Positions 1 through 64,000 of a stretch of DNA of 64,000 nt are shown in pieces. The notes under the pieces are model-generated. The model had not been told where the DNA came from. It did no database searches and worked only from the letters and a program-made list of their open reading frames with translations. The stretch comes from Marinilabilia rubra (GTDB lineage: Bacteria > Bacteroidota > Bacteroidia > Bacteroidales > Marinilabiliaceae). Made by a program: the position numbers and the translations under genes. The stretch lies in NCBI RefSeq assembly GCF_003121985.1, contig NZ_QEWP01000003.1, positions 248,001 to 312,000 on the forward strand, given 5' to 3'. The stretch's first letter is position 1. Each line of letters starts with the position of its first letter.

Positions 1-2
1 TT

Positions 3-2012
3 CCAACCCAGGAACAATACGAATGGCAAAAACTCGAAATGACGGCTTTTATCCATTTCGGCATCAATACATTCACCGGCCGGGAATGGGGGGATGGCAC
101 CGAATCGCCTGAGATATTCAACCCCACACAACTTGATGCCCGCCAGTGGGTAAAGAATCTTAAAGAGGCCGGAATGAAAATGGTCATCATTACGGCCAAA
201 CATCACGACGGGTTTTGTCTGTGGCCGACCAAAACTACAGACCATTCAGTGGCTTCCTCCCCATGGAAAAAAGGCAAGGGCGATGTGGTTAAAGAACTCA
301 GGGAAGCCTGCCACGAATTTGACATGAAGTTTGGTGTTTACCTCTCTCCCTGGGATAGGAATGCAGAATATTATGGCGACTCTCCGGCTTACAATGAGTT
401 TTTCCTCAATCAGCTTACTGAGTTGCTAACCTGGTACGGCAAAGTAGACGAGGTCTGGTTTGACGGCGCCAACGGAGAAGGCCCCAATGGGAAAAAGCAG
501 ATTTACGACTGGGATGCCTATTACAATAAAATCGAAGAGCTTCAGCCCAACGCAGTAGTGGCTGTTGTTGGTGAAGATGTGCGGTGGGTAGGCACCGAAA
601 CCGGCTACGGACGTGAAACAGAGTGGAGTGTGACTGCCTTGGCACCCGGAGCACGACCCGAGATGACTAAAATCAAAGAAGAAAGGGGACTCAATGCCCA
701 ATCGGAAGACCTGGGAAGTCGCGATGTAATTGAGAAAGCCGACCATTTGTTCTGGTATCCGGCTGAAGTGGATGTTTCCATTCGTCCGGGATGGTTTTAT
801 CATGAAGAGGAGGACAACCGTGTGAAGTCTCTGGCCAAAATGGTGGATATCTATTTCAACTCGGTGGGATTAAACTCTGTATTGCTGCTCAATATCCCAC
901 CCGATAAACGTGGACTTATTCACGAAAATGATGTGGCTCGCCTCAAAGAGCTAAAAAGCTACCTGGACAAAACCTTTTCTCGAAATCTAATGGCTGGAGC
1001 TGCCTTTTCACAGGCTATTCAGTCACAAACCGTCCCTGCAGACAATACTTTTGGTGCTGCCTGGAAGACCAACCAGATTCCCGCTACTGCTGAAGCTGAT
1101 TTAGTGGGGACAAAGACCTTCAATGTCATCCTGCTTCAGGAAGACATCACCAAAGGACAGCGTGTTGAAAAATTCAGAGTTGAGGCTTATATTAACAATC
1201 AGTGGAAATCAATAGCCTCATCCACCACTATCGGATATAAAAAGTTGCTTCGTATCCCCGAAACCAGTGCCTCAGGCGTTAGGTTAATCATTGAAGAGGC
1301 ACGTGACAATGCCATTATTTCCAATTTTGGATTATTCAAAGCACCTGAGATTCTTACCGACCCGGTGATCAGAAGAAACAAACACGGAGAGGTAACCATT
1401 GCAACGGAAACGTCTCATCCGGCAATCCGATACACTTTAAACAGCTCTGAACCCACAGCTTCCTCCATCGAATATAAAGGACCGTTCCTGCTTAAGGACG
1501 GCGGAACGGTAAAAGCGCGCTCTTTCATCAATAACTACGAAGAGGAAAGCGGGGTGGTAACCGAAGAATTTTTCATTAATAAATCGAAATGGAAAGTTAT
1601 TGACCAAAGCGATGAGTATGGCGGATACTCAGCAGACAAAGCCATCGATGGCAACACCGGAACCATGTGGCATACACCCTGGCAAGGCGATGTTACTTCG
1701 CATCCCCACTACATCTCGGTTGACATGGGTGAAAAACTAAAAATCAACGGGTTTTATTATGCACCACGCGCTGGTGAAAACAAAAGCGGGACAACAGCCA
1801 AATACTCTTTCTTCGTGAGCAAGAACGGCAATAAGTGGCACAAGGTGGTGGACCATGGTGAATTCTCCAATATTGCCAACAACCCCATCAAACAAAACGT
1901 GGAATTCATTAAGCCATACAAGGCTCGTTATTTCAAGTTTGTCAGCCATGAAGGAGCTTTTGCCGAAGACTGGATTTCAATGGGCGAGATAGGTGTAATG
2001 AATGTGAGATAA
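3..2012 (+). CDS. alpha-L-fucosidase, GH29 (5' end cut by window)
   Basis: Exo-acting retaining fucosidase that removes terminal alpha-L-fucose from glycans, presumably in the periplasm or at the cell surface. The frame is open to the window edge: the residues before the first visible Met (base 39) already match the family (PTQEQYEWQKLEM then TAFIHFGINTF), so the true start and signal peptide lie upstream. Counting from base 3, the GH29 barrel covers about residues 1-330, with the nucleophile Asp at about 154 in VWFDG. A chitobiase C-terminal-like segment (about 455-525) and an F5/8 type C (discoidin) carbohydrate-binding domain (about 527-670) follow. The next gene, a sulfatase, begins 31 bases downstream, so the two are probably co-transcribed. 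Family assignment is firm; linkage preference cannot be read from the sequence. Confidence 0.93.
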   Translation, partial: PTQEQYEWQKLEMTAFIHFGINTFTGREWGDGTESPEIFNPTQLDARQWVKNLKEAGMKMVIITAKHHDGFCLWPTKTTDHSVASSPWKKGKGDVVKELREACHEFDMKFGVYLSPWDRNAEYYGDSPAYNEFFLNQLTELLTWYGKVDEVWFDGANGEGPNGKKQIYDWDAYYNKIEELQPNAVVAVVGEDVRWVGTETGYGRETEWSVTALAPGARPEMTKIKEERGLNAQSEDLGSRDVIEKADHLFWYPAEVDVSIRPGWFYHEEEDNRVKSLAKMVDIYFNSVGLNSVLLLNIPPDKRGLIHENDVARLKELKSYLDKTFSRNLMAGAAFSQAIQSQTVPADNTFGAAWKTNQIPATAEADLVGTKTFNVILLQEDITKGQRVEKFRVEAYINNQWKSIASSTTIGYKKLLRIPETSASGVRLIIEEARDNAIISNFGLFKAPEILTDPVIRRNKHGEVTIATETSHPAIRYTLNSSEPTASSIEYKGPFLLKDGGTVKARSFINNYEEESGVVTEEFFINKSKWKVIDQSDEYGGYSADKAIDGNTGTMWHTPWQGDVTSHPHYISVDMGEKLKINGFYYAPRAGENKSGTTAKYSFFVSKNGNKWHKVVDHGEFSNIANNPIKQNVEFIKPYKARYFKFVSHEGAFAEDWISMGEIGVMNVR

Positions 2013-2043
2013 CCAATTAAAAATCACCCCTGAAAATATTTCC

Positions 2044-3636
2044 ATGAACCATTTCGAAAAAAGTCTCATCATTTTAGCAGCAGGGTCATTGCTGGCTCTG
2101 GGGTATGCTTGTTCTCCAACAGAAAAGGAAAAACCGGCTAAGCCCAACATAATCTTCATCATGACGGATGATCATGCTTTTCAAACCCTGAGCGCCTATG
2201 ATGACCGGTACATCAACACACCCAACCTGGATCGCATAGCTGAACACGGAGCAATTTTCACCAACAGCTTTGTGGCCAATTCCATCTGTGCGCCCAGCAG
2301 GGCTGTCATGCTTACTGGCAAACATAGTCACGCCAACGGACAAATAGACAACTCCACAAGCTTTGATGGCAGTCAGCAGACTTTCCCAAAACTGCTGCGA
2401 CAAAACGGTTACCAAACGGCCCTCATTGGCAAATGGCATCTGAAAAGCGAGCCTACGGGGTTCGATTACTGGAATATCCTGCCTGGTCAGGGATCCTATT
2501 ACAACCCTGATTTCATTGGCAAAGATGGTACTCAACAGTACAAAGGGTATGTCACAGACCTGATTACCGATTTCAGTATAGACTGGCTGGATCAACACAA
2601 CCAGGAAGACCCGTTTTGTCTTTTAGTTCACCACAAAGCTGTTCATCGTGTATGGATGCCCGATACCGCCCATCTGGATGAATTTGCAGACAAGACCTAT
2701 CCGCTTCCCGATAATTTTTATGATGACTATGAGGGTAGAAAAGCAGCTGCTGAACAGCACTTAAGTATCCGCACCGAAGATATGGATGTGGTTTACGACC
2801 TGAAAATGGCCGACCAGGAAGGAGACATCGAGACCAGATTATCCAATGCCTACCGCAACGGAGCCTATGCAAGACTGAACCCGGAGCAAAAAGCCAAATG
2901 GGATGCCCATTTCGATCCAATTATCGAGGATTTCAAAAAGGCCAATCTTTCAGGCAAAAACCTGAGCGAATGGAAGTATCAGCGGTATATGAGAGATTAT
3001 CTGGCTTGCGTGCGTTCACTCGACAATAATGTGGGACGCCTGATGGATTATCTGGAACAAGAAGGTTTGCTCGAAAACACTCTGGTGGTTTACACCTCCG
3101 ATCAGGGCTTTTACATGGGTGAGCATGGATGGTTCGACAAGCGTTTTATCTACGAAGAATCTTTGCGCACCCCTTTGTTGATGCATTTCCCAAAAGGATA
3201 TTCCGACAAAGGCCAAATCCCGCAACTGGTACAAAACATCGACTATGCACCTACTTTTCTGGATATGGCAGGTATTGAAATCCCGGGTGACATGCACGGC
3301 CGTTCACTGGTGCCCCTGTTCGGCAACAACAATCCGGAAAACTGGCGCGATGCCATCTATTACCATTACTACGAATTTCCCAATGAGCATATGGTGAAAA
3401 GGCATTACGGCATTCGCACCCATCGTTACAAGCTCATTCATTTCTATTACGACATCGATCAGTGGGAATTGTATGATCTTAAAAATGACCCGCATGAAAT
3501 GCAGAACCTCATCGATGATCCGGAATATCAGGATGAAATAAAAAGACTGAAAAAAGAGCTCAAAGAATTAATTATTAAATACAACGACCACAAGGCCCTT
3601 AAAATCTTTGAAGGAGAGATGGAGGTTACTGAATAG
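2044..3636 (+). CDS. type I sulfatase, lipoprotein (S1 family)
   Basis: Formylglycine-dependent sulfatase of the alkaline phosphatase superfamily that hydrolyses a sulfate ester on a glycan. The N-terminus is a lipoprotein-type signal with a cysteine after GSLLALGYA. Metal-binding aspartates sit in IMTDDH (about residues 39-44). The C-x-P-S-R maturation motif is CAPSR with Cys82, to be converted to formylglycine by a cytoplasmic enzyme not present in this window. A second metal/sulfate site is TSDQGFYMGEHGWFDKR near residue 350. The local sequence SICAPSRAVMLTGKHSHANG resembles the S1_11-type N-acetylglucosamine-6-sulfatase group, which would suit the neighbouring GH20; this subfamily call is from memory of motifs and is tentative. 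It sits 31 bases after the GH29 gene. Confidence 0.93.
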   Translation: MNHFEKSLIILAAGSLLALGYACSPTEKEKPAKPNIIFIMTDDHAFQTLSAYDDRYINTPNLDRIAEHGAIFTNSFVANSICAPSRAVMLTGKHSHANGQIDNSTSFDGSQQTFPKLLRQNGYQTALIGKWHLKSEPTGFDYWNILPGQGSYYNPDFIGKDGTQQYKGYVTDLITDFSIDWLDQHNQEDPFCLLVHHKAVHRVWMPDTAHLDEFADKTYPLPDNFYDDYEGRKAAAEQHLSIRTEDMDVVYDLKMADQEGDIETRLSNAYRNGAYARLNPEQKAKWDAHFDPIIEDFKKANLSGKNLSEWKYQRYMRDYLACVRSLDNNVGRLMDYLEQEGLLENTLVVYTSDQGFYMGEHGWFDKRFIYEESLRTPLLMHFPKGYSDKGQIPQLVQNIDYAPTFLDMAGIEIPGDMHGRSLVPLFGNNNPENWRDAIYYHYYEFPNEHMVKRHYGIRTHRYKLIHFYYDIDQWELYDLKNDPHEMQNLIDDPEYQDEIKRLKKELKELIIKYNDHKALKIFEGEMEVTE

Positions 3637-3644
3637 CCTCCAAT

Positions 3645-3678
3645 AGTGAGGGCTTCACCTTGAAGTGAAAACCACACT
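3645..3678 (+). repeat. imperfect hairpin following a sulfatase gene (copy 1)
   Basis: Nine bases after the sulfatase stop lies AGTGAGGGCTTCAC, a short loop, then GTGAAAACCACACT. It has the same layout as the hairpin at 17753-17785, in the opposite orientation, which also directly follows a sulfatase gene. It has no T-tract, so it may be a repeat or an mRNA 3' end stabiliser rather than a simple terminator. Confidence 0.55.
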
Positions 3679-3699
3679 CAAAAAGAGTGGCACGTTTCT

Positions 3700-3845
3700 A
3701 CAGGGATAGAAAATCTGTTGATATCAATTACAGGGCCCTGAAAGGGTTCTACTTTGATAACCCCGGGTACAGCCCGGGGATTGGGCATCAGCTCCAAGCT
3801 GGTCCCCGAATGGGGGCCAACCATTAACTCACTGGTAATTGGCTT
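3700..3845. repeat. intergenic repeat region with nested short palindromes
   Basis: This non-coding stretch between the sulfatase and GH27 genes contains CCCTGAAAGGG, CCCCGGGtacagCCCGGGG and GGTCCCCgaatGGGGGCC style palindromes. The texture (CCTGAAAGG then a GC-rich inverted pair) is similar to 5310-5500. Such sequence is common as dispersed intergenic repeat in Bacteroidota; that origin is an inference. I see no gene in it. Confidence 0.45.
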
Positions 3846-3893
3846 ATTACAAAAAGATTTCAATAGTAAAATTTATTAGAAATATATAACATC

Positions 3894-5141
3894 ATGATTC
3901 GCAATTTCACCACCATATTCCTCATCACCCTGTTCCCCTTATTCTCAGCGGGACAAGACACCGGAACCCCGGAAACCCCGCGCCCACGAACGCCCATCAT
4001 GGGGTGGTCGAGCTGGAACAACTTCAGGGCAAACATCAGCGAAGAAATCATCAAAGCTCAGGCTGATGCAATGGTGGCAACAGGGATGCATGAAGCCGGA
4101 TACACCCATATCAATATTGACGATGGTTTTTTTGGCGGAAGAGATGAAAACGGACTCCTTCTGAGTCACCCCGGAAGATTTCCCAATGGCATGAAAGCCC
4201 TATCGGATTACATCCATTCCAAAGGCCTTAAAGCAGGTATTTATTCGGATGCAGGCATCAACACCTGTGCGTCTTACTGGGACAACGACACCATCGGGTC
4301 AGGCATGGGACTTTACGGCCATGAATGGTCAGACCTGAACCTTATGCTGAAAGAGTGGAACTACGACTTTATCAAAATAGACTGGTGTGGAGGAGATTGG
4401 ATGGGACTGGATGAAGAGACCCGCTATACACTTTTGGGAAATATGATCCGTAATATCCGCCCGGATGTGGTTTACAATATTTGCAGATGGGAGTTTCCCG
4501 GCAAATGGGCCATTCAAGTGGCAGACTCCTGGCGCATCTCCGGGGATATCAGCAACACATTTGAGTCGGTGATGCACATTGTGGATTTAAACGCAGACCT
4601 GTGGCGATGTTCCGGCCCCGGGCATGTGAACGATATGGATATGCTGCAGGTTGGCCGGGGTATGACTTACGAAGAGGATAAAACTCACTTCTCCATGTGG
4701 TGCATGCTGAACTCTCCGTTGCTGGCAGGGAACGACCTGACGAAGATGTCGGACGAAACACTTTCAATCCTGACTAATAAAGAACTCATTGCCATCAATC
4801 AGGACCCATTGGTTTATCAGGCAAGAAGACTGGAGGATCTCGGGGATCTGGAACTGTGGGCCCGTCCATTGACCTCAACCATGAGCGGCAAAGTGGCGGT
4901 GGCTCTGCTTAACCGATCCGATCAACCGCAAATCATGGAACTGGATTTAAGAAAAGTGGCCATAGATTCATCTGAAGGATATGTTATCCGCGATTGCTGG
5001 AAACATGAAACATCCTCAAAATCTACACAACCAACCAAGACTTATGAAATACCGGCACATGGCGTTGTGGTACTGAAAATCACCGGCACCAATCCTCCAT
5101 TTAATATTTTCCAGTTTGAAAAGGGAGGTAAACCTGAGTAA
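3894..5141 (+). CDS. alpha-galactosidase, GH27
   Basis: Retaining exo-glycosidase releasing terminal alpha-galactose (some family members act on alpha-GalNAc). A signal peptide (about residues 1-20, ending FSAG) indicates export. The barrel opens with the family signature PIMGWSSWNNF at about 34. The nucleophile is Asp163 in FIKIDWCGG and the acid/base is Asp218 in WRISGDI, matching the LKxDxC and WR...DI motifs of GH27. A C-terminal all-beta domain follows (about 300-400) and then a short Phe-rich tail. Length (415 aa) is normal for a secreted bacterial GH27. It is separated from the upstream sulfatase by a 257-base repeat-bearing gap and from the next gene by 436 bases, so it may be its own transcription unit. 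In this locus a role in removing blood-group-B-like alpha-Gal is plausible but inferred. Confidence 0.93.
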   Translation: MIRNFTTIFLITLFPLFSAGQDTGTPETPRPRTPIMGWSSWNNFRANISEEIIKAQADAMVATGMHEAGYTHINIDDGFFGGRDENGLLLSHPGRFPNGMKALSDYIHSKGLKAGIYSDAGINTCASYWDNDTIGSGMGLYGHEWSDLNLMLKEWNYDFIKIDWCGGDWMGLDEETRYTLLGNMIRNIRPDVVYNICRWEFPGKWAIQVADSWRISGDISNTFESVMHIVDLNADLWRCSGPGHVNDMDMLQVGRGMTYEEDKTHFSMWCMLNSPLLAGNDLTKMSDETLSILTNKELIAINQDPLVYQARRLEDLGDLELWARPLTSTMSGKVAVALLNRSDQPQIMELDLRKVAIDSSEGYVIRDCWKHETSSKSTQPTKTYEIPAHGVVVLKITGTNPPFNIFQFEKGGKPE

Positions 5142-5577
5142 TATTTTAAACGCTAAAACGCTATGACGCAAAGATTGTATTTCGAAAGGTGTGAAAAACC
5201 CTTAAGCACACACTAACCCATTTCTGACAGAAGTTGAGCGGTTATCCCCCAGCTAAGTGTTACCCTGAACAAGAAAATATAAAAATGAATATCCGTATTT
5301 ATTCCGAATTTTTTATCGTCCTGAAAGGACAGCCAATCTTAGCCCAATGGCAGCGCCTTGGGATTAGGTTGATGATATTGATTGTCGGGCTGAAAGCCCA
5401 GCTCAGCTTAACTTTTAGTTTCCCTTACAGGGCGAAAAACAAATACTGCCCAATTCTTTCCCCAGGCGACGCTCAGCTTTGCCCTGGGCTGGTTTAATCT
5501 GGGCTTTGACTTCGTCGATTTTCAATTCAGTCCGGTTAGGTAAATAAATGGATAATCATTATTAAACAAATAGTTAT
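5142..5577. repeat. 436-base intergenic gap holding two repeat types
   Basis: No convincing gene. At 5146-5173 there is TTAAACGCTAAAACGCTATGACGC, related to elements at 20124-20141 and 63774-63799. From about 5310 to 5500 there is a repeat-like tract with CCTGAAAGG, CAGCGCCTTGGGATTA, GGGCTGAAAGCCC and CCCAGGCGACGCTCAGCTTTG, similar in texture to 3700-3845. An 87-codon open frame across this tract (5234-5497) has no plausible protein character. Confidence 0.5.
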
Positions 5578-6249
5578 ATGAAAACATTCCAATACATTCT
5601 CCTTCTCCTCATCATCTTGCCTCTAATTGAATCCCAGGCACAGGAACGCAAGTATTCCACCTACTATTATCAAAAAGCATCCCTGTTTGAGAAGCTGCCG
5701 GTAGATGATAACGACATCATCTTTCTGGGCAACAGCATTACCGATGGTGCCGAATGGGCCGAATTATTCAACAATCCCAACGTCAAAAACCGGGGCATCA
5801 GTGGGGATATAACAATGGGTGTTTACGATCGGTTAGATGCCATTCTTAAGGGCCAACCCGCCAAAATATTTCTGCTCATCGGGATCAATGATGTGGCCCG
5901 GGGAACCTCTGCAGATTCTATCGTTCAGAACATCCGGTTAATAACCGAAACCATTATGACAAAGTCTCCGGACACCCATTTATTCCTCCAAAGTGTACTC
6001 CCTGTAAACGACAGTTTTGACAAATTTCACGGACACACCTCCCGATACAAAATGGTGCCAGAGATCAACGATCAGCTAAAGAAACTCGCAAAAGGAAAGA
6101 ATGTCACCTATATCGATCTGTTCTCCCACTTTGTTAATGAATCAGGCATAAAGATGGATGCAAAATATACCAACGACGGTCTTCATCTGACGGGTGAAGG
6201 TTATCTGCTTTGGAGAAAAATTGTTGAACCCTGGATTTCCAACCAATAA
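5578..6249 (+). CDS. SGNH/GDSL-family hydrolase (carbohydrate O-acetylesterase-like)
   Basis: Probably removes acyl (acetyl) groups from sugars in the periplasm, making O-acetylated glycans accessible to the neighbouring glycosidases. A signal peptide covers about residues 1-21 (ending ESQAQ). The four SGNH blocks are visible: nucleophile Ser53 in LGNSITDG, the glycine of NRGISGD at about 77, the Asn of LIGINDV at about 104, and the Asp200-x-x-His203 pair in NDGLHL. Length 223 aa is typical for the single-domain, sialate-O-acetylesterase-like members. The following GH2 gene begins 11 bases after its stop, so the two form an operon. Substrate (sialic acid, other O-acetyl sugar) cannot be settled from sequence; the sialidase remnant downstream makes O-acetyl sialate a reasonable guess. 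Confidence 0.88.
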   Translation: MKTFQYILLLLIILPLIESQAQERKYSTYYYQKASLFEKLPVDDNDIIFLGNSITDGAEWAELFNNPNVKNRGISGDITMGVYDRLDAILKGQPAKIFLLIGINDVARGTSADSIVQNIRLITETIMTKSPDTHLFLQSVLPVNDSFDKFHGHTSRYKMVPEINDQLKKLAKGKNVTYIDLFSHFVNESGIKMDAKYTNDGLHLTGEGYLLWRKIVEPWISNQ

Positions 6250-6259
6250 ACTTTATGCA

Positions 6260-8962
6260 ATGAAACCAACTCACAAACATTACCTGATTTATACCTACTT
6301 TCTGCTATGGATTCTCATACCATCTCAGATCAAAGCTCAAAAACCGGAGTTTTCCACAGCCGGATTTTATCAACTTGAGGAGACCGGTCGCGAAGTATAC
6401 TCCATGAATATTGCCTGGCGATTTTTCAAAGGGGATGTCGGGGATGCCTGGAAAAAAGACTTTAACGACAAAGACTGGCCCATAGTGTCAGTTCCTCATG
6501 GTATCGAACTATTACCTCCTGAAGCCAGTGGTTGCGTTAATTACCAGGGCGAAGTGTGGTATCGTAAGCATTTTAAAGTTCCGGAAAATCTGGATAGTAA
6601 AAAACTCTTCCTTCACTTTGAGGGAATCATGGGGAAATCCAAAATCTGGATCAACGGACATTTGGTTAAGAACCATTTTGGAGGTTATCTACCTGTAATT
6701 GCAGATATTTCGGAACATGTGAATCACCGCGGGGAGAATGTTATTGCGGTATGGGCCGACAACAGTGATGATCCCTCTTATCCTCCGGGAAAACCACAGA
6801 ACATGCTTGACTTTGCCTATCTGGGCGGTATCTATAGGGATTGCTGGTTGGTTTCACACAATAAAGTGCACATTACCCACCCTAATCACGAAAATATTGT
6901 GGCCGGAGGCGGGTTGCTGGTAAGCTACAAAGATGTATCGGAGCAATCAGCAACCGTTCATCTTCAGCTGAATGTAAAAAATGAACAGGATCAAACATTC
7001 AGAGGCTACGTTGAATATGTGTTAACCTCCCCTGATGGTAAAAAAACATCGTTGCAATCAGACCTATTAAAGCTGAGACCCGGAAAAAGCGGGACAACCA
7101 CGGATTTTTTTAATGTTCAGTCCCCCGCTCTCTGGAGTCCCGATCATCCAAACTTGTGCAATTTAGAGATCAGGATTAAAAACCAAAACAACGAGGTGTT
7201 AGATGGATATCGCCAGCGAATTGGTATCAGGAGTATTGAATTCAAAGGAGAAAAAGGCCTTTGGATTAATGGCAAACCATATAACAAACCCCTAATAGGT
7301 GCCAACCGCCATCAGGACTTCGCAGTGATTGGAAATGCGGTTCCTAATAGTTTGCACTGGCGCGATGCCAAAAAACTGAAAGATGCAGGGCTGAAAGTCA
7401 TCCGCAATGCCCATTATCCGCAGGATCCGGCCTTTATGAATGCCTGCGATGAACTTGGTCTTTTTGTTATTGTCAACACGCCCGGATGGCAGTTCTGGAA
7501 TGAAGAGCCTGTCTTTGAAGAGCGGGTTTACTCAGACATTCGAAACATGGTTCGACGGGATCGCAACCATGCCTCCATTTTTCTGTGGGAGCCCATTCTC
7601 AACGAAACATGGTATCCGGCTGATTTTGCCCTCAACACCAAAAACATTGTTTGGGAAGAATTCCCATATCCCAACAGCACATCAGCTTGTGATGCCGAAG
7701 CCCGAGGCAGCGAACACTTTGATGTTTTGTTTTCCCACCCCGGCATTGGGGATAAAAATTGGGCCATTGAGCATACCGATCCCAATAAAAACTATTTCAC
7801 CCGCGAATGGGGAGACAACGTGGATGACTGGAGCTCACACAATTCGCCCAGCAGGGTGAGTCGCAATTGGGGCGAAGTACCTATGCTGATTCAGGCTCAA
7901 CACTATGCCAACCCTGATTATCAATACACCAGCTATAATACTCTTTACAAGACTTCCCGCCAGCACATAGGTGGCTGCCTTTGGCATTCTTTCGATCATC
8001 AACGGGGATATCACCCAGATCCTTTTTACGGAGGATTAATGGATGCCTTTCGCCAGCCCAAATATTCTTATTTGATGTTTCAGGCTCAAAGACCGACAGA
8101 AAAACAATCCGGAATACCAGCTGAAACAGGACCTATGGTCCATATTGCTCATGAAATGACACCTTTTTCACCCTCCGATGTAACGGTTTACTCCAATTGC
8201 GAAGAGGTACGCCTGACCGTTTTCGAAGGCGGTAAGCAGTACTCATGGCAAAAAGACCCGGATCGTCCGGGCATGCCCTCCCCCATCATCACCTTCGAAA
8301 ATGTCTATGATTTCATGGCAGATAAAGCCCTGTCGAGAGACCGGAAAGGCCATGAAGTATGGATGCTGGCAGAAGGCATTGTGGACGGAGAGGTAGTCGC
8401 TACTCACAAAGTAGCTCCGGCCCGGCGTCCCGAAAAAATCATTCTCAGAGCAGACAGCGAAGAGGTGCCTCTGATTGCCAATGGCAGTGATAAAATGGTG
8501 ATTGTTGCAGAAGTCACAGACAATAACGGAAGGGTAAAGCACCTCAATAATTACCATATAAGTTTTGAAATTGAAGGAGAAGGGCGTCTGGTTGCCAGTG
8601 AGGAAACACTTACCAATCCCAGCCCCGTCAGATGGGGATCAGCACCGGTTATTGTGGAATCGACTCATAATCCCGGACAATTTACCATTCGCGCATCCGT
8701 ACTATTCGAAGGACAACAAAAGCCGACAAGTGCAGAGTTGACAATCAACACTCAAAAGCCGGAAATTGAGCAAATATTCAGCCCACAGGAGGCTTCTCTT
8801 ATAAAGACCGTACTCACCCCGGAGCATAAAAAGACGCCTTCTCAAAGCCAGGATTTAAAAGAACTCAAAAATAAAGTAGATAAGCTTCAAAAAAAGCTGA
8901 ATAAATACAAATTGCGTGAAGTGGAAGATCAGCAGGAAGCTTTTGGTGAAAAAAGAAATTGA
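6260..8962 (+). CDS. divergent GH2-family glycoside hydrolase
   Basis: Predicted retaining exo-glycosidase of the beta-galactosidase/glucuronidase clan, exported. I chose the Met at 6260 because it begins a good signal peptide (MKPTHKHYLIYTYFLLWIL...SQIKA); an in-frame ATG at 6194 would overlap the upstream gene by 56 bases and add no signal. Domains: N-terminal sugar-binding jelly roll (about 50-220), Ig-like domain (about 225-345), TIM barrel (about 350-625), then extra beta domains. Candidate catalytic residues are Glu449 in WEPILNE (acid/base) and Glu516 in FTREWGD (nucleophile); the second motif is unlike LacZ. The C-terminus (about 855-900) is a lysine-rich predicted coiled coil. Specificity is open: beta-galactosidase and others are possible. 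Confidence 0.85.
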   Translation: MKPTHKHYLIYTYFLLWILIPSQIKAQKPEFSTAGFYQLEETGREVYSMNIAWRFFKGDVGDAWKKDFNDKDWPIVSVPHGIELLPPEASGCVNYQGEVWYRKHFKVPENLDSKKLFLHFEGIMGKSKIWINGHLVKNHFGGYLPVIADISEHVNHRGENVIAVWADNSDDPSYPPGKPQNMLDFAYLGGIYRDCWLVSHNKVHITHPNHENIVAGGGLLVSYKDVSEQSATVHLQLNVKNEQDQTFRGYVEYVLTSPDGKKTSLQSDLLKLRPGKSGTTTDFFNVQSPALWSPDHPNLCNLEIRIKNQNNEVLDGYRQRIGIRSIEFKGEKGLWINGKPYNKPLIGANRHQDFAVIGNAVPNSLHWRDAKKLKDAGLKVIRNAHYPQDPAFMNACDELGLFVIVNTPGWQFWNEEPVFEERVYSDIRNMVRRDRNHASIFLWEPILNETWYPADFALNTKNIVWEEFPYPNSTSACDAEARGSEHFDVLFSHPGIGDKNWAIEHTDPNKNYFTREWGDNVDDWSSHNSPSRVSRNWGEVPMLIQAQHYANPDYQYTSYNTLYKTSRQHIGGCLWHSFDHQRGYHPDPFYGGLMDAFRQPKYSYLMFQAQRPTEKQSGIPAETGPMVHIAHEMTPFSPSDVTVYSNCEEVRLTVFEGGKQYSWQKDPDRPGMPSPIITFENVYDFMADKALSRDRKGHEVWMLAEGIVDGEVVATHKVAPARRPEKIILRADSEEVPLIANGSDKMVIVAEVTDNNGRVKHLNNYHISFEIEGEGRLVASEETLTNPSPVRWGSAPVIVESTHNPGQFTIRASVLFEGQQKPTSAELTINTQKPEIEQIFSPQEASLIKTVLTPEHKKTPSQSQDLKELKNKVDKLQKKLNKYKLREVEDQQEAFGEKRN

Positions 8963-9128
8963 AAAAGGAAGTTTTGCCTATTCCGCTCTGGCTGCAGGAA
9001 GAGAGAATACTCCCAGCGAAGGGTTGATATATCTCTTTTACGAAAGTGACGGCCAAGGGAAAGTCTCCGTGTTCAATTTACCATGGCTTATCGATGGTAA
9101 AAATTGGAAAGAATTCCTGGAAAAATAA
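8952..9128 (+). pseudogene. remnant resembling the C-terminus of a BNR-type sialidase
   Basis: A short frame in a different phase from the GH2 gene, overlapping its last codons, reads GSFAYSALAAGRENTPSEG, then LIYLFYES...KVSVFNLPWLIDG and stops. That pattern (AYSxLAAGRxxTPSEGxIYLxxE followed by xxFNLxWLxxG) is what I recall from the very end of secreted sialidase/BNR-repeat glycosidases; no BNR repeats, catalytic residues or signal peptide remain upstream. I read it as the 3' scrap of a deleted sialidase gene between the GH2 and sulfatase genes. An alternative is a small translated ORF starting at 8916. The homology is from memory and unverified. Confidence 0.45.
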
Positions 9129-9148
9129 TTAACAACTCAACTTCAATC

Positions 9149-10690
9149 ATGAAAAAAATCTTATTCATTTTTATTGTTATTGTACCTTTTCTTCAGGTCT
9201 GCTCAGCCAAAAACGGAAGTAACATTGACCAACAGACCAAACGTCCTAATGTCCTCCTGATCTACACCGATGATGTGGGGTACGGAGATATTGGTATTTA
9301 CGGAGGTGAAATCCCAACCCCAAATATTGATGCACTGGCTGAAAGTGGCATTCAGTTCACCAATGCCTATGCATCATCGGCTACATGTACACCCTCAAGA
9401 TTTTCGCTGCTAACCGGGGAATACTCCTGGCGAAAGCCCGGTCGTGGTGTCGCTCCGGGAGATGCCCCGGCCCTTATTCAGCCTGGAAAAGAGACATTAC
9501 CTTCAGTCATGAAGCGTGCCGGCTATCGCACAGGAGTCATTGGCAAATGGCACCTCGGGCTGGGTGGCGATGAAGGGCCTGACTGGAATGGTAAAATCAC
9601 CCCCGGTCCTCTGGAAATCGGTTTCGATTATTCTTTTATTATCCCCGCCACCGGCGACCGTGTACCCACCGTATTTGTGGAAAACCATCATATTGTGGGG
9701 CTCGACCCTGATGATCCGATTGAGGTCAGTTTCAGCGAAAAAATCGGCGACCGCCCCACCGGGAAAGAACACCCGGAACAACTGAAGATGATGTGGACCC
9801 AGGGACATAACCACTCCATCATCAACGGCATCAGTCGCATCGGTTACATGAAAGGAGGCGAATCGGCTCTTTGGAAGGATGAAGATTTTGCGGGCACATT
9901 TGTAAAAAAAGCCCAAAGCTTCATTCAAAACCGGGATGCAAAAGATCCTTTCTTCCTCTTCTTCTCCACTCATGACATTCATGTGCCACGTGTGCCTCAT
10001 GAACGCTTTGCCGGCACTACCGGACACGGACCACGCGGTGACGTTATTGCACAACTCGACTGGACAGTTGGCGCATTGATGGATTATCTGGAACAAGAAG
10101 ATTTGCGGGACAACACCATTGTGATATTCTCATCCGATAACGGCCCGGTTCTGGACGATGGGTATGCCGACGAAGCTGCCGAAAAACTCGGGCTGCACGA
10201 TCCTTTCAGCAACTTAAGGGGTGGCAAATACAGCGCATTTGAGGCAGGTACCAAAGTGCCGTTTATTATCTCCTGGCCTGCTGAAATCCCACCAGGGCAA
10301 ACAAGTGAAGCCCTCTTTTCCCAGGTAGATCTTCTGGCCTCTTTTGCTGCTTTTAACAAAACCGGATTTGATGCCTCAGAAGCCATGGACAGCCAGAATC
10401 ACTGGGATGTACTGATGGGAAAAACCACTCAGGGCAGAGCCGCCATTGTGCAGGAAGCCATTGGCCGCACCTTATCTTACGTTACCAAAGATGGGTATAA
10501 ATACATCTCACCCAGCAACCGCGGACCACTGATCTCCTGGGGCGTAAACATCGAAACCGGCTTCGCCCCTGCCCCTCAGCTTTATAATCTCAATGAAGAC
10601 CCTCAGGAAATCAGGAATATTGCTGAAAAACATCCTGAGTTGGTTTCACAATTAGAAAAAGAACTCAATAAAATAATCAACAAGCAATAA
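9149..10690 (+). CDS. type I sulfatase (arylsulfatase A-like, S1 family)
   Basis: Exported formylglycine sulfatase. Start set at 9149 (MKKILFIFIVIVPFLQVCSA, a signal peptide) rather than the in-frame ATG at 9104, which lies inside the sialidase-like remnant. Metal-binding Asp pair in IYTDDVGYGD (about residues 35-44); maturation motif CTPSR with Cys80; conserved GKWHLG near residue 133; second metal motif SSDNGPVLDDG near residue 331. The segment YSWRKPGRGVAPGDAP resembles arylsulfatase groups acting on galactose or GalNAc sulfates, but I cannot assign the subfamily. The GH109 gene starts 10 bases downstream, so the SGNH, GH2, sulfatase and GH109 genes make one tight cluster. Confidence 0.93.
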   Translation: MKKILFIFIVIVPFLQVCSAKNGSNIDQQTKRPNVLLIYTDDVGYGDIGIYGGEIPTPNIDALAESGIQFTNAYASSATCTPSRFSLLTGEYSWRKPGRGVAPGDAPALIQPGKETLPSVMKRAGYRTGVIGKWHLGLGGDEGPDWNGKITPGPLEIGFDYSFIIPATGDRVPTVFVENHHIVGLDPDDPIEVSFSEKIGDRPTGKEHPEQLKMMWTQGHNHSIINGISRIGYMKGGESALWKDEDFAGTFVKKAQSFIQNRDAKDPFFLFFSTHDIHVPRVPHERFAGTTGHGPRGDVIAQLDWTVGALMDYLEQEDLRDNTIVIFSSDNGPVLDDGYADEAAEKLGLHDPFSNLRGGKYSAFEAGTKVPFIISWPAEIPPGQTSEALFSQVDLLASFAAFNKTGFDASEAMDSQNHWDVLMGKTTQGRAAIVQEAIGRTLSYVTKDGYKYISPSNRGPLISWGVNIETGFAPAPQLYNLNEDPQEIRNIAEKHPELVSQLEKELNKIINKQ

Positions 10691-10700
10691 ATGACAAGTC

Positions 10701-12086
10701 ATGAAGAACATTAATTACTTATTATTATTCCTTTTGGCTATAACAGGATCTTATGCCTGTCAGCCACGTCCTACCCAAAATCAAACATTTGATCCCAAAG
10801 AGGTATATACTACTCCTGAACGCCCTGCCGGTCAAACCGATGTGCTGGAACTAAGGGCTGATCCTATCGATACTGTAAATGTTGCGATCATTGGCCTTGG
10901 CATGCGGGGCTCGGGAGCAGTATACCGTTATACATTTCTGGATGGGGCAAGAGTGGCTGCCATTGCCGATGTGGTGCCTGAAAAAGTTGAGCGGGCCCAG
11001 AAAATCCTTCAGGACAACGGTCGCCCCAAAGCAGATGCCTATACCAGCGAAGAAGGCTGGAAGGAAATCTGTGAACGCGACGACATCGACCTGGTTTACA
11101 TCGTTACCAATTGGGCGCTTCACACCCCCATTGCTGTTTATGCCATGGAAAACGGAAAACATGTGGCGACCGAAGTGCCTGCCGCCCTCACCATGGAAGA
11201 GTGCTGGCAACTGGTCAACACCGCTGAGAAAACCCGTCGCCACTGCATGATGCTCGAAAACTGCAACTACGACTTTTTTGAAATGGCCACACTGAACATG
11301 GCTCAGCAAGGGGTATTGGGCGAAATTGTGCATGCTGAAGGTGCTTACATCCATGATCTCCGTTTTCTGAACTTCAGGGAGGAAAACGGTTATTGGAACA
11401 TGTGGCGTCTGGATCACATGAAAAACCGGGATGCCAACCTCTATCCCACTCACGGTTTTGGCCCCATTGCTCATGCCATGAACCTGCACCGCGGGGATAA
11501 GATGAATTATTTGGTTTCTGTATCCAGCGGCCAGTTTGGAATGACCGAATATGCCAAAGAAAAATTTGGAGAAGACTCTGAATACGCCAAACAAGAGTAC
11601 AAAAAAGGCGACATGAACACATCCATCATCAAAACAGCCAAAGGTAAAACCATTATGCTGCAACATGATGTCACCAGTCCGCGACCATATAGCCGCATCC
11701 ATATGCTGAGCGGCACAAAAGGCTTTGTTCGTAAATGGCCTAAGCGCGGTATAGCCCTGGAACCCAATGCACATAGTTTCCTTTCGGATGAGGAAATGAA
11801 AGAGATGCTTGAAAAATATGAACATCCCATAACTAAAGAAGTGGGGGAAAAAGCCCGCGAAGTAGGGGGACATGGCGGTATGGATTTCATTATGGACTAT
11901 CGCCTGATTTACTGCCTTCGGAATGGTTTGCCTCTTGATCAGGACGTTTACGATGCTGCCGAATGGTCCTGTATTGTAGCCCTTTCTGAAGCATCAGTGA
12001 AAAATCATGGTATGCCGGTTAAAGTACCTGACTTTACCCGTGGCGCCTGGAAGAAACTGGATAAAGTAACGTATTATAGGAATTAG
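10701..12086 (+). CDS. GH109 alpha-N-acetylgalactosaminidase-like, Gfo/Idh/MocA fold
   Basis: NAD-dependent glycosidase family whose founding members remove the terminal alpha-GalNAc of blood group A. Unlike ordinary glycosidases it binds NAD+ and works by transient oxidation at C3. Here a lipoprotein-type signal (ITGSYAC) precedes a Rossmann motif GLGMRGSG at about 63-70. The family-specific stretch NLYPTHGFGPIAHAMNLHRGDK, with His251 in THGFG, is present, as are PRPYSRIHMLSGTKG and the C-terminal HGGMDFIMDYRL. The 461 aa length matches GH109. Being exported, it probably acquires NAD before a folded export route or retains a tightly bound cofactor (family knowledge plus inference). It is the last gene of the tight cluster; a terminator-like hairpin lies about 245 bases downstream. 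Confidence 0.92.
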   Translation: MKNINYLLLFLLAITGSYACQPRPTQNQTFDPKEVYTTPERPAGQTDVLELRADPIDTVNVAIIGLGMRGSGAVYRYTFLDGARVAAIADVVPEKVERAQKILQDNGRPKADAYTSEEGWKEICERDDIDLVYIVTNWALHTPIAVYAMENGKHVATEVPAALTMEECWQLVNTAEKTRRHCMMLENCNYDFFEMATLNMAQQGVLGEIVHAEGAYIHDLRFLNFREENGYWNMWRLDHMKNRDANLYPTHGFGPIAHAMNLHRGDKMNYLVSVSSGQFGMTEYAKEKFGEDSEYAKQEYKKGDMNTSIIKTAKGKTIMLQHDVTSPRPYSRIHMLSGTKGFVRKWPKRGIALEPNAHSFLSDEEMKEMLEKYEHPITKEVGEKAREVGGHGGMDFIMDYRLIYCLRNGLPLDQDVYDAAEWSCIVALSEASVKNHGMPVKVPDFTRGAWKKLDKVTYYRN

Positions 12087-12149
12087 ATTTTTAGAGTATT
12101 AGATGTTAGATAAAGAGTATATCAAGAGGAATGCCCCTATCCGAAAAGT

Positions 12150-12240
12150 CCAAATTTGAAGTCATTCTGAGCTTGTCGAAGAATCTTTTCCTTTAATAAA
12201 CAGATGTTTCGACTGCGCTCAACATGACACCCCTTTGAAG
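12150..12240. repeat. dispersed intergenic repeat (GTCATTCTGAGC type)
   Basis: The segment TGAAGTCATTCTGAGCTTGTCGAAG runs into TTTCGACTGCGCTCAACATGAC, an imperfect inverted pair. The start (TGAAGTCATTCTGAG) is repeated at 16091-16105. This is a widely seen bacterial intergenic repeat style; no gene. Confidence 0.5.
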
Positions 12241-12330
12241 TATTATACTCTTGAGACAACCAGACCTAATCTTTCATTGATAATCCTAATCGTTTTTGGA
12301 AAACCATCTAAAAATCTCTAAAACATAACC

Positions 12331-12368
12331 CGGGCGGATGCCTGATTCATTGCCTCCGCCCGATTTTT
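12331..12368 (+). terminator. terminator-like hairpin downstream of GH109
   Basis: CGGGCGGA (12331-12338) pairs perfectly with TCCGCCCG (12355-12362) and is followed by ATTTTTAA. It would end transcripts from the GH109 operon after an untranslated stretch of about 245 bases. Confidence 0.55.
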
Positions 12369-12410
12369 AATATTATGAGTATCCGTTCTTATACCCAATT
12401 TAAAAGCAGA

Positions 12411-12530
12411 CCCGCAGGAAAGGACGGCCTTGATCGGTGAGCCAAAAAAACAAGTGAAGATGGGGTTAAAAAATCTTTTCTGTTTGATCCCGAAATTAGT
12501 TTTTGTTGGTTTTTGGGGCACCAAAAACCT
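12411..12530 (+). repeat. composite intergenic repeat, copy 1
   Basis: A block reading GGAAAGGACGGCCTTGATCG, then GTGAGCC, GTGAAGATGG and TTTGATCCCG is closely matched at 20203-20285. It is followed by a perfect 9-bp hairpin GGTTTTTGG-ggca-CCAAAAACC (12508-12529). No coding frame is kept across it. It looks like a mobile or decayed repeat element rather than a gene. Confidence 0.6.
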
Positions 12531-12690
12531 TACAAAACTTAAATCGGGAGAGTTTAAAAGATTTTAGCCATCAAACGCTGTTTTTTTGAGTGAAGCGATC
12601 ACAGCCTTGGATTATTGCGATTAGCGAAAGCAGTGTCATGCTCGCTTGAACAATGCTGAGTGTAGCAATAATCATGAAATAATTTTTTTG

Positions 12691-12746
12691 ATTCCTTTTT
12701 TGTGTCAAGACAAAAAAGGAATTGGGGTTCAAGGGGCAAAGCCCCT
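12691..12746. repeat. perfect 13-bp inverted repeat plus a second hairpin
   Basis: ATTCCTTTTTTGT (12691-12703) and ACAAAAAAGGAAT (12710-12722) are perfect reverse complements around a 6-base loop. AGGGGC-AAA-GCCCCT (12732-12746) follows at once. They lie 60-115 bases before the LacZ-type GH2 gene, in a 719-base gap (12087-12805) that otherwise holds only repeats. Confidence 0.6.
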
Positions 12747-12769
12747 CAATATTATTGTGAAGTAGGTAA

Positions 12770-16057
<3,288 letters not shown>

Positions 16058-16122
16058 TAATATGGTGAGGCTGTCATAGAGGTCAAAATCTGAAGTCATT
16101 CTGAGTGTCACCCCATAGGTCT

Positions 16123-16172
16123 GGCGGATTCCGATCCGCCACAAGAGATTAAACGGCGGATCGGAATCCGCC
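16123..16172. repeat. perfect 18-bp inverted repeat with 14-base spacer
   Basis: GGCGGATTCCGATCCGCC (16123-16140) and GGCGGATCGGAATCCGCC (16155-16172) are exact reverse complements; each arm is itself nearly palindromic, so it could form a cruciform or double hairpin. No T-tract follows. A second, imperfect pair AGCGGGGTAA / TTACCCCCGCT lies at 16249-16278. Together they fill the gap between the GH2 and sulfatase genes. Confidence 0.7.
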
Positions 16173-16357
16173 GCACCTGATATGCAAATTTCCTTTGCAG
16201 AAAAACTCGAAATTCATGACTTTTCGGACAACTTAATATGGAAAAAACAGCGGGGTAATAAGTAACATTACCCCCGCTGCTACCCCCGCCTAATCTATAT
16301 TAGAGGCAGAATTTATCAACCCTTAAAATCACCCATTGTTAACTAAAACCATTCACC

Positions 16358-17743
16358 ATGCCATCAAGAATTTTCTATCTCCCATTTGTTTTTTTCCTGA
16401 TCCTGACAGGATGCCAGGGAGAAAAACAAAAAGAGCTCCAAAAGCCCAACATCATCTACATTCTGGCTGATGACCTGGGTTACGGCGATTTGAGTTGTTA
16501 CGGTCAGAAAAAATTCCGGACCCCAAACATTGACCAACTGGCCAGTGAGGGCATCCGTTTTACCAATCATTACAGTGGAAGCACTGTGTGCGCACCATCA
16601 CGTAGCACTCTGTTAACCGGGCTGCATACCGGGCATACCCCCATCCGCGGCAACCGGGAAGTGAAACCCGAAGGCCAGCAACCCATGCCTGCGTCCACAC
16701 GCACCATTGCTCGCGAATTGCAGGATGCAGGATACAAAACAGCCTGCATCGGAAAATGGGGTCTGGGATATCCGGGATCGGTGAGTGACCCGATGAAAAT
16801 GGGGTTTGACTATTTCTTTGGATATAATTGTCAGCGGCATGCCCACCATTACTTTGTGGACTACCTTTGGGAAAACGACCAAAAAGTGGAGTATCCCGAA
16901 AAAGTTTACAGCCATGATGTGCAAACAGAAAAGGCATTCGATTTCATCCGCTCCAACCGCGACAGTACCTTCTTTTTGTATCTGGCTTATACCATCCCTC
17001 ATGCCGAAATGCGTATTCCCGATAAATATCTGGAACCATTCATCGGCCAATATCCTGAGCCCAATCCCTGGCCGGGCGGCCATTACGGCAAACAAGAACA
17101 TCCACGGGCCGCACTGGCGGCTATGATCACCCATCTGGATGGTGACGTGGGACGATTGATGCAGCTGCTCAAAGATCTGGGCATTGATGAAAATACGCTG
17201 GTCGTATTCACCTCCGATAACGGTCCGCATGTTGAAGGCGGCAACGATCCGGAGTTTTTCGACAGCAACGGTCCGCTTCGTGGTCACAAAAGAGACCTAT
17301 ACGAAGGCGGTATCCGGGTGCCCTTTGTGGCTCGCTGGCCCAAAGTCATTGAGGCTGGCCGGGAATCGGATCATATCTCCGCCTTCTGGGACATGTACCC
17401 GACTTTTTGCGAGGTGGCAGGCCGGAAGGTTCCGGAAGGACTAGACGGCATTTCCATGTTACCGGAGCTTAAGAACGAGCCACAACCCCAACACGATTAT
17501 CTGTATTGGGAGTTTCACGAATTGGGCGGACGACAGGCCGTTCGCATGGAAAAATGGAAAGGCGTGCGCTACAACCTGGCTAAAGGCAACCGGGACGTTG
17601 AACTCTACAATCTGGAAACAGACATAAGCGAAGAACACAATATTGCCAATGAGCATCCAAAAATTGCAGAGAAAATGAGACGACTTATGAATGAAGCCCA
17701 TCAGCCTTCATCTGTGTTTGAGTTTCCTACAGATAATGAATAA
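16358..17743 (+). CDS. type I sulfatase, lipoprotein (arylsulfatase A-like, S1 family)
   Basis: Third exported sulfatase of the locus, with a lipoprotein signal (LILTGC, Cys at about residue 19). Metal-binding pair in LADDLGYGD (about 36-44); CAPSR maturation motif with Cys78; the following LLTGLHTGHTPIRGNREV is characteristic of an arylsulfatase branch that includes galactose-sulfate enzymes, although I cannot name the subfamily. GKWGLG near residue 133 and TSDNGPHVEGG near residue 287 supply other active-site groups. At 461 aa it is the shortest of the three. A hairpin at 17753-17785 follows the stop and GH95 begins 82 bases later. Three sulfatases with different local motifs suggest three different sulfate positions on the substrate. 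Confidence 0.93.
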   Translation: MPSRIFYLPFVFFLILTGCQGEKQKELQKPNIIYILADDLGYGDLSCYGQKKFRTPNIDQLASEGIRFTNHYSGSTVCAPSRSTLLTGLHTGHTPIRGNREVKPEGQQPMPASTRTIARELQDAGYKTACIGKWGLGYPGSVSDPMKMGFDYFFGYNCQRHAHHYFVDYLWENDQKVEYPEKVYSHDVQTEKAFDFIRSNRDSTFFLYLAYTIPHAEMRIPDKYLEPFIGQYPEPNPWPGGHYGKQEHPRAALAAMITHLDGDVGRLMQLLKDLGIDENTLVVFTSDNGPHVEGGNDPEFFDSNGPLRGHKRDLYEGGIRVPFVARWPKVIEAGRESDHISAFWDMYPTFCEVAGRKVPEGLDGISMLPELKNEPQPQHDYLYWEFHELGGRQAVRMEKWKGVRYNLAKGNRDVELYNLETDISEEHNIANEHPKIAEKMRRLMNEAHQPSSVFEFPTDNE

Positions 17744-17752
17744 TGCACAAAA

Positions 17753-17785
17753 AGTAAGGGTTTCACTCAAAGTGAAGCCCTTACT
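17753..17785 (+). repeat. hairpin following a sulfatase gene (copy 2)
   Basis: AGTAAGGGTTTCACT (17753-17767) pairs with AGTGAAGCCCTTACT (17771-17785) over all 15 positions with one G-T pair, loop CAA. It starts 9 bases after the sulfatase stop and is an inverted-orientation relative of 3645-3678. No T-tract follows directly, so intrinsic termination is uncertain; it may protect the upstream mRNA 3' end. Confidence 0.6.
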
Positions 17786-17825
17786 AACACCGAAAAAGCA
17801 AAAAAACCGACTAAATTTTTAGGAT

Positions 17826-20120
17826 ATGCAAAAAAAAATCTTCTTAATTGTTTTTCTGGCAATTTCGTTAGGGCTCAAAGCTCAGGCACCAGCCAGCACT
17901 TTAAACCTTTGGTACGACGAACCCGCCGCCGAGTGGGATGAAGCTCTGCCTCTGGGCAACGGAAGACAAGGCGCCATGGTTTTTGGCGGTGTATCGGAGG
18001 AACGTATTCAGCTCAATGAAGAGTCGGTATGGACCAAAAGGGATGAATACCAAAACATGCCTGACGGCCGCAAATACATTGATAAGATACGCCAGGTGCT
18101 CTTCGAAAAGCAATACAAAGAAGCCGACAGTCTGGCCCGCAAATATCTCCTCAGTGACCGGTTGCCTTCCAATACCAATACCTATCAAACGTTGGGGGAT
18201 CTCACGCTGAATTTCGATATCCCTAAGGAAGTGAGCCATTACCGTCGTCAGCTAAATATCGGGGAAGCCGTTGCTGCAGTTTCCTTCCAGGGTGAAGGGG
18301 TCAACTATTCTCGTGAGTATTTCTCCTCTCATCCGGCCAATGCCACCGTGATTAAGCTGAGTGCAGACAAGCATGGTCAAATCTCATTTACAGCCCGGTT
18401 GACAAGACCCGGAGAGGGTGAAAAAGTCTCAGTAAAGAATACCACCCTCATCATGCATCAAAAGGTGGACGATAAGGACGGTGTTACCTATGAAACCAGA
18501 GTGAAAATTTTGCCAACTGGCGGCACTATGACCTCTGATGACCAATCTGTTCGCATCGAAAATGCCGATGAAGTGGTACTGATGCACGTGGCGGCTACCA
18601 ACTACCGGGGCGATGATCCTACTCTAAAATGTGAAAAATACCTGAAAGCGCTTGACGGTAAAACCTATGAAGCCTTAAAAGCGGAACACATCACAGATTA
18701 TCAGTCCTTATTTAACCGGGTGAAGCTGGACCTTGGCGAGACCGATGCCCGTTTTTTCCCTACCGATGAAAGATTGGAAGCGCTACATAAAGGATCGAAA
18801 GACCCTGCTCTTTTTGCCCTCTATTATCAGTTTGGCCGATACCTGCTCATCTCCTCATCACGCCCGGGAACAATGCCCGCCAACCTGCAGGGACTTTGGG
18901 AAGGTACCCTAACCCCGCCCTGGAATGCCGATTACCACATCAACATCAACCTGCAAATGAATTATTGGCCTGCCGAAGTCACCAATCTTCCGGAGTGTCA
19001 TTTACCATTTTTAAAATTTATTGGCCGGTTGCGCGAAAATGGCCGGGAAACCGCCAAAACACTTTATGGTGCCGATGGTTTTGTGGCACATCACACTACG
19101 GATGCCTGGCTTTTTACCAATCCGCTGGGAGAACCCCGTTGGGGTATGTGGCCAATGGGTGCTGCCTGGTCGGCCACTCACATATGGGAACATTTTCTGT
19201 TTACCCGTGATACTGCTTTTCTCAAAAATTACGGATATGATGTCATGAAAGAAGCAGCCATGTTTTTATCCGGTTTTCTGGTGAAAAATCCCGAAACAGG
19301 ACTGTTGGTTTCAGGGCCATCCATGTCACCCGAAAACACCTTTATCACTCCCCGTGGGGACCATGCCTCAGTGGTCATGGGCCCTTCAATGGATCATCAA
19401 ATCATACATCATCTTTTCACTTCAGTAATTAAAGCCGCAAAAGTACTGGACGCAGAAGATCGTTTCACCCGGAAAATCAGCCAACAGCTTAAAAATCTAA
19501 CGCCCCCACAAATCGGAAGCGACGGACGCATTCTTGAGTGGTCGGAAGAGCTTGAAGAAGCTGAGCCCGGACACCGGCATATGTCGCACTTATACGGACT
19601 TTACCCATCCAATCAGTTTTCATGGTCCGACACCCCGGAACTCATGAAGGCAGCCCGCAAAGTAATTGAAGCACGACTAAAGCACGGCGGCGGTCACACC
19701 GGATGGAGCCGGGCCTGGATGGTCAACTTTTTTGCCCGGTTGAAAGACCAGCAGGCAGCCTATGAAAATATGAGAGCGTTGCTTATCAAATCGACCCACC
19801 CCAACTTATTCGATAACCATCCCCCATTCCAGATTGATGGCAACTTTGGTGGTACCGCAGGCATCGCAGAAATGCTGCTTCAGTCGCATCAGGGATACAT
19901 AGAACTGCTCCCCGCCCTTCCTGAAGCTTGGGGTACCGGATCGGTAACAGGCCTTAAAGCCAGAGGTGGTTACACGGTAGACATTTCCTGGAAAGATGGA
20001 AAGCTAAAAAGAGCCATCATCACCAGTCCTGTTGATACCGACGTTGAGGTGGTTTACAACGAAAAGAGCCGCGTGGTTTCGCTGGATAAGGAGGTTTCCA
20101 AAAGTCTTTTGGAGATATAA
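17826..20120 (+). CDS. alpha-L-fucosidase, GH95
   Basis: Inverting exo-enzyme; the family mostly removes alpha-1,2-linked fucose (H antigen), with some alpha-L-galactosidases. A signal peptide occupies about residues 1-20 (ending LKAQA). The N-terminal beta domain opens with [28 protein letters not shown]. The (alpha/alpha)6 barrel carries the family landmarks [23 protein letters not shown] with Glu571 as candidate general acid in a segment ending [12 protein letters not shown], and [19 protein letters not shown]. Length 764 aa is normal. With GH29 at the other end of the locus it gives two mechanistically different fucosidases, likely aimed at different linkages. Choice between fucose and L-galactose cannot be made by eye. 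Confidence 0.95.
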
Positions 20121-20123
20121 ATA

Positions 20124-20141
20124 TTAAACGCTGAGACGCAG
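20124..20141. repeat. TTAAACGCTGAGACGC intergenic repeat unit
   Basis: TTAAACGCTGAGACGCAG starts 4 bases after the GH95 stop. Related units are at 5146-5173 and 63774-63799, all in gene-free DNA. Confidence 0.5.
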
Positions 20142-20202
20142 ATATGTTTATTTGAAAAAACAAAACTTTTGCTCTAAAATCCAACAAAAAAGAAGGCCTT
20201 CA

Positions 20203-20285
20203 GAAAAGGACGGCCCTGACCGGCGAGCCAAAAATAAAAGTGAAGATGGCATTAAGAAATCTTTTCCGCCTGATCCCGGGATTAC
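20203..20285 (+). repeat. composite intergenic repeat, copy 2
   Basis: Reads AGAAAAGGACGGCCCTGACCGG, GAGCC, AGTGAAGATGGCATTAAG and CCTGATCCCGGGATTA when taken in short pieces, matching 12411-12495 with scattered substitutions. As in copy 1, further inverted repeats follow (20389-20535). The 511-base gap to the GH20 start holds no credible gene. Confidence 0.6.
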
Positions 20286-20388
20286 CTTGCGCCCATAAAT
20301 TTTTCATATCGATTCTTTAGTGGTTTTTCGTTCTATAAGAATGGTTCAAATCAGCTAAGAAGTTAGTATTCAAACGGTGCGCTGGCCC

Positions 20389-20535
20389 GTCCGTTTTTCG
20401 GGCCGGCGGTTTCAAAAAGACAAAATGGGCGACTTTTAAGGCCTTGCGCAGGGGCCGGAAATTTTGTCTTTTGCGGGGTGATAGGTTTAAACGGACTAGA
20501 CCTTTTTGGTTCATTTTGGGGCAATGCCAAAAAGA
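20389..20535. repeat. nested inverted repeats upstream of GH20
   Basis: An outer pair GTCCGTTT (20389-20396) / AAACGGAC (20489-20496) encloses an inner perfect 12-bp pair AAAAGACAAAAT (20415-20426) / ATTTTGTCTTTT (20461-20472). A further pair CTTTTTGG / CCAAAAAG flanks the sequence around 20500-20533. The nesting resembles a miniature mobile element or a large folded RNA; no ORF is needed to explain it. Confidence 0.6.
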
Positions 20536-20631
20536 ACAATGAAAAAAGAAATAAAAATGAAGTTGTTGCTTTTTCAGCAGCCAATAAATACCCAAGTATT
20601 CAAAAATACAACCACTAAAAATTTCACAGTA

Positions 20632-22968
20632 ATGAAACGAACACTATTCGCTATGGCAATAGCAATGAGCTTATCCCTGTTTACGGGATGCGGCAAGAGC
20701 TCCCCCGGCAAAGATCAATTATCCATCATCCCCCTCCCAAAAGAAATGAAGGTAGGCAGTGGACATTTTGAACTAACGGCCAACACTAAAATCACCATCT
20801 CTCAGGAAAACGAAGAGGTGAAAAGTGTGACCAATTATCTGTCAGAACTGATTTCGCCTTCCACAGGGTTTTCACCTGACGTGGGGAAGTCGGCCACTGC
20901 AGAATCAAACGCCATCCACCTGGCATTAAAGCCTAAAATGAAGGGCAACAAAGGCGTTTACCTCATGGAAGTCACCAATGACGGAGTACTCATTGAAGCG
21001 CCCGATGCCATTGGGTTGTTTTACGGGGTACAATCACTTCGTCAACTGCTTCCTGCCGAAATTGAGGCGCAGTCGGTTCAGGCTGGCATTGACTGGACCA
21101 TCCCGGCTGTTGTTATCAATGACGAGCCACAATTTGAGTATCGCGGGTTGCACCTTGATGTGGGTCGCCATTTTTTCCCTGTAAGTTTTATTAAGAAGTA
21201 CATCGATCTGCTGGCCCTTCACAAAATGAATAAGTTCCACTGGCACCTGACCGAAGACCAGGGGTGGCGTCTGGAAATCGAGCAGTATCCAAAGCTTCAG
21301 AAAATTGCAAGTCGGCGTAAAGAGACCCTGATTGGCCACGGTGGAGAAACCCCGTTTGAATATGATGGCCAACCTTATGGAGGTTATTACACACAGGAAG
21401 AAGCCCGTGAAGTTGTAGAATATGCCCAGAAAAGGTTCATCACCGTTATTCCCGAAATTGAATTACCTGGGCATGCCCAGGCCGCTTTAGCTGCTTATCC
21501 AGAACTGGGATGTACCGGAGGCCCCTACGAAGTAGCTACCCGATGGGGCGTCTTTCCTGACATTTATTGCGCCGGACAGGAAAAGACTTTCGAATTTCTG
21601 GAAAATGTCATGCTTGAAGTTCTGGACATCTTCCCCAGCAAATACATCCATATTGGTGGCGATGAGGCTCCCAAAGACCGCTGGGAAGAATGTCCAAAAT
21701 GTCAGGCCCGTATCCGTGAAGAAGGGCTGAAAGATGAACACGAACTTCAGAGCTACTTCATCACCCGGATGGAGAAATTCCTGAATGAACACGATCGCCA
21801 GATCATTGGGTGGGATGAAATTCTGGAAGGCGGACTGGCCCCGGGAGCTACCGTGATGTCATGGCGAGGTGAAGCCGGCGGTATTGAAGCTGCGAAAATG
21901 GGCCACGATGTAATAATGACCCCCAATTCGCACATGTATTTCGATCATTACCAAAATGATCCCAAAGAAGAGCCTTTAGCGATTGGCGGATTCCTTCCTC
22001 TTGAAAAGGTTTATTCGTATCATCCGGTTCCCGAAGAGCTGGGCGACGAAAAAGCCAAACATGTACTTGGTGCCCAGGGCAATTTATGGACCGAATACAT
22101 GAAAACCCCCGACCATGTGGAATACATGGCCTATCCCAGAGCTGTGGCTCTTTCTGAAGTCGTATGGACTCCTATTGAAAAGAAGAATTATGAAGACTTT
22201 CTGAGCCGTCTTGAAAGACATTACGAGCGTCTCGACATGTTGGATGTAAACTACTTTTATGCACTTCCCAAGCCATCATCCAACACTGACAAAGCGGGAT
22301 TTCTTGAGTCGGCAGAAATAACCTTAAGCACTCCCCTGCCCAATAGCGAAATCCGGTACACCACCGACGGCAGTGAGCCCACCAAAGACTCTGAGCTTTA
22401 TGCGGGACCTATAACCGTTACAGAAACAGGGACCGTGAAAGCCATCACCGTAAAGAAAAGCTCAGGTGAAACCAGTTCAGTACTTGAAATACCGGTTGAG
22501 AAAGTAGGTTACACCTCTCCAGCCGAGGGCGTCAAGGCCGGTGAACAAGGCCTTTCATACAGCTATTATGAAGGATTTTTCAGAAGCGTGAAAGAGATGA
22601 ACGAAGAATCGCCAAATAAAGAAGGTGTGCTGAAGGAAGATATGATTCCCGGTGATGTTGCCAATGCAGGATCTTTTGGATTTATTTTTACCGGTCTGTT
22701 TAAGGTGGAAAAAGAAGGATTGTATCAATTCTATCTCTCTTCTGATGATGGCAGCATGTTGTTCCTTAATAATGAAAAATTCATTGATAATGATGGCCTT
22801 CATTCGAATAAAATGGTGAGTGAAGCGACAGCCCTTAAGAAAGGTTACTACAAAATGAAGCTTTATTTTACTGAAGGAGGTGGCGGTTACAACCTTGAGT
22901 TGAAAGCCAGATTTCCGGATGGTACCGAAAGAAAACTAACACCTGCCGACTTTGTGATAGGTGAATAA
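20632..22968 (+). CDS. beta-N-acetylhexosaminidase, GH20, with PA14 domain
   Basis: Releases terminal beta-GlcNAc/GalNAc by substrate-assisted catalysis. I start it at 20632, where a lipoprotein signal begins (MKRTLFAMAIAMSLSLFTGC); an in-frame ATG at 20506 would add 42 residues that come from repeat DNA. Domains: GH20b N-terminal domain (about 30-165), catalytic barrel (about 170-520) with the Asp344-Glu345 pair in HIGGDEAP and HWHLTEDQGWR upstream, a chitobiase C-terminal-like segment (about 535-620), then a PA14 domain (about 640-775; FYLSSDDGSMLFLNN) that may bind sugar. It is the last gene of the plus-strand glycan locus and ends at a bidirectional terminator facing the LacI gene. Its product GlcNAc would feed the adjacent nagB-transporter operon. 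Confidence 0.95.
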   Translation: MKRTLFAMAIAMSLSLFTGCGKSSPGKDQLSIIPLPKEMKVGSGHFELTANTKITISQENEEVKSVTNYLSELISPSTGFSPDVGKSATAESNAIHLALKPKMKGNKGVYLMEVTNDGVLIEAPDAIGLFYGVQSLRQLLPAEIEAQSVQAGIDWTIPAVVINDEPQFEYRGLHLDVGRHFFPVSFIKKYIDLLALHKMNKFHWHLTEDQGWRLEIEQYPKLQKIASRRKETLIGHGGETPFEYDGQPYGGYYTQEEAREVVEYAQKRFITVIPEIELPGHAQAALAAYPELGCTGGPYEVATRWGVFPDIYCAGQEKTFEFLENVMLEVLDIFPSKYIHIGGDEAPKDRWEECPKCQARIREEGLKDEHELQSYFITRMEKFLNEHDRQIIGWDEILEGGLAPGATVMSWRGEAGGIEAAKMGHDVIMTPNSHMYFDHYQNDPKEEPLAIGGFLPLEKVYSYHPVPEELGDEKAKHVLGAQGNLWTEYMKTPDHVEYMAYPRAVALSEVVWTPIEKKNYEDFLSRLERHYERLDMLDVNYFYALPKPSSNTDKAGFLESAEITLSTPLPNSEIRYTTDGSEPTKDSELYAGPITVTETGTVKAITVKKSSGETSSVLEIPVEKVGYTSPAEGVKAGEQGLSYSYYEGFFRSVKEMNEESPNKEGVLKEDMIPGDVANAGSFGFIFTGLFKVEKEGLYQFYLSSDDGSMLFLNNEKFIDNDGLHSNKMVSEATALKKGYYKMKLYFTEGGGGYNLELKARFPDGTERKLTPADFVIGE

Positions 22969-23006
22969 ACTGAAGAGTTAATACTTTTTTCTTAATTTTC
23001 ATAATC

Positions 23007-23043
23007 AAAAAGAGCAGGATTCCCGCGGGAGTCCTGCTCTTTT
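23007..23043. terminator. bidirectional rho-independent terminator
   Basis: AGAGCAGGA (23011-23019) pairs with TCCTGCTCT (23032-23040) around the self-complementary TCCCGCGGGA, with TTTT to the right and AAAA to the left. It lies between the convergent GH20 and LacI genes and can stop both. Confidence 0.85.
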
Positions 23044-23091
23044 ACTAACCAAAACTTGCTTATTAAACTATAAAACTAAACCTGTATTGCT

Positions 23092-24144
23092 TCAGATATA
23101 ATATTGCAGATTTTCTTTTGTAACCACATCCAGAGGCAGATACTTGATTTGATCCACTTCTTTTCTGAAGACCAGATGATCCACCAGTAGTCTGACTCCC
23201 CAATAGCCTTGCCCCCGGGGATTTTGGTTGATCAGAAAATCGACAACACCTTCGTTTAAAAGACCAATGTTTTTTGTCAGCAAATCATAGCCGACTAATT
23301 GCAGATATTCCAATCCATTCTTCTTAAGATAATCTCCAATAACAAAAGACCTGGAATTGGTGACGAAAAAGCCCCGCAGATCAGAATTTCTCCTAACTAG
23401 CTCATCCAGCTGTTTGTGACAGCTCCTCTCATCATCCCAGTTATTGATTTCTGCCCGGACAATTTTGAAACCGTTTTCTTTGCTTTCTTCAAAATAATCC
23501 ATAAAACCCTGTTCCTTTTTTACAAGGTGCGTCGAATTAAGAACCTCTTTATCCAGTTGGGCCACAATGAAAGTGCCCGGTTCTTTGCTTCCGTAATGAA
23601 GCAATTTACCGGCCAGCAAACCACTTTGATACGAATCCTGCCCCACATAAGTGACGGGTTCATAATCGGGAATGTGTGTATTAAACAAATTGAAAGGAAT
23701 ACCTTCCTGACTCCACTTACTTAAAAATGCCAAAGATTCGCGATAGAATATGGGTGCCACCAAAATGCCTTTGTACGACATTTCGGAAAGGCGCTGGGCT
23801 TCATGCTTAAAAGATTCAACATCATTCTGTTCGAACAGAAATTTATCCACGATCACCCCATATTGACGCATCTGGGCTTCAGCTTCGTCGACCCCCCGAA
23901 ACGGGGCTTCCCAATATTCATCATGGGTAGGGTCGGGAATCAGAGCTGCAATACGAAATTCTCCCGAAGAGACCAGAGCACGAGCCATCATATTGGGCTC
24001 GTACTTTAGTTCTTCCATAGCTTTAAGAATTCTTTTTTTCGCATTTTCAGAAACCCGGCCCCGGTTATGAATTACCCGGTCAACAGTTCCGGCCGACACA
24101 TTAGCCCTCTCTGCAATGTCTTTTATGCGTGCTATCTTCTTCAA
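23092..24144 (-). CDS. LacI-family transcriptional regulator
   Basis: DNA-binding regulator with a periplasmic-binding-protein-like effector domain. Residues about 5-50 form the LacI helix-turn-helix (IKDIAERANVSAGTVDRVIHNRGRVSENAKKRI), followed by the hinge helix region ARALVSSGEF and a sugar-binding domain (about 65-350). Length 350 aa is typical. The TVDRV variant of the recognition helix (instead of TVSRV) is common in Bacteroidota members with this kind of effector domain. It is the last gene of the nagB - transporter - regulator unit, 107 bases after the transporter, and is the obvious candidate to bind the ACACA-N4-TGTGT dyads in front of nagB. The inducer is probably a GlcNAc or fucose-related metabolite (inference). 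Confidence 0.93.
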   Translation of the reverse strand: MKKIARIKDIAERANVSAGTVDRVIHNRGRVSENAKKRILKAMEELKYEPNMMARALVSSGEFRIAALIPDPTHDEYWEAPFRGVDEAEAQMRQYGVIVDKFLFEQNDVESFKHEAQRLSEMSYKGILVAPIFYRESLAFLSKWSQEGIPFNLFNTHIPDYEPVTYVGQDSYQSGLLAGKLLHYGSKEPGTFIVAQLDKEVLNSTHLVKKEQGFMDYFEESKENGFKIVRAEINNWDDERSCHKQLDELVRRNSDLRGFFVTNSRSFVIGDYLKKNGLEYLQLVGYDLLTKNIGLLNEGVVDFLINQNPRGQGYWGVRLLVDHLVFRKEVDQIKYLPLDVVTKENLQYYI

Positions 24145-24251
24145 ATTGATCTTCTATTGGTTCTTGAATTCCTATTTCGGAGACTTAAGCAATCTATAGG
24201 CGGTACGTCAGATGACTATTGTACTACCATCTATAAACTGTTATCTAAACC

Positions 24252-25472
24252 TCACGTCCTTATCTTATGCCCTTTTAAAGCATAAAACAGGATGTACAAA
24301 AACAATGGCAACGCCAGCCAGTATGCATTCTGAGCTCCGAAGAAGTCCTTCAAAAATCCGTAAATAGTAGGTATCAAAGCTCCCCCGACAATGGCCACCA
24401 CCATTAATGAGCTACCGGCTTTGGTGAAACGACCAAGATCGGTCATCGCCAGCGGCCATAGAGCAGGCCACATCAAAGCACAACCAAGGGCTATGAAAAC
24501 GATAAAGAAAATGGATATTTCGGGTGGTGTTAAAACCACCAGGAATGAACCAATTATGGCTACCCATGAACTGATTAGTAATGCTTTTGACTGACTGAGG
24601 TATTTAGGAATTAATACAATTCCGGCAATGTATCCCACTACCAAACCTACGGGAGCAATCCAGGCATACAATTCAGGGTTGGGAAGATCCAGACTTTCGG
24701 CATAATCCACGAGTGTTCCCAGCGAGATGGTTTCCACTCCTACATAAAAGAACAATGCCAAAACACCCAGCAAAAGGTGAGGAAATTGCCAGATAGACGT
24801 TTTATTAGCTGCATACGGACAATCCGCTGCCGATTCTTCATCTTCTCCCACAGCCTTAACTTCAGGAAGTGGTGAAAACAAAGAGATAATACCTAAAAGG
24901 ATAAATACTCCGATGATGATGATAAATGGTAAAGTTGTATCAGACAATTTCACGTGATCCACACTCTTACCAATTACCAAAGCCAGAAAAAGCGGTGCAA
25001 CCGGCCAGGCCAGTTTATTCATGATACCCATGATACTCATTCGCTGTGCGGCACTTTCCATGGGGCCCAGAATGGTAACATAGGGATTCACCGTAGCCTG
25101 CAAAAATGTATTACCCATCCCACTCAGAAACGATGCGGTCAAGAACAAAGGCAAACTCTCCAAACGGGCAGATGGAATGTAAAGATAGAACCCTATGGAA
25201 AACAATAAAAACGACAGAGCCATTGTCCGCTTATATCCAATACGCTTAATTACAAATGACGCCGGATACCCGAAAATTAAGAATGCAGAGAAAGTGGCGG
25301 CTAATACCAGATAAGACTCCCCTGATGAAATGCCCAATGCTTTATTGAGCAATGGAATAAGATAACTGTTTATGCCCAAAGCAAATCCAATGGCAAAAAA
25401 CATGGTTCCCAAAATGACCAGAGCCAAAAATTGACTGTTCGTCTTGGTACCTGTTGTCGGCTGAGTACTCAT
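24252..25472 (-). CDS. MFS sugar transporter, FucP/NagP-type
   Basis: Inner-membrane sugar:proton symporter with about 12 hydrophobic segments over 406 aa. It resembles the FucP/GluP/NagP branch of the major facilitator superfamily (FAIGFALGINSYLIPLLNKALG at the N-terminus, SGMGNTFLQATVNPYVTILGP in the middle). Because it lies 40 bases downstream of the nagB-like gene on the same strand, N-acetylglucosamine is the likeliest substrate; fucose is a real alternative given two fucosidases next door, but no fucose catabolic gene is seen here. An acidic loop (GEDEESAADC) separates the two six-helix halves. Confidence 0.88.
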   Translation of the reverse strand: MSTQPTTGTKTNSQFLALVILGTMFFAIGFALGINSYLIPLLNKALGISSGESYLVLAATFSAFLIFGYPASFVIKRIGYKRTMALSFLLFSIGFYLYIPSARLESLPLFLTASFLSGMGNTFLQATVNPYVTILGPMESAAQRMSIMGIMNKLAWPVAPLFLALVIGKSVDHVKLSDTTLPFIIIIGVFILLGIISLFSPLPEVKAVGEDEESAADCPYAANKTSIWQFPHLLLGVLALFFYVGVETISLGTLVDYAESLDLPNPELYAWIAPVGLVVGYIAGIVLIPKYLSQSKALLISSWVAIIGSFLVVLTPPEISIFFIVFIALGCALMWPALWPLAMTDLGRFTKAGSSLMVVAIVGGALIPTIYGFLKDFFGAQNAYWLALPLFLYILFYALKGHKIRT

Positions 25473-25512
25473 AATTCCTGTTTAATTATGTTAAAAAAAG
25501 GGTTGATTTAAA

Positions 25513-27423
25513 TCAAAAATGATATCTTTTAAAAGCTTCAATGGCCTCGTATTCGGTCAATCCCAACTGATCGTATAACTTAGCTGTTTCCCGGTTACGA
25601 TCTTCAGCACGTTCCCAAAACTCTCTGGAGTCGGTTCCCGGAAATACCGGCACATCTTTCTGAGATTGATGCTTAAATATAGCCATTCTTTTCTTTTTCA
25701 ATTCATCAGGACTAATGGGCACTGCCATTTCCACATCTTCAACATCCCATTCCTGCCAGGCTCCACGATACAACCACACGTAACAGTCTTGGGTCCAATC
25801 CTCATTTTTTACTTCCTCAAGAGCCCTGAAAATAGCCTGAAGACAAACCGCATGTGTCCCGTGTGGGTCTTGCAAATCACCTGCAGCATAAATTTGGTGA
25901 GGCTTTACTTCCCTTAGCAAGTTTACAATAATATCTACATCTTTGGAAGAAACTGGTTGTTTTTCCACACTACCGGTTTCGTAAAACGGCAAATCTAGAA
26001 AATGCACATTTTCTTCTTTTACACCGCTGAAGCGACAGGCGGCAGCTGCCTCACCTTGCCTGATCAATCCCTTAACACTCAATACGGAAGAACTACCATT
26101 GCCATTGTTCGGATGAGATTTCAAATAACCGGAGATTTCATCATGTATCTTTTTAATTTCAGGCTGGCAAACATCAAACTTCTTTGAGAATCCACTCAGA
26201 AAATCCATAAACCGATAGGCATCGTCATCAAACACAGCAATGTTTCCCGAAGTTTGATAAGCCACATGAACATCATGTCCCTGGTCAACTAACCTCAAGA
26301 AAGTTCCTCCCATTGATATCACATCATCATCGGGATGAGGACTAAAAATAATTGACTTTTTAGGAAACGGATTTGATCTTTCCGGTCTGGTTTTATCATC
26401 TGAAGAAGGCTTACCTCCGGGCCATCCCGTAATGGTTCGTTGCAAGCGATTATGGATTTCGATATTGAGGTCATAGGCCGTGCCAGCGGTTTCTAACAAA
26501 GATCTCAGACCCCATTCCTTATAATCAACTTCGGTCAATTTCAAAATGGGTTTTCCGGTTTGGTTAGACAACCAGATAAGCGCTTTTTTCTGAAGATGTT
26601 CGGTCCATTCACAATCACCCGTTAACCAGGGAGTGTCTATCCGACTCAATCGTGACGCTGCACCTTTGTCCAATACAAATAATACATCGTCATGATTTTG
26701 AAGAAATGAGGCAGGCACCTCCCCGGTAACAAGACCTTCGGTAGCTTCTTTAACGATAGGGGCCTTGTTTTCACCCCAGCCCATCAGGAAAACCTTGTTG
26801 GCTTTCATGATGGTTTTCACGCCCATAGTAATAGCAGTGCGGGGCACATTCTCTTTTCCGCCAAAATCTTTGGCCGCATCTTCGCGTGTAATATCATTCA
26901 GATAAACCATGCGTGTCCCATCAGAGATCTGTGAGCCCGGCTCATTAAAACCAATATGGCCGGTACGACCAATTCCCAGAACCTGAATATCCAGCCCCCC
27001 TAAAGAGTTTATCTTATTATCGTAAGATCGGCAATATGCGTCCATTTCGCCCATCGGAATGGTTCCGTCGGGGATGTTTACATTTTCAGGTTTTATATCT
27101 ATATGAGAAAACAGATTCTCATGCATAAACTTGTTGTAGCTTTGAGCATCAACCGGATTCATTGGATAGTATTCATCCAGATTGAATGTAATAACATTCT
27201 TAAAGCTCAAACCTTCTTCCTTATGGATTCTGATCAGCTCCTTATAGAGTAACAAAGGCGAACTCCCGGTCGCCAGTCCCAATACTGTGTATTTGTCAAG
27301 CTTGTTTTTCTCTTTAATCAAGGCCGCAATTTCGGTGGCAACAAACTTTGACCCTTCATCACGGTCTTCAAAAACCCGTGTTGAAACCTTTTCCAAATGA
27401 TTCCTCAATACTGACTCGGTCAT
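25513..27423 (-). CDS. nagB: glucosamine-6-phosphate deaminase fused to a PIG-L (LmbE-like) domain
   Basis: Cytoplasmic enzyme turning glucosamine-6-phosphate into fructose-6-phosphate and ammonia. The start at 27423 (MTESVLRN) is preferred: an in-frame ATG at 27486 would put the promoter and operator inside the coding region. The NagB domain spans about residues 1-290, with catalytic Asp83 in FNLDEYYPM and the substrate-binding GIGRTGHIGFNEPG near 150. A PIG-L/LmbE domain covers about 350-600 with the zinc motif His363-Pro-Asp-Asp and a distal HGTH motif. This two-domain arrangement (about 640 aa) is known for Bacteroidota NagB proteins; the second domain's activity may be deacetylation of GlcNAc-6-phosphate, since no separate nagA is visible nearby (inference). 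First gene of the operon. Confidence 0.93.
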   Translation of the reverse strand: MTESVLRNHLEKVSTRVFEDRDEGSKFVATEIAALIKEKNKLDKYTVLGLATGSSPLLLYKELIRIHKEEGLSFKNVITFNLDEYYPMNPVDAQSYNKFMHENLFSHIDIKPENVNIPDGTIPMGEMDAYCRSYDNKINSLGGLDIQVLGIGRTGHIGFNEPGSQISDGTRMVYLNDITREDAAKDFGGKENVPRTAITMGVKTIMKANKVFLMGWGENKAPIVKEATEGLVTGEVPASFLQNHDDVLFVLDKGAASRLSRIDTPWLTGDCEWTEHLQKKALIWLSNQTGKPILKLTEVDYKEWGLRSLLETAGTAYDLNIEIHNRLQRTITGWPGGKPSSDDKTRPERSNPFPKKSIIFSPHPDDDVISMGGTFLRLVDQGHDVHVAYQTSGNIAVFDDDAYRFMDFLSGFSKKFDVCQPEIKKIHDEISGYLKSHPNNGNGSSSVLSVKGLIRQGEAAAACRFSGVKEENVHFLDLPFYETGSVEKQPVSSKDVDIIVNLLREVKPHQIYAAGDLQDPHGTHAVCLQAIFRALEEVKNEDWTQDCYVWLYRGAWQEWDVEDVEMAVPISPDELKKKRMAIFKHQSQKDVPVFPGTDSREFWERAEDRNRETAKLYDQLGLTEYEAIEAFKRYHF

Positions 27424-27455
27424 AATTATTTGCTTTAAAGTTGGATATTCCCGGG

Positions 27456-27463
27456 CAAATATA
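27456..27463 (-). promoter_or_regulatory. nagB promoter, -7 element TATATTTG
   Basis: On the minus strand TATATTTG matches the Bacteroidota TAnnTTTG box and ends 33 bases before the nagB ATG. No good TTTG upstream box is seen at the expected place, which fits a promoter that depends on regulation. Confidence 0.65.
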
Positions 27464-27476
27464 CACATTTTTGTGT
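27463..27476. promoter_or_regulatory. candidate operator, ACACA-N4-TGTGT dyad abutting the nagB -7 box
   Basis: ACACA-TTTT-TGTGT is a perfect dyad that touches the upstream edge of the -7 box, where a bound repressor would block RNA polymerase. The same spacing recurs at 27546-27568. The co-transcribed LacI protein is the probable binder (inference). Confidence 0.6.
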
Positions 27477-27545
27477 GCACGCCCACACCTGTTTCTTTAT
27501 TTTAAATTGAAAGACTTTAAACATCACAAAAAAAGCAAGCTTTCA

Positions 27546-27568
27546 ACACAAACATGTGTATTAACACA
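27546..27568. promoter_or_regulatory. auxiliary operator candidate: two overlapping dyads
   Basis: ACACA-AACA-TGTGT-ATTA-ACACA holds two overlapping inverted pairs with the same 4-base spacing as the promoter-proximal site, centred about 87 bp further upstream. That distance would allow DNA looping between sites. The rest of 27424-27771 shows no gene. Confidence 0.55.
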
Positions 27569-27771
27569 CATCGTTTTCACACACGCTGATCAATAAGCTT
27601 CCTTGTTTATGAAAGATGAAATTCATTCTACCGTAATGAGAAACCCAGATAGTAATTTACCCCTGCCACCTTTAACTCCCTGTATTACAATACACGCAAA
27701 GCAACCCGGTATTTAGTCTCACAAAAAAAATCATAAAATGCCCACATTTTTTATTTTTTTCATCCTTGAAA

Positions 27772-27802
27772 TTTGCAAGAAGTGAAATTTGACTTATCTT
27801 TG
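27772..27802 (+). promoter_or_regulatory. promoter of the tRNA-Glu/rpsT unit
   Basis: TTTG (27772-27775), a 19-base spacer, then TATCTTTG (27795-27802), a full match to the Bacteroidota primary-sigma consensus, 42 bases before the tRNA. Confidence 0.75.
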
Positions 27803-27844
27803 CATCCGCATTTGAAAAACAACACATCAAATGTGACACATTTT

Positions 27845-27916
27845 GGTCCCTTCGTCTAGTGGTTAGGACGCCAGGTTTTCATCCTGGAAACAGGAGTTCG
27901 ATTCTCCTAGGGACTG
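27845..27916 (+). tRNA. tRNA-Glu (anticodon TTC), copy 1
   Basis: 72-nt cloverleaf: acceptor GGTCCCT / AGGGACT (first pair G-T), anticodon stem CCAGG / CCTGG with loop TTTTCAT giving anticodon TTC, T-arm GGAG-TTCGATT-CTCC, discriminator G. CCA is not encoded. It is identical to the copy at 28230-28301. Confidence 0.97.
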
Positions 27917-27956
27917 CAAGTAGAGAGAAATTTGTAACAATTAGCAAGGATTAGAG

Positions 27957-28211
27957 ATGGCAAATCATCAGTCGGCAAAAAAGAGAGTTCGTCAAATTGA
28001 GAAGCGCAAGCTTCACAATAAGTATTACGCAAAAACTGCCCGTAATGCTATCAAGAAGTTGAGGACCACCACCGAAAAATCGGAAGCAGAATCGATGTAT
28101 CCTCAAGTAACTTCTATGATCGACAAACTTGCCAAGAAGAACATTATTCACAAAAATAATGCGTCCAATCTGAAATCCAGTTTGGCAAATCACATCAGTA
28201 AGCTGGCTTAA
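27957..28211 (+). CDS. rpsT: 30S ribosomal protein S20
   Basis: Small basic primary-binding protein of the 30S subunit. The 84-residue sequence begins [22 protein letters not shown] and ends [11 protein letters not shown], with the usual lysine/arginine-rich helical pattern and family length. It sits between two identical tRNA-Glu genes, 40 bases after the first and 18 before the second, so all three are probably cut from one transcript. Confidence 0.97.
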
Positions 28212-28229
28212 GCATTAAGCCTGTTTTTT

Positions 28230-28301
28230 GGTCCCTTCGTCTAGTGGTTAGGACGCCAGGTTTTCATCCTGGAAACAGGAGTTCGATTCTCCTAGGGACT
28301 G
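28230..28301 (+). tRNA. tRNA-Glu (anticodon TTC), copy 2
   Basis: Identical in all 72 positions to copy 1; the identity extends a few bases on each side (TTTT before, GC after). It lacks its own promoter and follows the rpsT stop by 18 bases, then runs into an intrinsic terminator. Confidence 0.97.
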
Positions 28302-28303
28302 CT

Positions 28304-28338
28304 AAGGTCTTTCCTGTATTAAGGGAAGACCTTTTTTT
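28304..28338 (+). terminator. terminator of the tRNA-Glu/rpsT unit
   Basis: AAGGTCTT (28304-28311) pairs with AAGACCTT (28326-28333), followed by a run of T to 28338. Confidence 0.85.
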
Positions 28339-28432
28339 GCTCCTGTTTTTTTGTATCTTCACGTTCCGGTAACCTAACCTTCCCAAAAGTCCAATTCGGA
28401 TTGCCCAACGGGAATGGTTCAAAAATTAAAGG

Positions 28433-29131
28433 ATGGAAGATTATCAGAAAAGGAGCATCCGCCAATGGGCCATTGAAGACCGCCCGCGCGAGAAACTCAT
28501 TCAAAAAGGCATTGGCTCGCTTTCCAATGCAGAACTTCTGGCTATTCTAATCGGATCAGGAAGCCAAAAAGAATCGGCAGTTGACCTGTCAAGAAAAATC
28601 CTGCATGATGCCCACAACAATCTTAATGAATTAGGCAAAGCCACTATTGAATCCCTTCAAAAAGGCTATCATGGTGTAGGAGAAGCCAAAGCCATCACAA
28701 TTGTTGCCGCCCTTGAACTGGGACGCAGGCGTCAGCTTAGTTCACCCGTAGAGCGCCCGCAAATCAGAAAAAGCGAAGATGTTTTTGCACTAATGCACCC
28801 GACACTGGCCGACCTTCCACACGAAGAGTTTTGGATTTTAATCCTTAATCAGGCCAATAAAGTCATCAACCGCTTCAACACAAGTAAAGGAGGAATTGCA
28901 GGAACCGTTATTGATGTCAGGCTAATTATGGAGAAAGCCCTCTATCAACATGCTTCCTCTCTAATACTCTGCCACAACCATCCTTCAGGAAATCGTAAAC
29001 CCAGTCAGGCAGACATATCTATCACAAAAAAATTAACTGAGGCAGGAAAAATACTCGACATTCAGGTGCTTGATCATCTCATTGTAGCCGAAAACCACTA
29101 TTTTAGCTTTGCGGATGAAGGAATGATGTAA
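28433..29131 (+). CDS. radC: RadC/JAB-domain protein
   Basis: Member of the RadC family, which has an N-terminal helix-hairpin-helix-like part (about residues 10-95) and a C-terminal JAB/MPN metalloprotease-like domain (about 105-230). The zinc motif His181-Asn-His183-Pro-Ser-Gly is intact with a downstream Asp. The historical DNA-repair role is not well supported and the real function is unknown. Length 232 aa is normal. It stands between the tRNA-Glu terminator and the FemAB-like pair, with 73 bases to the next gene. Confidence 0.93.
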   Translation: MEDYQKRSIRQWAIEDRPREKLIQKGIGSLSNAELLAILIGSGSQKESAVDLSRKILHDAHNNLNELGKATIESLQKGYHGVGEAKAITIVAALELGRRRQLSSPVERPQIRKSEDVFALMHPTLADLPHEEFWILILNQANKVINRFNTSKGGIAGTVIDVRLIMEKALYQHASSLILCHNHPSGNRKPSQADISITKKLTEAGKILDIQVLDHLIVAENHYFSFADEGMM

Positions 29132-29204
29132 CTGAGGTTTTTCAAACCTGAGGTTAACGTTTTTGATCCCAGGAGGACTTCATAATTTTTGAGACTTAAA
29201 CCTT

Positions 29205-30053
29205 ATGGAAATAAAATACATTAAAAATGAAGAAATAAACCGGTTGCGCTACGACAATACATTAAAACGATCATTTAATGCCAATGTCTTCGCCTACTCC
29301 TGGTATTTAGACCTGGCATGTGATGAATGGGATCTTTTAATTGAAGGCGATTACGAAACGGTGTGCCCGCTTCCGTTAAAAAAGACAATGGGCATTAATA
29401 CAGTAAAGCAACCTTCAAGAATCCCGCTATTAGGTGTCTTTTCCTCTAAGCACCTGCCATCCGAAAAGGTGACTTCATTTATAAAAGCCATTCCTTACAA
29501 ACATGTAAATCTCACCCTCAACCACCTAAACCGTCTTCAAAATCTCCGGATTAAAGGCATTCGAAAAGTGGCTGTACTGGACCTTATTCCCCCTTACGAA
29601 AAAACCATCGCAAAATATTCGGAAAAAGCCAGGGAAATTCTGCCTCAGAATGATGGCACTTTTGTCATGAGATCCGTTCGAACGGACGAATACATGTTCT
29701 TTAAAAGAAGTCAGAAAAAAGGTTCAACCATCCTTAACATGCAGCTGACAAGAATCATGAATTATGCCATCAGGTATAAGAGTGCAGGCATCTACAGTGT
29801 TTATTCCCCCAGAAATGAACTGATCGGTGCAGCTTTCCTGATAAAATCCAACAATCGGGTTTTTCTATTCGACTGCGTTGAAAATCCCGAAGGTCATAAA
29901 AGACACGCCATATTCAGAGCCATTAATCATTTGATTGAAACCAATAGTGAAAGCAATTTAACATTGGAATTGCCGTTTGAATGTAAGGCTCTGGAACAAA
30001 TGATTAATTTTGACCATCACCATTGCCAAAAATACAAAAAAGGCATACTCTGA
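29205..30053 (+). CDS. FemAB/GNAT-like protein of unknown function (first of pair)
   Basis: A 282-residue soluble protein without signal or membrane segment. It opens with a recognisable family pattern (FNANVFAYSWYLDLACDEWDLLIEGDYETVCPLP...LGVFSS), and later MMxxRYKSAGIYSVYSPRNELIGAAFLIKSNNRVFLFDC has the look of an acyl-CoA or aminoacyl transferase fold. The layout is close to the next gene, which begins 3 bases after its stop, so the two are tandem paralogues in one operon. Proteins of this type are frequent in Bacteroidota and are annotated as GNAT or FemAB-like (family impression from memory). Substrate unknown; transfer of an acyl or amino-acid group to a surface molecule is only a guess. 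Confidence 0.75.
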   Translation: MEIKYIKNEEINRLRYDNTLKRSFNANVFAYSWYLDLACDEWDLLIEGDYETVCPLPLKKTMGINTVKQPSRIPLLGVFSSKHLPSEKVTSFIKAIPYKHVNLTLNHLNRLQNLRIKGIRKVAVLDLIPPYEKTIAKYSEKAREILPQNDGTFVMRSVRTDEYMFFKRSQKKGSTILNMQLTRIMNYAIRYKSAGIYSVYSPRNELIGAAFLIKSNNRVFLFDCVENPEGHKRHAIFRAINHLIETNSESNLTLELPFECKALEQMINFDHHHCQKYKKGIL

Positions 30054-30055
30054 AA

Positions 30056-31066
30056 ATGGACGCATCAAAACGGGCAATCGCTGAGGCCAATGAAACCCTC
30101 AAACCATATGCTATCAACATTCTGCCTCGAAACAAAATTGACACAAAACTTTGGGATCAATGTGTGGCAAATTCCATTAATGAAACACCGATGGCATACA
30201 CCTGGGTGCTGGATCACTTATGCCCTGCCTGGAAAGGGCTTGTTATCAACAATTATAAAGGTGTAATGCCCTTACCGCTTTCCGGAAAGGGGGTACCGCC
30301 AATTATTCAAATGCCATTCGATGTTTTAAACCTGGGTATTTTTTCTTCAAACAATACTATTACCCTGCTTTCCCCTGTAATCTTCCACCATCAGGTTTTT
30401 AAAAAGTTCAGGTACATCAACTACAGATTTATGGGTACAGAGCTCCCTGTCAATCATAAATTAAATCCATCAATAAGTTACCGCAAAACTTATGAACTGG
30501 ATCTAAATAAAGATTACAATTCTTTAAAAAACGCCTACTCCAAATCACACAAAAAAAACATCAGGAGGTTTAAAAGAAACAATCTGGAGATCCAGTCTGT
30601 AAATCATCCAAATACCTATAAGCTCCTGCAACAGGAAAAAGCGAAAGAAAAGCCTGCCCTCTATACTCCACCAGCCCATAATCGAGGTTTTTCAGATATG
30701 ATAAAAACAGCTCTGAAAAATGGCTCAGGAGAAAATTTTGAAATTCAAAACCAAGGTGAAATTATTGGATCATGCTTTTTTCTCAAAGGCAATAAAAGAG
30801 TTGTGATTTTTCACATATCCAACGAAACAGGCAGAAAACTCAAGACTACCTTTGGGCTGATAGACAATTTTATCGGGAAGCATGCCGGAGAAGAAAAAAT
30901 ACTGGATTTTGCAGGATCCAGTATCCCAAGCATTTCAGAATTTAATAAGGGGTTTGGTGCAATGGAGAAGATCTACCTTAATACAACCATTAACAGGTTG
31001 CCCTGGCCAATAAACATAATCAAACAAAAAAACCTGCTCTATCGCTTTAAATTGATATTCAAATAA
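30056..31066 (+). CDS. FemAB/GNAT-like protein of unknown function (second of pair)
   Basis: Start set at 30056 (MDASKRAIAEANETL), three bases after the previous stop; an in-frame ATG at 30023 would overlap that gene. Residues about 25-80 repeat the neighbour's N-terminal pattern (PMAYTWVLDHLCPAWKGLV...VMPLPL). SYRKTYELDLN and YSKSHKKNIRRFKRNNLEI (about 150-185) match the FemAB-type acceptor-binding segment, and IGSCFFLKGNKRVVIFHIS with FAGSSIPSISEFNKGFGA near the end supports the transferase fold. 336 aa. It lacks a membrane segment. A 307-base gap with a dispersed repeat and the upp promoter follows. Confidence 0.78.
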   Translation: MDASKRAIAEANETLKPYAINILPRNKIDTKLWDQCVANSINETPMAYTWVLDHLCPAWKGLVINNYKGVMPLPLSGKGVPPIIQMPFDVLNLGIFSSNNTITLLSPVIFHHQVFKKFRYINYRFMGTELPVNHKLNPSISYRKTYELDLNKDYNSLKNAYSKSHKKNIRRFKRNNLEIQSVNHPNTYKLLQQEKAKEKPALYTPPAHNRGFSDMIKTALKNGSGENFEIQNQGEIIGSCFFLKGNKRVVIFHISNETGRKLKTTFGLIDNFIGKHAGEEKILDFAGSSIPSISEFNKGFGAMEKIYLNTTINRLPWPINIIKQKNLLYRFKLIFK

Positions 31067-31117
31067 AATATTAAGAAACGGTTCAAATGACTTAAAACAA
31101 ACTGATATACAATTAAA

Positions 31118-31176
31118 ACAATAGATCGTTAGATTATTAAATATCTGACTGACGGCAGTCAGGCCAGATGTAAAAC
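31118..31176. repeat. dispersed repeat, copy A (ACAATAGATCGTTAGAT type)
   Basis: Begins ACAATAGATCGTTAGATTAT, continues through a hairpin TGACTG-ACGG-CAGTCA and ends AGATGTAAAAC. A close copy lies at 57393-57451 and a partial one at 41413-41445. All three are just downstream of plus-strand genes. Confidence 0.7.
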
Positions 31177-31349
31177 CAATCGTATAACTCTGAATTTATG
31201 CGCATTGCACCAGGCAGGCACATGTTTTTAGATAACTGATTACATATATATTGTAAAAGTCCAACAGAGTATTGAAAAAGTAACTCTTCCCTTAATGCAT
31301 AAAATCACATGAAATCCAATTTTGATGTCTTTATTTCGAACTGAAACAT

Positions 31350-31357
31350 TATTTTTG
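31350..31357 (+). promoter_or_regulatory. upp promoter, -7 element TATTTTTG
   Basis: TATTTTTG matches TAnnTTTG and ends 16 bases before the upp ATG, giving a very short leader. Confidence 0.6.
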
Positions 31358-31373
31358 CATTAAAAACCGGCAA

Positions 31374-32027
31374 ATGGAGATTAAACTTATCAATCAGCCT
31401 CACAGCATCCTGAACACTTTTGTGGCTGAACTTCGCGATGTAAACATTCAACATGACCCTTTAAGGTTTCGTCGTAATCTTGAACGTATTGGAGAAATAT
31501 TTGCGTACGAAATCAGCAAAACCCTCACCTACAAATCGCATGACATAACCACACCCCTGGGCACTGCCAACGAATGGCTGCCTGAGGAAAAAATTGTAGT
31601 AACTTCTATCTTAAGAGCAGGAGTGCCACTGCACAACGGTCTTCTAAATTACTTCGACCGTTCGGAGAATGGTTTTGTCTCTGCTTTCAGAAAATATACT
31701 GAAGATGGAGAATTCGATATTCACATTGAATACATTTCAGCCCCGGACTTAAATAAAAAGACCGTGATCATGGCTGACCCGATGCTGGCAACCGGTTCTT
31801 CTCTCGAATTGGCCTACAAAGCCATAAAAGCCAACGGAAATCCTGAACATGTGCATTTAGTGAGTATTGTCGCCAGTCAGGCCGGAGTTGAATACATCAA
31901 AAATATGCTGAACGACGAACCTGTTACTCTTTGGGTAGCCGTAGTGGATGATGAACTCAATGCCAAATCCTACATCGTTCCCGGTTTGGGAGATGCCGGA
32001 GATTTAGCCTACGGGCCGAAATTATAA
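31374..32027 (+). CDS. upp: uracil phosphoribosyltransferase
   Basis: Pyrimidine salvage enzyme: uracil plus PRPP gives UMP. The 217-residue sequence has the phosphoribosyltransferase PRPP loop MADPMLATGSSLE (about 130-142) and the uracil-binding C-terminus YIVPGLGDAGDLAYG. TSILRAGVPLHNG near 82 is also typical. Own promoter upstream. It converges on folK with only 6 bases between the stops. Confidence 0.95.
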   Translation: MEIKLINQPHSILNTFVAELRDVNIQHDPLRFRRNLERIGEIFAYEISKTLTYKSHDITTPLGTANEWLPEEKIVVTSILRAGVPLHNGLLNYFDRSENGFVSAFRKYTEDGEFDIHIEYISAPDLNKKTVIMADPMLATGSSLELAYKAIKANGNPEHVHLVSIVASQAGVEYIKNMLNDEPVTLWVAVVDDELNAKSYIVPGLGDAGDLAYGPKL

Positions 32028-32033
32028 TCTCCC

Positions 32034-32525
32034 TCAGGATTCAACAAAAACTTTGCTATTGTCAGGACATTGCTCCAAAAGAACATCCACCCGGGTTTTA
32101 AAAACTGGATGCAAGTAGTCCGGCATTAATTCATTTAGAGGCTCTAATGTAAAGCGCCTCAGATGCAGGCGGGGATGTGGAATCTGAAGGTCGGAAGTTG
32201 CAACTACTTCATCGCCAAAAAATAAAATATCTATATCAATAAGGCGCCCCTCATAATGGAGGGTCGTCTTTTTTTTGCGTCCCATTTGCTTTTCAATCTG
32301 TTGAGTTTTCCTCAAAACCTCAAAAGGAGAGCTTGTTGTTTCAACAATCAACACCTGGTTGAAAAACCAATTGGGATCATCAAACCCCCAAGGTGGGCTT
32401 TTGTATACCCCGGACAGTTCGATCACCGATCCAACCTCCTTTCTGATGACTTCAATGGACATGTCAAATACCTCTCTGGTTTTCTCCTGGTTGCCTCCCA
32501 ATAACAATACAACTTTCGGCATCAC
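32034..32525 (-). CDS. folK: 2-amino-4-hydroxy-6-hydroxymethyldihydropteridine pyrophosphokinase (HPPK)
   Basis: Folate synthesis: pyrophosphorylates 6-hydroxymethyl-dihydropterin with ATP. 163 aa, close to the family norm of about 160. Visible motifs: LLGGNQEKT at the N-terminus, the pterin-loop VYKSPPWGFDDPNWFFNQVLIVET, DIDILFFGD with metal-binding aspartates near 100, and HPRLHLRRFTLEPLNEL. Convergent with upp; its upstream 370 bases are shared with the divergent sppA gene. Confidence 0.95.
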   Translation of the reverse strand: MMPKVVLLLGGNQEKTREVFDMSIEVIRKEVGSVIELSGVYKSPPWGFDDPNWFFNQVLIVETTSSPFEVLRKTQQIEKQMGRKKKTTLHYEGRLIDIDILFFGDEVVATSDLQIPHPRLHLRRFTLEPLNELMPDYLHPVFKTRVDVLLEQCPDNSKVFVES

Positions 32526-32895
32526 ATATTAATTTAAAAATTAAGATTCTTCGAACGATAATTAGTCTTTGCAAGAAAACTCCGATAACTGCGTTACGCT
32601 CATCTTACTTGCCAGTCATTTACAGAAGTAAACTCCTGACAATTAAGACTCGCAAGCCTTGTTCTCAAAGTTTTCTTATCAAAGCCTTCGAAAAAAAGAG
32701 GGTTTTCTTACAGGCACTAATTAGCTACTTTTTATCAAAAATAGCGGTATTGCATAAAACAAAAAGCTATTATGGTTATCAATTAAAAATTAAAGCTTCT
32801 TTTAAAGATTTTTTTCGCAAATTTGTAGGAATTAGACAAGAAACCATAAATACTTAACACCCGAACCACAACAAACACCCTGAAATAATTTTAAT
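32526..32895. other. 370-base divergent intergenic region between folK and sppA
   Basis: Promoters for both genes should lie here, but I find no clean TAnnTTTG box. An 82-codon plus-strand frame (32609-32857) is lysine/phenylalanine-rich, lacks a recognisable domain and ends in AT-rich DNA; I do not count it as a gene. Confidence 0.4.
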
Positions 32896-34668
32896 ATGAA
32901 GAAATTTTTAAAGTACACCCTGGCCGTAATTGTCGGCTCACTCGTCTCAGTAGGCATCCTCATGATTGGTTTTATAATTATGGTTGGCATATTTGCAGCT
33001 GCCGGCCAGGAGGAAGTCACAGTTAAAGATAATTCTTTACTGGTCCTCAAGCTGGATGGCCCCATCGTTGAAAGAACCCCGGATGACCCCTTTGCCCAAA
33101 TCATGTCAGAATTCACAGGTGAAGCGGCACCTATCGGACTGAATAAAATACTTGCGAGCATCAAGAAGGCATCACGCGATAAGAGAATAAAAGGTATATA
33201 TCTCGAATCCGGAGTTATTATGGCAGGCCATGCAACCATCGAAGAAATTCGAAATGCTCTGCTTGAATTTAAAGAAAAAAGCGGGAAGTTCGTTATCAGT
33301 TTTGCCCCGGTATATTCCCAAAAATCTTACTATTTGGCAACTGCTGCTGATAAAATTTACCTGCCTCCCGCAGGTATGCTTCAATTCCAGGGGCTTAGTT
33401 CGCAACGCACGTTTTTCAAAGGAACCCTTGAAAAGCTTGGCGTGGAAATGCAGGTTTTCAGACATGGTCAATTCAAATCAGCTGTAGAGCCTTTCACACG
33501 CACCGAGATGAGTGAGGCCGCCCGATTGCAAACCCAAACTTACGTTCAATCCATGTGGGATCATATCGCGGCAAAAGTTGCCAAAGAGCGGAACCTGTCA
33601 ACAGAAGCTCTGAACACCACAGCAAACAAAGCCCCCTGGCTTCAGCCAGACGAATTCCTGGTAGAAGCCGGCCTGCTGGATGAACTTAAATATAAGGATC
33701 AGGTGCTAAAAGAACTCAAAGACTCGGTAAGCATAGATTATAGCAAAGACCTCAACAGCATTGATATAAGCAAATACGCTAAGGCATACGTACCTGATGA
33801 CAAAAGAGGCATCTCCAAAAACAAAATAGCTGTTATTTATGCCCAGGGAGCCATTGACAGTGGGCAAGAAGGCATTAATTCAGAAGACCTTTCAAGAACC
33901 ATTCGACAAGCACGAAGGGACTCATCCATCGACGCCGTTGTTCTCAGAATCAACTCCCCGGGAGGATCAGGAATGGGATCAGAAATCATCTGGAGGGAAG
34001 TAAAACTTACCACCGAAACCAAGCCTTTGATTGTCTCAATGGGTGATCTGGCGGCTTCCGGTGGTTATTACATTGCTGCCCCTGCTGATGCCATCGTTGC
34101 TCATCCCAATACCCTGACGGGTTCAATTGGTGTTTTCGGGTTGATTCCAAATGTAAAAGGACTCCTCAACAAGGTTGGCATTACAACTGATGGGGTAAAA
34201 ACCAACAAATTTTCGGATCTTCCAAGCATTGACCGCCCTTTCCGCCCCGAAGAAAAAGAGTTGATGCAGGCATATATTGAGAATTTCTATGATGTTTTCC
34301 TTCAAAGATGTGCAGAAGGCCGCAGTACGACAAAAGCAGCCATCGATGAAATAGGTCAGGGCCGTGTTTGGAGTGGCGAGAATGCCATTGACATCAATCT
34401 TGTCGACGTACTGGGCGGAATTGACACAGCTTTGGAAATTGCGGCTGAAAAAGCAGATATTAAAGACGATTATCGAGTGGTAGAACTACCGAAACTATTA
34501 TCTCCTTTTGAACAGCTGATGAAAGACCTCACCGGAAACGCTTCCGCCTTCATGAAAAACATAATTTGGGGACAATCAGAATATTTGGAAATACTGAATA
34601 CTGTGGAAAGTCTGAAAGAGTCGTACCCCATTCAGGCACGTGTCCCCTACGAGATAAGCGTTAACTAA
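32896..34668 (+). CDS. sppA: signal peptide peptidase SppA, 67K type
   Basis: Membrane-anchored serine protease that degrades signal peptides left in the membrane. One N-terminal transmembrane helix (about residues 7-33) is followed by two tandem ClpP-like domains. The catalytic pair is present: Lys143 in SQKSYYLATAADKIYL in the first domain and Ser388 in DLAASGGYYIAAPADAI in the second. RINSPGGSGMGSE near 352 is the oxyanion-side motif. Length 590 aa fits the long (E. coli-like) form. A strong terminator follows at 34688-34725, though lpxK begins directly after it. Confidence 0.95.
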   Translation: MKKFLKYTLAVIVGSLVSVGILMIGFIIMVGIFAAAGQEEVTVKDNSLLVLKLDGPIVERTPDDPFAQIMSEFTGEAAPIGLNKILASIKKASRDKRIKGIYLESGVIMAGHATIEEIRNALLEFKEKSGKFVISFAPVYSQKSYYLATAADKIYLPPAGMLQFQGLSSQRTFFKGTLEKLGVEMQVFRHGQFKSAVEPFTRTEMSEAARLQTQTYVQSMWDHIAAKVAKERNLSTEALNTTANKAPWLQPDEFLVEAGLLDELKYKDQVLKELKDSVSIDYSKDLNSIDISKYAKAYVPDDKRGISKNKIAVIYAQGAIDSGQEGINSEDLSRTIRQARRDSSIDAVVLRINSPGGSGMGSEIIWREVKLTTETKPLIVSMGDLAASGGYYIAAPADAIVAHPNTLTGSIGVFGLIPNVKGLLNKVGITTDGVKTNKFSDLPSIDRPFRPEEKELMQAYIENFYDVFLQRCAEGRSTTKAAIDEIGQGRVWSGENAIDINLVDVLGGIDTALEIAAEKADIKDDYRVVELPKLLSPFEQLMKDLTGNASAFMKNIIWGQSEYLEILNTVESLKESYPIQARVPYEISVN

Positions 34669-34687
34669 AATAACTATTCTTTACCCG

Positions 34688-34725
34688 GGGCGCATAAAGC
34701 AATAATGACTTTATGCGCCCTTTTG
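34688..34725 (+). terminator. rho-independent terminator after sppA
   Basis: GGGCGCATAAAG (34688-34699) and CTTTATGCGCCC (34709-34720) form a perfect 12-bp stem, followed by TTTTGTTCT. It ends 17 bases before the lpxK ATG, so lpxK needs readthrough or a promoter inside or very near this hairpin. Confidence 0.85.
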
Positions 34726-34741
34726 TTCTAATATAAAATCA

Positions 34742-35806
34742 ATGGAATTCACACCCCGCCTATTACTTCTTCCATTTTCATGGTTGTTCTGTTTCATAAC
34801 AAGAACCAGAAACTTCTTATACAACAGGGGTGTTTTTAAATCCAAATCATACGACCTCCCCATTATATCCGTTGGGAACATCACAGTTGGAGGCACAGGA
34901 AAAACTCCGCTTACAGAACTATTAATCAGAACGTTTTCTCCTGAGTTTCGATGTGCACTGCTAAGCAGAGGCTATGGCAGAAAAACCAAAGGCCCGGTTT
35001 TAGCCACAGAAAGCTCAACCCCGCTGAGCATTGGGGATGAACCCCGACAAATGCAATTAAAATATCCAACCCTGAAAGTAATGGTTGCAGAGAAGCGTGT
35101 TTTAGGGATAAGTAAATTACTTAAGCTGACTGATCCTCCGCAAGTCATTCTGATGGATGATGCCTATCAGCATCGCGCCGTTAATCCAGGTTTTTCAATA
35201 CTAGTCGTTGATTATTTCCGACCCATGCATAAAGACTTTTGCCTCCCTGCTGGAAATTTAAGGGAGCCTCTTTCGGGCAGAAAAAGGGCCAATATAATGA
35301 TTGTAAATAAATGTCCAGCGGACTTGACGAAGAGGGAGAGTGAGATAATTACCCGGAAACTATGCCCTTTGGCACATCAACAAATATTCTTTAGTTGTAT
35401 TGATTATCAACCTCCCAAAAAGCTTTTCAAAACAACCGAACCCGATACTTCGCTTTCTGCCGGGAAATTTTCAAAAAGACCAATCCTTGCAGTGGCAGGA
35501 ATTGGAAATCCGGTGCCTTTTTTCAAAGAAGCCCGGAAGTATGCCTCACAGCTTGAAACGCTTTCGTTTCGAGACCATCATGATTTCACTTCCGGGGACA
35601 TCCAAAAAATGGCTCACACTCTGAAAAACATGGGATCTCAGACCATTGTTCTAACAACCGAGAAGGATGCAGTAAGATTAAAAGATAAAGATCTCCCATT
35701 GGAATTATCTGGTAAAACATGGTACATTCCCATTGAGTTGGAAATATTATTTAATGAACAGGACACATTTATAAAAACCGTAGAACACTATGTTAAAAAA
35801 AATTAA
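34742..35806 (+). CDS. lpxK: tetraacyldisaccharide 4'-kinase
   Basis: Lipid A synthesis: phosphorylates the 4' position of the tetraacyldisaccharide 1-phosphate at the inner membrane. The N-terminus (FTPRLLLLPFSWLFCFITRTRNFLYNRG) is a membrane-associated helix, followed by the Walker A motif GNITVGGTGKTP at about 43-54 and DDAYQHRAV near 140, which carries the catalytic aspartates. Length 354 aa is typical. The last 17 bases overlap the purine nucleoside phosphorylase gene, so the two are translationally coupled. Confidence 0.94.
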   Translation: MEFTPRLLLLPFSWLFCFITRTRNFLYNRGVFKSKSYDLPIISVGNITVGGTGKTPLTELLIRTFSPEFRCALLSRGYGRKTKGPVLATESSTPLSIGDEPRQMQLKYPTLKVMVAEKRVLGISKLLKLTDPPQVILMDDAYQHRAVNPGFSILVVDYFRPMHKDFCLPAGNLREPLSGRKRANIMIVNKCPADLTKRESEIITRKLCPLAHQQIFFSCIDYQPPKKLFKTTEPDTSLSAGKFSKRPILAVAGIGNPVPFFKEARKYASQLETLSFRDHHDFTSGDIQKMAHTLKNMGSQTIVLTTEKDAVRLKDKDLPLELSGKTWYIPIELEILFNEQDTFIKTVEHYVKKN

Positions 35807-36602
35807 AGAAACTGCTGATTTTTTGAAGCAAAACCACAACATCGGGGCACGTGTAGGCATCATACTTGGCACCGGGCTTGGTGGTCTGGTTAATGAAATA
35901 AAAATAGAAAAAACCATTTCTTACGGAGAAATCCCCAACTTCCCCGTCTCAACCGTTGAAGGTCATGAGGGGCGGCTCATCTTTGGGAACATCCGGGGAA
36001 CAGAAATCGTTGCCATGCAGGGACGGTTTCACTACTACGAAGGGTATGACATGAAAGACGTCACCTTCCCAGTTAGGGTAATGAAAGCTCTGGGCATTGA
36101 CCATCTTTTTGTATCCAACGCAAGCGGAGGCCTTAACCCCGACTTCGTTGTTGGAGATATTATGGTGATTACTGACCACATCAACATGTTTGGTGATAAC
36201 CCTCTCATTGGTAAAAATATTAATGAACTTGGGCCCCGTTTCCCCGACATGAGTGCTCCTTATGACAAAGGGCTGACAGAAAAAGCATTTGAAATAGCCG
36301 CCAAACACGATATTAAACTGCAAAAAGGCGTATATGTAGGAACCGCAGGACCAACATTCGAAACTCCGGCTGAATACAAGTTTTTCAGAGTTATTGGTGG
36401 TGATACCGTTGGCATGTCAACCGTTCCCGAAGTTATTGTGGCACGACATTCAGGCATGACCGTTTTTGGCATCAGCATCATTACAGATTCCGGCGTTCCC
36501 GGCCAAATCGTAGAAATATCCCATGAAGAAGTTCAGGAGGTTGCAGCTAAAGCCGAACCTAAGATGACTAAGGTAATTGCTGAATTAGTAGGATCTGTAT
36601 AA
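35790..36602 (+). CDS. purine nucleoside phosphorylase (inosine/guanosine type)
   Basis: Purine salvage: phosphorolysis of inosine and guanosine to the base and ribose-1-phosphate. 270 aa, the size of the trimeric PNP I class. Landmarks are ILGTGLGGLVNEI (phosphate site, about 26-38), VSTVEGHEGRLIFG, MQGRFHYYEGYDM, VSNASGGLNPDF, and the purine-binding GPTFETPAEYKFFRVIGGDTVGMSTVPEVIVARHSGM. It overlaps lpxK by 17 bases and ends at a terminator facing hflX. Confidence 0.95.
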   Translation: MLKKIKETADFLKQNHNIGARVGIILGTGLGGLVNEIKIEKTISYGEIPNFPVSTVEGHEGRLIFGNIRGTEIVAMQGRFHYYEGYDMKDVTFPVRVMKALGIDHLFVSNASGGLNPDFVVGDIMVITDHINMFGDNPLIGKNINELGPRFPDMSAPYDKGLTEKAFEIAAKHDIKLQKGVYVGTAGPTFETPAEYKFFRVIGGDTVGMSTVPEVIVARHSGMTVFGISIITDSGVPGQIVEISHEEVQEVAAKAEPKMTKVIAELVGSV

Positions 36603-36610
36603 TAAAAACC

Positions 36611-36646
36611 GGGATGAAAAATAAATTTCATCCCGCCCTTTTTTTA
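36611..36646 (+). terminator. terminator after purine nucleoside phosphorylase
   Basis: GGGATGAAA (36611-36619) pairs with TTTCATCCC (36626-36634), followed by GCCC and a run of seven T residues that reaches the hflX stop codon region. Confidence 0.8.
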
Positions 36647-37855
36647 TTCCACTTCAATATCCGGATAGAGAAAATCATTAAAAGGAAACCTGGTAACATG
36701 AATCTTCACCACTTCCCGATAAAGTAATTCTCTAAATTCTTCGAAATTGGTCTTTTCCCTGGCAGAAATGAAGATACTCTTTGTATCCTTGGCCATCCAA
36801 CTTTTCTTCAAATCTTCCAACGAATAATTCTCCTGTTTTACAGGACTTAAATCATCTTCTTCTTTTTCGGTATAAGAAAAAGCATCAACCTTGTTAAACA
36901 CCATAACCATTGGCTTTTCACGGTCATCAATTTCGTGAAGAGTTTGATTTACAATTTCTATTTGCTTCTCAAAGCCGGGATGTGATATATCTACCACATG
37001 CAGAAGAATATCTGCCTCCCTCACCTCGTCAAGTGTCGACTTAAAAGACTCCACCAAATGGTGAGGCAACTTTCGTATAAATCCAACGGTATCGGCAAGG
37101 AGAAAGGGCAAATTACCAACAACCACCTTTCGGACCGTGGTATCAAGCGTCGCAAACAACTTGTTTTCAGCGAACACTTCACTCTTGCTAAGGGTATTCA
37201 TCAAAGTACTTTTCCCTACATTGGTGTACCCCACTAAAGCCACTCGAACCAATTTTCCCCGATTCTTTCTTTGAGTGGCCATTTGCCGGTCTATTTTTTT
37301 CAGGTCACTCTTGAGCTTGGAAATCTTATCGCGGATAATCCTGCGGTCCGTTTCAATCTCTTTTTCTCCGGGCCCACGCATTCCAATGCCTCCACGTTGC
37401 CTCTCCAGGTGTGTCCACATGCGGGTCAACCGCGGCAGGAGATATTGATACTGTGCAAGTTCAACCTGTGTTTTGGCATGAGCTGTACGGGCTCTGCGGG
37501 CAAAAATATCAAGAATAAGGTTGGTTCGATCTAAGATGCGTCGCTTAAAAGCATGTTCAAGGTTTCGCAACTGAGAGGGCGTTAATTCATCATCAAAAAT
37601 AATGGCATTAACATCTTCATGAACTTTCACATATTCAATAATCTCCTCTAGTTTTCCACTCCCAACAAAATATCGCTTATCGGGTAAAGGAAGCGATTGA
37701 ACAAAACGTTTCACTGGTTCTGCACCTGCGGTTTCAGCCAAAAAGGCCAACTCATCCAGGTATTCATTCACTTCCTGCTCCGACACCTCAGGTGTGCGAA
37801 CAGCTACTAATACAACTTTTTCCAGTTCTTTTTTTGTAGATATTAAATCGTTCAT
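36644..37855 (-). CDS. hflX: GTPase HflX
   Basis: Ribosome-associated GTPase that splits stalled or heat-damaged 70S ribosomes. The N-terminal HflX domain (about residues 20-190) contains FVGSGKLEEI, IFDDELTPSQLRNLE, the family signature DRTNLILDIFARRARTAHAKTQVELAQ and GIGMRGPGEKEIETDRR. The G domain starts at about 204 with P-loop GYTNVGKST, then DTVGFIRKLPHHLVESFKSTL (G3/switch II) and NKVD. 403 aa. It converges with the purine nucleoside phosphorylase gene. Confidence 0.96.
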   Translation of the reverse strand: MNDLISTKKELEKVVLVAVRTPEVSEQEVNEYLDELAFLAETAGAEPVKRFVQSLPLPDKRYFVGSGKLEEIIEYVKVHEDVNAIIFDDELTPSQLRNLEHAFKRRILDRTNLILDIFARRARTAHAKTQVELAQYQYLLPRLTRMWTHLERQRGGIGMRGPGEKEIETDRRIIRDKISKLKSDLKKIDRQMATQRKNRGKLVRVALVGYTNVGKSTLMNTLSKSEVFAENKLFATLDTTVRKVVVGNLPFLLADTVGFIRKLPHHLVESFKSTLDEVREADILLHVVDISHPGFEKQIEIVNQTLHEIDDREKPMVMVFNKVDAFSYTEKEEDDLSPVKQENYSLEDLKKSWMAKDTKSIFISAREKTNFEEFRELLYREVVKIHVTRFPFNDFLYPDIEVE

Positions 37856-38004
37856 TTATCTCCTTTCAAAAAAATAATCAACCTCAGTTAATTAAAATAA
37901 CCGTTGGTGACAATTTAAATCAGTCCTTTCCTAATAACAGAGTAATCTTTTTACTGACGGATTCTTCTCAGGCACAAAAGTAATTGATTTCTATCAAAGA
38001 AGAA

Positions 38005-38041
38005 CGATAAAAAAACAAAAGCCCGGTTGATGAAACCGGGC
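38005..38041 (-). terminator. terminator of tonB
   Basis: On the minus strand GCCCGGTT (complement of 38034-38041) and AACCGGGC (complement of 38021-38028) form an 8-bp stem followed by TTTTGTTTTTTT. Confidence 0.8.
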
Positions 38042-38067
38042 CTTCGATATTTTCTGGAACCGTGCTA

Positions 38068-38748
38068 TTATTGAAGCACAAAGTTAATGGGTACCGTGTA
38101 AGAAACGCGAACAGCTTTACCTCTCTGTTTACCGGGTTTCCACTTAGGCATATCACGTACCACCCTCAAAGCTTCCTTATCCAGACTGGGATCTACCCCG
38201 CGTGCAATTTGCACATCAGTAACCGACCCGTCGGTGTTGATCACAAATTTTACATAAACACGCCCCTGAATTCCGTTTTCCTGTGCAATTACAGGATAAT
38301 CTACGGAAGTGGCAAGATACTTATGAAGGGCAGCATCTCCTCCGGGGAATTCCGGCATGTCTTCTACAATAAAGAAAACAGGGCTCTCTTCAACTTCTTC
38401 GTCGGTTTGAATATCTGAGAAGTCAACTTCAGTATCTTCAGTAGCCTCAGTATCCTCAATAATCAGCTCTTCATCCAACTCCACATCGTCTTCTACGATA
38501 TTCAATACATCAGTTACTTTTGGTGGTGGAGGTGGCGGTGGTGGTTTCACTTCTTCCTGGCGAGTGATCGGAATGATCTCCTCTTCTACTTCCTCTTCGT
38601 CAATTTTCAAACCTTGGTTAACATCAGTTTCAGTGGATGTCCACTCAAAGGCTATAAAAACCAGAGAAAGCACCACAACAAGTCCGATCTGCATAAAGAC
38701 CGTCTTCTTGTTTTCCAAATCTGCTTTTGGCGACTTTTTTACTTCCAT
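38068..38748 (-). CDS. tonB: energy transducer TonB
   Basis: Couples proton motive force to TonB-dependent outer-membrane receptors. The start at 38748 (MEVKKSPKADLENKK) is the usual Bacteroidota N-terminus; an in-frame ATG at 38802 adds 18 unlikely residues. One membrane helix (about 17-35, IGLVVVLSLVFIAFEW), then a PPPPPPPP tract near 75, then an unusually acidic linker (about 85-130, rich in D and E). The C-terminal TonB domain (about 140-226) carries MPEFPGGDAALHKYL, YPVIAQENGIQGRVYVKFVI and MPKWKPGKQRGKAVRV. It stands alone with its own terminator. The neighbouring glycan locus would need such a transducer for SusC-type import, though no receptor is encoded here. Confidence 0.94.
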   Translation of the reverse strand: MEVKKSPKADLENKKTVFMQIGLVVVLSLVFIAFEWTSTETDVNQGLKIDEEEVEEEIIPITRQEEVKPPPPPPPPKVTDVLNIVEDDVELDEELIIEDTEATEDTEVDFSDIQTDEEVEESPVFFIVEDMPEFPGGDAALHKYLATSVDYPVIAQENGIQGRVYVKFVINTDGSVTDVQIARGVDPSLDKEALRVVRDMPKWKPGKQRGKAVRVSYTVPINFVLQ

Positions 38749-39011
38749 AATAAAAATCGAATTTTGGTGCCTAAAATTAATGACTTTTAACCGCTTTTTC
38801 AATACGTCTCAAAACGAACATAAGGCCCGTTTTTATTTGAGAGGCTAAAAATAGGATTTTATAATCAAATCTAAGCATTGTTAAAGGTTCTTTTTATTAA
38901 TTCAAAATAAGAACAACAGCGTAAACACCCCTTTCCCTGATTAAAAATCAAACGATTAACTCTTTAATTACAACAAGAACCAAACCAAACTGCACTTTTT
39001 TTCGGAATTCC
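38749..39011. other. intergenic region upstream of tonB and tRNA-Ala
   Basis: AT-rich DNA; it should contain the tonB promoter on the minus strand, but no convincing TAnnTTTG match was found. No gene. Confidence 0.4.
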
Positions 39012-39044
39012 TTTGGCCAAATTCCCAATTTTCTTTTATATTTG
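39012..39044 (+). promoter_or_regulatory. tRNA-Ala promoter
   Basis: TTTG (39012-39015), 21-base spacer, then TATATTTG (39037-39044), 13 bases before the tRNA. Confidence 0.7.
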
Positions 39045-39057
39045 CAACTCGAAAATC

Positions 39058-39131
39058 GGGGGTGTAGCTCAGTTGGCTAGAGCGCATGACTGGCAGTCAT
39101 GAGGTCAGGGGTTCGACTCCCCTCATCTCCA
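39058..39131 (+). tRNA. tRNA-Ala (anticodon GGC)
   Basis: 74-nt cloverleaf: acceptor GGGGGTG / CATCTCC with two G-T pairs, D-arm GCTC...GAGC, anticodon stem CATGA / TCATG with loop CTGGCAG giving GGC, T-arm AGGGG-TTCGACT-CCCCT, discriminator A, no encoded CCA. Confidence 0.97.
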
Positions 39132-39151
39132 CGTGTTTAATCTAATATACG

Positions 39152-39179
39152 AAAAACCGGACCAAACGTCCGGTTTTTT
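39152..39179 (+). terminator. tRNA-Ala terminator
   Basis: AACCGGAC (39155-39162) pairs with GTCCGGTT (39168-39175), then TTTT. Confidence 0.85.
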
Positions 39180-39329
39180 CATTTTTATTAATATCATTTT
39201 CATAAAGTTTAACACCCCCTCTTTCAGTTATTGATTCTATAACGTAAATTTGTCCCATAAAACCATTTCAAAAAATCAATCCATCAGCGCCTTATAACAA
39301 TCAGGCCTGATAAACACCTACAATAAAGA

Positions 39330-40406
39330 ATGACAGACAATTCCGGAAAAATCATAAAAAGCATAAGTCCCAGCAAAATCATTTTGCCTGTATTAATCGG
39401 CTTGTCTGTTACGGGATACCTTCTTTATAAGGAATTTGAACCTGATAGCTTCAAATTTGTATCCTTTACTGCCTGGTCTTTTGTCTGGTTGATCATATCA
39501 TTTATTCTTATGGGTGTCCGGGATTTCGGATATATGCTCCGAATCAGAATACTCACCAACAACGAACTTACCTGGCGAAAGGCATTTAACGTCATTATGC
39601 TTTGGGAGTTTACCTCAGCAATTACTCCCTCTGCAATTGGAGGGACCAGCGTTGCCATATTTTTTATAAATAAGGAAGGTGTGCGGGTGGGCCGGAGTAC
39701 CGCTGTAGTGATGGTTACCTCATTTCTGGATGAGTTATATTTTATTCTTACTTTTCCGATCATCCTTTTTCTCCTTGGACGCTCTGATGTATTTGTTCTG
39801 GATGCAGCAGAAGCTTCAGTTCCCTGGTACCAGAATGAATTCTTCCTGTTGGCAATGGGAGGCTATATTGTAAAATTGCTATATACACTTGTGCTTAGCT
39901 ACGGCCTTTTCATAAATCCCCGTGGATTAAAGTGGCTGTTGCTCATGGTTTTCAAACTTCCTATTATACGTAAGTGGCGCCCCCAGGCCAATGAGTCCGG
40001 AACCGACCTAATACAAACATCAAAAGAATTTAGCGGCTGGCCCTTTTCCAAGTGGCTAAAAGCCTTTGGCGCCACATTCTTCAGCTGGACAGCCCGCTAC
40101 TGGGTTGTCAACACCCTAATCATTACTTTCCTTGGTATTAAATGGCTGGGATGGGAAGACCATATCCATGTATTTGCAAAGCAGCTTGTAATGTGGATCA
40201 TGATGTTGATCAGTCCCACTCCCGGAGGCAGCGGTTTTGCTGAATATGTATTCAAAGAGTTTCTTGCTGCCTTTATCCCCGTTGGTACCGGTGTTGCCAT
40301 GGCTTTCTTCTGGCGAATGGTAAGCTATTATCCTTACCTCTTGTTTGGTACCTTTATGGTTCCTCGGTGGATTCGGAAACATTTTCTCAGTCGTAAGGCA
40401 AAATAA
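39330..40406 (+). CDS. YbhN/UPF0104-family membrane protein (flippase-like domain)
   Basis: Polytopic inner-membrane protein of 358 aa with about 8 hydrophobic helices, of the family that includes the membrane part of lysylphosphatidylglycerol synthase and YbhN. Signature segments are EFTSAITPSAIGGTSVAIFFINKEGVRVGRSTAVVMVTSFLDELYF (about 88-135) and MMLISPTPGGSGFAEYVFKEFL near 290. No aminoacyltransferase domain is attached, so lipid or lipid-linked substrate translocation is a more likely role than lysyl transfer (inference). It sits alone between the tRNA-Ala terminator and a binding-protein gene. Confidence 0.88.
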   Translation: MTDNSGKIIKSISPSKIILPVLIGLSVTGYLLYKEFEPDSFKFVSFTAWSFVWLIISFILMGVRDFGYMLRIRILTNNELTWRKAFNVIMLWEFTSAITPSAIGGTSVAIFFINKEGVRVGRSTAVVMVTSFLDELYFILTFPIILFLLGRSDVFVLDAAEASVPWYQNEFFLLAMGGYIVKLLYTLVLSYGLFINPRGLKWLLLMVFKLPIIRKWRPQANESGTDLIQTSKEFSGWPFSKWLKAFGATFFSWTARYWVVNTLIITFLGIKWLGWEDHIHVFAKQLVMWIMMLISPTPGGSGFAEYVFKEFLAAFIPVGTGVAMAFFWRMVSYYPYLLFGTFMVPRWIRKHFLSRKAK

Positions 40407-40589
40407 ATTCAGGTTCCAGGTCGTTATAATTAGGACAATCGGATTTTTTCTTTGACTAACTCCTGCCTTTTTGTGACCAAAGCGAATGACGTTCTTATCA
40501 TTGCGCCGTAAATTGCAAAAACGACAAACGAGATAATTTTGTTAATCCGGAGGGTAAAAGGCTCCGGAATATCAAAAAACGACCAACAC

Positions 40590-41396
40590 GTGATTACTTC
40601 CAGGGTTTTATTTTTTACGGTAACAGGGCTTCTTTTTCTTTGGTTGGAAGCTTGTAATGGACCAACTACTTCAGGAGAACCGGAAACTCCTGACCTTGTC
40701 ATCTATTGTGAAAACGGCATGTTGGGACCGATCAAAGAAATAACCAATATCTTTGAAAAACAATCCGGACTCAACATTGACATCCAAAATGACTGCGCCC
40801 GAAATCTTACAAGTCTCATTCATTACAGGAAGGAAGCAGATGTATTCATTCCGGACTCCCGGCAGGCGATAGACAACATCCTTCTGGCAAATCCGAAAAT
40901 GATAGCAGATTCAGCATTTTTGGGCTTCCAGACCCTTGTTTTCATGGTTCCCAAAAATAATCCTTCACTTTTCGATGGCCAGTTGGCGACGCTTCCAAGT
41001 CCTGATCAGGCTATTATCCTGGCCAATCCTGAAAGCAGCACACTTGGTTTGGTTACAGGCAGACTCCTCCAAAGCCATGGATTATATTATCAGGTAATGA
41101 ACTCAGTAGTTCTTTTGACAACCGACTCCAGAGGTCTCATACGCAATCTGGTTGCAGGCCAGGGGTCAGTGGCCATAGGATGGCGATCGGATTACCTTTC
41201 CAACCATGCAAGGATGAAAATTGACACACTTTCAATCCCTTCAAACGATAAGTACTTCGAAGCTATGGCCGTTATTTTGAGAGATGCACCTCATAGCCAA
41301 AATGCGAAATTATTCCTTAACATACTGAAATCCCGGACGAGTAAGAAATTATTAAAAAAATATGGGATCGAGGATTTTAGAATATCCCACTTTTAG
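40590..41396 (+). CDS. molybdate-type substrate-binding lipoprotein (ModA-like), orphan
   Basis: Solute-binding protein of the periplasmic binding protein II fold: LVIYCENGMLGPIKEI near the N-terminus, then RKEADVFIPDS, GFQTLVFMVPKNNP and VAGQGSVAIGWRSD, the pattern of ModA-like proteins for molybdate/tungstate or other oxyanions. There is no ATG in the first part of the frame. The GTG at 40590 gives a neat lipoprotein signal (VITSRVLFFTVTGLLFLWLEAC), while TTG at 40539 follows no better signal; I prefer 40590. No permease or ATPase genes adjoin it, so it may serve as a sensor component rather than a transporter part. The hybrid kinase begins about 360 bases downstream on the same strand. Confidence 0.75.
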   Translation: MITSRVLFFTVTGLLFLWLEACNGPTTSGEPETPDLVIYCENGMLGPIKEITNIFEKQSGLNIDIQNDCARNLTSLIHYRKEADVFIPDSRQAIDNILLANPKMIADSAFLGFQTLVFMVPKNNPSLFDGQLATLPSPDQAIILANPESSTLGLVTGRLLQSHGLYYQVMNSVVLLTTDSRGLIRNLVAGQGSVAIGWRSDYLSNHARMKIDTLSIPSNDKYFEAMAVILRDAPHSQNAKLFLNILKSRTSKKLLKKYGIEDFRISHF

Positions 41397-41412
41397 TTGT
41401 ATCTTTATTAAT

Positions 41413-41445
41413 CAATAGATCGTTAGATTTTTAAATATAAGATTT
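41413..41445. repeat. dispersed repeat, partial copy B
   Basis: CAATAGATCGTTAGATTTTT and a further AAATATAAGAT match the first half of the elements at 31118 and 57393; the hairpin half is missing. It lies 17 bases after the binding-protein gene stop. The remaining 41446-41759 shows no gene. Confidence 0.55.
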
Positions 41446-41759
41446 AAGACGACCCCTGTAAAGCTAATAATCAGGTTTTTTTAGCAATTGTGCATGTAAT
41501 TCTAAGAGTTGACTTATAGCCTTTTTTGAAATTTTAACGGATTATTGTTAATCGGAAAGACCTAACCTGGATTATTCATAAATTATCTATTACAATGTCC
41601 AACTACCTGCTAAATACAGGCGTCCTCAATAAAATTGACTTGAAAATAGTTCACTATTTTCATCATCAATTTTCTTTGCGGTTGCCAGTATTTATTGGTA
41701 ATTGAACATTTCATGACGAAAACTCATGAATAAACCAGGCTAAAAACAAATGGGCAGCT

Positions 41760-44700
41760 TTGGGACATAAAACAAGAAGAAACATATTCAAAAAAATCCC
41801 TTTCGGGCAAGACAGAGGCTTCTTCAGGGAACCTCTGATCAACAAGTTATATCTGCTATTGGGCATATTCCTATTCACTATTGCTGCCATTCTTACCATC
41901 GATAACTACTTCGATAAAACACACGCAATACGCATTCAAAGCACAATCCGAAATCAGGAGAAAAAGCAAAGAATGGAATCTTTATTAAAAGAGAATCTCC
42001 TGTTCATAAACCTCAGCTTTAAATCATATTCCACCATTGATCATCCCCGGCAACTAAGCAATATTCAGCAGGAAGTAAGGCAACACATAAAAGAAAGTAT
42101 CAACATTCTGGAAAAACTGGACAAAGGTGGAAGCATTACTGTTGTTGAGGCAGTAAATATGGAAGATGTTGACCGTATTACCGAAGTTATCGAATATAAG
42201 AATGATGAATTTACCGGTACCATTCCGGAAATAAGGGACATCATCCCGCTGATGTATGAACTGCAATCACTCTCGGCCAAGATTACAGGATCAATAAAAG
42301 GACAACTGGCCGCAGAAAATTCAATTGAGAAAGGACAAAATGAAACCATCAGCTTCTATCAAAAACAGGCTGAAAGCATTTTTGACAGGATCTATGAGAT
42401 AGAGAATCAAGCATCTTTTCGTATCAGCAAAACCATTTCAGCACTTAATGAAAAGAGCCTCTTCTTCTACGATCGGTATTTTAAGATAAAATATCTAAGC
42501 CTACTGGTTTTCTCTTTGGTAGTAGGCATCATCACATTTATTATCATCAATCAAATAAGATTGGTAATTCTGCACCGCCGTAAAGCAGAGGATACCAACA
42601 AGAAGTTACTTAAAGCTGTTGAGCAAAGTCCGGTTTCCATTATTATCACCAACACAAACGGAGTCATTGAATATGTGAATAAATCATTTGAGCAGCGCAA
42701 TGAGGTGACCAAAAAAGAGATTGAGGGAACCAGTTTGCACCTACTCCAATCGGAAAATGAAGATGAATTTGCAGGCGTCCTTCTGGAGACTATTCAGGAA
42801 GGAAAAACCTGGAATGGCGAAATAAGGTCCAAAAACAATAAAGGAGAAACAGTCTGGGATAAAGTTTACATATCCCCTGTTCTTAACGAAGAAAACACAA
42901 TTTCTAACTTTATTGCCATCAAGGAAGATGTTACCGAAAAAAGATTGCTGACCCAGTCGCTTAAGGAATCTATTGAAACCTTAAAAACCATAACTGAAAA
43001 TCTTCCGGTAGGTATACTGATCACCGACAAAGGTCAGGGCATAAAAGAAGTTAACTTCACCGCAGCTACCCTGATGGGTTTTGATAATCTTGATGAAGCC
43101 TCTGACTATGTGAAAGGACACAATTACAATCAACTGTTTGAAACCCTGAAGCGGGAACAATATCAAGATGATGCTTCCGGTCTTACCATTTCAGCTTTAG
43201 AAGAACGCCTCACAATAGAGGAGAATAATATTTCCAGAACCATTCTGAAAAACATTATTCCGGTTAAAATCAACAACCGTGAAGTCAGGTTGGAAGCTTT
43301 CATGGATATCACGGCTCAAAAAGAAGTTCAGCAACGTGAAGCCGAGGCAAATAAAGCAAAGTCTGAATTTCTGGCAAACATGAGCCATGAAATCAGAACC
43401 CCAATGAATGGTATCATTGGCGCAACTGAACTACTTGGACAAACCCGACTGAACCGGGATCAGCAAAATATCATTACCATAATCAGCCGTTCCTGCGACA
43501 ACTTACTAAACATCATCAATGACATTCTTGATTTCTCCAAGATAGAGGCGGGAAAAATGAAGATAGAGCATTACCCTTTCAATCTTCGCTCCACAGTAGA
43601 TTATTTGCTTGATCAGATGGCTTTCCGAAGCCATGACAAGAACATTGAATTGCTTGCCTCAGTTGAAGAAACTATTCCCTCCATTTTGATTGGTGATGAG
43701 GGCCGTTTAATACAGGTTATCATCAACCTCATGGGCAATGCCGTAAAGTTCACCCAGGAAGGCGAGGTTGTTCTTAAAGTAGACATTGAGCGTCAGGAGG
43801 GCAAAGAATTACGCTTGCATTTTGCGATTGAGGACTCAGGCATTGGCATTCCTCCTGACAAAATTGAGAAAATTTTTGAGTCTTTCACCCAGGCTGATGG
43901 CTCAACCACCAGAAAATATGGTGGTACCGGCCTTGGAACCAGTATTTCAAAAATGCTGGTTGAATTGATGGGCGGAAAAATCTGGGTGGAAAGCCCCAAC
44001 CCCAACTTTGCATGGTCGGAAGAAAACCCCGGATCGGTATTTCATTTTGTTTTGCCTTTCACTATAGACCGCAAACAGGTAAACGAAGAATTTGACAATG
44101 AAAAGATGAAATCGCTCAGGGCTTTAATCGTTGACAACCACAAAACGAATTTATTATTACTCAAGAAAACCATGCATAACTGGGGTATAAACCCCACTGC
44201 AGTCAGCGATGAAAAGTCGGCCCTTGAAAAGCTCATTGGTGAAGAAAAATTTGACTTTATCATTATTGACTCTCACATTTTTAGCAAAACCAATGAAAGT
44301 CAGATTGAAGAATTCAAGAAAGCAGCGCCGGGTATCAAAACCATGCTTTTCACATCTCAGGGAAAGCATAACTTCGCCGGATTTGACACAGTTCTTGAAA
44401 AACCCATAAAACATACAGAGCTCTATAAGACCATTAGTCAACTTGTACTTGGAGAAAAGGAAGAAGACCAGGCTTCCACAACTATCTCAAATCCCAATAA
44501 AAACAAGCATATCCTATTAGTTGAGGACAACCCTATTAACCAAAAGATTACTGAAAAAATGCTGAGCAGAATTGGGTTGGCTACAACCATTGCCAACAAC
44601 GGCCAGGAAGCCCTATCTATGATAATTGATGATCAGGATAGCTTTGATGCCATATTGATGGATGTTCAGATGCCTGTATTAAACGGACTGGATGCTACAA

Positions 44701-44861
44701 GGAAATTACGAAAAGAAGGTGTAATTACCCCTATCATTGCCATGACTGCTAATGTTCTGAAAGGTGACAGGGAGTTGTGCCTTGAGGCCGGAATGAATGA
44801 TTACATCGGTAAGCCTGTAAAACTAAATGATCTTCAGCACATTCTCCAAAAATGGACTTAA
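41760..44861 (+). CDS. hybrid sensor histidine kinase with two PAS and two receiver domains
   Basis: Membrane sensor of about 1033 aa. Transmembrane helices at about 29-47 and 246-268 enclose a periplasmic alpha-helical sensor of about 195 residues. Then come PAS domains (about 280-395 and 405-525), HisKA with His543 in NMSHEIRTPMNG, HATPase (about 645-765), a divergent receiver (about 783-890, Asp837 in IIIDSH, one acid-pocket residue missing in VDN) and a canonical receiver (about 915-1032, Asp968 in MDVQMPVLNG with VEDN and KP). No HPt or output domain, so a separate partner is needed. The frame has no ATG before the first membrane helix: TTG at 41760 is the best start, and an out-of-frame ATG at 41750 leads to a stop after six codons. 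Confidence 0.9.
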   Translation: MGHKTRRNIFKKIPFGQDRGFFREPLINKLYLLLGIFLFTIAAILTIDNYFDKTHAIRIQSTIRNQEKKQRMESLLKENLLFINLSFKSYSTIDHPRQLSNIQQEVRQHIKESINILEKLDKGGSITVVEAVNMEDVDRITEVIEYKNDEFTGTIPEIRDIIPLMYELQSLSAKITGSIKGQLAAENSIEKGQNETISFYQKQAESIFDRIYEIENQASFRISKTISALNEKSLFFYDRYFKIKYLSLLVFSLVVGIITFIIINQIRLVILHRRKAEDTNKKLLKAVEQSPVSIIITNTNGVIEYVNKSFEQRNEVTKKEIEGTSLHLLQSENEDEFAGVLLETIQEGKTWNGEIRSKNNKGETVWDKVYISPVLNEENTISNFIAIKEDVTEKRLLTQSLKESIETLKTITENLPVGILITDKGQGIKEVNFTAATLMGFDNLDEASDYVKGHNYNQLFETLKREQYQDDASGLTISALEERLTIEENNISRTILKNIIPVKINNREVRLEAFMDITAQKEVQQREAEANKAKSEFLANMSHEIRTPMNGIIGATELLGQTRLNRDQQNIITIISRSCDNLLNIINDILDFSKIEAGKMKIEHYPFNLRSTVDYLLDQMAFRSHDKNIELLASVEETIPSILIGDEGRLIQVIINLMGNAVKFTQEGEVVLKVDIERQEGKELRLHFAIEDSGIGIPPDKIEKIFESFTQADGSTTRKYGGTGLGTSISKMLVELMGGKIWVESPNPNFAWSEENPGSVFHFVLPFTIDRKQVNEEFDNEKMKSLRALIVDNHKTNLLLLKKTMHNWGINPTAVSDEKSALEKLIGEEKFDFIIIDSHIFSKTNESQIEEFKKAAPGIKTMLFTSQGKHNFAGFDTVLEKPIKHTELYKTISQLVLGEKEEDQASTTISNPNKNKHILLVEDNPINQKITEKMLSRIGLATTIANNGQEALSMIIDDQDSFDAILMDVQMPVLNGLDATRKLRKEGVITPIIAMTANVLKGDRELCLEAGMNDYIGKPVKLNDLQHILQKWT

Positions 44862-45355
44862 ATCAGGGAGCGGTGAAGAACGCATATTTTATTAACTATT
44901 AAAACTTTAAATCATATCAACAAGAGCATAAGTGCAAGGTTATTTCACAATTACTCAAATTTCTTTGCACTTGAATTTATGAAAATGGCTAATCAAAAGA
45001 ACAAAGTTTACTTCACCGCCACAATCTCGAAGTATCTCAATATTCCTTCAATTGGGCGGCTTGTAAATTCTGCCTTTTTGACTTTTTCAGCAGCTCCTGA
45101 ATTAAAGTTATTCAACCGCCCGGATCAAAGACAAAAGGTGCGTTAGTTTCAAAGACGTTACACACTCAATTTAAGAGACTTAAAACAACATTCTTCTTGC
45201 ATTCATAACACTCAGATTAAGAAACCATAAAACATCCAAACCAAAACGCTGCCTGTATAACATCGCATGAATGCAAGTTTCGCCTTTAGCAGAGTACCAG
45301 GAAAAAACAGGAAAATTGGATGTCCTGCAAAAAATAAACGGAGTGATGTTTTATA
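44862..45355. other. 494-base gap with two very short frames of doubtful status
   Basis: On the plus strand 44979-45146 encodes 55 residues (MKMANQKNKVYFTATISKYL at the start), and 45271-45384 encodes 37 residues (ending KINGVMFYTKGEIAQQL) and runs into the 3' end of the opposing gene. Neither has a recognisable family, signal or good start context. They may be scraps of lost genes. No terminator is obvious for either flanking gene. Confidence 0.25.
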
Positions 45356-46342
45356 CTAAAGGAGAAATTGCGCAGCAACTGTAATCCCGACCAAAAACCA
45401 AAGCATTACTTCCCGCCAGACCCGATGGCTCATTTTATCAAACCAAAAAGTAAGAACGACAGAAGGGCCAATTGCCACAACCGGTGCTAACTCCAATGAG
45501 AAGAAAGGCGTAAGGCATACTGCAGAAGTAAGGAAAATAACCCAGATAATGACCCGAAAATGCTTCCGGGTAATGATCTTCTGCATGGGTAAATACCTGA
45601 AAACATTTATGATCCCCATGAGTGTCAGGACTCCGACAAGAGGCAGATATATCTGTGAGGCTAAATTGTGACTAAACTGACCTGTATTGGACAACAGATT
45701 TAGCACAATAAACAACAGAAACTCCTGGGTAGTTCCAATGATAAAGAAATATCCGGCACTGATAAGAAAAGGCAAAAGAAGCCCAATCAAGCTGGCAATA
45801 AAGGTTCTGATTGTTAACAACCGCAGGACGCCCATCACTACCAACAGCAAGGGATAAAGATACAAGCCCTTGGCATACATTAATGATCCTACACCAACCA
45901 AAACAGCCGCATCAAGAGATCGAATTTCTTTTTTAGTGGATTGGTTGGCACCCATAATCCGCTCAACAGCCAAAATAAAAAACAGTGCAAAAACCCAAAC
46001 TACATGCAAGCGCTGAACAGCTAAAAAACCACTAACCAGTAAAGCGTAAAGCAAAACGGGGAGCACGGATTGCTTTCCCAGCAAACCATAACGGCCAACC
46101 ACACGGTTGACAGAAAATGCTATCATCATGGCCAGCAAATAGGAAAAAGCGGCTGACCAGAAAACACTTTGCCCAAATACAGGACGCACCAACCACTCCC
46201 ACAGGGGCATGGAAATTCCGTCAAAACTTATTGGCTGGACTCCTTCAAATAAAAAAACCCTTACCCAAAACAAGAGAACTATAAAAGGAACCAGAATAAA
46301 AGCGGTTAAATTATTGTTGTGAAGTGTCCTGTAGAGCATCAT
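45356..46342 (-). CDS. polytopic membrane protein, DUF6427-like
   Basis: A 328-residue hydrophobic protein with about 9-10 predicted membrane helices. The opening LFWVRVFLFEGVQPISFDGISMPLWEWL fits the Bacteroidota-specific DUF6427 family as I remember it, whose function is unknown. Its overall layout recalls GT-C-like or lipid-carrier membrane proteins. It starts 5 bases after the purD stop, giving a deacetylase - purD - DUF6427 operon, which puts it next to cell-envelope functions. Confidence 0.7.
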   Translation of the reverse strand: MMLYRTLHNNNLTAFILVPFIVLLFWVRVFLFEGVQPISFDGISMPLWEWLVRPVFGQSVFWSAAFSYLLAMMIAFSVNRVVGRYGLLGKQSVLPVLLYALLVSGFLAVQRLHVVWVFALFFILAVERIMGANQSTKKEIRSLDAAVLVGVGSLMYAKGLYLYPLLLVVMGVLRLLTIRTFIASLIGLLLPFLISAGYFFIIGTTQEFLLFIVLNLLSNTGQFSHNLASQIYLPLVGVLTLMGIINVFRYLPMQKIITRKHFRVIIWVIFLTSAVCLTPFFSLELAPVVAIGPSVVLTFWFDKMSHRVWREVMLWFLVGITVAAQFLL

Positions 46343-46346
46343 TAAA

Positions 46347-47615
46347 CTACTTTAAGTCAAAACCGATGTCTTTTCGGTAATATTTCTTATCAAACTTTAT
46401 GTTTTCAGCATTCTTGTACGATTTCTCCAATGCTTCATCCATTGAATCCCCAAGTGAGCTGACAGCCAACACGCGGCCACCAGAGGTAAGGATTCCATTA
46501 CTGCTGGTGGTTCCGGCATGGAAAACAACACTGTTCTCTACGTGGTCGAGCCCCAAAATGTTTTTACCTTTTTCATAACTTCCCGGGTAACCTCCAGAAA
46601 CCATCATGACGGTAACCGCTGTACGAGAATCTATTTGAGGAGTTATACTTTTCAGGGCCCCTGCAGCCACAGCTTTAAATATTTCTACTATGTCCGATTG
46701 CAAACGTGGGATAACCACTTCCGTTTCCGGATCTCCCATGCGAACATTGTATTCAATAACATAAGGATCCCCGTTAACACTAATGAGACCGAAAAAAATG
46801 AAACCTTTGTACTCAATTCCATCACTTCGAAGTCCGTCAATTGTTGGACGTATAATACGATCATTTACCTTCTTCATGAATTCCTCATCAGCAAAAGGCA
46901 CCGGTGAAACAGCCCCCATTCCTCCCGTATTGAGCCCCGTGTCTCCTTCTCCAATACGTTTATAGTCTTTTGCTTCGGGAAGTACCATATAACCATGCCC
47001 ATCGGTAATAACAAAAACCGATAGTTCAATTCCTGAAAGAAATTCTTCAATAACAACGGTATCGCTGGCTTTACCAAACTTTCCGCTCAGCATCATTTTT
47101 AACTCATTGAGGGCTTCATCCAGGTCCTCCAGGATCAAAACCCCTTTGCCGGCAGCAAGACCATCTGCTTTCAGCACATAAGGTGCCTTAAGTGTTTTCA
47201 GGAATCGCGCTCCTTCATCCATCGTATCGGCAGTAACTGCAAGATATTTTGCTGTTGGTATCTTATGTTGCAACATGAATTGCTTGGCAAACTCCTTGCT
47301 CCCTTCCAGTTGGGCTCCTCTTGATGTAGGGCCTATTACGGGAATTTTGGACAGATCACTGTCATTCAGGAAAAAGTCACTTACTCCCTTCACCAATGGC
47401 ACCTCCGGACCAACAACAACCATATTGATATTGTGCTCCAAAACGGCTTTTTTGATTCCATTAAAATCCTCTGGATCTATGTCGAGATTATGTCCCAACA
47501 ATGATGTTCCGGCATTTCCCGGTGCAATGTAAAGATTCTCAAGTAAAGGACTGACCCTCATTTTCCAGGCAAGGGCATGCTCCCTGCCACCTGATCCTAG
47601 AAGCAAAATGTTCAT
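46347..47615 (-). CDS. purD: phosphoribosylamine-glycine ligase (GAR synthetase)
   Basis: Second step of purine synthesis: joins glycine to phosphoribosylamine using ATP. 422 aa with the standard N-domain (LLLGSGGREHALAWKM), ATP-grasp domain (KADGLAAGKGVLI about 150-162; IEEFLSGIELSVFVITDG) and the GAR synthetase signature RMGDPETEVVIPRL near 288. Its start overlaps the stop of the upstream deacetylase gene by 4 bases, so translation is coupled. Confidence 0.96.
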   Translation of the reverse strand: MNILLLGSGGREHALAWKMRVSPLLENLYIAPGNAGTSLLGHNLDIDPEDFNGIKKAVLEHNINMVVVGPEVPLVKGVSDFFLNDSDLSKIPVIGPTSRGAQLEGSKEFAKQFMLQHKIPTAKYLAVTADTMDEGARFLKTLKAPYVLKADGLAAGKGVLILEDLDEALNELKMMLSGKFGKASDTVVIEEFLSGIELSVFVITDGHGYMVLPEAKDYKRIGEGDTGLNTGGMGAVSPVPFADEEFMKKVNDRIIRPTIDGLRSDGIEYKGFIFFGLISVNGDPYVIEYNVRMGDPETEVVIPRLQSDIVEIFKAVAAGALKSITPQIDSRTAVTVMMVSGGYPGSYEKGKNILGLDHVENSVVFHAGTTSSNGILTSGGRVLAVSSLGDSMDEALEKSYKNAENIKFDKKYYRKDIGFDLK

Positions 47616-48259
47616 AATATTCTCTTGTTTTGGTTAATAGAACTCAAAAAATTGGTTGTATATCCGTTCTTTGACATCCAATCAAGTACGGCAGGGAGGG
47701 CTATTTTAAGGTTTGGCCAGGCCTTCAACGAATCGTGGAAAACGATCAATGAGCCGGGGCGTATATGCTTGATAACATTTTGGATCACTTTATCGGGAGA
47801 CAGATTTCGGTCATAATCACCTGATAAAACATCCCACATAGCAATCCCAACCCCTTTAGCACGTATATGGGAGACCCACCAGGGATATATGAAACCATGA
47901 GGCGGCCTGAACCACCTGGCTTTAGCATTATATTGGAGCCCTAAATCAATATCTTTAAGATAGGACTCAATACCAAGCCTGTTACCGGGTTTATGAGAAA
48001 ACCCATGAGTTGCCGCTTCATTCCCGGAATTAACGAGTTGACTGAAAACTCCAGGATATTTTCTGATGTTATCGCCAACACAAAAAAAAGTCCCACAAGC
48101 TCCATAGTTGGTCAAAATATCCAACACCCAGGGAGTTACCCCGGGAACAGGACCATCGTCAAACGTCAGAAAAACTTCTTTTTTACTGGTTTTGCACCGC
48201 CACAAGACAGAGGGGTAAAAAAGCCTCAGCAACAATGGCGGTTTAGTTATCCAGTTCAT
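47612..48259 (-). CDS. polysaccharide deacetylase family protein (NodB domain, CE4)
   Basis: Metal-dependent deacetylase fold of 215 aa. NodB motifs are present: TFDDGP at about 33-38 (catalytic Asp and metal Asp), a histidine motif HGFSHKPGN near 86, RFRPPHG-like WFRPPHGFIYP near 117 and VFHDS near 175. There is no signal peptide, only a short hydrophobic start, so it may act at the cytoplasmic side of the membrane or on a lipid-linked sugar. It overlaps purD by 4 bases. Confidence 0.88.
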   Translation of the reverse strand: MNWITKPPLLLRLFYPSVLWRCKTSKKEVFLTFDDGPVPGVTPWVLDILTNYGACGTFFCVGDNIRKYPGVFSQLVNSGNEAATHGFSHKPGNRLGIESYLKDIDLGLQYNAKARWFRPPHGFIYPWWVSHIRAKGVGIAMWDVLSGDYDRNLSPDKVIQNVIKHIRPGSLIVFHDSLKAWPNLKIALPAVLDWMSKNGYTTNFLSSINQNKRIL

Positions 48260-48325
48260 GTTTTACAAGAAAGTAAAATGCCTCCAAAATATTTAACCTA
48301 ATTCCTAAATGCGACAAACTGGCTT

Positions 48326-51300
48326 TTATTCAAAAAAGCCCATTCGTTGCAAACTGTTGTCATATTGTTTGTTCAAACGCTCCAGTAAATCATCCCGCTC
48401 AAAAGTCTCGGCAGTTCTGACAATCTCTCCATAGATCGCCATATTTCTCCGTATTTCAGTCATAACTGTGTTACGTTTTGACGGTGGCAGAGAAAGGAAA
48501 TAATCCAACTCCTGAAAGTTTAATGAAGCAAGCCCTTCCAATATTTCATCACCTTTTTCAGCCATGTCGGCACGATAGTAGCCTTCTGCCAGGAAAATTG
48601 AGAAGTAATTATGCGGAACCTTTTTAGCAGGCAACACATCCATCGCCTTATTCAATACACCAACAGCTTTCTCCCGCTTACCTTCGTCAAGAAGTGCTGT
48701 AGCCAGACGCGCCATGTTATTTCGAATATTAATTGCCATTCTCTGGTGATTCTCGTCGAGATACACACGGGGATCTTTAAAGTTATCCAGATTGTAAACC
48801 TCCATGAAATTATGATAAGCCTTTTCGGTATCCACACGACCAGTCATCCCTTCATTGCTTCCGGCCTTAATGGGAACAATCCGATAACCAAATCCTTCCA
48901 ACTGGAAATAATCCTCCAAACCAACATAATTGTCACTACCAACAGTAACGGCATAGAAAATTGGTCTGTCCCAGTTGTTATGAGACAGCATATCCAAAAC
49001 AATCATCTCATTTTTGAGAAGATAATCACGATCCTGAAGATTGATATGAATAGCCGAATCAATCATATGCGAATATTGCTCACTCACATAACCTTTCTGC
49101 AACAGTTTAAGACTATCGGCTTTTAAAGAAAATGTTTTAGATGGCAGATATTCTACCCGCCCGCTATATCCGGGAACTCGCTTTGTACGTTCATTTTCAC
49201 TTTTCAGAAATCCCATAGCATCTTTCAGATCGGCTTCTCCGGTAACGCGGTCTATTAAATAAACCATATCCCGGGTTCCGGTAACATATTCATCATGGTT
49301 CAATGAAATTGGCAATGGATCTGACTCATATGATTTACGCTTCATCTGGTCGATGTACCAGTCGGTTTGAAGATAACTCAGATTACAAACTCTTACATCT
49401 GTTCTCACACCTTCAACTTCCTGAGCGTACCACAAGGGGAAAGTATCATTATCCCCATTGGTGTATATCACTCCGTCCTCGTCAATTGTATTCAGATAAT
49501 TTATCGCCAAATCCCGGGCAATGGTACGATGCGAACGGTCATGATCATCCCAGTTTTCGGAAGCTAAAACGCCCGGGACAAGCCCCAGAGCCACAAGAGT
49601 GGAAACCACTGCTGCTCCTTTACCTCCCATTAGTTTTCTCAAGCCATCGACCAATGCCAGGACACCTAAACCAATCCAGATGGAAAAAGCATAGAAAGAT
49701 CCGGCATAAGCATAGTCACGCTCACGTGGTTGAAGGGGCGTTTGGTTCAAATATAATACGATGGCCAATCCGGTGAGGAAAAAGAGCAACATAACAATCC
49801 AAAAGCTTTGTTTACCTTGCCTTCCGGAACCATACTGAAATAAAAGCCCTATCAATCCTAACAGAAGTGGCAGGAAAAAGTAGGTATTACGTGCGGGATT
49901 ATTTTTAAGGTGTTCAGGCAATTTACTCTGATCACCATACATGGCGTTATCAATAAAGGGAATTCCGGAGATCCAGTTTCCATGGTGAACCTCCCCATGG
50001 GATTGAATATCATTTTGGCGGCCCGCAAAATTCCACATGAAGTAACGCCAATACATATGCCGCACCTGATAATTGAAGAAAAAGCTTAGGTTCTCTCCGA
50101 ATGTGGGCAACTGGATGGTTTTCGGACTTCCTGTCTCATCGGTTACCCTTACCGACTGCCCCTCAATATTAGCCCATCTTTTATATTCTTGAATATGGTT
50201 AGGCTGCCGGCTGTACATCCTTGGAAATATGGTGGTCGTCTTATCGTTAAAAACATATTTAGGTCGATGCTGAACGGTCACATATTCTCCATCCTTTTTA
50301 ATTCGGACAGGCGCACCTTTTTCTTCCTGGGAAGCTTTACGGTCGATTTGTGAGTTGAAATATTCCCCCACTATAAGCGGACGGTCACCGTATTGCTCAC
50401 GATTTAAATAAGAAATGAGCGAAAACAAGTTATCAGGAGAGTTCTGATCCATAGTTGGTTCTGCAGATGAACGGATCACTATCAATGCAAAGGATGAATA
50501 GCCAAAAATGATAACGGTAATGGCCGTAAGGATGGTATTGAGAACCACCTTCTTCTTTTTGAAGGAAAAATAAATTCCATAAATCAATCCTCCAATTAAA
50601 AGAATTCCGTAAACCAGCAATCCTGAATTAAAAGGAAGCCCCATGCCATTGACAAATGCCAACTCAAAAGCACCGGCAATTTTGGGTACTCCCGGAATAA
50701 TTCCGTATAGAATAAAAAGTAAAGCAACAGCAGAAAGAACCAGTGCACGGATGGTATTCTTACGGTTGATTTCAAACTTTTTGAAATAATATACCATTGC
50801 TATGGCGGGAATGGCCAAAAGGTTAAGTAAGTGAACACCTATGGAGAGCCCCATTAAGTATGCAATCAATATTAACCACCGGTTGGAATGAGGTTGATCT
50901 GCGACGTTTTCCCATTTGAGAATAGCCCAGAAAACCATAGCTGTAAACAGACTGGACATACCGTACACTTCGCCTTCAACAGCGGAAAACCAAAATGTAT
51001 CGGAAAAAGTGTAAGTCAAGGCTCCTACTAGTCCGCTGCCTAGTACAGCCCAGTAGCGCCAGCTCTCAGGATTCTCCTGATTGTCAACAAATATTTTCCG
51101 GGCCAAATGTGTAATGGTCCAGAACAAGAAGGCAATTGTCATAGCACTTGCCAGACCAGACATGGCGTTGATAGTTGCGGCTACATACGTTTCATCGGGG
51201 GCAAACAATGTAAAGAAACGTCCCATCAACATAAAGAATGGCGCCCCCGGAGGGTGACCTACCAATAATTTATAGGATGCAGAAATAAACTCACCACAAT

Positions 51301-51403
51301 CCCAGAAGCTGGTCGTAGGTTCTATGGTCAGAAGATAAACAATGGCTGAAATTAAGAAGGTAAGCCAGCCAAAAGCAAGGTTGAACTTTTTGTATTGTCT
51401 CAT
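48326..51403 (-). CDS. DUF2723 GT-C-type membrane protein (paralogue 1)
   Basis: Large protein (1026 aa) with about 12-13 N-terminal membrane helices and a soluble C-terminal half with TPR-like helices (about 880-1020). The start at 51403 (MRQYKKFNLAFGWLTFLI) is chosen because the 28 residues encoded from 51487 do not resemble the family. The first extracytoplasmic loop has the GT-C acid motif TSFWDCGEFI followed by GHPPGAPFFMLMGRFF, as in protein O-mannosyltransferase-like enzymes, and RERDYAYAGSFYAFSIW is strongly shared with paralogue 2. Glycosyl transfer from a lipid-linked donor is the likely role (fold-based inference). A TATTTTTG promoter box lies upstream at 51544-51551. Confidence 0.88.
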   Translation of the reverse strand: MRQYKKFNLAFGWLTFLISAIVYLLTIEPTTSFWDCGEFISASYKLLVGHPPGAPFFMLMGRFFTLFAPDETYVAATINAMSGLASAMTIAFLFWTITHLARKIFVDNQENPESWRYWAVLGSGLVGALTYTFSDTFWFSAVEGEVYGMSSLFTAMVFWAILKWENVADQPHSNRWLILIAYLMGLSIGVHLLNLLAIPAIAMVYYFKKFEINRKNTIRALVLSAVALLFILYGIIPGVPKIAGAFELAFVNGMGLPFNSGLLVYGILLIGGLIYGIYFSFKKKKVVLNTILTAITVIIFGYSSFALIVIRSSAEPTMDQNSPDNLFSLISYLNREQYGDRPLIVGEYFNSQIDRKASQEEKGAPVRIKKDGEYVTVQHRPKYVFNDKTTTIFPRMYSRQPNHIQEYKRWANIEGQSVRVTDETGSPKTIQLPTFGENLSFFFNYQVRHMYWRYFMWNFAGRQNDIQSHGEVHHGNWISGIPFIDNAMYGDQSKLPEHLKNNPARNTYFFLPLLLGLIGLLFQYGSGRQGKQSFWIVMLLFFLTGLAIVLYLNQTPLQPRERDYAYAGSFYAFSIWIGLGVLALVDGLRKLMGGKGAAVVSTLVALGLVPGVLASENWDDHDRSHRTIARDLAINYLNTIDEDGVIYTNGDNDTFPLWYAQEVEGVRTDVRVCNLSYLQTDWYIDQMKRKSYESDPLPISLNHDEYVTGTRDMVYLIDRVTGEADLKDAMGFLKSENERTKRVPGYSGRVEYLPSKTFSLKADSLKLLQKGYVSEQYSHMIDSAIHINLQDRDYLLKNEMIVLDMLSHNNWDRPIFYAVTVGSDNYVGLEDYFQLEGFGYRIVPIKAGSNEGMTGRVDTEKAYHNFMEVYNLDNFKDPRVYLDENHQRMAINIRNNMARLATALLDEGKREKAVGVLNKAMDVLPAKKVPHNYFSIFLAEGYYRADMAEKGDEILEGLASLNFQELDYFLSLPPSKRNTVMTEIRRNMAIYGEIVRTAETFERDDLLERLNKQYDNSLQRMGFFE

Positions 51404-51543
51404 TGTATAATGTTTTCCTTCGTTTCTGAATGAAAGTCGAACAAACGCAATAAAAAACTCACAACCAATCTCAGGACCTGTATTCATCTTATCTCATAAG
51501 AGTCAAAATCTACACAGATCAAATTGATTGATTACAAGTTTGC

Positions 51544-51551
51544 CAAAAATA
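51544..51551 (-). promoter_or_regulatory. promoter -7 element for the DUF2723 gene at 48326
   Basis: The minus-strand sequence TATTTTTG matches TAnnTTTG and ends about 140 bases before the chosen start codon, inside the gap after the 596-residue unknown gene. Confidence 0.5.
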
Positions 51552-51608
51552 CACAAAAGTTAGAAAAATCCCTGCTTAATCTCTACTTAAGTATTCACCG
51601 AACTCTTA

Positions 51609-53399
51609 TCAGGCATAAGAAACTTCTGCCATGGTTAGCTTCTCTTCCAGAGTTTCGATCATCTGCAATGCTTCATGGCATGAATTCGAGAAAGAATCTT
51701 TGTTTTGAGCAAACAATTCGCGGTAATACTGAATGCCCTCTTTAAGAGAGCGGAGGAACTTCTTATTATTCAATTTAGCCTTATCATCATTTTCCTCCAG
51801 CTTTTTAAGCTGATTATTGAAATAATCCACATAGATTCCCAGCTCTTTCACAAATACATTAGGGCGGTCTTTACGCTCAAGCAAATCGTTTGCTCCATAA
51901 ATGTGCCCGACCATCTCTTTCAAAGATGCCTCACGAGTGAAATAAGCCATATTAGGCCCCGGGCAAACTGAAACACCCTTGCCTTCAAATTTCGTGGAAA
52001 TCCCATTGGCTTTCAAAGCCGAAGTACCCAGCCCAACACAAATACAAGCCTTCTCAGTTACCTCTTTTGTGGCTTTGTCAATGGCAGCCTGCTCAGTATA
52101 AGTAGTCTCAATATCAAGAATTTTATCGCGCTGATACTGGCGTGAAGCAGTACAAACAGGCTTTCCGGGGAATTCACTGTTAATGGTGCAATACTGCTTT
52201 ATACAATGGCTTCCCGGGGTTTGATTTCTGACGTTCCTGAATTTCTCCTCGTCTTTTGTATTGCCCCTCAGGTTATTGAAAGGCACTCCAAGAGGAGATA
52301 TATTGCTAAGATACAAATCCTTCTCACGGGCTGAAGCCAGTTTATCAAGCGTTTCCTGATCAATACTTACGGCTTCAGGCACCAGCATAAAGGGTGTACC
52401 CCATCCCACTGAATCAAGTTGGTAGTGATTTAAAAGAAAAGAATGTTCTTCAGCCGTTCCCACACCTCCCTGAGCGGTAATCCGAAGTTCGGGATTGATG
52501 GCCGGACAAGGCTTATTTTTTGCAGCCAATGCACTTTGGAGTGCCTCAAACTGGCCATCCACAAGTTGTTTTCGTTTGCTTTTAAATTCCTCAAGAACAG
52601 GTCCAATAAGATTTCCTTGCGAAGCAAAGGCGTGTCCGCCACAATTCAGCCCGGATTCGATACGGAATTCTGAAACCCAGATTCCTTTTTTGGCCAACAT
52701 TTTTCCCTGAACCATAGCAGAGCGGAAATCACTTACTTTGATAATTACTCTCTTTTTAATGTATCCGCTTTCATCAGGATAAAAGTCGTCCCATTTTTCA
52801 ATGTAGCTAAACAACCGGGGGTTCATTCCTGCGGATAAAACAACTGAAGATTCCAGCGTACTCTTAGCGAATCCGCGAAGAGCTGCATGGGCATCATTGT
52901 ATTCTACCGGAAGTGGCTCAGAACCCGAATAGTTAGTACGATCGAGCTTGGTCATGATATTAACATCAATCTGTCCAGGATGCAAATTGGCAGCTACCCA
53001 GTTCTTAAGTTCCTTAATCCCGGCATTCGCTTTCAAATGCAGATAGGTCTGTTTAACCATGGAAAAGTCAGGCAACAGATCGAAATACCTGTCCACTTCT
53101 TCGCTCTTTTTATTAAAAGAGCTTTTCATATTATCGATTCGGGATTTAACCATCCCGTCCATCAAATCAAGAAAGGCCGTTATTCTCTTAGCCCTGAAAT
53201 CTTCCATTTTCATTGTAATTCCCTGAAAGGGAAGATTGGCTTTTTTGCTGTGAAATTCTCGCATTTTTTCCATCAGCATGTCATCAACTAAAGACACGAC
53301 TGAAGAAATTCCCAAATGGGCCAGCTTTAAAGGGCTATCAATAGTATAACCAATACCCATTACCGGCACATGAAAGGTGTGTGGATTGTAATTGTGCAT
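51609..53399 (-). CDS. conserved cysteine-rich protein of unknown function, 596 aa
   Basis: I do not recognise an assigned function. It is cytoplasmic (no signal or membrane helix). The region about 230-370 (RIESGLNCGGHAFASQGN, then ITAQGGVGTAEEHSFLL, then GWGTPFMLVPEAV) resembles a flavin-binding TIM barrel of the nitronate monooxygenase or related type. A cysteine cluster follows: Cys399 and Cys404 (HCIKQYC), Cys416, Cys452 and Cys454 (ACICVG) and Cys479 (VCPGPN), which could hold an iron-sulfur cluster or zinc. The C-terminus is helical and charged. It is encoded between two DUF2723 genes on the same strand, with gaps of about 200 bases on each side. An oxidoreductase is a guess; the protein looks intact and conserved in style. 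Confidence 0.7.
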   Translation of the reverse strand: MHNYNPHTFHVPVMGIGYTIDSPLKLAHLGISSVVSLVDDMLMEKMREFHSKKANLPFQGITMKMEDFRAKRITAFLDLMDGMVKSRIDNMKSSFNKKSEEVDRYFDLLPDFSMVKQTYLHLKANAGIKELKNWVAANLHPGQIDVNIMTKLDRTNYSGSEPLPVEYNDAHAALRGFAKSTLESSVVLSAGMNPRLFSYIEKWDDFYPDESGYIKKRVIIKVSDFRSAMVQGKMLAKKGIWVSEFRIESGLNCGGHAFASQGNLIGPVLEEFKSKRKQLVDGQFEALQSALAAKNKPCPAINPELRITAQGGVGTAEEHSFLLNHYQLDSVGWGTPFMLVPEAVSIDQETLDKLASAREKDLYLSNISPLGVPFNNLRGNTKDEEKFRNVRNQTPGSHCIKQYCTINSEFPGKPVCTASRQYQRDKILDIETTYTEQAAIDKATKEVTEKACICVGLGTSALKANGISTKFEGKGVSVCPGPNMAYFTREASLKEMVGHIYGANDLLERKDRPNVFVKELGIYVDYFNNQLKKLEENDDKAKLNNKKFLRSLKEGIQYYRELFAQNKDSFSNSCHEALQMIETLEEKLTMAEVSYA

Positions 53400-53597
53400 T
53401 TTAATCTGTTTGAAAAGACGGGCAGATAAAGAAGAATGATCATTTTAGTCCCGGTCAGGAAGGCAAATATTCTCCAACAACTTCACTCCGCTTACTCTTT
53501 TGTTTTGAGGGTGCAAGTTAAAGGATTTATTTGATCCTGCATAATTCCACGATTCATTTTTATGACTTTTATCATAAAGACGAATATGTTTGAAAGT

Positions 53598-56513
53598 TCA
53601 AAAATCACACATTGAGTGCAATTCCATATCAATTTCTATGGTAACATCTTTCAATTCCAACTCCTTAGCAAGAGACTTCAACTCCTTGAAAAACCCGCAA
53701 TATTTCCGGCGGATATGTTCGGTATCGAAACCTGAATAAAAATAAAAGTAAACATCCTGCAAATTGATGTACGATATATTTCTAACCAGCTGCTCAGCCT
53801 GCTCTCTCTCACCACTCAGCATCAGCAACCGGGCAGCATCAAGCATACCGGCCTGTTCCTGATAAGGTGAATACGGCCATTCATCCAGACTTTTCCGAAG
53901 GACCTCAGAAGCCTTTTTTTCCTCTCCATATTCCAGGAGATCTCTCGCAAGATCAAGCGACATCTGGCGATAGCCCGATAATGACAATGCTTGTCGGCAG
54001 GAATAATCATACCAGGTATCCTCTCTTGAAATCTGAATGCTGTCTGAAAAAAGCGCCAATTCCTTCATTACTGAATTTCGACCCTTTTGAGAATTCTCTT
54101 CTCCACCAAGCTTCCATATCAAACCATGGCTCACAAAACGGTTTTCCAAACCATACAGGGAAGAGTATTCCACATTTCGTGTAAAACAAACGGGGTGCAC
54201 GGAAGCATTGGTGAAAATAAAATCCATAAGGGCTAAAGTTCCGGAGGAAAGGAAATTGGCCTGAACATTCCATTGCAAGGTCTTCCCCTGCTGTGTTCGT
54301 AGTGTCCATATGGGATTCAAGTCGTGCCCAAAAAAGCCATCAGGTTCTTTTCTTTCTGTTTCCGACGAGGCTAACTCCGAAAGGATCTTCTTGCCTGCCA
54401 GTCCACTTGAATGCATTCTTGAAACCCGGAAAAACTCAAGTGCATGCTGCCGGTAAAATGAAATTGGAAGGGTCAATTGCAGGTTAGATCCTCCACTTGT
54501 TTCATTTGTCATTTGCTCAACATACCAGTCGGTTCCCAAAAGTCCTATATTTACAAGGTGAACATCGGGCCGCACTTTCTCCACCTGCTGTGCGTACCAT
54601 AACGGATAGGTATCATTATCACCGTAAGTAAACAAAATGGCATTGGGAGGACAACTTCTAAGCTGAGAAGCAGCCAGATCCCTTGCCAGATATCTTTCAG
54701 ACCGGTCATGATCATTCAGATTAACCGAAAACATTAACCCGGGACCTGCCATGATCAACAACAGCCCTGATAAACTGAGAGTTAACAATGATCCGGAAAA
54801 TTGCAGAACTTTCTTCAGTATTCCGTAAATTCCCATACCTGCAAACAGCGACATTGTCATAAAAGCTCCTACAAAAACATAGTCGCGCTCCCGTGGTTCA
54901 TAGGGAGGTTGATTCAGGTAGAGCACAATGGCAGGCCCCATCATCACAAACATTAAAATAAGCAAGGTCAGAACATTCATTCTCTTCCCATTTCCGGATC
55001 TAAGAAGAAACACGCCCCCCAGCAGCACTAGCAAAAGAGGAATTCCAAAATAGAAATTGGCTGCGGGGCTATATTGATCCTGCGAAGAAAGATATTCCCG
55101 GTTCCCGAGAAAATACCTGTCAATAAAATCGATACCTGAGGCCCAATTCCCCGATAGAATATCACCATGTCCCTGATGGTCATTTTGTCGGCCCACTAAA
55201 TTCCACATAAGATACCTCAGAAAATTATGTCCCATCTGATACTTCAGAAAGAAATCCAATTGATGGGCAAAAGAAGGCTCTTTCTCTTTAGCATTGAGTC
55301 CTGTCCACCATTCATACCCCTCAAGGTGATAGGCCTGGCGACTGTACATCCGGGGAAACCATACATAATCATCTGCCTTAAAATTTAACCGGGCCCCTGC
55401 TGGTTTCTTTTGGTATTTGCGGTCCTTTTCATCGAAATAAAAGGCCTGATATTCTTCCCAGTTTTTTACAGTTGCACCGGCATGAGGTCCATACAGCAAA
55501 GGACGGCTGCCATATTGAGTTCTGTTAATATAATTGTTTAGCGAAAACACATTGTCCGGATCATTCATATTGATGGCAGGCCCGGCCGATGCCCTCACAG
55601 GCACCAATGCATAAGAAAACCAGCCCATGAAGATCAAGGCTGAGGTCACAAAAATAAGATGAAGAACCTGCTGCTTCCTAAAAGTAAAATGTATTCCTGC
55701 CACATGAATACCCATTAATATAATGACCCACAGCCACAATCCGGAATGCTGCGGCATTCCGACACCATTAACCAGAAATAATTCAAGCTTCATGGCAGGC
55801 CACAACCCATAAGTCACAAACCCGAAAAACAAAAGCCCGAGTAACAATACCCCAACCAGCAAAGCTTTAACTGTGATTATAGGCAGATGGCCTGATTTCT
55901 TCCAGAAAAATATCAGAACAAAAACCGGAACCAGTAACAAATTCAGTAAATGAACGGCAATTGAAAGACCTAAAAAATAGACACCCAGAAAAAACAGGCG
56001 GGATTCATTATTCTCCCTTGTATACCATAATAGAAAGACCCAAAGTGTAAGTACTGAAAAAAATAACGACAGAGCATAAACTTCGGCTTCAACGGCTGAA
56101 TACCAAAAAGAATCAGTAAATGCGAACAAGAGAGCACCACCTGAAGCAGCTATTTGACCAATACAATAGTGCTGTCCTCCCTCCCGTGCATCGGACAAGC
56201 TTATTAATATCAGCAATATCTTATAGATGAAAAATACCGCAAAAGCAGAGGCGACCACTGATAAGAAGTTAACAAATGGAGCCACTAATACCGGAGTGGG
56301 AGCAAAAGAAGCCAATACACGGGCCAACAACAAATAAAGAGGCGCGCCGGGAGGGTGAGGAACCTGAAGACCGTTCGCTGAAGCAATAAACTCACCGCTG
56401 TCCCAAAAATTGGTTGTTGGCGACATGGTAATGGCATAAATTGCCAGGCTGAAGAAAAAAACCAACAACCCTGAGAGATTTTTTTTCAAAAAAACCGGTA
56501 CCCTATCCATCAA
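53598..56513 (-). CDS. DUF2723 GT-C-type membrane protein (paralogue 2)
   Basis: 971 aa, second DUF2723 protein, with about 12 membrane helices then a soluble C-terminal part. It shares with paralogue 1 the motif TTNFWDSGEFIASANGLQVPHPPGAP near residue 33, the FWYSAVEAEVYALS stretch, YNRTQYG-type segments, LNQPPYEPRERDYVFVGAFM near 545 and FTYGDNDTYPLWYAQQVEKVRPDVHLVN near 640. The C-terminal helices (about 850-950) look TPR-like. It is the first gene of the minus-strand block and diverges from tRNA-Gln. Two such proteins suggest two acceptors or two steps in envelope or protein glycosylation (inference). Confidence 0.88.
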   Translation of the reverse strand: MMDRVPVFLKKNLSGLLVFFFSLAIYAITMSPTTNFWDSGEFIASANGLQVPHPPGAPLYLLLARVLASFAPTPVLVAPFVNFLSVVASAFAVFFIYKILLILISLSDAREGGQHYCIGQIAASGGALLFAFTDSFWYSAVEAEVYALSLFFSVLTLWVFLLWYTRENNESRLFFLGVYFLGLSIAVHLLNLLLVPVFVLIFFWKKSGHLPIITVKALLVGVLLLGLLFFGFVTYGLWPAMKLELFLVNGVGMPQHSGLWLWVIILMGIHVAGIHFTFRKQQVLHLIFVTSALIFMGWFSYALVPVRASAGPAINMNDPDNVFSLNNYINRTQYGSRPLLYGPHAGATVKNWEEYQAFYFDEKDRKYQKKPAGARLNFKADDYVWFPRMYSRQAYHLEGYEWWTGLNAKEKEPSFAHQLDFFLKYQMGHNFLRYLMWNLVGRQNDHQGHGDILSGNWASGIDFIDRYFLGNREYLSSQDQYSPAANFYFGIPLLLVLLGGVFLLRSGNGKRMNVLTLLILMFVMMGPAIVLYLNQPPYEPRERDYVFVGAFMTMSLFAGMGIYGILKKVLQFSGSLLTLSLSGLLLIMAGPGLMFSVNLNDHDRSERYLARDLAASQLRSCPPNAILFTYGDNDTYPLWYAQQVEKVRPDVHLVNIGLLGTDWYVEQMTNETSGGSNLQLTLPISFYRQHALEFFRVSRMHSSGLAGKKILSELASSETERKEPDGFFGHDLNPIWTLRTQQGKTLQWNVQANFLSSGTLALMDFIFTNASVHPVCFTRNVEYSSLYGLENRFVSHGLIWKLGGEENSQKGRNSVMKELALFSDSIQISREDTWYDYSCRQALSLSGYRQMSLDLARDLLEYGEEKKASEVLRKSLDEWPYSPYQEQAGMLDAARLLMLSGEREQAEQLVRNISYINLQDVYFYFYSGFDTEHIRRKYCGFFKELKSLAKELELKDVTIEIDMELHSMCDF

Positions 56514-56605
56514 AATAATCTTTTGGGTGCTAAACTATTGCAAAAGGATGGTAAAAGCAAACACAAATACAGAAGGAATAAAGTTTATTTTTTTGAGAAA
56601 TATTT

Positions 56606-56637
56606 TTTGTGAGTTCACTAAAAAGCTCCTATATTTG
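56606..56637 (+). promoter_or_regulatory. tRNA-Gln promoter
   Basis: TTTG (56606-56609), 20-base spacer, TATATTTG (56630-56637), 33 bases before the tRNA. It is a textbook Bacteroidota promoter. Confidence 0.75.
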
Positions 56638-56670
56638 CATCGCTTTTAAAGGAAAAAGCAACTGAATGTT

Positions 56671-56741
56671 TGTCCCGTTGTGTAAAGGTAGCACAGGTGG
56701 TTTTGGTCCATCTAGTCCGGGTTCGAATCCTGGCGGGACAA
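56671..56741 (+). tRNA. tRNA-Gln (anticodon TTG)
   Basis: 71-nt cloverleaf: acceptor TGTCCCG / CGGGACA, anticodon stem GGTGG / CCATC with loop TTTTGGT giving TTG, T-arm closed around TTCGAAT, discriminator A, no encoded CCA. It is followed by an intrinsic terminator. Confidence 0.96.
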
Positions 56742-56747
56742 CACTGA

Positions 56748-56779
56748 AAGCCCCGATGATAATCGTCGGGGCTTTTTTA
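56748..56779 (+). terminator. tRNA-Gln terminator
   Basis: AGCCCCGA (56749-56756) pairs with TCGGGGCT (56766-56773), followed by a T-run. Confidence 0.88.
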
Positions 56780-56900
56780 TTTATGCAACTTCCCCTTTTT
56801 AACATCTTAAAACAACAAAACGCCCTTCAGAGCGTTTCTTTGATTGGTATAACATTTGCTATAAAATGAACCCGTGAAATTTTTGAAACAATAAACTCTT

Positions 56901-57389
56901 ATGGATATGAAGAAACTGTTATTTGTAATTGTCGCTGTTTTACTAACCTTACCTTTTACAACTCAGGCTCAACGCGGAAGCAATGCCATTGGTCTTCGTT
57001 TTGGAGGTGGAGTGGGGCATGATGCCGAGATTAGTTTTCAAACACCCTTCAGCGGAAATCGCGCTGAATTGGATCTTGGGTTTGGAGGCCGTGGCGATTT
57101 TGACTATTGGAAACTGACAGGAATTTACCAGTGGGTTATGCCTATCGAAAGCGGCTTTTACTGGTATTTGGGATTAGGTCCTGCATTGGGAAGCTGGTCT
57201 TACAATGAACATGATCTGGATGACAGCGGTGTTTATATCGCTGCCGCTCTGAATGCTGGTATTGAGTACAACTTTGAAGAAGTACCCTTGCAAATTTCTA
57301 TTGACACGAGACCGGAACTATCATTGAGCGATACGCCGAGTGATCCTTTTGGATTTGGGTTAGCACTTGGATTACGTTACAGATTCTAA
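56901..57389 (+). CDS. small outer-membrane beta-barrel protein
   Basis: A 162-residue protein with a clear signal peptide (ending TTQAQ at about residue 23) and alternating aromatic/glycine beta strands (LRFGGGVGHDAEISFQT, FYWYLGLGPALGSW, FGFGLALGLRYRF). The terminal Phe is the usual signal for outer-membrane barrel insertion. It looks like a porin-fold/OmpA-beta-type 8-strand barrel of unknown function. The start may be either 56901 or the ATG two codons on (56907). It is isolated, with a dispersed repeat starting 4 bases after its stop. Confidence 0.8.
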   Translation: MDMKKLLFVIVAVLLTLPFTTQAQRGSNAIGLRFGGGVGHDAEISFQTPFSGNRAELDLGFGGRGDFDYWKLTGIYQWVMPIESGFYWYLGLGPALGSWSYNEHDLDDSGVYIAAALNAGIEYNFEEVPLQISIDTRPELSLSDTPSDPFGFGLALGLRYRF

Positions 57390-57392
57390 CTT

Positions 57393-57451
57393 ACAATAGA
57401 TCGGTAGATTTTTAGATACCTGCCTGACAGCAGTCAGGAAAGATGTAAAAT
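57393..57451. repeat. dispersed repeat, copy C
   Basis: ACAATAGATCGGTAGATTTT, then the hairpin part CCTGCCTGACAGCAGTCAGG and AGATGTAAAA, closely matching copy A at 31118-31176. Confidence 0.7.
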
Positions 57452-57544
57452 GATTCTTAGCATATTGATATTCTGTACGTTAACAAATAATCATTTTTTT
57501 AGTACAAATAATTAATTTGCAGAGTATTAAAATTAAACATACAT

Positions 57545-57576
57545 AAAAAAAGCGGTGAAAAACACCGCTTTTTTTT
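57545..57576. terminator. bidirectional terminator
   Basis: AAAAAAAGCGGTG-AAAAA-CACCGCTTTTTTT: a 6-bp GC stem extended by A/T runs on both sides, between the convergent barrel-protein and thioredoxin-like genes. Confidence 0.85.
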
Positions 57577-57631
57577 ATGGCACAATTTTCCATAATTTTA
57601 CTTAATCCATTCCCATTGCTCTATAAATAAG

Positions 57632-58222
57632 TCACTCAATCATATCATCCAACATTCTTTTTATTCTATCAGAATCCCATTTGGCAGCTCCGGTTTTTCT
57701 GATCATCAATCTGCCGGCAGGGCTTATGAGGTATGTAGCAGGGATGGTAGAAGTTTCAAAAATAGCAGGAACTCGACTTTTTAAAGAAAAGGAAGGGAGG
57801 GTATATTCGTTTTTCTGCATAAAATTATTTATTACATTCGATGACTCCCTGCTTATGAGAACGAAAGCCACTTCGTCCTTATACTCATCATACAAATCCT
57901 GAATGGAGGGCATCTCGGCAATACATGGTGGACACCACGTGGCCCAAAAATTCAAAAACACAGGCTTACCCTCAAAATCCCCCAAATCAACAACATCACC
58001 CCCCTTCTCCGGAACAATTTGCATCTCCCAGTCCTTCTTTTTAAGAAACACCACTTCATCGACTTCGGAAGGAGAAAAAAGCGTTTGACGTATCATAAAT
58101 GCAGAAAGTGGCTTTCTGGTTGAAGGAATAAGCATTCCTATCAACAGCAACACAAAAATAAAATCAAGAGCGATGGACCACCATCGCTTTTTTCTGCTAT
58201 ATCGCTCCCACAGTTTTTTCAT
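57632..58222 (-). CDS. TlpA-like thioredoxin-fold protein
   Basis: Membrane-anchored periplasmic thiol-disulfide protein of 196 aa. An N-terminal helix (about 15-34, SIALDFIFVLLLIGMLIP) anchors it, and the thioredoxin fold (about 65-190) has the redox motif Cys97-Pro-Pro-Cys100 in FWATWCPPCIAEMPS and the cis-Pro region STIPATYLI. This type reduces apocytochromes or other envelope proteins. The next upstream gene on the same strand is an unknown membrane protein 62 bases away, so an operon is possible. Confidence 0.9.
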   Translation of the reverse strand: MKKLWERYSRKKRWWSIALDFIFVLLLIGMLIPSTRKPLSAFMIRQTLFSPSEVDEVVFLKKKDWEMQIVPEKGGDVVDLGDFEGKPVFLNFWATWCPPCIAEMPSIQDLYDEYKDEVAFVLISRESSNVINNFMQKNEYTLPSFSLKSRVPAIFETSTIPATYLISPAGRLMIRKTGAAKWDSDRIKRMLDDMIE

Positions 58223-58284
58223 ATACTCAAATATTAGTTGTCAGTTGGCCTCATATAAAAAATATAAGCACTTTTCAGCAAACG

Positions 58285-58989
58285 CTATTTAAACAACAAA
58301 TTCACCCAACCAGGCAAAAGAAACTTTTTATAAATCTTTCCATCTGTAGTTTCAACCATTGCCCCTACCCGATTTGCTTTTCTAAGATCAGGAATTTTTT
58401 CATAAAACTGATCAAGATCCAGAACCAACCGATGCCCGGTTCCAGGAGTCAATGTTAATGGAAACATATCTTCCTGATTACTGCCTTTTAACCGAAAACG
58501 CCGCTCATTGCCCCAGCTTTTAAAAACCAGCTGAGGAGGCAGAAAGGTTAGTCCATCACGTGTATTATTCTCAATGGAAACTTTTACAAGGTTCTTTCCT
58601 GTAATCTTATCTTTACTTTTAAACACTTTAAGGTGGACTTTGCCGGGAAACCAGTTCTGCCAAAGGGCAATCATCCAAGGCTGTCTGGTGACCCAAACAA
58701 TACCGACACCAAGGCCCAAAAGCAGCAACATGATAAAAAAACTGCCGGGCCCCTCAGGTTGATTTGGCTGACGTTGGCGCATCAGCTCCTCAAAAGTTTT
58801 CAGCTTAGAGCTGTCTTTTTCCATCTGTGAGGGAGCCTCAGTTTGCTGCTCCACCGTTTTCTCACGCTCCGAATAACGAGCTTGCTGCTGGCAGTTGTTT
58901 ATTATAAATAAGAAAAACAAACCTGCGAGAACAAAGTTGCCGTACTTTCTCCAGAATCGTTTAAAGTCAAATTGATTCATTCCGTTCAT
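58285..58989 (-). CDS. membrane protein of unknown function
   Basis: I do not recognise a family. The 234-residue protein has two membrane helices (about 18-30 and 80-100, FFIMLLLLGLGVGIVWV), a charged Gln/Glu-rich linker between them and a C-terminal beta-rich domain (about 115-234) with KVHLKVFKSKDKITGKNLVKVSIENNTRDGLTF, which looks Ig-like. It precedes the TlpA-like gene on the same strand. The start could be at 58989 or three codons later. Confidence 0.6.
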   Translation of the reverse strand: MNGMNQFDFKRFWRKYGNFVLAGLFFLFIINNCQQQARYSEREKTVEQQTEAPSQMEKDSSKLKTFEELMRQRQPNQPEGPGSFFIMLLLLGLGVGIVWVTRQPWMIALWQNWFPGKVHLKVFKSKDKITGKNLVKVSIENNTRDGLTFLPPQLVFKSWGNERRFRLKGSNQEDMFPLTLTPGTGHRLVLDLDQFYEKIPDLRKANRVGAMVETTDGKIYKKFLLPGWVNLLFK

Positions 58990-59068
58990 TATCTTCTTTT
59001 CAGGATCACTTCATCGTCCCGTGACTTAAAATAAAAACATCACAGTACGAATATGAATTCAGGAAATT

Positions 59069-59449
59069 TTATTGGGGGAAAGGCTGAAGCCCTTTGTAGT
59101 TGATATAGTACTCACCATCAACTTCAGGCTGTGCCATCTCTTCATCATTATCGCCATTGGCATTGGCAATTCCCACGCTGGCAAAATAACATACAGCCTG
59201 ATGTTTATTGGCATGCATCCCCACTCTGGCTGCCACTCCCGGCTTTAAAACACCCATATCAGGAAAAGCTTCTGTACGAACAACGATAAAAAGCATCAGC
59301 CCATCTTTACGGGCAAGAATTTGCGGATCTACGTCCATCTCTCTGCGAACATTCAAAACCTCATACCCTTTATCAACCAAATCCTTGTAAACAACTTTTA
59401 TGCCTAAGAAGTGCAACTCTTCAGCATTCATAACCTTCTTCTGCCCCAT
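59069..59449 (-). CDS. small conserved protein of unknown function, 126 aa
   Basis: Soluble protein with alternating alpha/beta character. The stretch VNVRREMDVDPQILARKDGLMLFIVVRTEAFPD recalls the PD-(D/E)XK core (Asp-Pro then a hydrophobic strand with an acid), but the catalytic set is not complete enough to claim a nuclease. CYFASVGIANANGDNDEEM follows. Similar proteins in Bacteroidota are, as I recall, often mislabelled as a Na-translocating NADH dehydrogenase subunit; nothing here supports that. It diverges from the next gene, sharing a short promoter region. Confidence 0.6.
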   Translation of the reverse strand: MGQKKVMNAEELHFLGIKVVYKDLVDKGYEVLNVRREMDVDPQILARKDGLMLFIVVRTEAFPDMGVLKPGVAARVGMHANKHQAVCYFASVGIANANGDNDEEMAQPEVDGEYYINYKGLQPFPQ

Positions 59450-59470
59450 AATATTCTATTGTTTTTTTAT

Positions 59471-59478
59471 TATTTTTG
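59471..59478 (+). promoter_or_regulatory. promoter -7 element placed 4 bases before the ATG of the gene at 59483
   Basis: TATTTTTG matches TAnnTTTG. With the usual distance to the start site, transcription would begin at or next to the ATG, so the mRNA is probably leaderless. Confidence 0.55.
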
Positions 59479-59482
59479 CAGC

Positions 59483-59872
59483 ATGTGGATTTTACTTATT
59501 AGCATAGCAATTGCTTTGATTTTAGCACTGACTATCAGTGGTTTTTCAGTCCGAAAGACTGACCATACCCAGGAAATTCAGGCCCCTCCCGCCGATTGTT
59601 GTGGTGCCCATGAAGTCTGCGATAAGGAAAGCCTTATTGCACACACTCACGGTGATGTCATTTACTTCAACGATGAGGAACTGGATGTTTTCAAAGGCAA
59701 ACTGCCTGACCAGTACTCCCAACAAGAAACGAAACAATTCAGGGAAGTTTTAACCACTATGCATCCCCACGAGGTGAGCGATTGGCTTAGAAGCCTCATG
59801 GCAAGAGGCATCAAACTACCCCTGGATGTAAGAGAGGAAGCTCTCTCCATCATCAGAAAGCAAAGAGCATAA
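59483..59872 (+). CDS. conserved single-pass membrane protein with Cys-Cys motif, unknown function
   Basis: Start at 59483 (MWILLISIAIALIL) gives a 129-residue protein. An in-frame start at 59411 would reach back over the promoter and into the opposite gene. A membrane helix covers about residues 2-22, then a cysteine motif PADCCGAHEVCDKESL (about 36-51), then a helical C-terminal half (DEELDVFKGKLPDQYSQQE, then EVSDWLRSLMARGIKLPLDVREEALSII). This pattern is common in Bacteroidota with no known function. The three cysteines plus histidine could bind a metal. It converges with pyrH. Confidence 0.7.
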   Translation: MWILLISIAIALILALTISGFSVRKTDHTQEIQAPPADCCGAHEVCDKESLIAHTHGDVIYFNDEELDVFKGKLPDQYSQQETKQFREVLTTMHPHEVSDWLRSLMARGIKLPLDVREEALSIIRKQRA

Positions 59873-59915
59873 CCTCCCAAACTCCATCGCCAAGTACCCG
59901 AAGAACAAAAAATAT

Positions 59916-59949
59916 GCCGGCACGATATTATTTTGCCGGCTTTCTTTTT
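59916..59949. terminator. bidirectional terminator between the Cys-Cys protein gene and pyrH
   Basis: GCCGGCA (59916-59922) pairs with TGCCGGC (59934-59940). TTTCTTTTT follows on the right and an A-rich run lies on the left. Confidence 0.75.
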
Positions 59950-60652
59950 ACTTAACCAAAGTACCAATATTATCTCCACTCATCACCTTCAATAAATTAC
60001 CCTTTTCATCCATATTGAATACCATTACAGGCAAATTATTCTCTTTGCACATAGTGGTGGCGGTAAGATCCATCACTTTAAGCCCTTTGTTGTATATTTC
60101 ATCAAAGGTAATGGTGTCAAATTTTGTTGCAGAAGGATCCTTTTCCGGATCAGCAGTATAAACCCCATCAACACGGGTCCCTTTTAGCATTACATCTGCC
60201 TTTAATTCTATCCCCCTGAGTGCAGAAGCAGTATCAGTTGTAAAATAAGGGTTTCCGGTTCCTCCGGATACAATTACAACCTCCCCATTATTGAGCGCAT
60301 CAATAGCCTTAGGCTGTGCATAAAGCTCCCCCACCGGCTCCATACGAATAGCTGTCATCACTCTTGCACGAGTGCCCATACCATCCAGAGCAGAAGCCAA
60401 CGCAAGGCTGTTTATCACAGTTGCCAACATCCCCATCTGATCACCTTTGTAACGATCAAAACCGGCAGCAGCACCACTTAAGCCCCGAAAAATATTTCCA
60501 CCACCAATAACTATGGCCACCTGAACACCATTTTTAACAAGATCAGTAATCTGCTCAGCATAATCATTCAACCGACCGGAGTCAATGCCATGTCCCTGAG
60601 CGCCCATTAGCGACTCCCCGGACAGTTTTAAAAGAATTCGTTTGTATTGCAT
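59948..60652 (-). CDS. pyrH: uridylate (UMP) kinase
   Basis: Makes UDP from UMP for pyrimidine nucleotide synthesis; hexameric amino-acid-kinase fold. The 234-residue sequence has LKLSGESLMGAQGHGID at the N-terminus, VIGGGNIFRG, DQMGMLATVINSLAL and SGGTGNPYFTTDTAS (about 133-147), all diagnostic. It lies downstream of tsf in the rpsB-tsf-pyrH order but has its own promoter (60722-60729) after the tsf terminator. Confidence 0.97.
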   Translation of the reverse strand: MQYKRILLKLSGESLMGAQGHGIDSGRLNDYAEQITDLVKNGVQVAIVIGGGNIFRGLSGAAAGFDRYKGDQMGMLATVINSLALASALDGMGTRARVMTAIRMEPVGELYAQPKAIDALNNGEVVIVSGGTGNPYFTTDTASALRGIELKADVMLKGTRVDGVYTADPEKDPSATKFDTITFDEIYNKGLKVMDLTATTMCKENNLPVMVFNMDEKGNLLKVMSGDNIGTLVK

Positions 60653-60721
60653 AATTTGCCTTTAATAGTCCTGAAAAGGTTTGTTTTAAATTGATCAAAA
60701 GTTCTGTTTCTATCCGGAATG

Positions 60722-60729
60722 CAAAAATA
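60722..60729 (-). promoter_or_regulatory. pyrH promoter, -7 element TATTTTTG
   Basis: The minus-strand TATTTTTGCA lies 69 bases before the pyrH start and just after the tsf terminator, making pyrH independent of the ribosomal operon. Confidence 0.6.
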
Positions 60730-60792
60730 CAAAATTATTTTCCGTCACACTGGTTCGTTAGAATTTGACCTTCGGATATTCAGGATTAAGCA

Positions 60793-60823
60793 CCAAAAAA
60801 GCCCGGTCAATTTTTGACCGGGC
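60793..60823 (-). terminator. tsf terminator
   Basis: GCCCGGTCAA (60801-60810) and TTGACCGGGC (60814-60823) form a perfect 10-bp stem; on the minus strand it is followed by TTTTTTGGT. Confidence 0.88.
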
Positions 60824-60857
60824 CTGAATTTATTGCGAAAAATTATCTGCAAAAATA

Positions 60858-61682
60858 TTAGCTCAAAGAGTAACGACTGAAAGCAGTAACGGTTAACTCT
60901 TTGTCAGCTCCCTGCAGGTATTGCTTGATAGACACTTTGTTGTCTTTAACAAAAGCCTGCTCTAGCAGCGTGCTCTCTTTAAAGAATTTACCAAGGCGTC
61001 CCTGAGCAATTTTGTCAAGCATAGCTTCAGGTTTACCTTCGTTACGGGCCATATCTTTACCAATCTCCAACTCTTTCTCAATAACATCCTGAGGAACAGA
61101 GTCACGATCGATAGCCACAGGTGCCATAGCGGCAGCTTGCATGGCAACATCCTTAGCCATTTGATCATCGATATCGGCTTTGTTGAAACCAACGATGGTA
61201 GCCAGTTTGTTACCTGGGTGGATGTAAGCCACTACTTTTTCAGCTTCGATAACATCGAAAGAGGCCAACTCCAGCTTTTCACCAATCACACCAATCTGCT
61301 CGGTGATCACGTCTTTAACAGCAACGCCGTCAAGTTCAAGCTCATTAAGCTCTTCCAAACTTGTTGCGCCCTTCTGAAGACCAAGATCAAGGATCGACTG
61401 AGCCAAAGCAACAAAGCTTTCGTTTTTGGCAACAAAGTCAGTCTCGCAATTCAGAACCAACAAAGCACCTTTTTTGGCATCATCAGTAGCCTTCGAAAGC
61501 ACAGCACCTTCAGTAGCCTCACGATCAGCACGCTTGCTGGCAACAGCCATACCTTTTTTACGGATCTCTTCTACAGCTTTATCAAAGTCGCCGTCGGCTT
61601 CCTTAAGGGCTTTTTTACAGTCCATCATGCCGGCGCCGGTCATTTTTCTGAGTTTACTTACATCAGCAGCAGTAATAGCCAT
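60858..61682 (-). CDS. tsf: elongation factor Ts
   Basis: Guanine nucleotide exchange factor for EF-Tu. 274 aa: the N-terminal UBA-like domain (VSKLRKMTGAGMMDCKKALKEADGDFDKAVE, about 8-40), the signature LVLNCETDFVAKNESF near 75, then a single core repeat with HPGNKLATIVGFN. It follows rpsB by 67 bases and is terminated at 60793-60823. Confidence 0.97.
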   Translation of the reverse strand: MAITAADVSKLRKMTGAGMMDCKKALKEADGDFDKAVEEIRKKGMAVASKRADREATEGAVLSKATDDAKKGALLVLNCETDFVAKNESFVALAQSILDLGLQKGATSLEELNELELDGVAVKDVITEQIGVIGEKLELASFDVIEAEKVVAYIHPGNKLATIVGFNKADIDDQMAKDVAMQAAAMAPVAIDRDSVPQDVIEKELEIGKDMARNEGKPEAMLDKIAQGRLGKFFKESTLLEQAFVKDNKVSIKQYLQGADKELTVTAFSRYSLS

Positions 61683-61749
61683 GATATATAATTTAAAAGG
61701 TTATTAATAAGAGAAGATCTGCAATAAAGGCAGTCTTTCTCAAACAATA

Positions 61750-62598
61750 CTACTCTTCTTTTTTGGTGTTTTCTTCAGACGCCTTTTTTTCGTCTGCAGA
61801 AGAAGCTTCTGGCTGTTTTGCAGCAGTGTCTTCTTTGCGGGCACGAGTGCGGCGACCTTCAGTTTTTTTACCACCTTTTTTATCCCCCTGAGGCTCTTTG
61901 TCTTTTTCTGCTTTACGCTCAGCCAAACCTTCTTTGATTGACTGTGACATAATGTCAACGATCAACTCAATAGAGTTTGAAGCATCGTCATTGGCAGGAA
62001 TTACAAAGTCAACATTCCGGGGATCAGAATTGGTATCCACCATTGCAAAAACAGGGATATTCAACTTTTGGGCCTCTCTTACGGCGATGTGTTCTTTCAT
62101 CACATCAACCACGAACATAGCAGCAGGAAGACGATTTAGATCTTTGATACTACCCAAAGTTTTTTCAAGCTTGGCACGCTGACGGGTAATCTGCAACTTC
62201 TCACGTTTAGAGAGGCGATTCCAGGCATCGTCACCCATCAACTTGTCGATGGATCCCATTTTTTTCACGGCCTTGCGAACAGTAGGGAAGTTGGTAAGCA
62301 TACCACCCGACCAACGCTCGGTAACGTAAGGCATATTAATAGCGCCAACTTTATCAGCAATAATATCTTTTGCCTGCTTTTTGGTAGCAACGAAAAGAAT
62401 TTTGCGGCCCGATTTGGCGATTTGTTTCAAAGCATCCGCAGCTTCATCAATTTTAGCTGCAGTTTTGTGCAGGTCTATAATGTGAATACCGTTGCGCTCC
62501 ATAAACACGTAAGGAGCCATAGCGGGGTTCCACTTTCTTTTGAGGTGGCCGAAATGTACACCGGCCTCTAATAGTTGATCAAAATTAGTTCTGGGCAT
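61750..62598 (-). CDS. rpsB: 30S ribosomal protein S2
   Basis: Ribosomal protein needed for S1 binding. Residues 1-230 show the standard fold (QLLEAGVHFGHLKRKWNPAMAPYVF, FVATKKQAKDI, VDTNSDPRNVDFVIPANDDASNSIEL). The last 45 residues are a low-complexity extension rich in Lys, Glu and Ala (KGGKKTEGRRTRARKE...), longer than in the E. coli protein (241 aa) and frequent in Bacteroidota. It lies 100 bases after rpsI, likely in the same transcript. Confidence 0.97.
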   Translation of the reverse strand: MPRTNFDQLLEAGVHFGHLKRKWNPAMAPYVFMERNGIHIIDLHKTAAKIDEAADALKQIAKSGRKILFVATKKQAKDIIADKVGAINMPYVTERWSGGMLTNFPTVRKAVKKMGSIDKLMGDDAWNRLSKREKLQITRQRAKLEKTLGSIKDLNRLPAAMFVVDVMKEHIAVREAQKLNIPVFAMVDTNSDPRNVDFVIPANDDASNSIELIVDIMSQSIKEGLAERKAEKDKEPQGDKKGGKKTEGRRTRARKEDTAAKQPEASSADEKKASEENTKKEE

Positions 62599-62698
62599 TT
62601 TCTTTTTTTTTAACGTTTACATTCTGTGTAAAGCAACCATCAAGTAGTCCCTGATGCGGAATCTTAATAGTTTAGATACTAAACGTACCAGACGATTA

Positions 62699-63085
62699 TT
62701 AACGCTTGCTAAACTGGAATTGTTTTCTCGCTTTTGGTTGACCTGGTTTCTTACGTTCCACAACACGAGAGTCGCGGGTAAGAAATCCTTCGGCACGCAA
62801 AGCGGGTTTGTTTTCTTCATTGATTTTCACCAACGCTCTGGCGATCGCCAGGCGGGTGGCCTCGGCCTGACCTTTAATACCACCACCGGTAAGGGTCACT
62901 TTGATATCGTATTCTCCTGCAACACTCAAAGTATTCAATGGTTGCTTAACGATATACTGAAGTGTAGGGGTGGGAAAATAGGTGGCCAATTCTCTTTTGT
63001 TGACGGTAATCTGACCTTTACCCTCGCTAACATAGATACGGGCAATGGCCTCTTTCCTACGTCCAATTGCATTAATCACTTCCAT
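62699..63085 (-). CDS. rpsI: 30S ribosomal protein S9
   Basis: 128 aa with the family start VINAIGRRKEAIARIYVSEGKGQITVN, the GGGIKGQAEATRLAIARAL core and the C-terminal DSRVVERKKPGQPKARKQFQFSKR whose last residues contact P-site tRNA. It begins 5 bases after the rplM stop. Confidence 0.97.
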   Translation of the reverse strand: MEVINAIGRRKEAIARIYVSEGKGQITVNKRELATYFPTPTLQYIVKQPLNTLSVAGEYDIKVTLTGGGIKGQAEATRLAIARALVKINEENKPALRAEGFLTRDSRVVERKKPGQPKARKQFQFSKR

Positions 63086-63090
63086 ACTGC

Positions 63091-63546
63091 TTATTTAATG
63101 GTATTAATATCAATTACCTTTGGTTTCTGAGCTTCCTGGTTGTGCTCACTTCCTGCATATACATACAGGTTTTTGAACAGCTTATTTCCCAGCTTGTTTT
63201 TGGGCAACATACCTTTCACTGCATGCTGAACCAATTTTGCAGGATTTTTGGCAAACATTTCAGCAGGGGTAGTCTCACGCTGTCCTCCTGGGAATCCACT
63301 GTGCGAATAAAACACACGGTCGCTCCATTTCTTTCCGGTGAGCTTCACCTTGTCGGCATTGATAACAATGACATTATCGCCACAATCTAAATGGGGCGTA
63401 TAATTCGGTTTGTACTTTCCACGTAGCAATTTTGCCACGCGAGTACTCAAACGACCAATCACCATATCACTGGCATCTACCACAACCCACTCTTTGTTAA
63501 TAGTAGCTTGTGAGGCCGATTTTGTTTTGTAACTTAAAGTATCCAC
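63091..63546 (-). CDS. rplM: 50S ribosomal protein L13
   Basis: 151 aa with WVVVDASDMVIGRLSTRVAKLLRGKYKPNYTPHLDCGDNVIVINADK and the signature AVKGMLPKNKLGNKLFKNLYVYAGSEHNQEAQKP. It is the first gene of the minus-strand rplM-rpsI-rpsB-tsf run. A 155-base leader separates it from a TACTTTTG box and contains the palindrome ACACATGTGT (63597-63606). Confidence 0.97.
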   Translation of the reverse strand: MDTLSYKTKSASQATINKEWVVVDASDMVIGRLSTRVAKLLRGKYKPNYTPHLDCGDNVIVINADKVKLTGKKWSDRVFYSHSGFPGGQRETTPAEMFAKNPAKLVQHAVKGMLPKNKLGNKLFKNLYVYAGSEHNQEAQKPKVIDINTIK

Positions 63547-63701
63547 AGTCTTCCTCTTTTGAAAATTAGACCTACATTTAAAAAATAATCACACGACACA
63601 TGTGTATCCCTTGCTACCATTGACGTCGGGCAAACAGCAACAGCAACAAATCATCTGCGATACAACCACTTGTGTCGTTTAGCACGGATAATAATCGGCC
63701 G

Positions 63702-63709
63702 CAAAAGTA
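63702..63709 (-). promoter_or_regulatory. rplM operon promoter, -7 element TACTTTTG
   Basis: The minus-strand TACTTTTG matches TAnnTTTG, about 155 bases before the rplM start. A leader of that length could hold a ribosomal-protein binding structure. Confidence 0.6.
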
Positions 63710-63773
63710 CGGCTATTTTTATTAAATACCAATCTTTTACAAAGAAAATTCAGAAGTCCTAAACAGTAAAAAA

Positions 63774-63799
63774 CTAAACGCTGAGACGCAATGGCGAAG
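63774..63799. repeat. CTAAACGCTGAGACGC intergenic repeat unit
   Basis: CTAAACGCTGAGACGCAATG followed by GCGAAG, related to units at 5146-5173 and 20124-20141. The region 63710-63983 otherwise shows no gene. Confidence 0.5.
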
Positions 63800-63983
63800 A
63801 GGGAAGACAAATAACAGAGAGTAGAGGATAGAAGTTAGATTCCGGAGGTTCGCCGTTCCTCCCTCAACCCCTGATTATCTTGGCTCACGGTCAACCCTGA
63901 ATTGGAAGCCGGAAACAGCTTAACATCCATTTCTTAAAACCGCCACTTTTGTACATATTTGTAAGTTCGAAACTTAACTAAAA

Positions 63984-64000
63984 ATGAATAGCCACGAAAA
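63984..64000 (+). CDS. possible gene start at the window edge
   Basis: ATGAATAGCCACGAAAA runs off the window; a CATATTTG box 28 bases upstream is one base off the TAnnTTTG consensus. Only five residues are visible, so the product cannot be named. Confidence 0.35.

Follow-up and report, generated by a model that had tools for sequence, protein, structure and literature searches.

A widespread Bacteroidota family of predicted FMN-type TIM-barrel proteins with a cysteine-rich subdomain and sequence kinship to FabX

Among the described enzymes, the closest comparison for the family considered here is FabX of Helicobacter pylori, an FMN- and [4Fe-4S]-containing acyl-ACP dehydrogenase/isomerase of unsaturated fatty acid synthesis that uses O2 as its acceptor and requires it in vitro. 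According to PMC8626469, His182 and the FMN take hydrogens from decanoyl-ACP, and the cluster ligands are C300, C304, C308 and C320, the cluster being not wholly lost in C304 mutants. The cluster domain (267-363) stands in place of the NAD(P)H motif of FabK, and residues K152, K159, R160 and R164 of helix alpha7 contact ACP (PMC8626469, section 9). In N. gonorrhoeae, the FabX homologue NGO1024 is reported in PMC11300592 to be indispensable for making unsaturated fatty acids anaerobically, with an acceptor given there as not known.

Here we describe a protein family with a set of invariant residues, a predicted FMN-type barrel fold, a kinship to FabX at the level of sequence profiles and, in part of its members, a low-oxygen gene neighbourhood. 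The representative considered here lies in a 64,000-nucleotide stretch of Marinilabilia rubra DNA (the window), where a 596-codon open reading frame at 51609..53399 on the minus strand encodes a predicted FMN-type TIM-barrel protein of 596 aa with a Cys-rich subdomain; the plus-strand reading of the same interval is interrupted by stops. It is flanked on the same strand by two genes of membrane proteins matching PF11028 (the former DUF2723), at 48326..51487 (E 1.3e-77) and 53598..56513 (E 9.5e-48), with spacings by ORF coordinates of about 200 bp upstream and about 120 bp downstream, in agreement with the earlier note on this DNA, which had placed a 596-residue frame between two DUF2723 genes on one strand. 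No family of Pfam or of the curated level of NCBIfam matched the 596-aa protein, and neither the single sequence nor a profile found a significant relative among PDB sequences. The PF03060 (NMO) and TIGR02814 (PfaD) models gave no match to it at E up to 1, and none of the five places found by PF03060 in the window's own genome is this gene. A Pfam scan of 42 members likewise gave no consistent match; the best E values, 4e-4 for KIX and 8e-4 for Spc29, came from matches present in only 2 or 3 of the 42 members each and were taken as chance. Literature searches on FabX or FabK in Bacteroidetes, on anaerobic unsaturated fatty acids in "Flavobacteri" and on UfaA, the name by which NGO1024 goes, returned no title or abstract opening on the family. 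Elsewhere in the window, a 328-aa membrane-like protein (45356..46342, minus strand) matched no Pfam family at E up to 1, and three loci have relatives of it at about the same distance.

The gene was found in 142 of the 395 sampled Bacteroidota genomes, so that the word "conserved" used in the earlier note holds for the gene itself. All holders except G095 and G152 have a single match per genome, and the relatives are at least 42% identical across most of their length, bar fragments in G290 and G095. Plasmid and phage collections searched at E 1e-5 contained no relative of the protein. Two intact copies lie in G152 (on contigs C25 and C31). The second copy of G095 (C1:4371170-4372630) is decayed, with stops, G290 has a fragment only (C30:7920-8267), and the copy in G002 (C1:2180025-2181755) contains one in-frame TAA.

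Conservation does not extend to the apparent trio with the PF11028 genes. Among 92 family loci (loci under 9 kb and L010, identical with L024, were left out), a PF11028 cluster was observed at four, all of them from Marinilabilia, and the order PF11028-gene-PF11028 was found in 5/5 same-genus genomes searched, the window's own included; these two sets are not independent, because the coordinates of L001 and L003 coincide with those of G437 and G438, respectively. In five holders of the same taxonomic family outside the genus (G439, G442, G443, G444 and G445) the gene is unlinked from PF11028 genes. Moreover, in G445 two PF11028 matches (C62:3754-8921) lie about 350 bp apart, without room for the gene between them. 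This adjoining pair is possibly the older arrangement, and it looks as if the gene was inserted between formerly adjacent PF11028 genes, a reading drawn from one genome, G445, with 7% contamination; loss of the gene from G445 is also possible, because G439, G440 and G400 have their two PF11028 matches on separate contigs. The proposal of the earlier note, in which the product may synthesize or alter the donor used by the adjacent GT-C proteins, has the adjacency in all five same-genus genomes in its favour. Across Bacteroidota, the neighbourhood is not conserved, an outcome that the earlier note itself had named as refuting, and since the trio is confined to one genus the idea fails; with the gene unlinked in five close holders and both GT-C genes of G445 adjoining without it, the proposal is largely refuted and now scarcely credible.

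The AlphaFold2 model built from the 42-member alignment (pLDDT 89.6, pTM 0.90) gave 47 Foldseek matches at E up to 0.001, all from the FMN barrel group, namely PfaD, FabX, trans-acting enoyl reductases, FabK, NMO and fatty acid synthases. The protein almost certainly has an FMN-type barrel fold, and the initial impression of a TIM barrel is borne out by these matches together with the VIA-align comparisons. The best VIA-align match was H. pylori FabX (9lt5) with Z 24.2, 332 residues of FabX 12-363 being aligned at 3.1 A up to model residue 503, with 17% identity across the aligned fold. As the 332 residues are drawn from 352 positions, the alignment includes at least 77 of the 97 residues of the FabX cluster subdomain (267-363). 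The PfaD chain 4z9r_B scored Z 22.9 (361 residues aligned at 6.8 A), and NMO and an NADH:quinone reductase with the same fold scored Z 19-22. The FabX and PfaD scores lie within about 1.3 Z, and therefore the fold alone hardly chooses between them. Indeed, an enoyl-thioester reductase of the FabK or PfaD type, using NAD(P)H to saturate double bonds and keeping its cysteines for structure, would be served nearly as well by the fold, and several alignments with PfaD or trans-acting enoyl reductases extend into the C-terminal helices, to model residues 577-585, past the end of the FabX alignment.

Modelled alone, the Cys subdomain had a pLDDT of 84.5. Its superposition on FabX 264-360 covered 91 residues at 3.6 A, but with a Z of 2.1, level with that of unrelated chains; Foldseek found nothing for it under E 0.001, and FabX was not among the 18 matches listed. 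Two helical regions of the full model, 40-138 and 515-595, we read as additions to the barrel. Both these additions and the low identity to FabX leave room for a flavin or Fe-S enzyme whose substrate is a different acyl thioester, a polyisoprenyl thioester or some unknown small molecule, as substrate specificity is not readable from the fold. Nothing specific speaks against such a substrate; we consider it quite unlikely.

For a comparison of profiles, 12 FabX proteins were collected from genomes of the same order. Their four cluster cysteines are invariant, and one same-order FabX matched the H. pylori FabX chains by phmmer at E 8e-72. The family and the 12 Bacteroidota FabX were aligned by hhalign colinearly with a probability of 80.6 (P 1.3e-5), against 1.0 (P 0.051) for a control set of 13 FabK and at best 2.4 (P 0.02) for 36 unrelated clusters. 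This alignment paired VNIM with VNVM, GGH with GGH, QGGVGT (residues 310-315; 52455..52472, minus strand, as for all features below) with GGIYTG, WGTPF (residues 333-337; 52389..52403) with MGTIF, and SPLGVPF with SPVGMPG. By reference to the superfamily, QGGVGT is the presumed FMN phosphate loop, and WGTPF is probably a second phosphate-binding stretch. With a 72-member alignment the score against FabX was 79.8 (P 1.4e-5), along a path in which the His motifs are unpaired and C399 is off by one residue. The two paths differ, and single pairings are therefore less certain than the kinship to FabX. The profile of the Cys subdomain alone matched FabX weakly (probability 3.4, P 0.013). As judged from sequence profiles, the kinship to FabX is specific, standing above FabK and the 36 unrelated families, with PfaD and NMO compared by fold only. 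At the same time, the FabX motif C-x3-C-x3-C-x(7-11)-C and a match to PF03060 are both absent from the window protein, which is therefore not a member of FabX; similar to FabX in its predicted fold, active site and context, it is best classed as a new, divergent branch within the fold group of FabX, PfaD, FabK and NMO.

Conservation was assessed on an alignment of 84 sequences, reduced to 72 once duplicates were removed. E248, C253, G254, G255 and H256 are present in 72/72 members. They belong to the active-site His motif ESGLNCGGHAF (residues 248-258; 52626..52658), in which H256 is placed at FabX H182 and C253 lies within ESGLNCGGHAFA, the motif around the active His. The Cys-rich subdomain itself (residues 366-503; 51891..52304) appears, in the whole model, at the place of the [4Fe-4S] subdomain of FabX. 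In it, C399 (52203..52205) aligns with the first cluster Cys of Bacteroidota FabX (H. pylori C300) and C416 (52152..52154) with the last (H. pylori C320), the pair C452-x-C454 (52038..52046) lies beyond the part aligned with FabX, and C479 (51963..51965) opens an invariant CPGPN motif, seen unchanged in 44 members. Between the two aligned cysteines, the first hhalign path puts the variable C404 on the second FabX cluster Cys (H. pylori C304, the one whose mutants keep part of the cluster) and S408 on the third. The spacing in the window protein is C399-x16-C416-x35-C452-x-C454-x24-C479, and each of these five cysteines is conserved in 72/72 members. Of the six clustered cysteines listed from the sequence alone, all were correctly positioned and five proved invariant, while C404 is a Cys in only 6/72 members; the list had passed over C253. 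At the level of predicted fold and conserved residues, the accompanying suggestion of a metal- or flavin-dependent enzyme agrees with the FMN enzymes FabX, PfaD, FabK and NMO and with the invariant Cys set.

The region placed at the ACP-docking helix alpha7 of FabX comprises residues 221-238, KVSDFRSAMVQGKMLAKK (52686..52739), with basic residues R226, K233, K237 and K238. The distance from the serine that precedes this helix to the active His is 33 residues in 12/12 FabX and in all 69 members holding both anchor strings, three of the 72 rows being left out for lack of one of them. Position +3, that of FabX K152, is basic in 12/12 FabX and 69/69 members, a count made post hoc. The members are also basic at +10 (62/69), +14 (67/69) and +15 (68/69), with 2/12 FabX basic at +10 and 2/12 at +15, so that +3 is the only basic position common to all 12 FabX and all 69 members.

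Against the reductase alternative, the FabK profile comparison is at background, and the five invariant cysteines appear to lie where FabX, unlike FabK, has its cluster. In addition, a FabK-size gene matching PF03060 is already present in the window's genome, and TIGR02814 at E 1e-20 matched 0/198 Bacteroidota genomes, the window's included. An enoyl-thioester reductase of this kind appears rather unlikely to us.

The distribution of FabX was compared with that of the family gene. Canonical FabX, cluster motif included, is frequent in the order (for example, L139-L156): among 41 order genomes it was found in 17 and the family gene in eight, both together being present in one (G416). An 18th order FabX, in G427, was assigned by length only, its stretch being without an intact motif-bearing ORF. 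In the phylum sample FabX was detected in 5/395 genomes, none of which also holds the gene of the 596-aa protein, and no FabX was found in the window's genome. With relatedness ignored throughout, the combined one-sided P for exclusion is 0.011 to 0.015, and that for the order set alone, with the window's own genome left out, is 0.08 to 0.11. These values are suggestive of a tendency of the two genes to exclude each other, though not strictly. A second PF03060 match, of FabK size, was seen in 12 of the 17 FabX-bearing order genomes.

No neighbour is universal among the 92 loci. The commonest neighbour clusters, signalling proteins and ABC ATPases (15 loci each), are generic and were set aside. 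Recurrent neighbours are RIC (14 loci), Rrf2 (13), a cluster of Cu nitrite reductase-like proteins mixed with c-type cytochromes (11), HemN (10), Nos genes (7-10) and cbb3 oxidase (4-7). RIC, HemN, NosZ and Rrf2 were confirmed by curated models, the nitrite reductase-like protein was below the cut-off, and further clusters are presumably NosD, NosY, NosL, CcoN, CcoI and FixG. The adjacency to RIC comes from 13 loci in family f25 and one in f5, and nine of the ten loci with HemN also belong to f25. Inspected by eye, the clusters seen in at least four loci contained no recognised fatty-acid gene.

A gene of low-oxygen metabolism or denitrification was located near 19/40 loci and near 1/40 control stretches from the same 40 genomes (p 3e-6), leaving 21/40 loci with none; the ratio is 9/29 to 1/29 without f25 (p 0.012), with relatedness ignored. 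When the mixed cluster was left out, the counts were 18/40 and 0/40 (p 6e-7), and 8/29 and 0/29 without f25 (p 0.0045). The effect is overstated, because target loci contributed to the profiles, and some of them had been looked at before the genes to be counted were picked. Across genomes, a RIC gene is present in 94/142 holders and 53/253 non-holders (odds ratio 7.4, p 6e-19; relatedness ignored). Next to the gene in the window, none of the genes counted here was seen; RIC of the window's genome lies about 240 kb away on the same contig. FNR-type boxes were not enriched upstream of the gene. The palindrome TGAC-N4-GTCA occurred upstream in 6/94 versus 7/734 cases (p 0.0016), or 19 versus 63 with at most one mismatch (p 0.001); being weak and the fourth of 52 palindromes tested, it was given no weight.

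Two further genes were noted near members of the family. In five f25 loci (L078, L110, L112, L114 and L119) the next gene downstream, 1.8-2.1 kb from the gene start, is one that we take to be tryptophanase-like, and each of these loci has another copy farther along. A multi-pass-looking protein of about 415 aa occurs in nine loci (L078, L080, L088, L091, L111, L113, L114, L120 and L122), several of which also have denitrification genes; its L091 member had no Pfam match at E 1e-5.

The neighbours RIC, Rrf2, the Cu nitrite reductase-like proteins, the Nos genes and the cbb3 oxidase would suit a redox enzyme of nitrosative or low-oxygen stress, engaged in nitronate or nitroalkane oxidation or in quinone- or NO-linked chemistry rather than in lipid synthesis, and NMO and the NADH:quinone reductase share its fold. 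Such a role fits less well with a profile kinship that points to FabX and not to the FabK set tested, with the apparent retention of a basic ACP-type helix, and with the recurrence of HemN, an O2-independent biosynthetic enzyme, albeit mostly within f25; we regard it as unlikely. HemN carries out without oxygen a step whose alternative form depends on O2. A FabX-like enzyme encoded next to it would offer a route to unsaturated acyl chains that does without oxygen, a pairing nearly confined to f25.

Our preferred reading, to which we assign a rough probability of 0.48, is that the protein is a FabX-like flavoenzyme carrying an Fe-S cluster and producing unsaturated acyl chains under low oxygen, the cofactors and the chemistry being predicted. 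It would be a cytoplasmic flavoenzyme of the FabK/PfaD/NMO/FabX fold working like FabX, and for it we infer the FMN, the cluster and its ligands, the ACP substrate, the direction of the reaction and the acceptor. FMN would sit in the TIM barrel next to H256, and an ACP-borne acyl chain would dock on the basic helix 221-238. H256 and FMN would then take hydrogens from C2 and C3, and the enoyl product, once isomerized to the cis-3 form, would be extended to an unsaturated fatty acid. Electrons would pass to an acceptor through an Fe-S cluster located where FabK binds NAD(P)H and held by C399, C416, C479 and C452 and/or C454; C452, C454 and C479 are the candidate ligands beyond the two that align with FabX cysteines. 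Cells with too little oxygen for desaturases would obtain their unsaturated acyl chains through this enzyme. The O2-independent step of this scheme is borrowed from the report on the gonococcal homologue, because H. pylori FabX uses O2 as its acceptor.

If this FabX-like role is true, Bacteroidota have in it an enzyme with which to make unsaturated fatty acids at low oxygen, and the question of where FabX-type enzymes pass their electrons in the absence of O2 gains a second test case. A stronger version is that the family constitutes a second, unrecognised class of Fe-S acyl-ACP dehydrogenase/isomerase, with another Cys set holding its cluster and a respiratory or other non-O2 acceptor, largely replacing FabX and present in about one third of the sampled Bacteroidota. 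This version is doubtful, its chances falling clearly short of even; if true, facultative and denitrifying Bacteroidota would make unsaturated fatty acids without oxygen. Overall, a widespread family without a Pfam or NCBIfam model now has a specific and testable biochemical proposal.

In comparison with known systems, the predicted protein resembles PfaD (4z9r, 4yx6, 6lkc) and the trans-acting enoyl reductases in fold, with Z of about 20-23 and with some chains reaching its C-terminal helices, and is unlike PfaD in giving no TIGR02814 match. With FabK (4iql, 2z6i) and nitronate monooxygenase (2gjl, 4q4k) it shares the barrel, and with FabK also the GGH motif; it differs from FabK by a profile score at background, FabK having, according to PMC8626469, its NAD(P)H motif at the place of the FabX cluster subdomain. 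The parallel with N. gonorrhoeae NGO1024 lies in the proposed role. Compared to H. pylori FabX (HP0773; 9lt5, 7e1q) and Bacteroidota FabX, it is longer (596 versus about 363 aa), 17% identical across the fold, equipped with extra helical regions, without a PF03060 match and without C-x3-C-x3-C, and has the other invariant cysteines C253, C452, C454 and C479. It nevertheless appears to have in common with FabX the FMN-type TIM barrel with a His in a GGH motif, an alpha7-like basic helix at equal spacing, the aligned first and last cluster cysteines and, in the model, a Cys subdomain in the same place.
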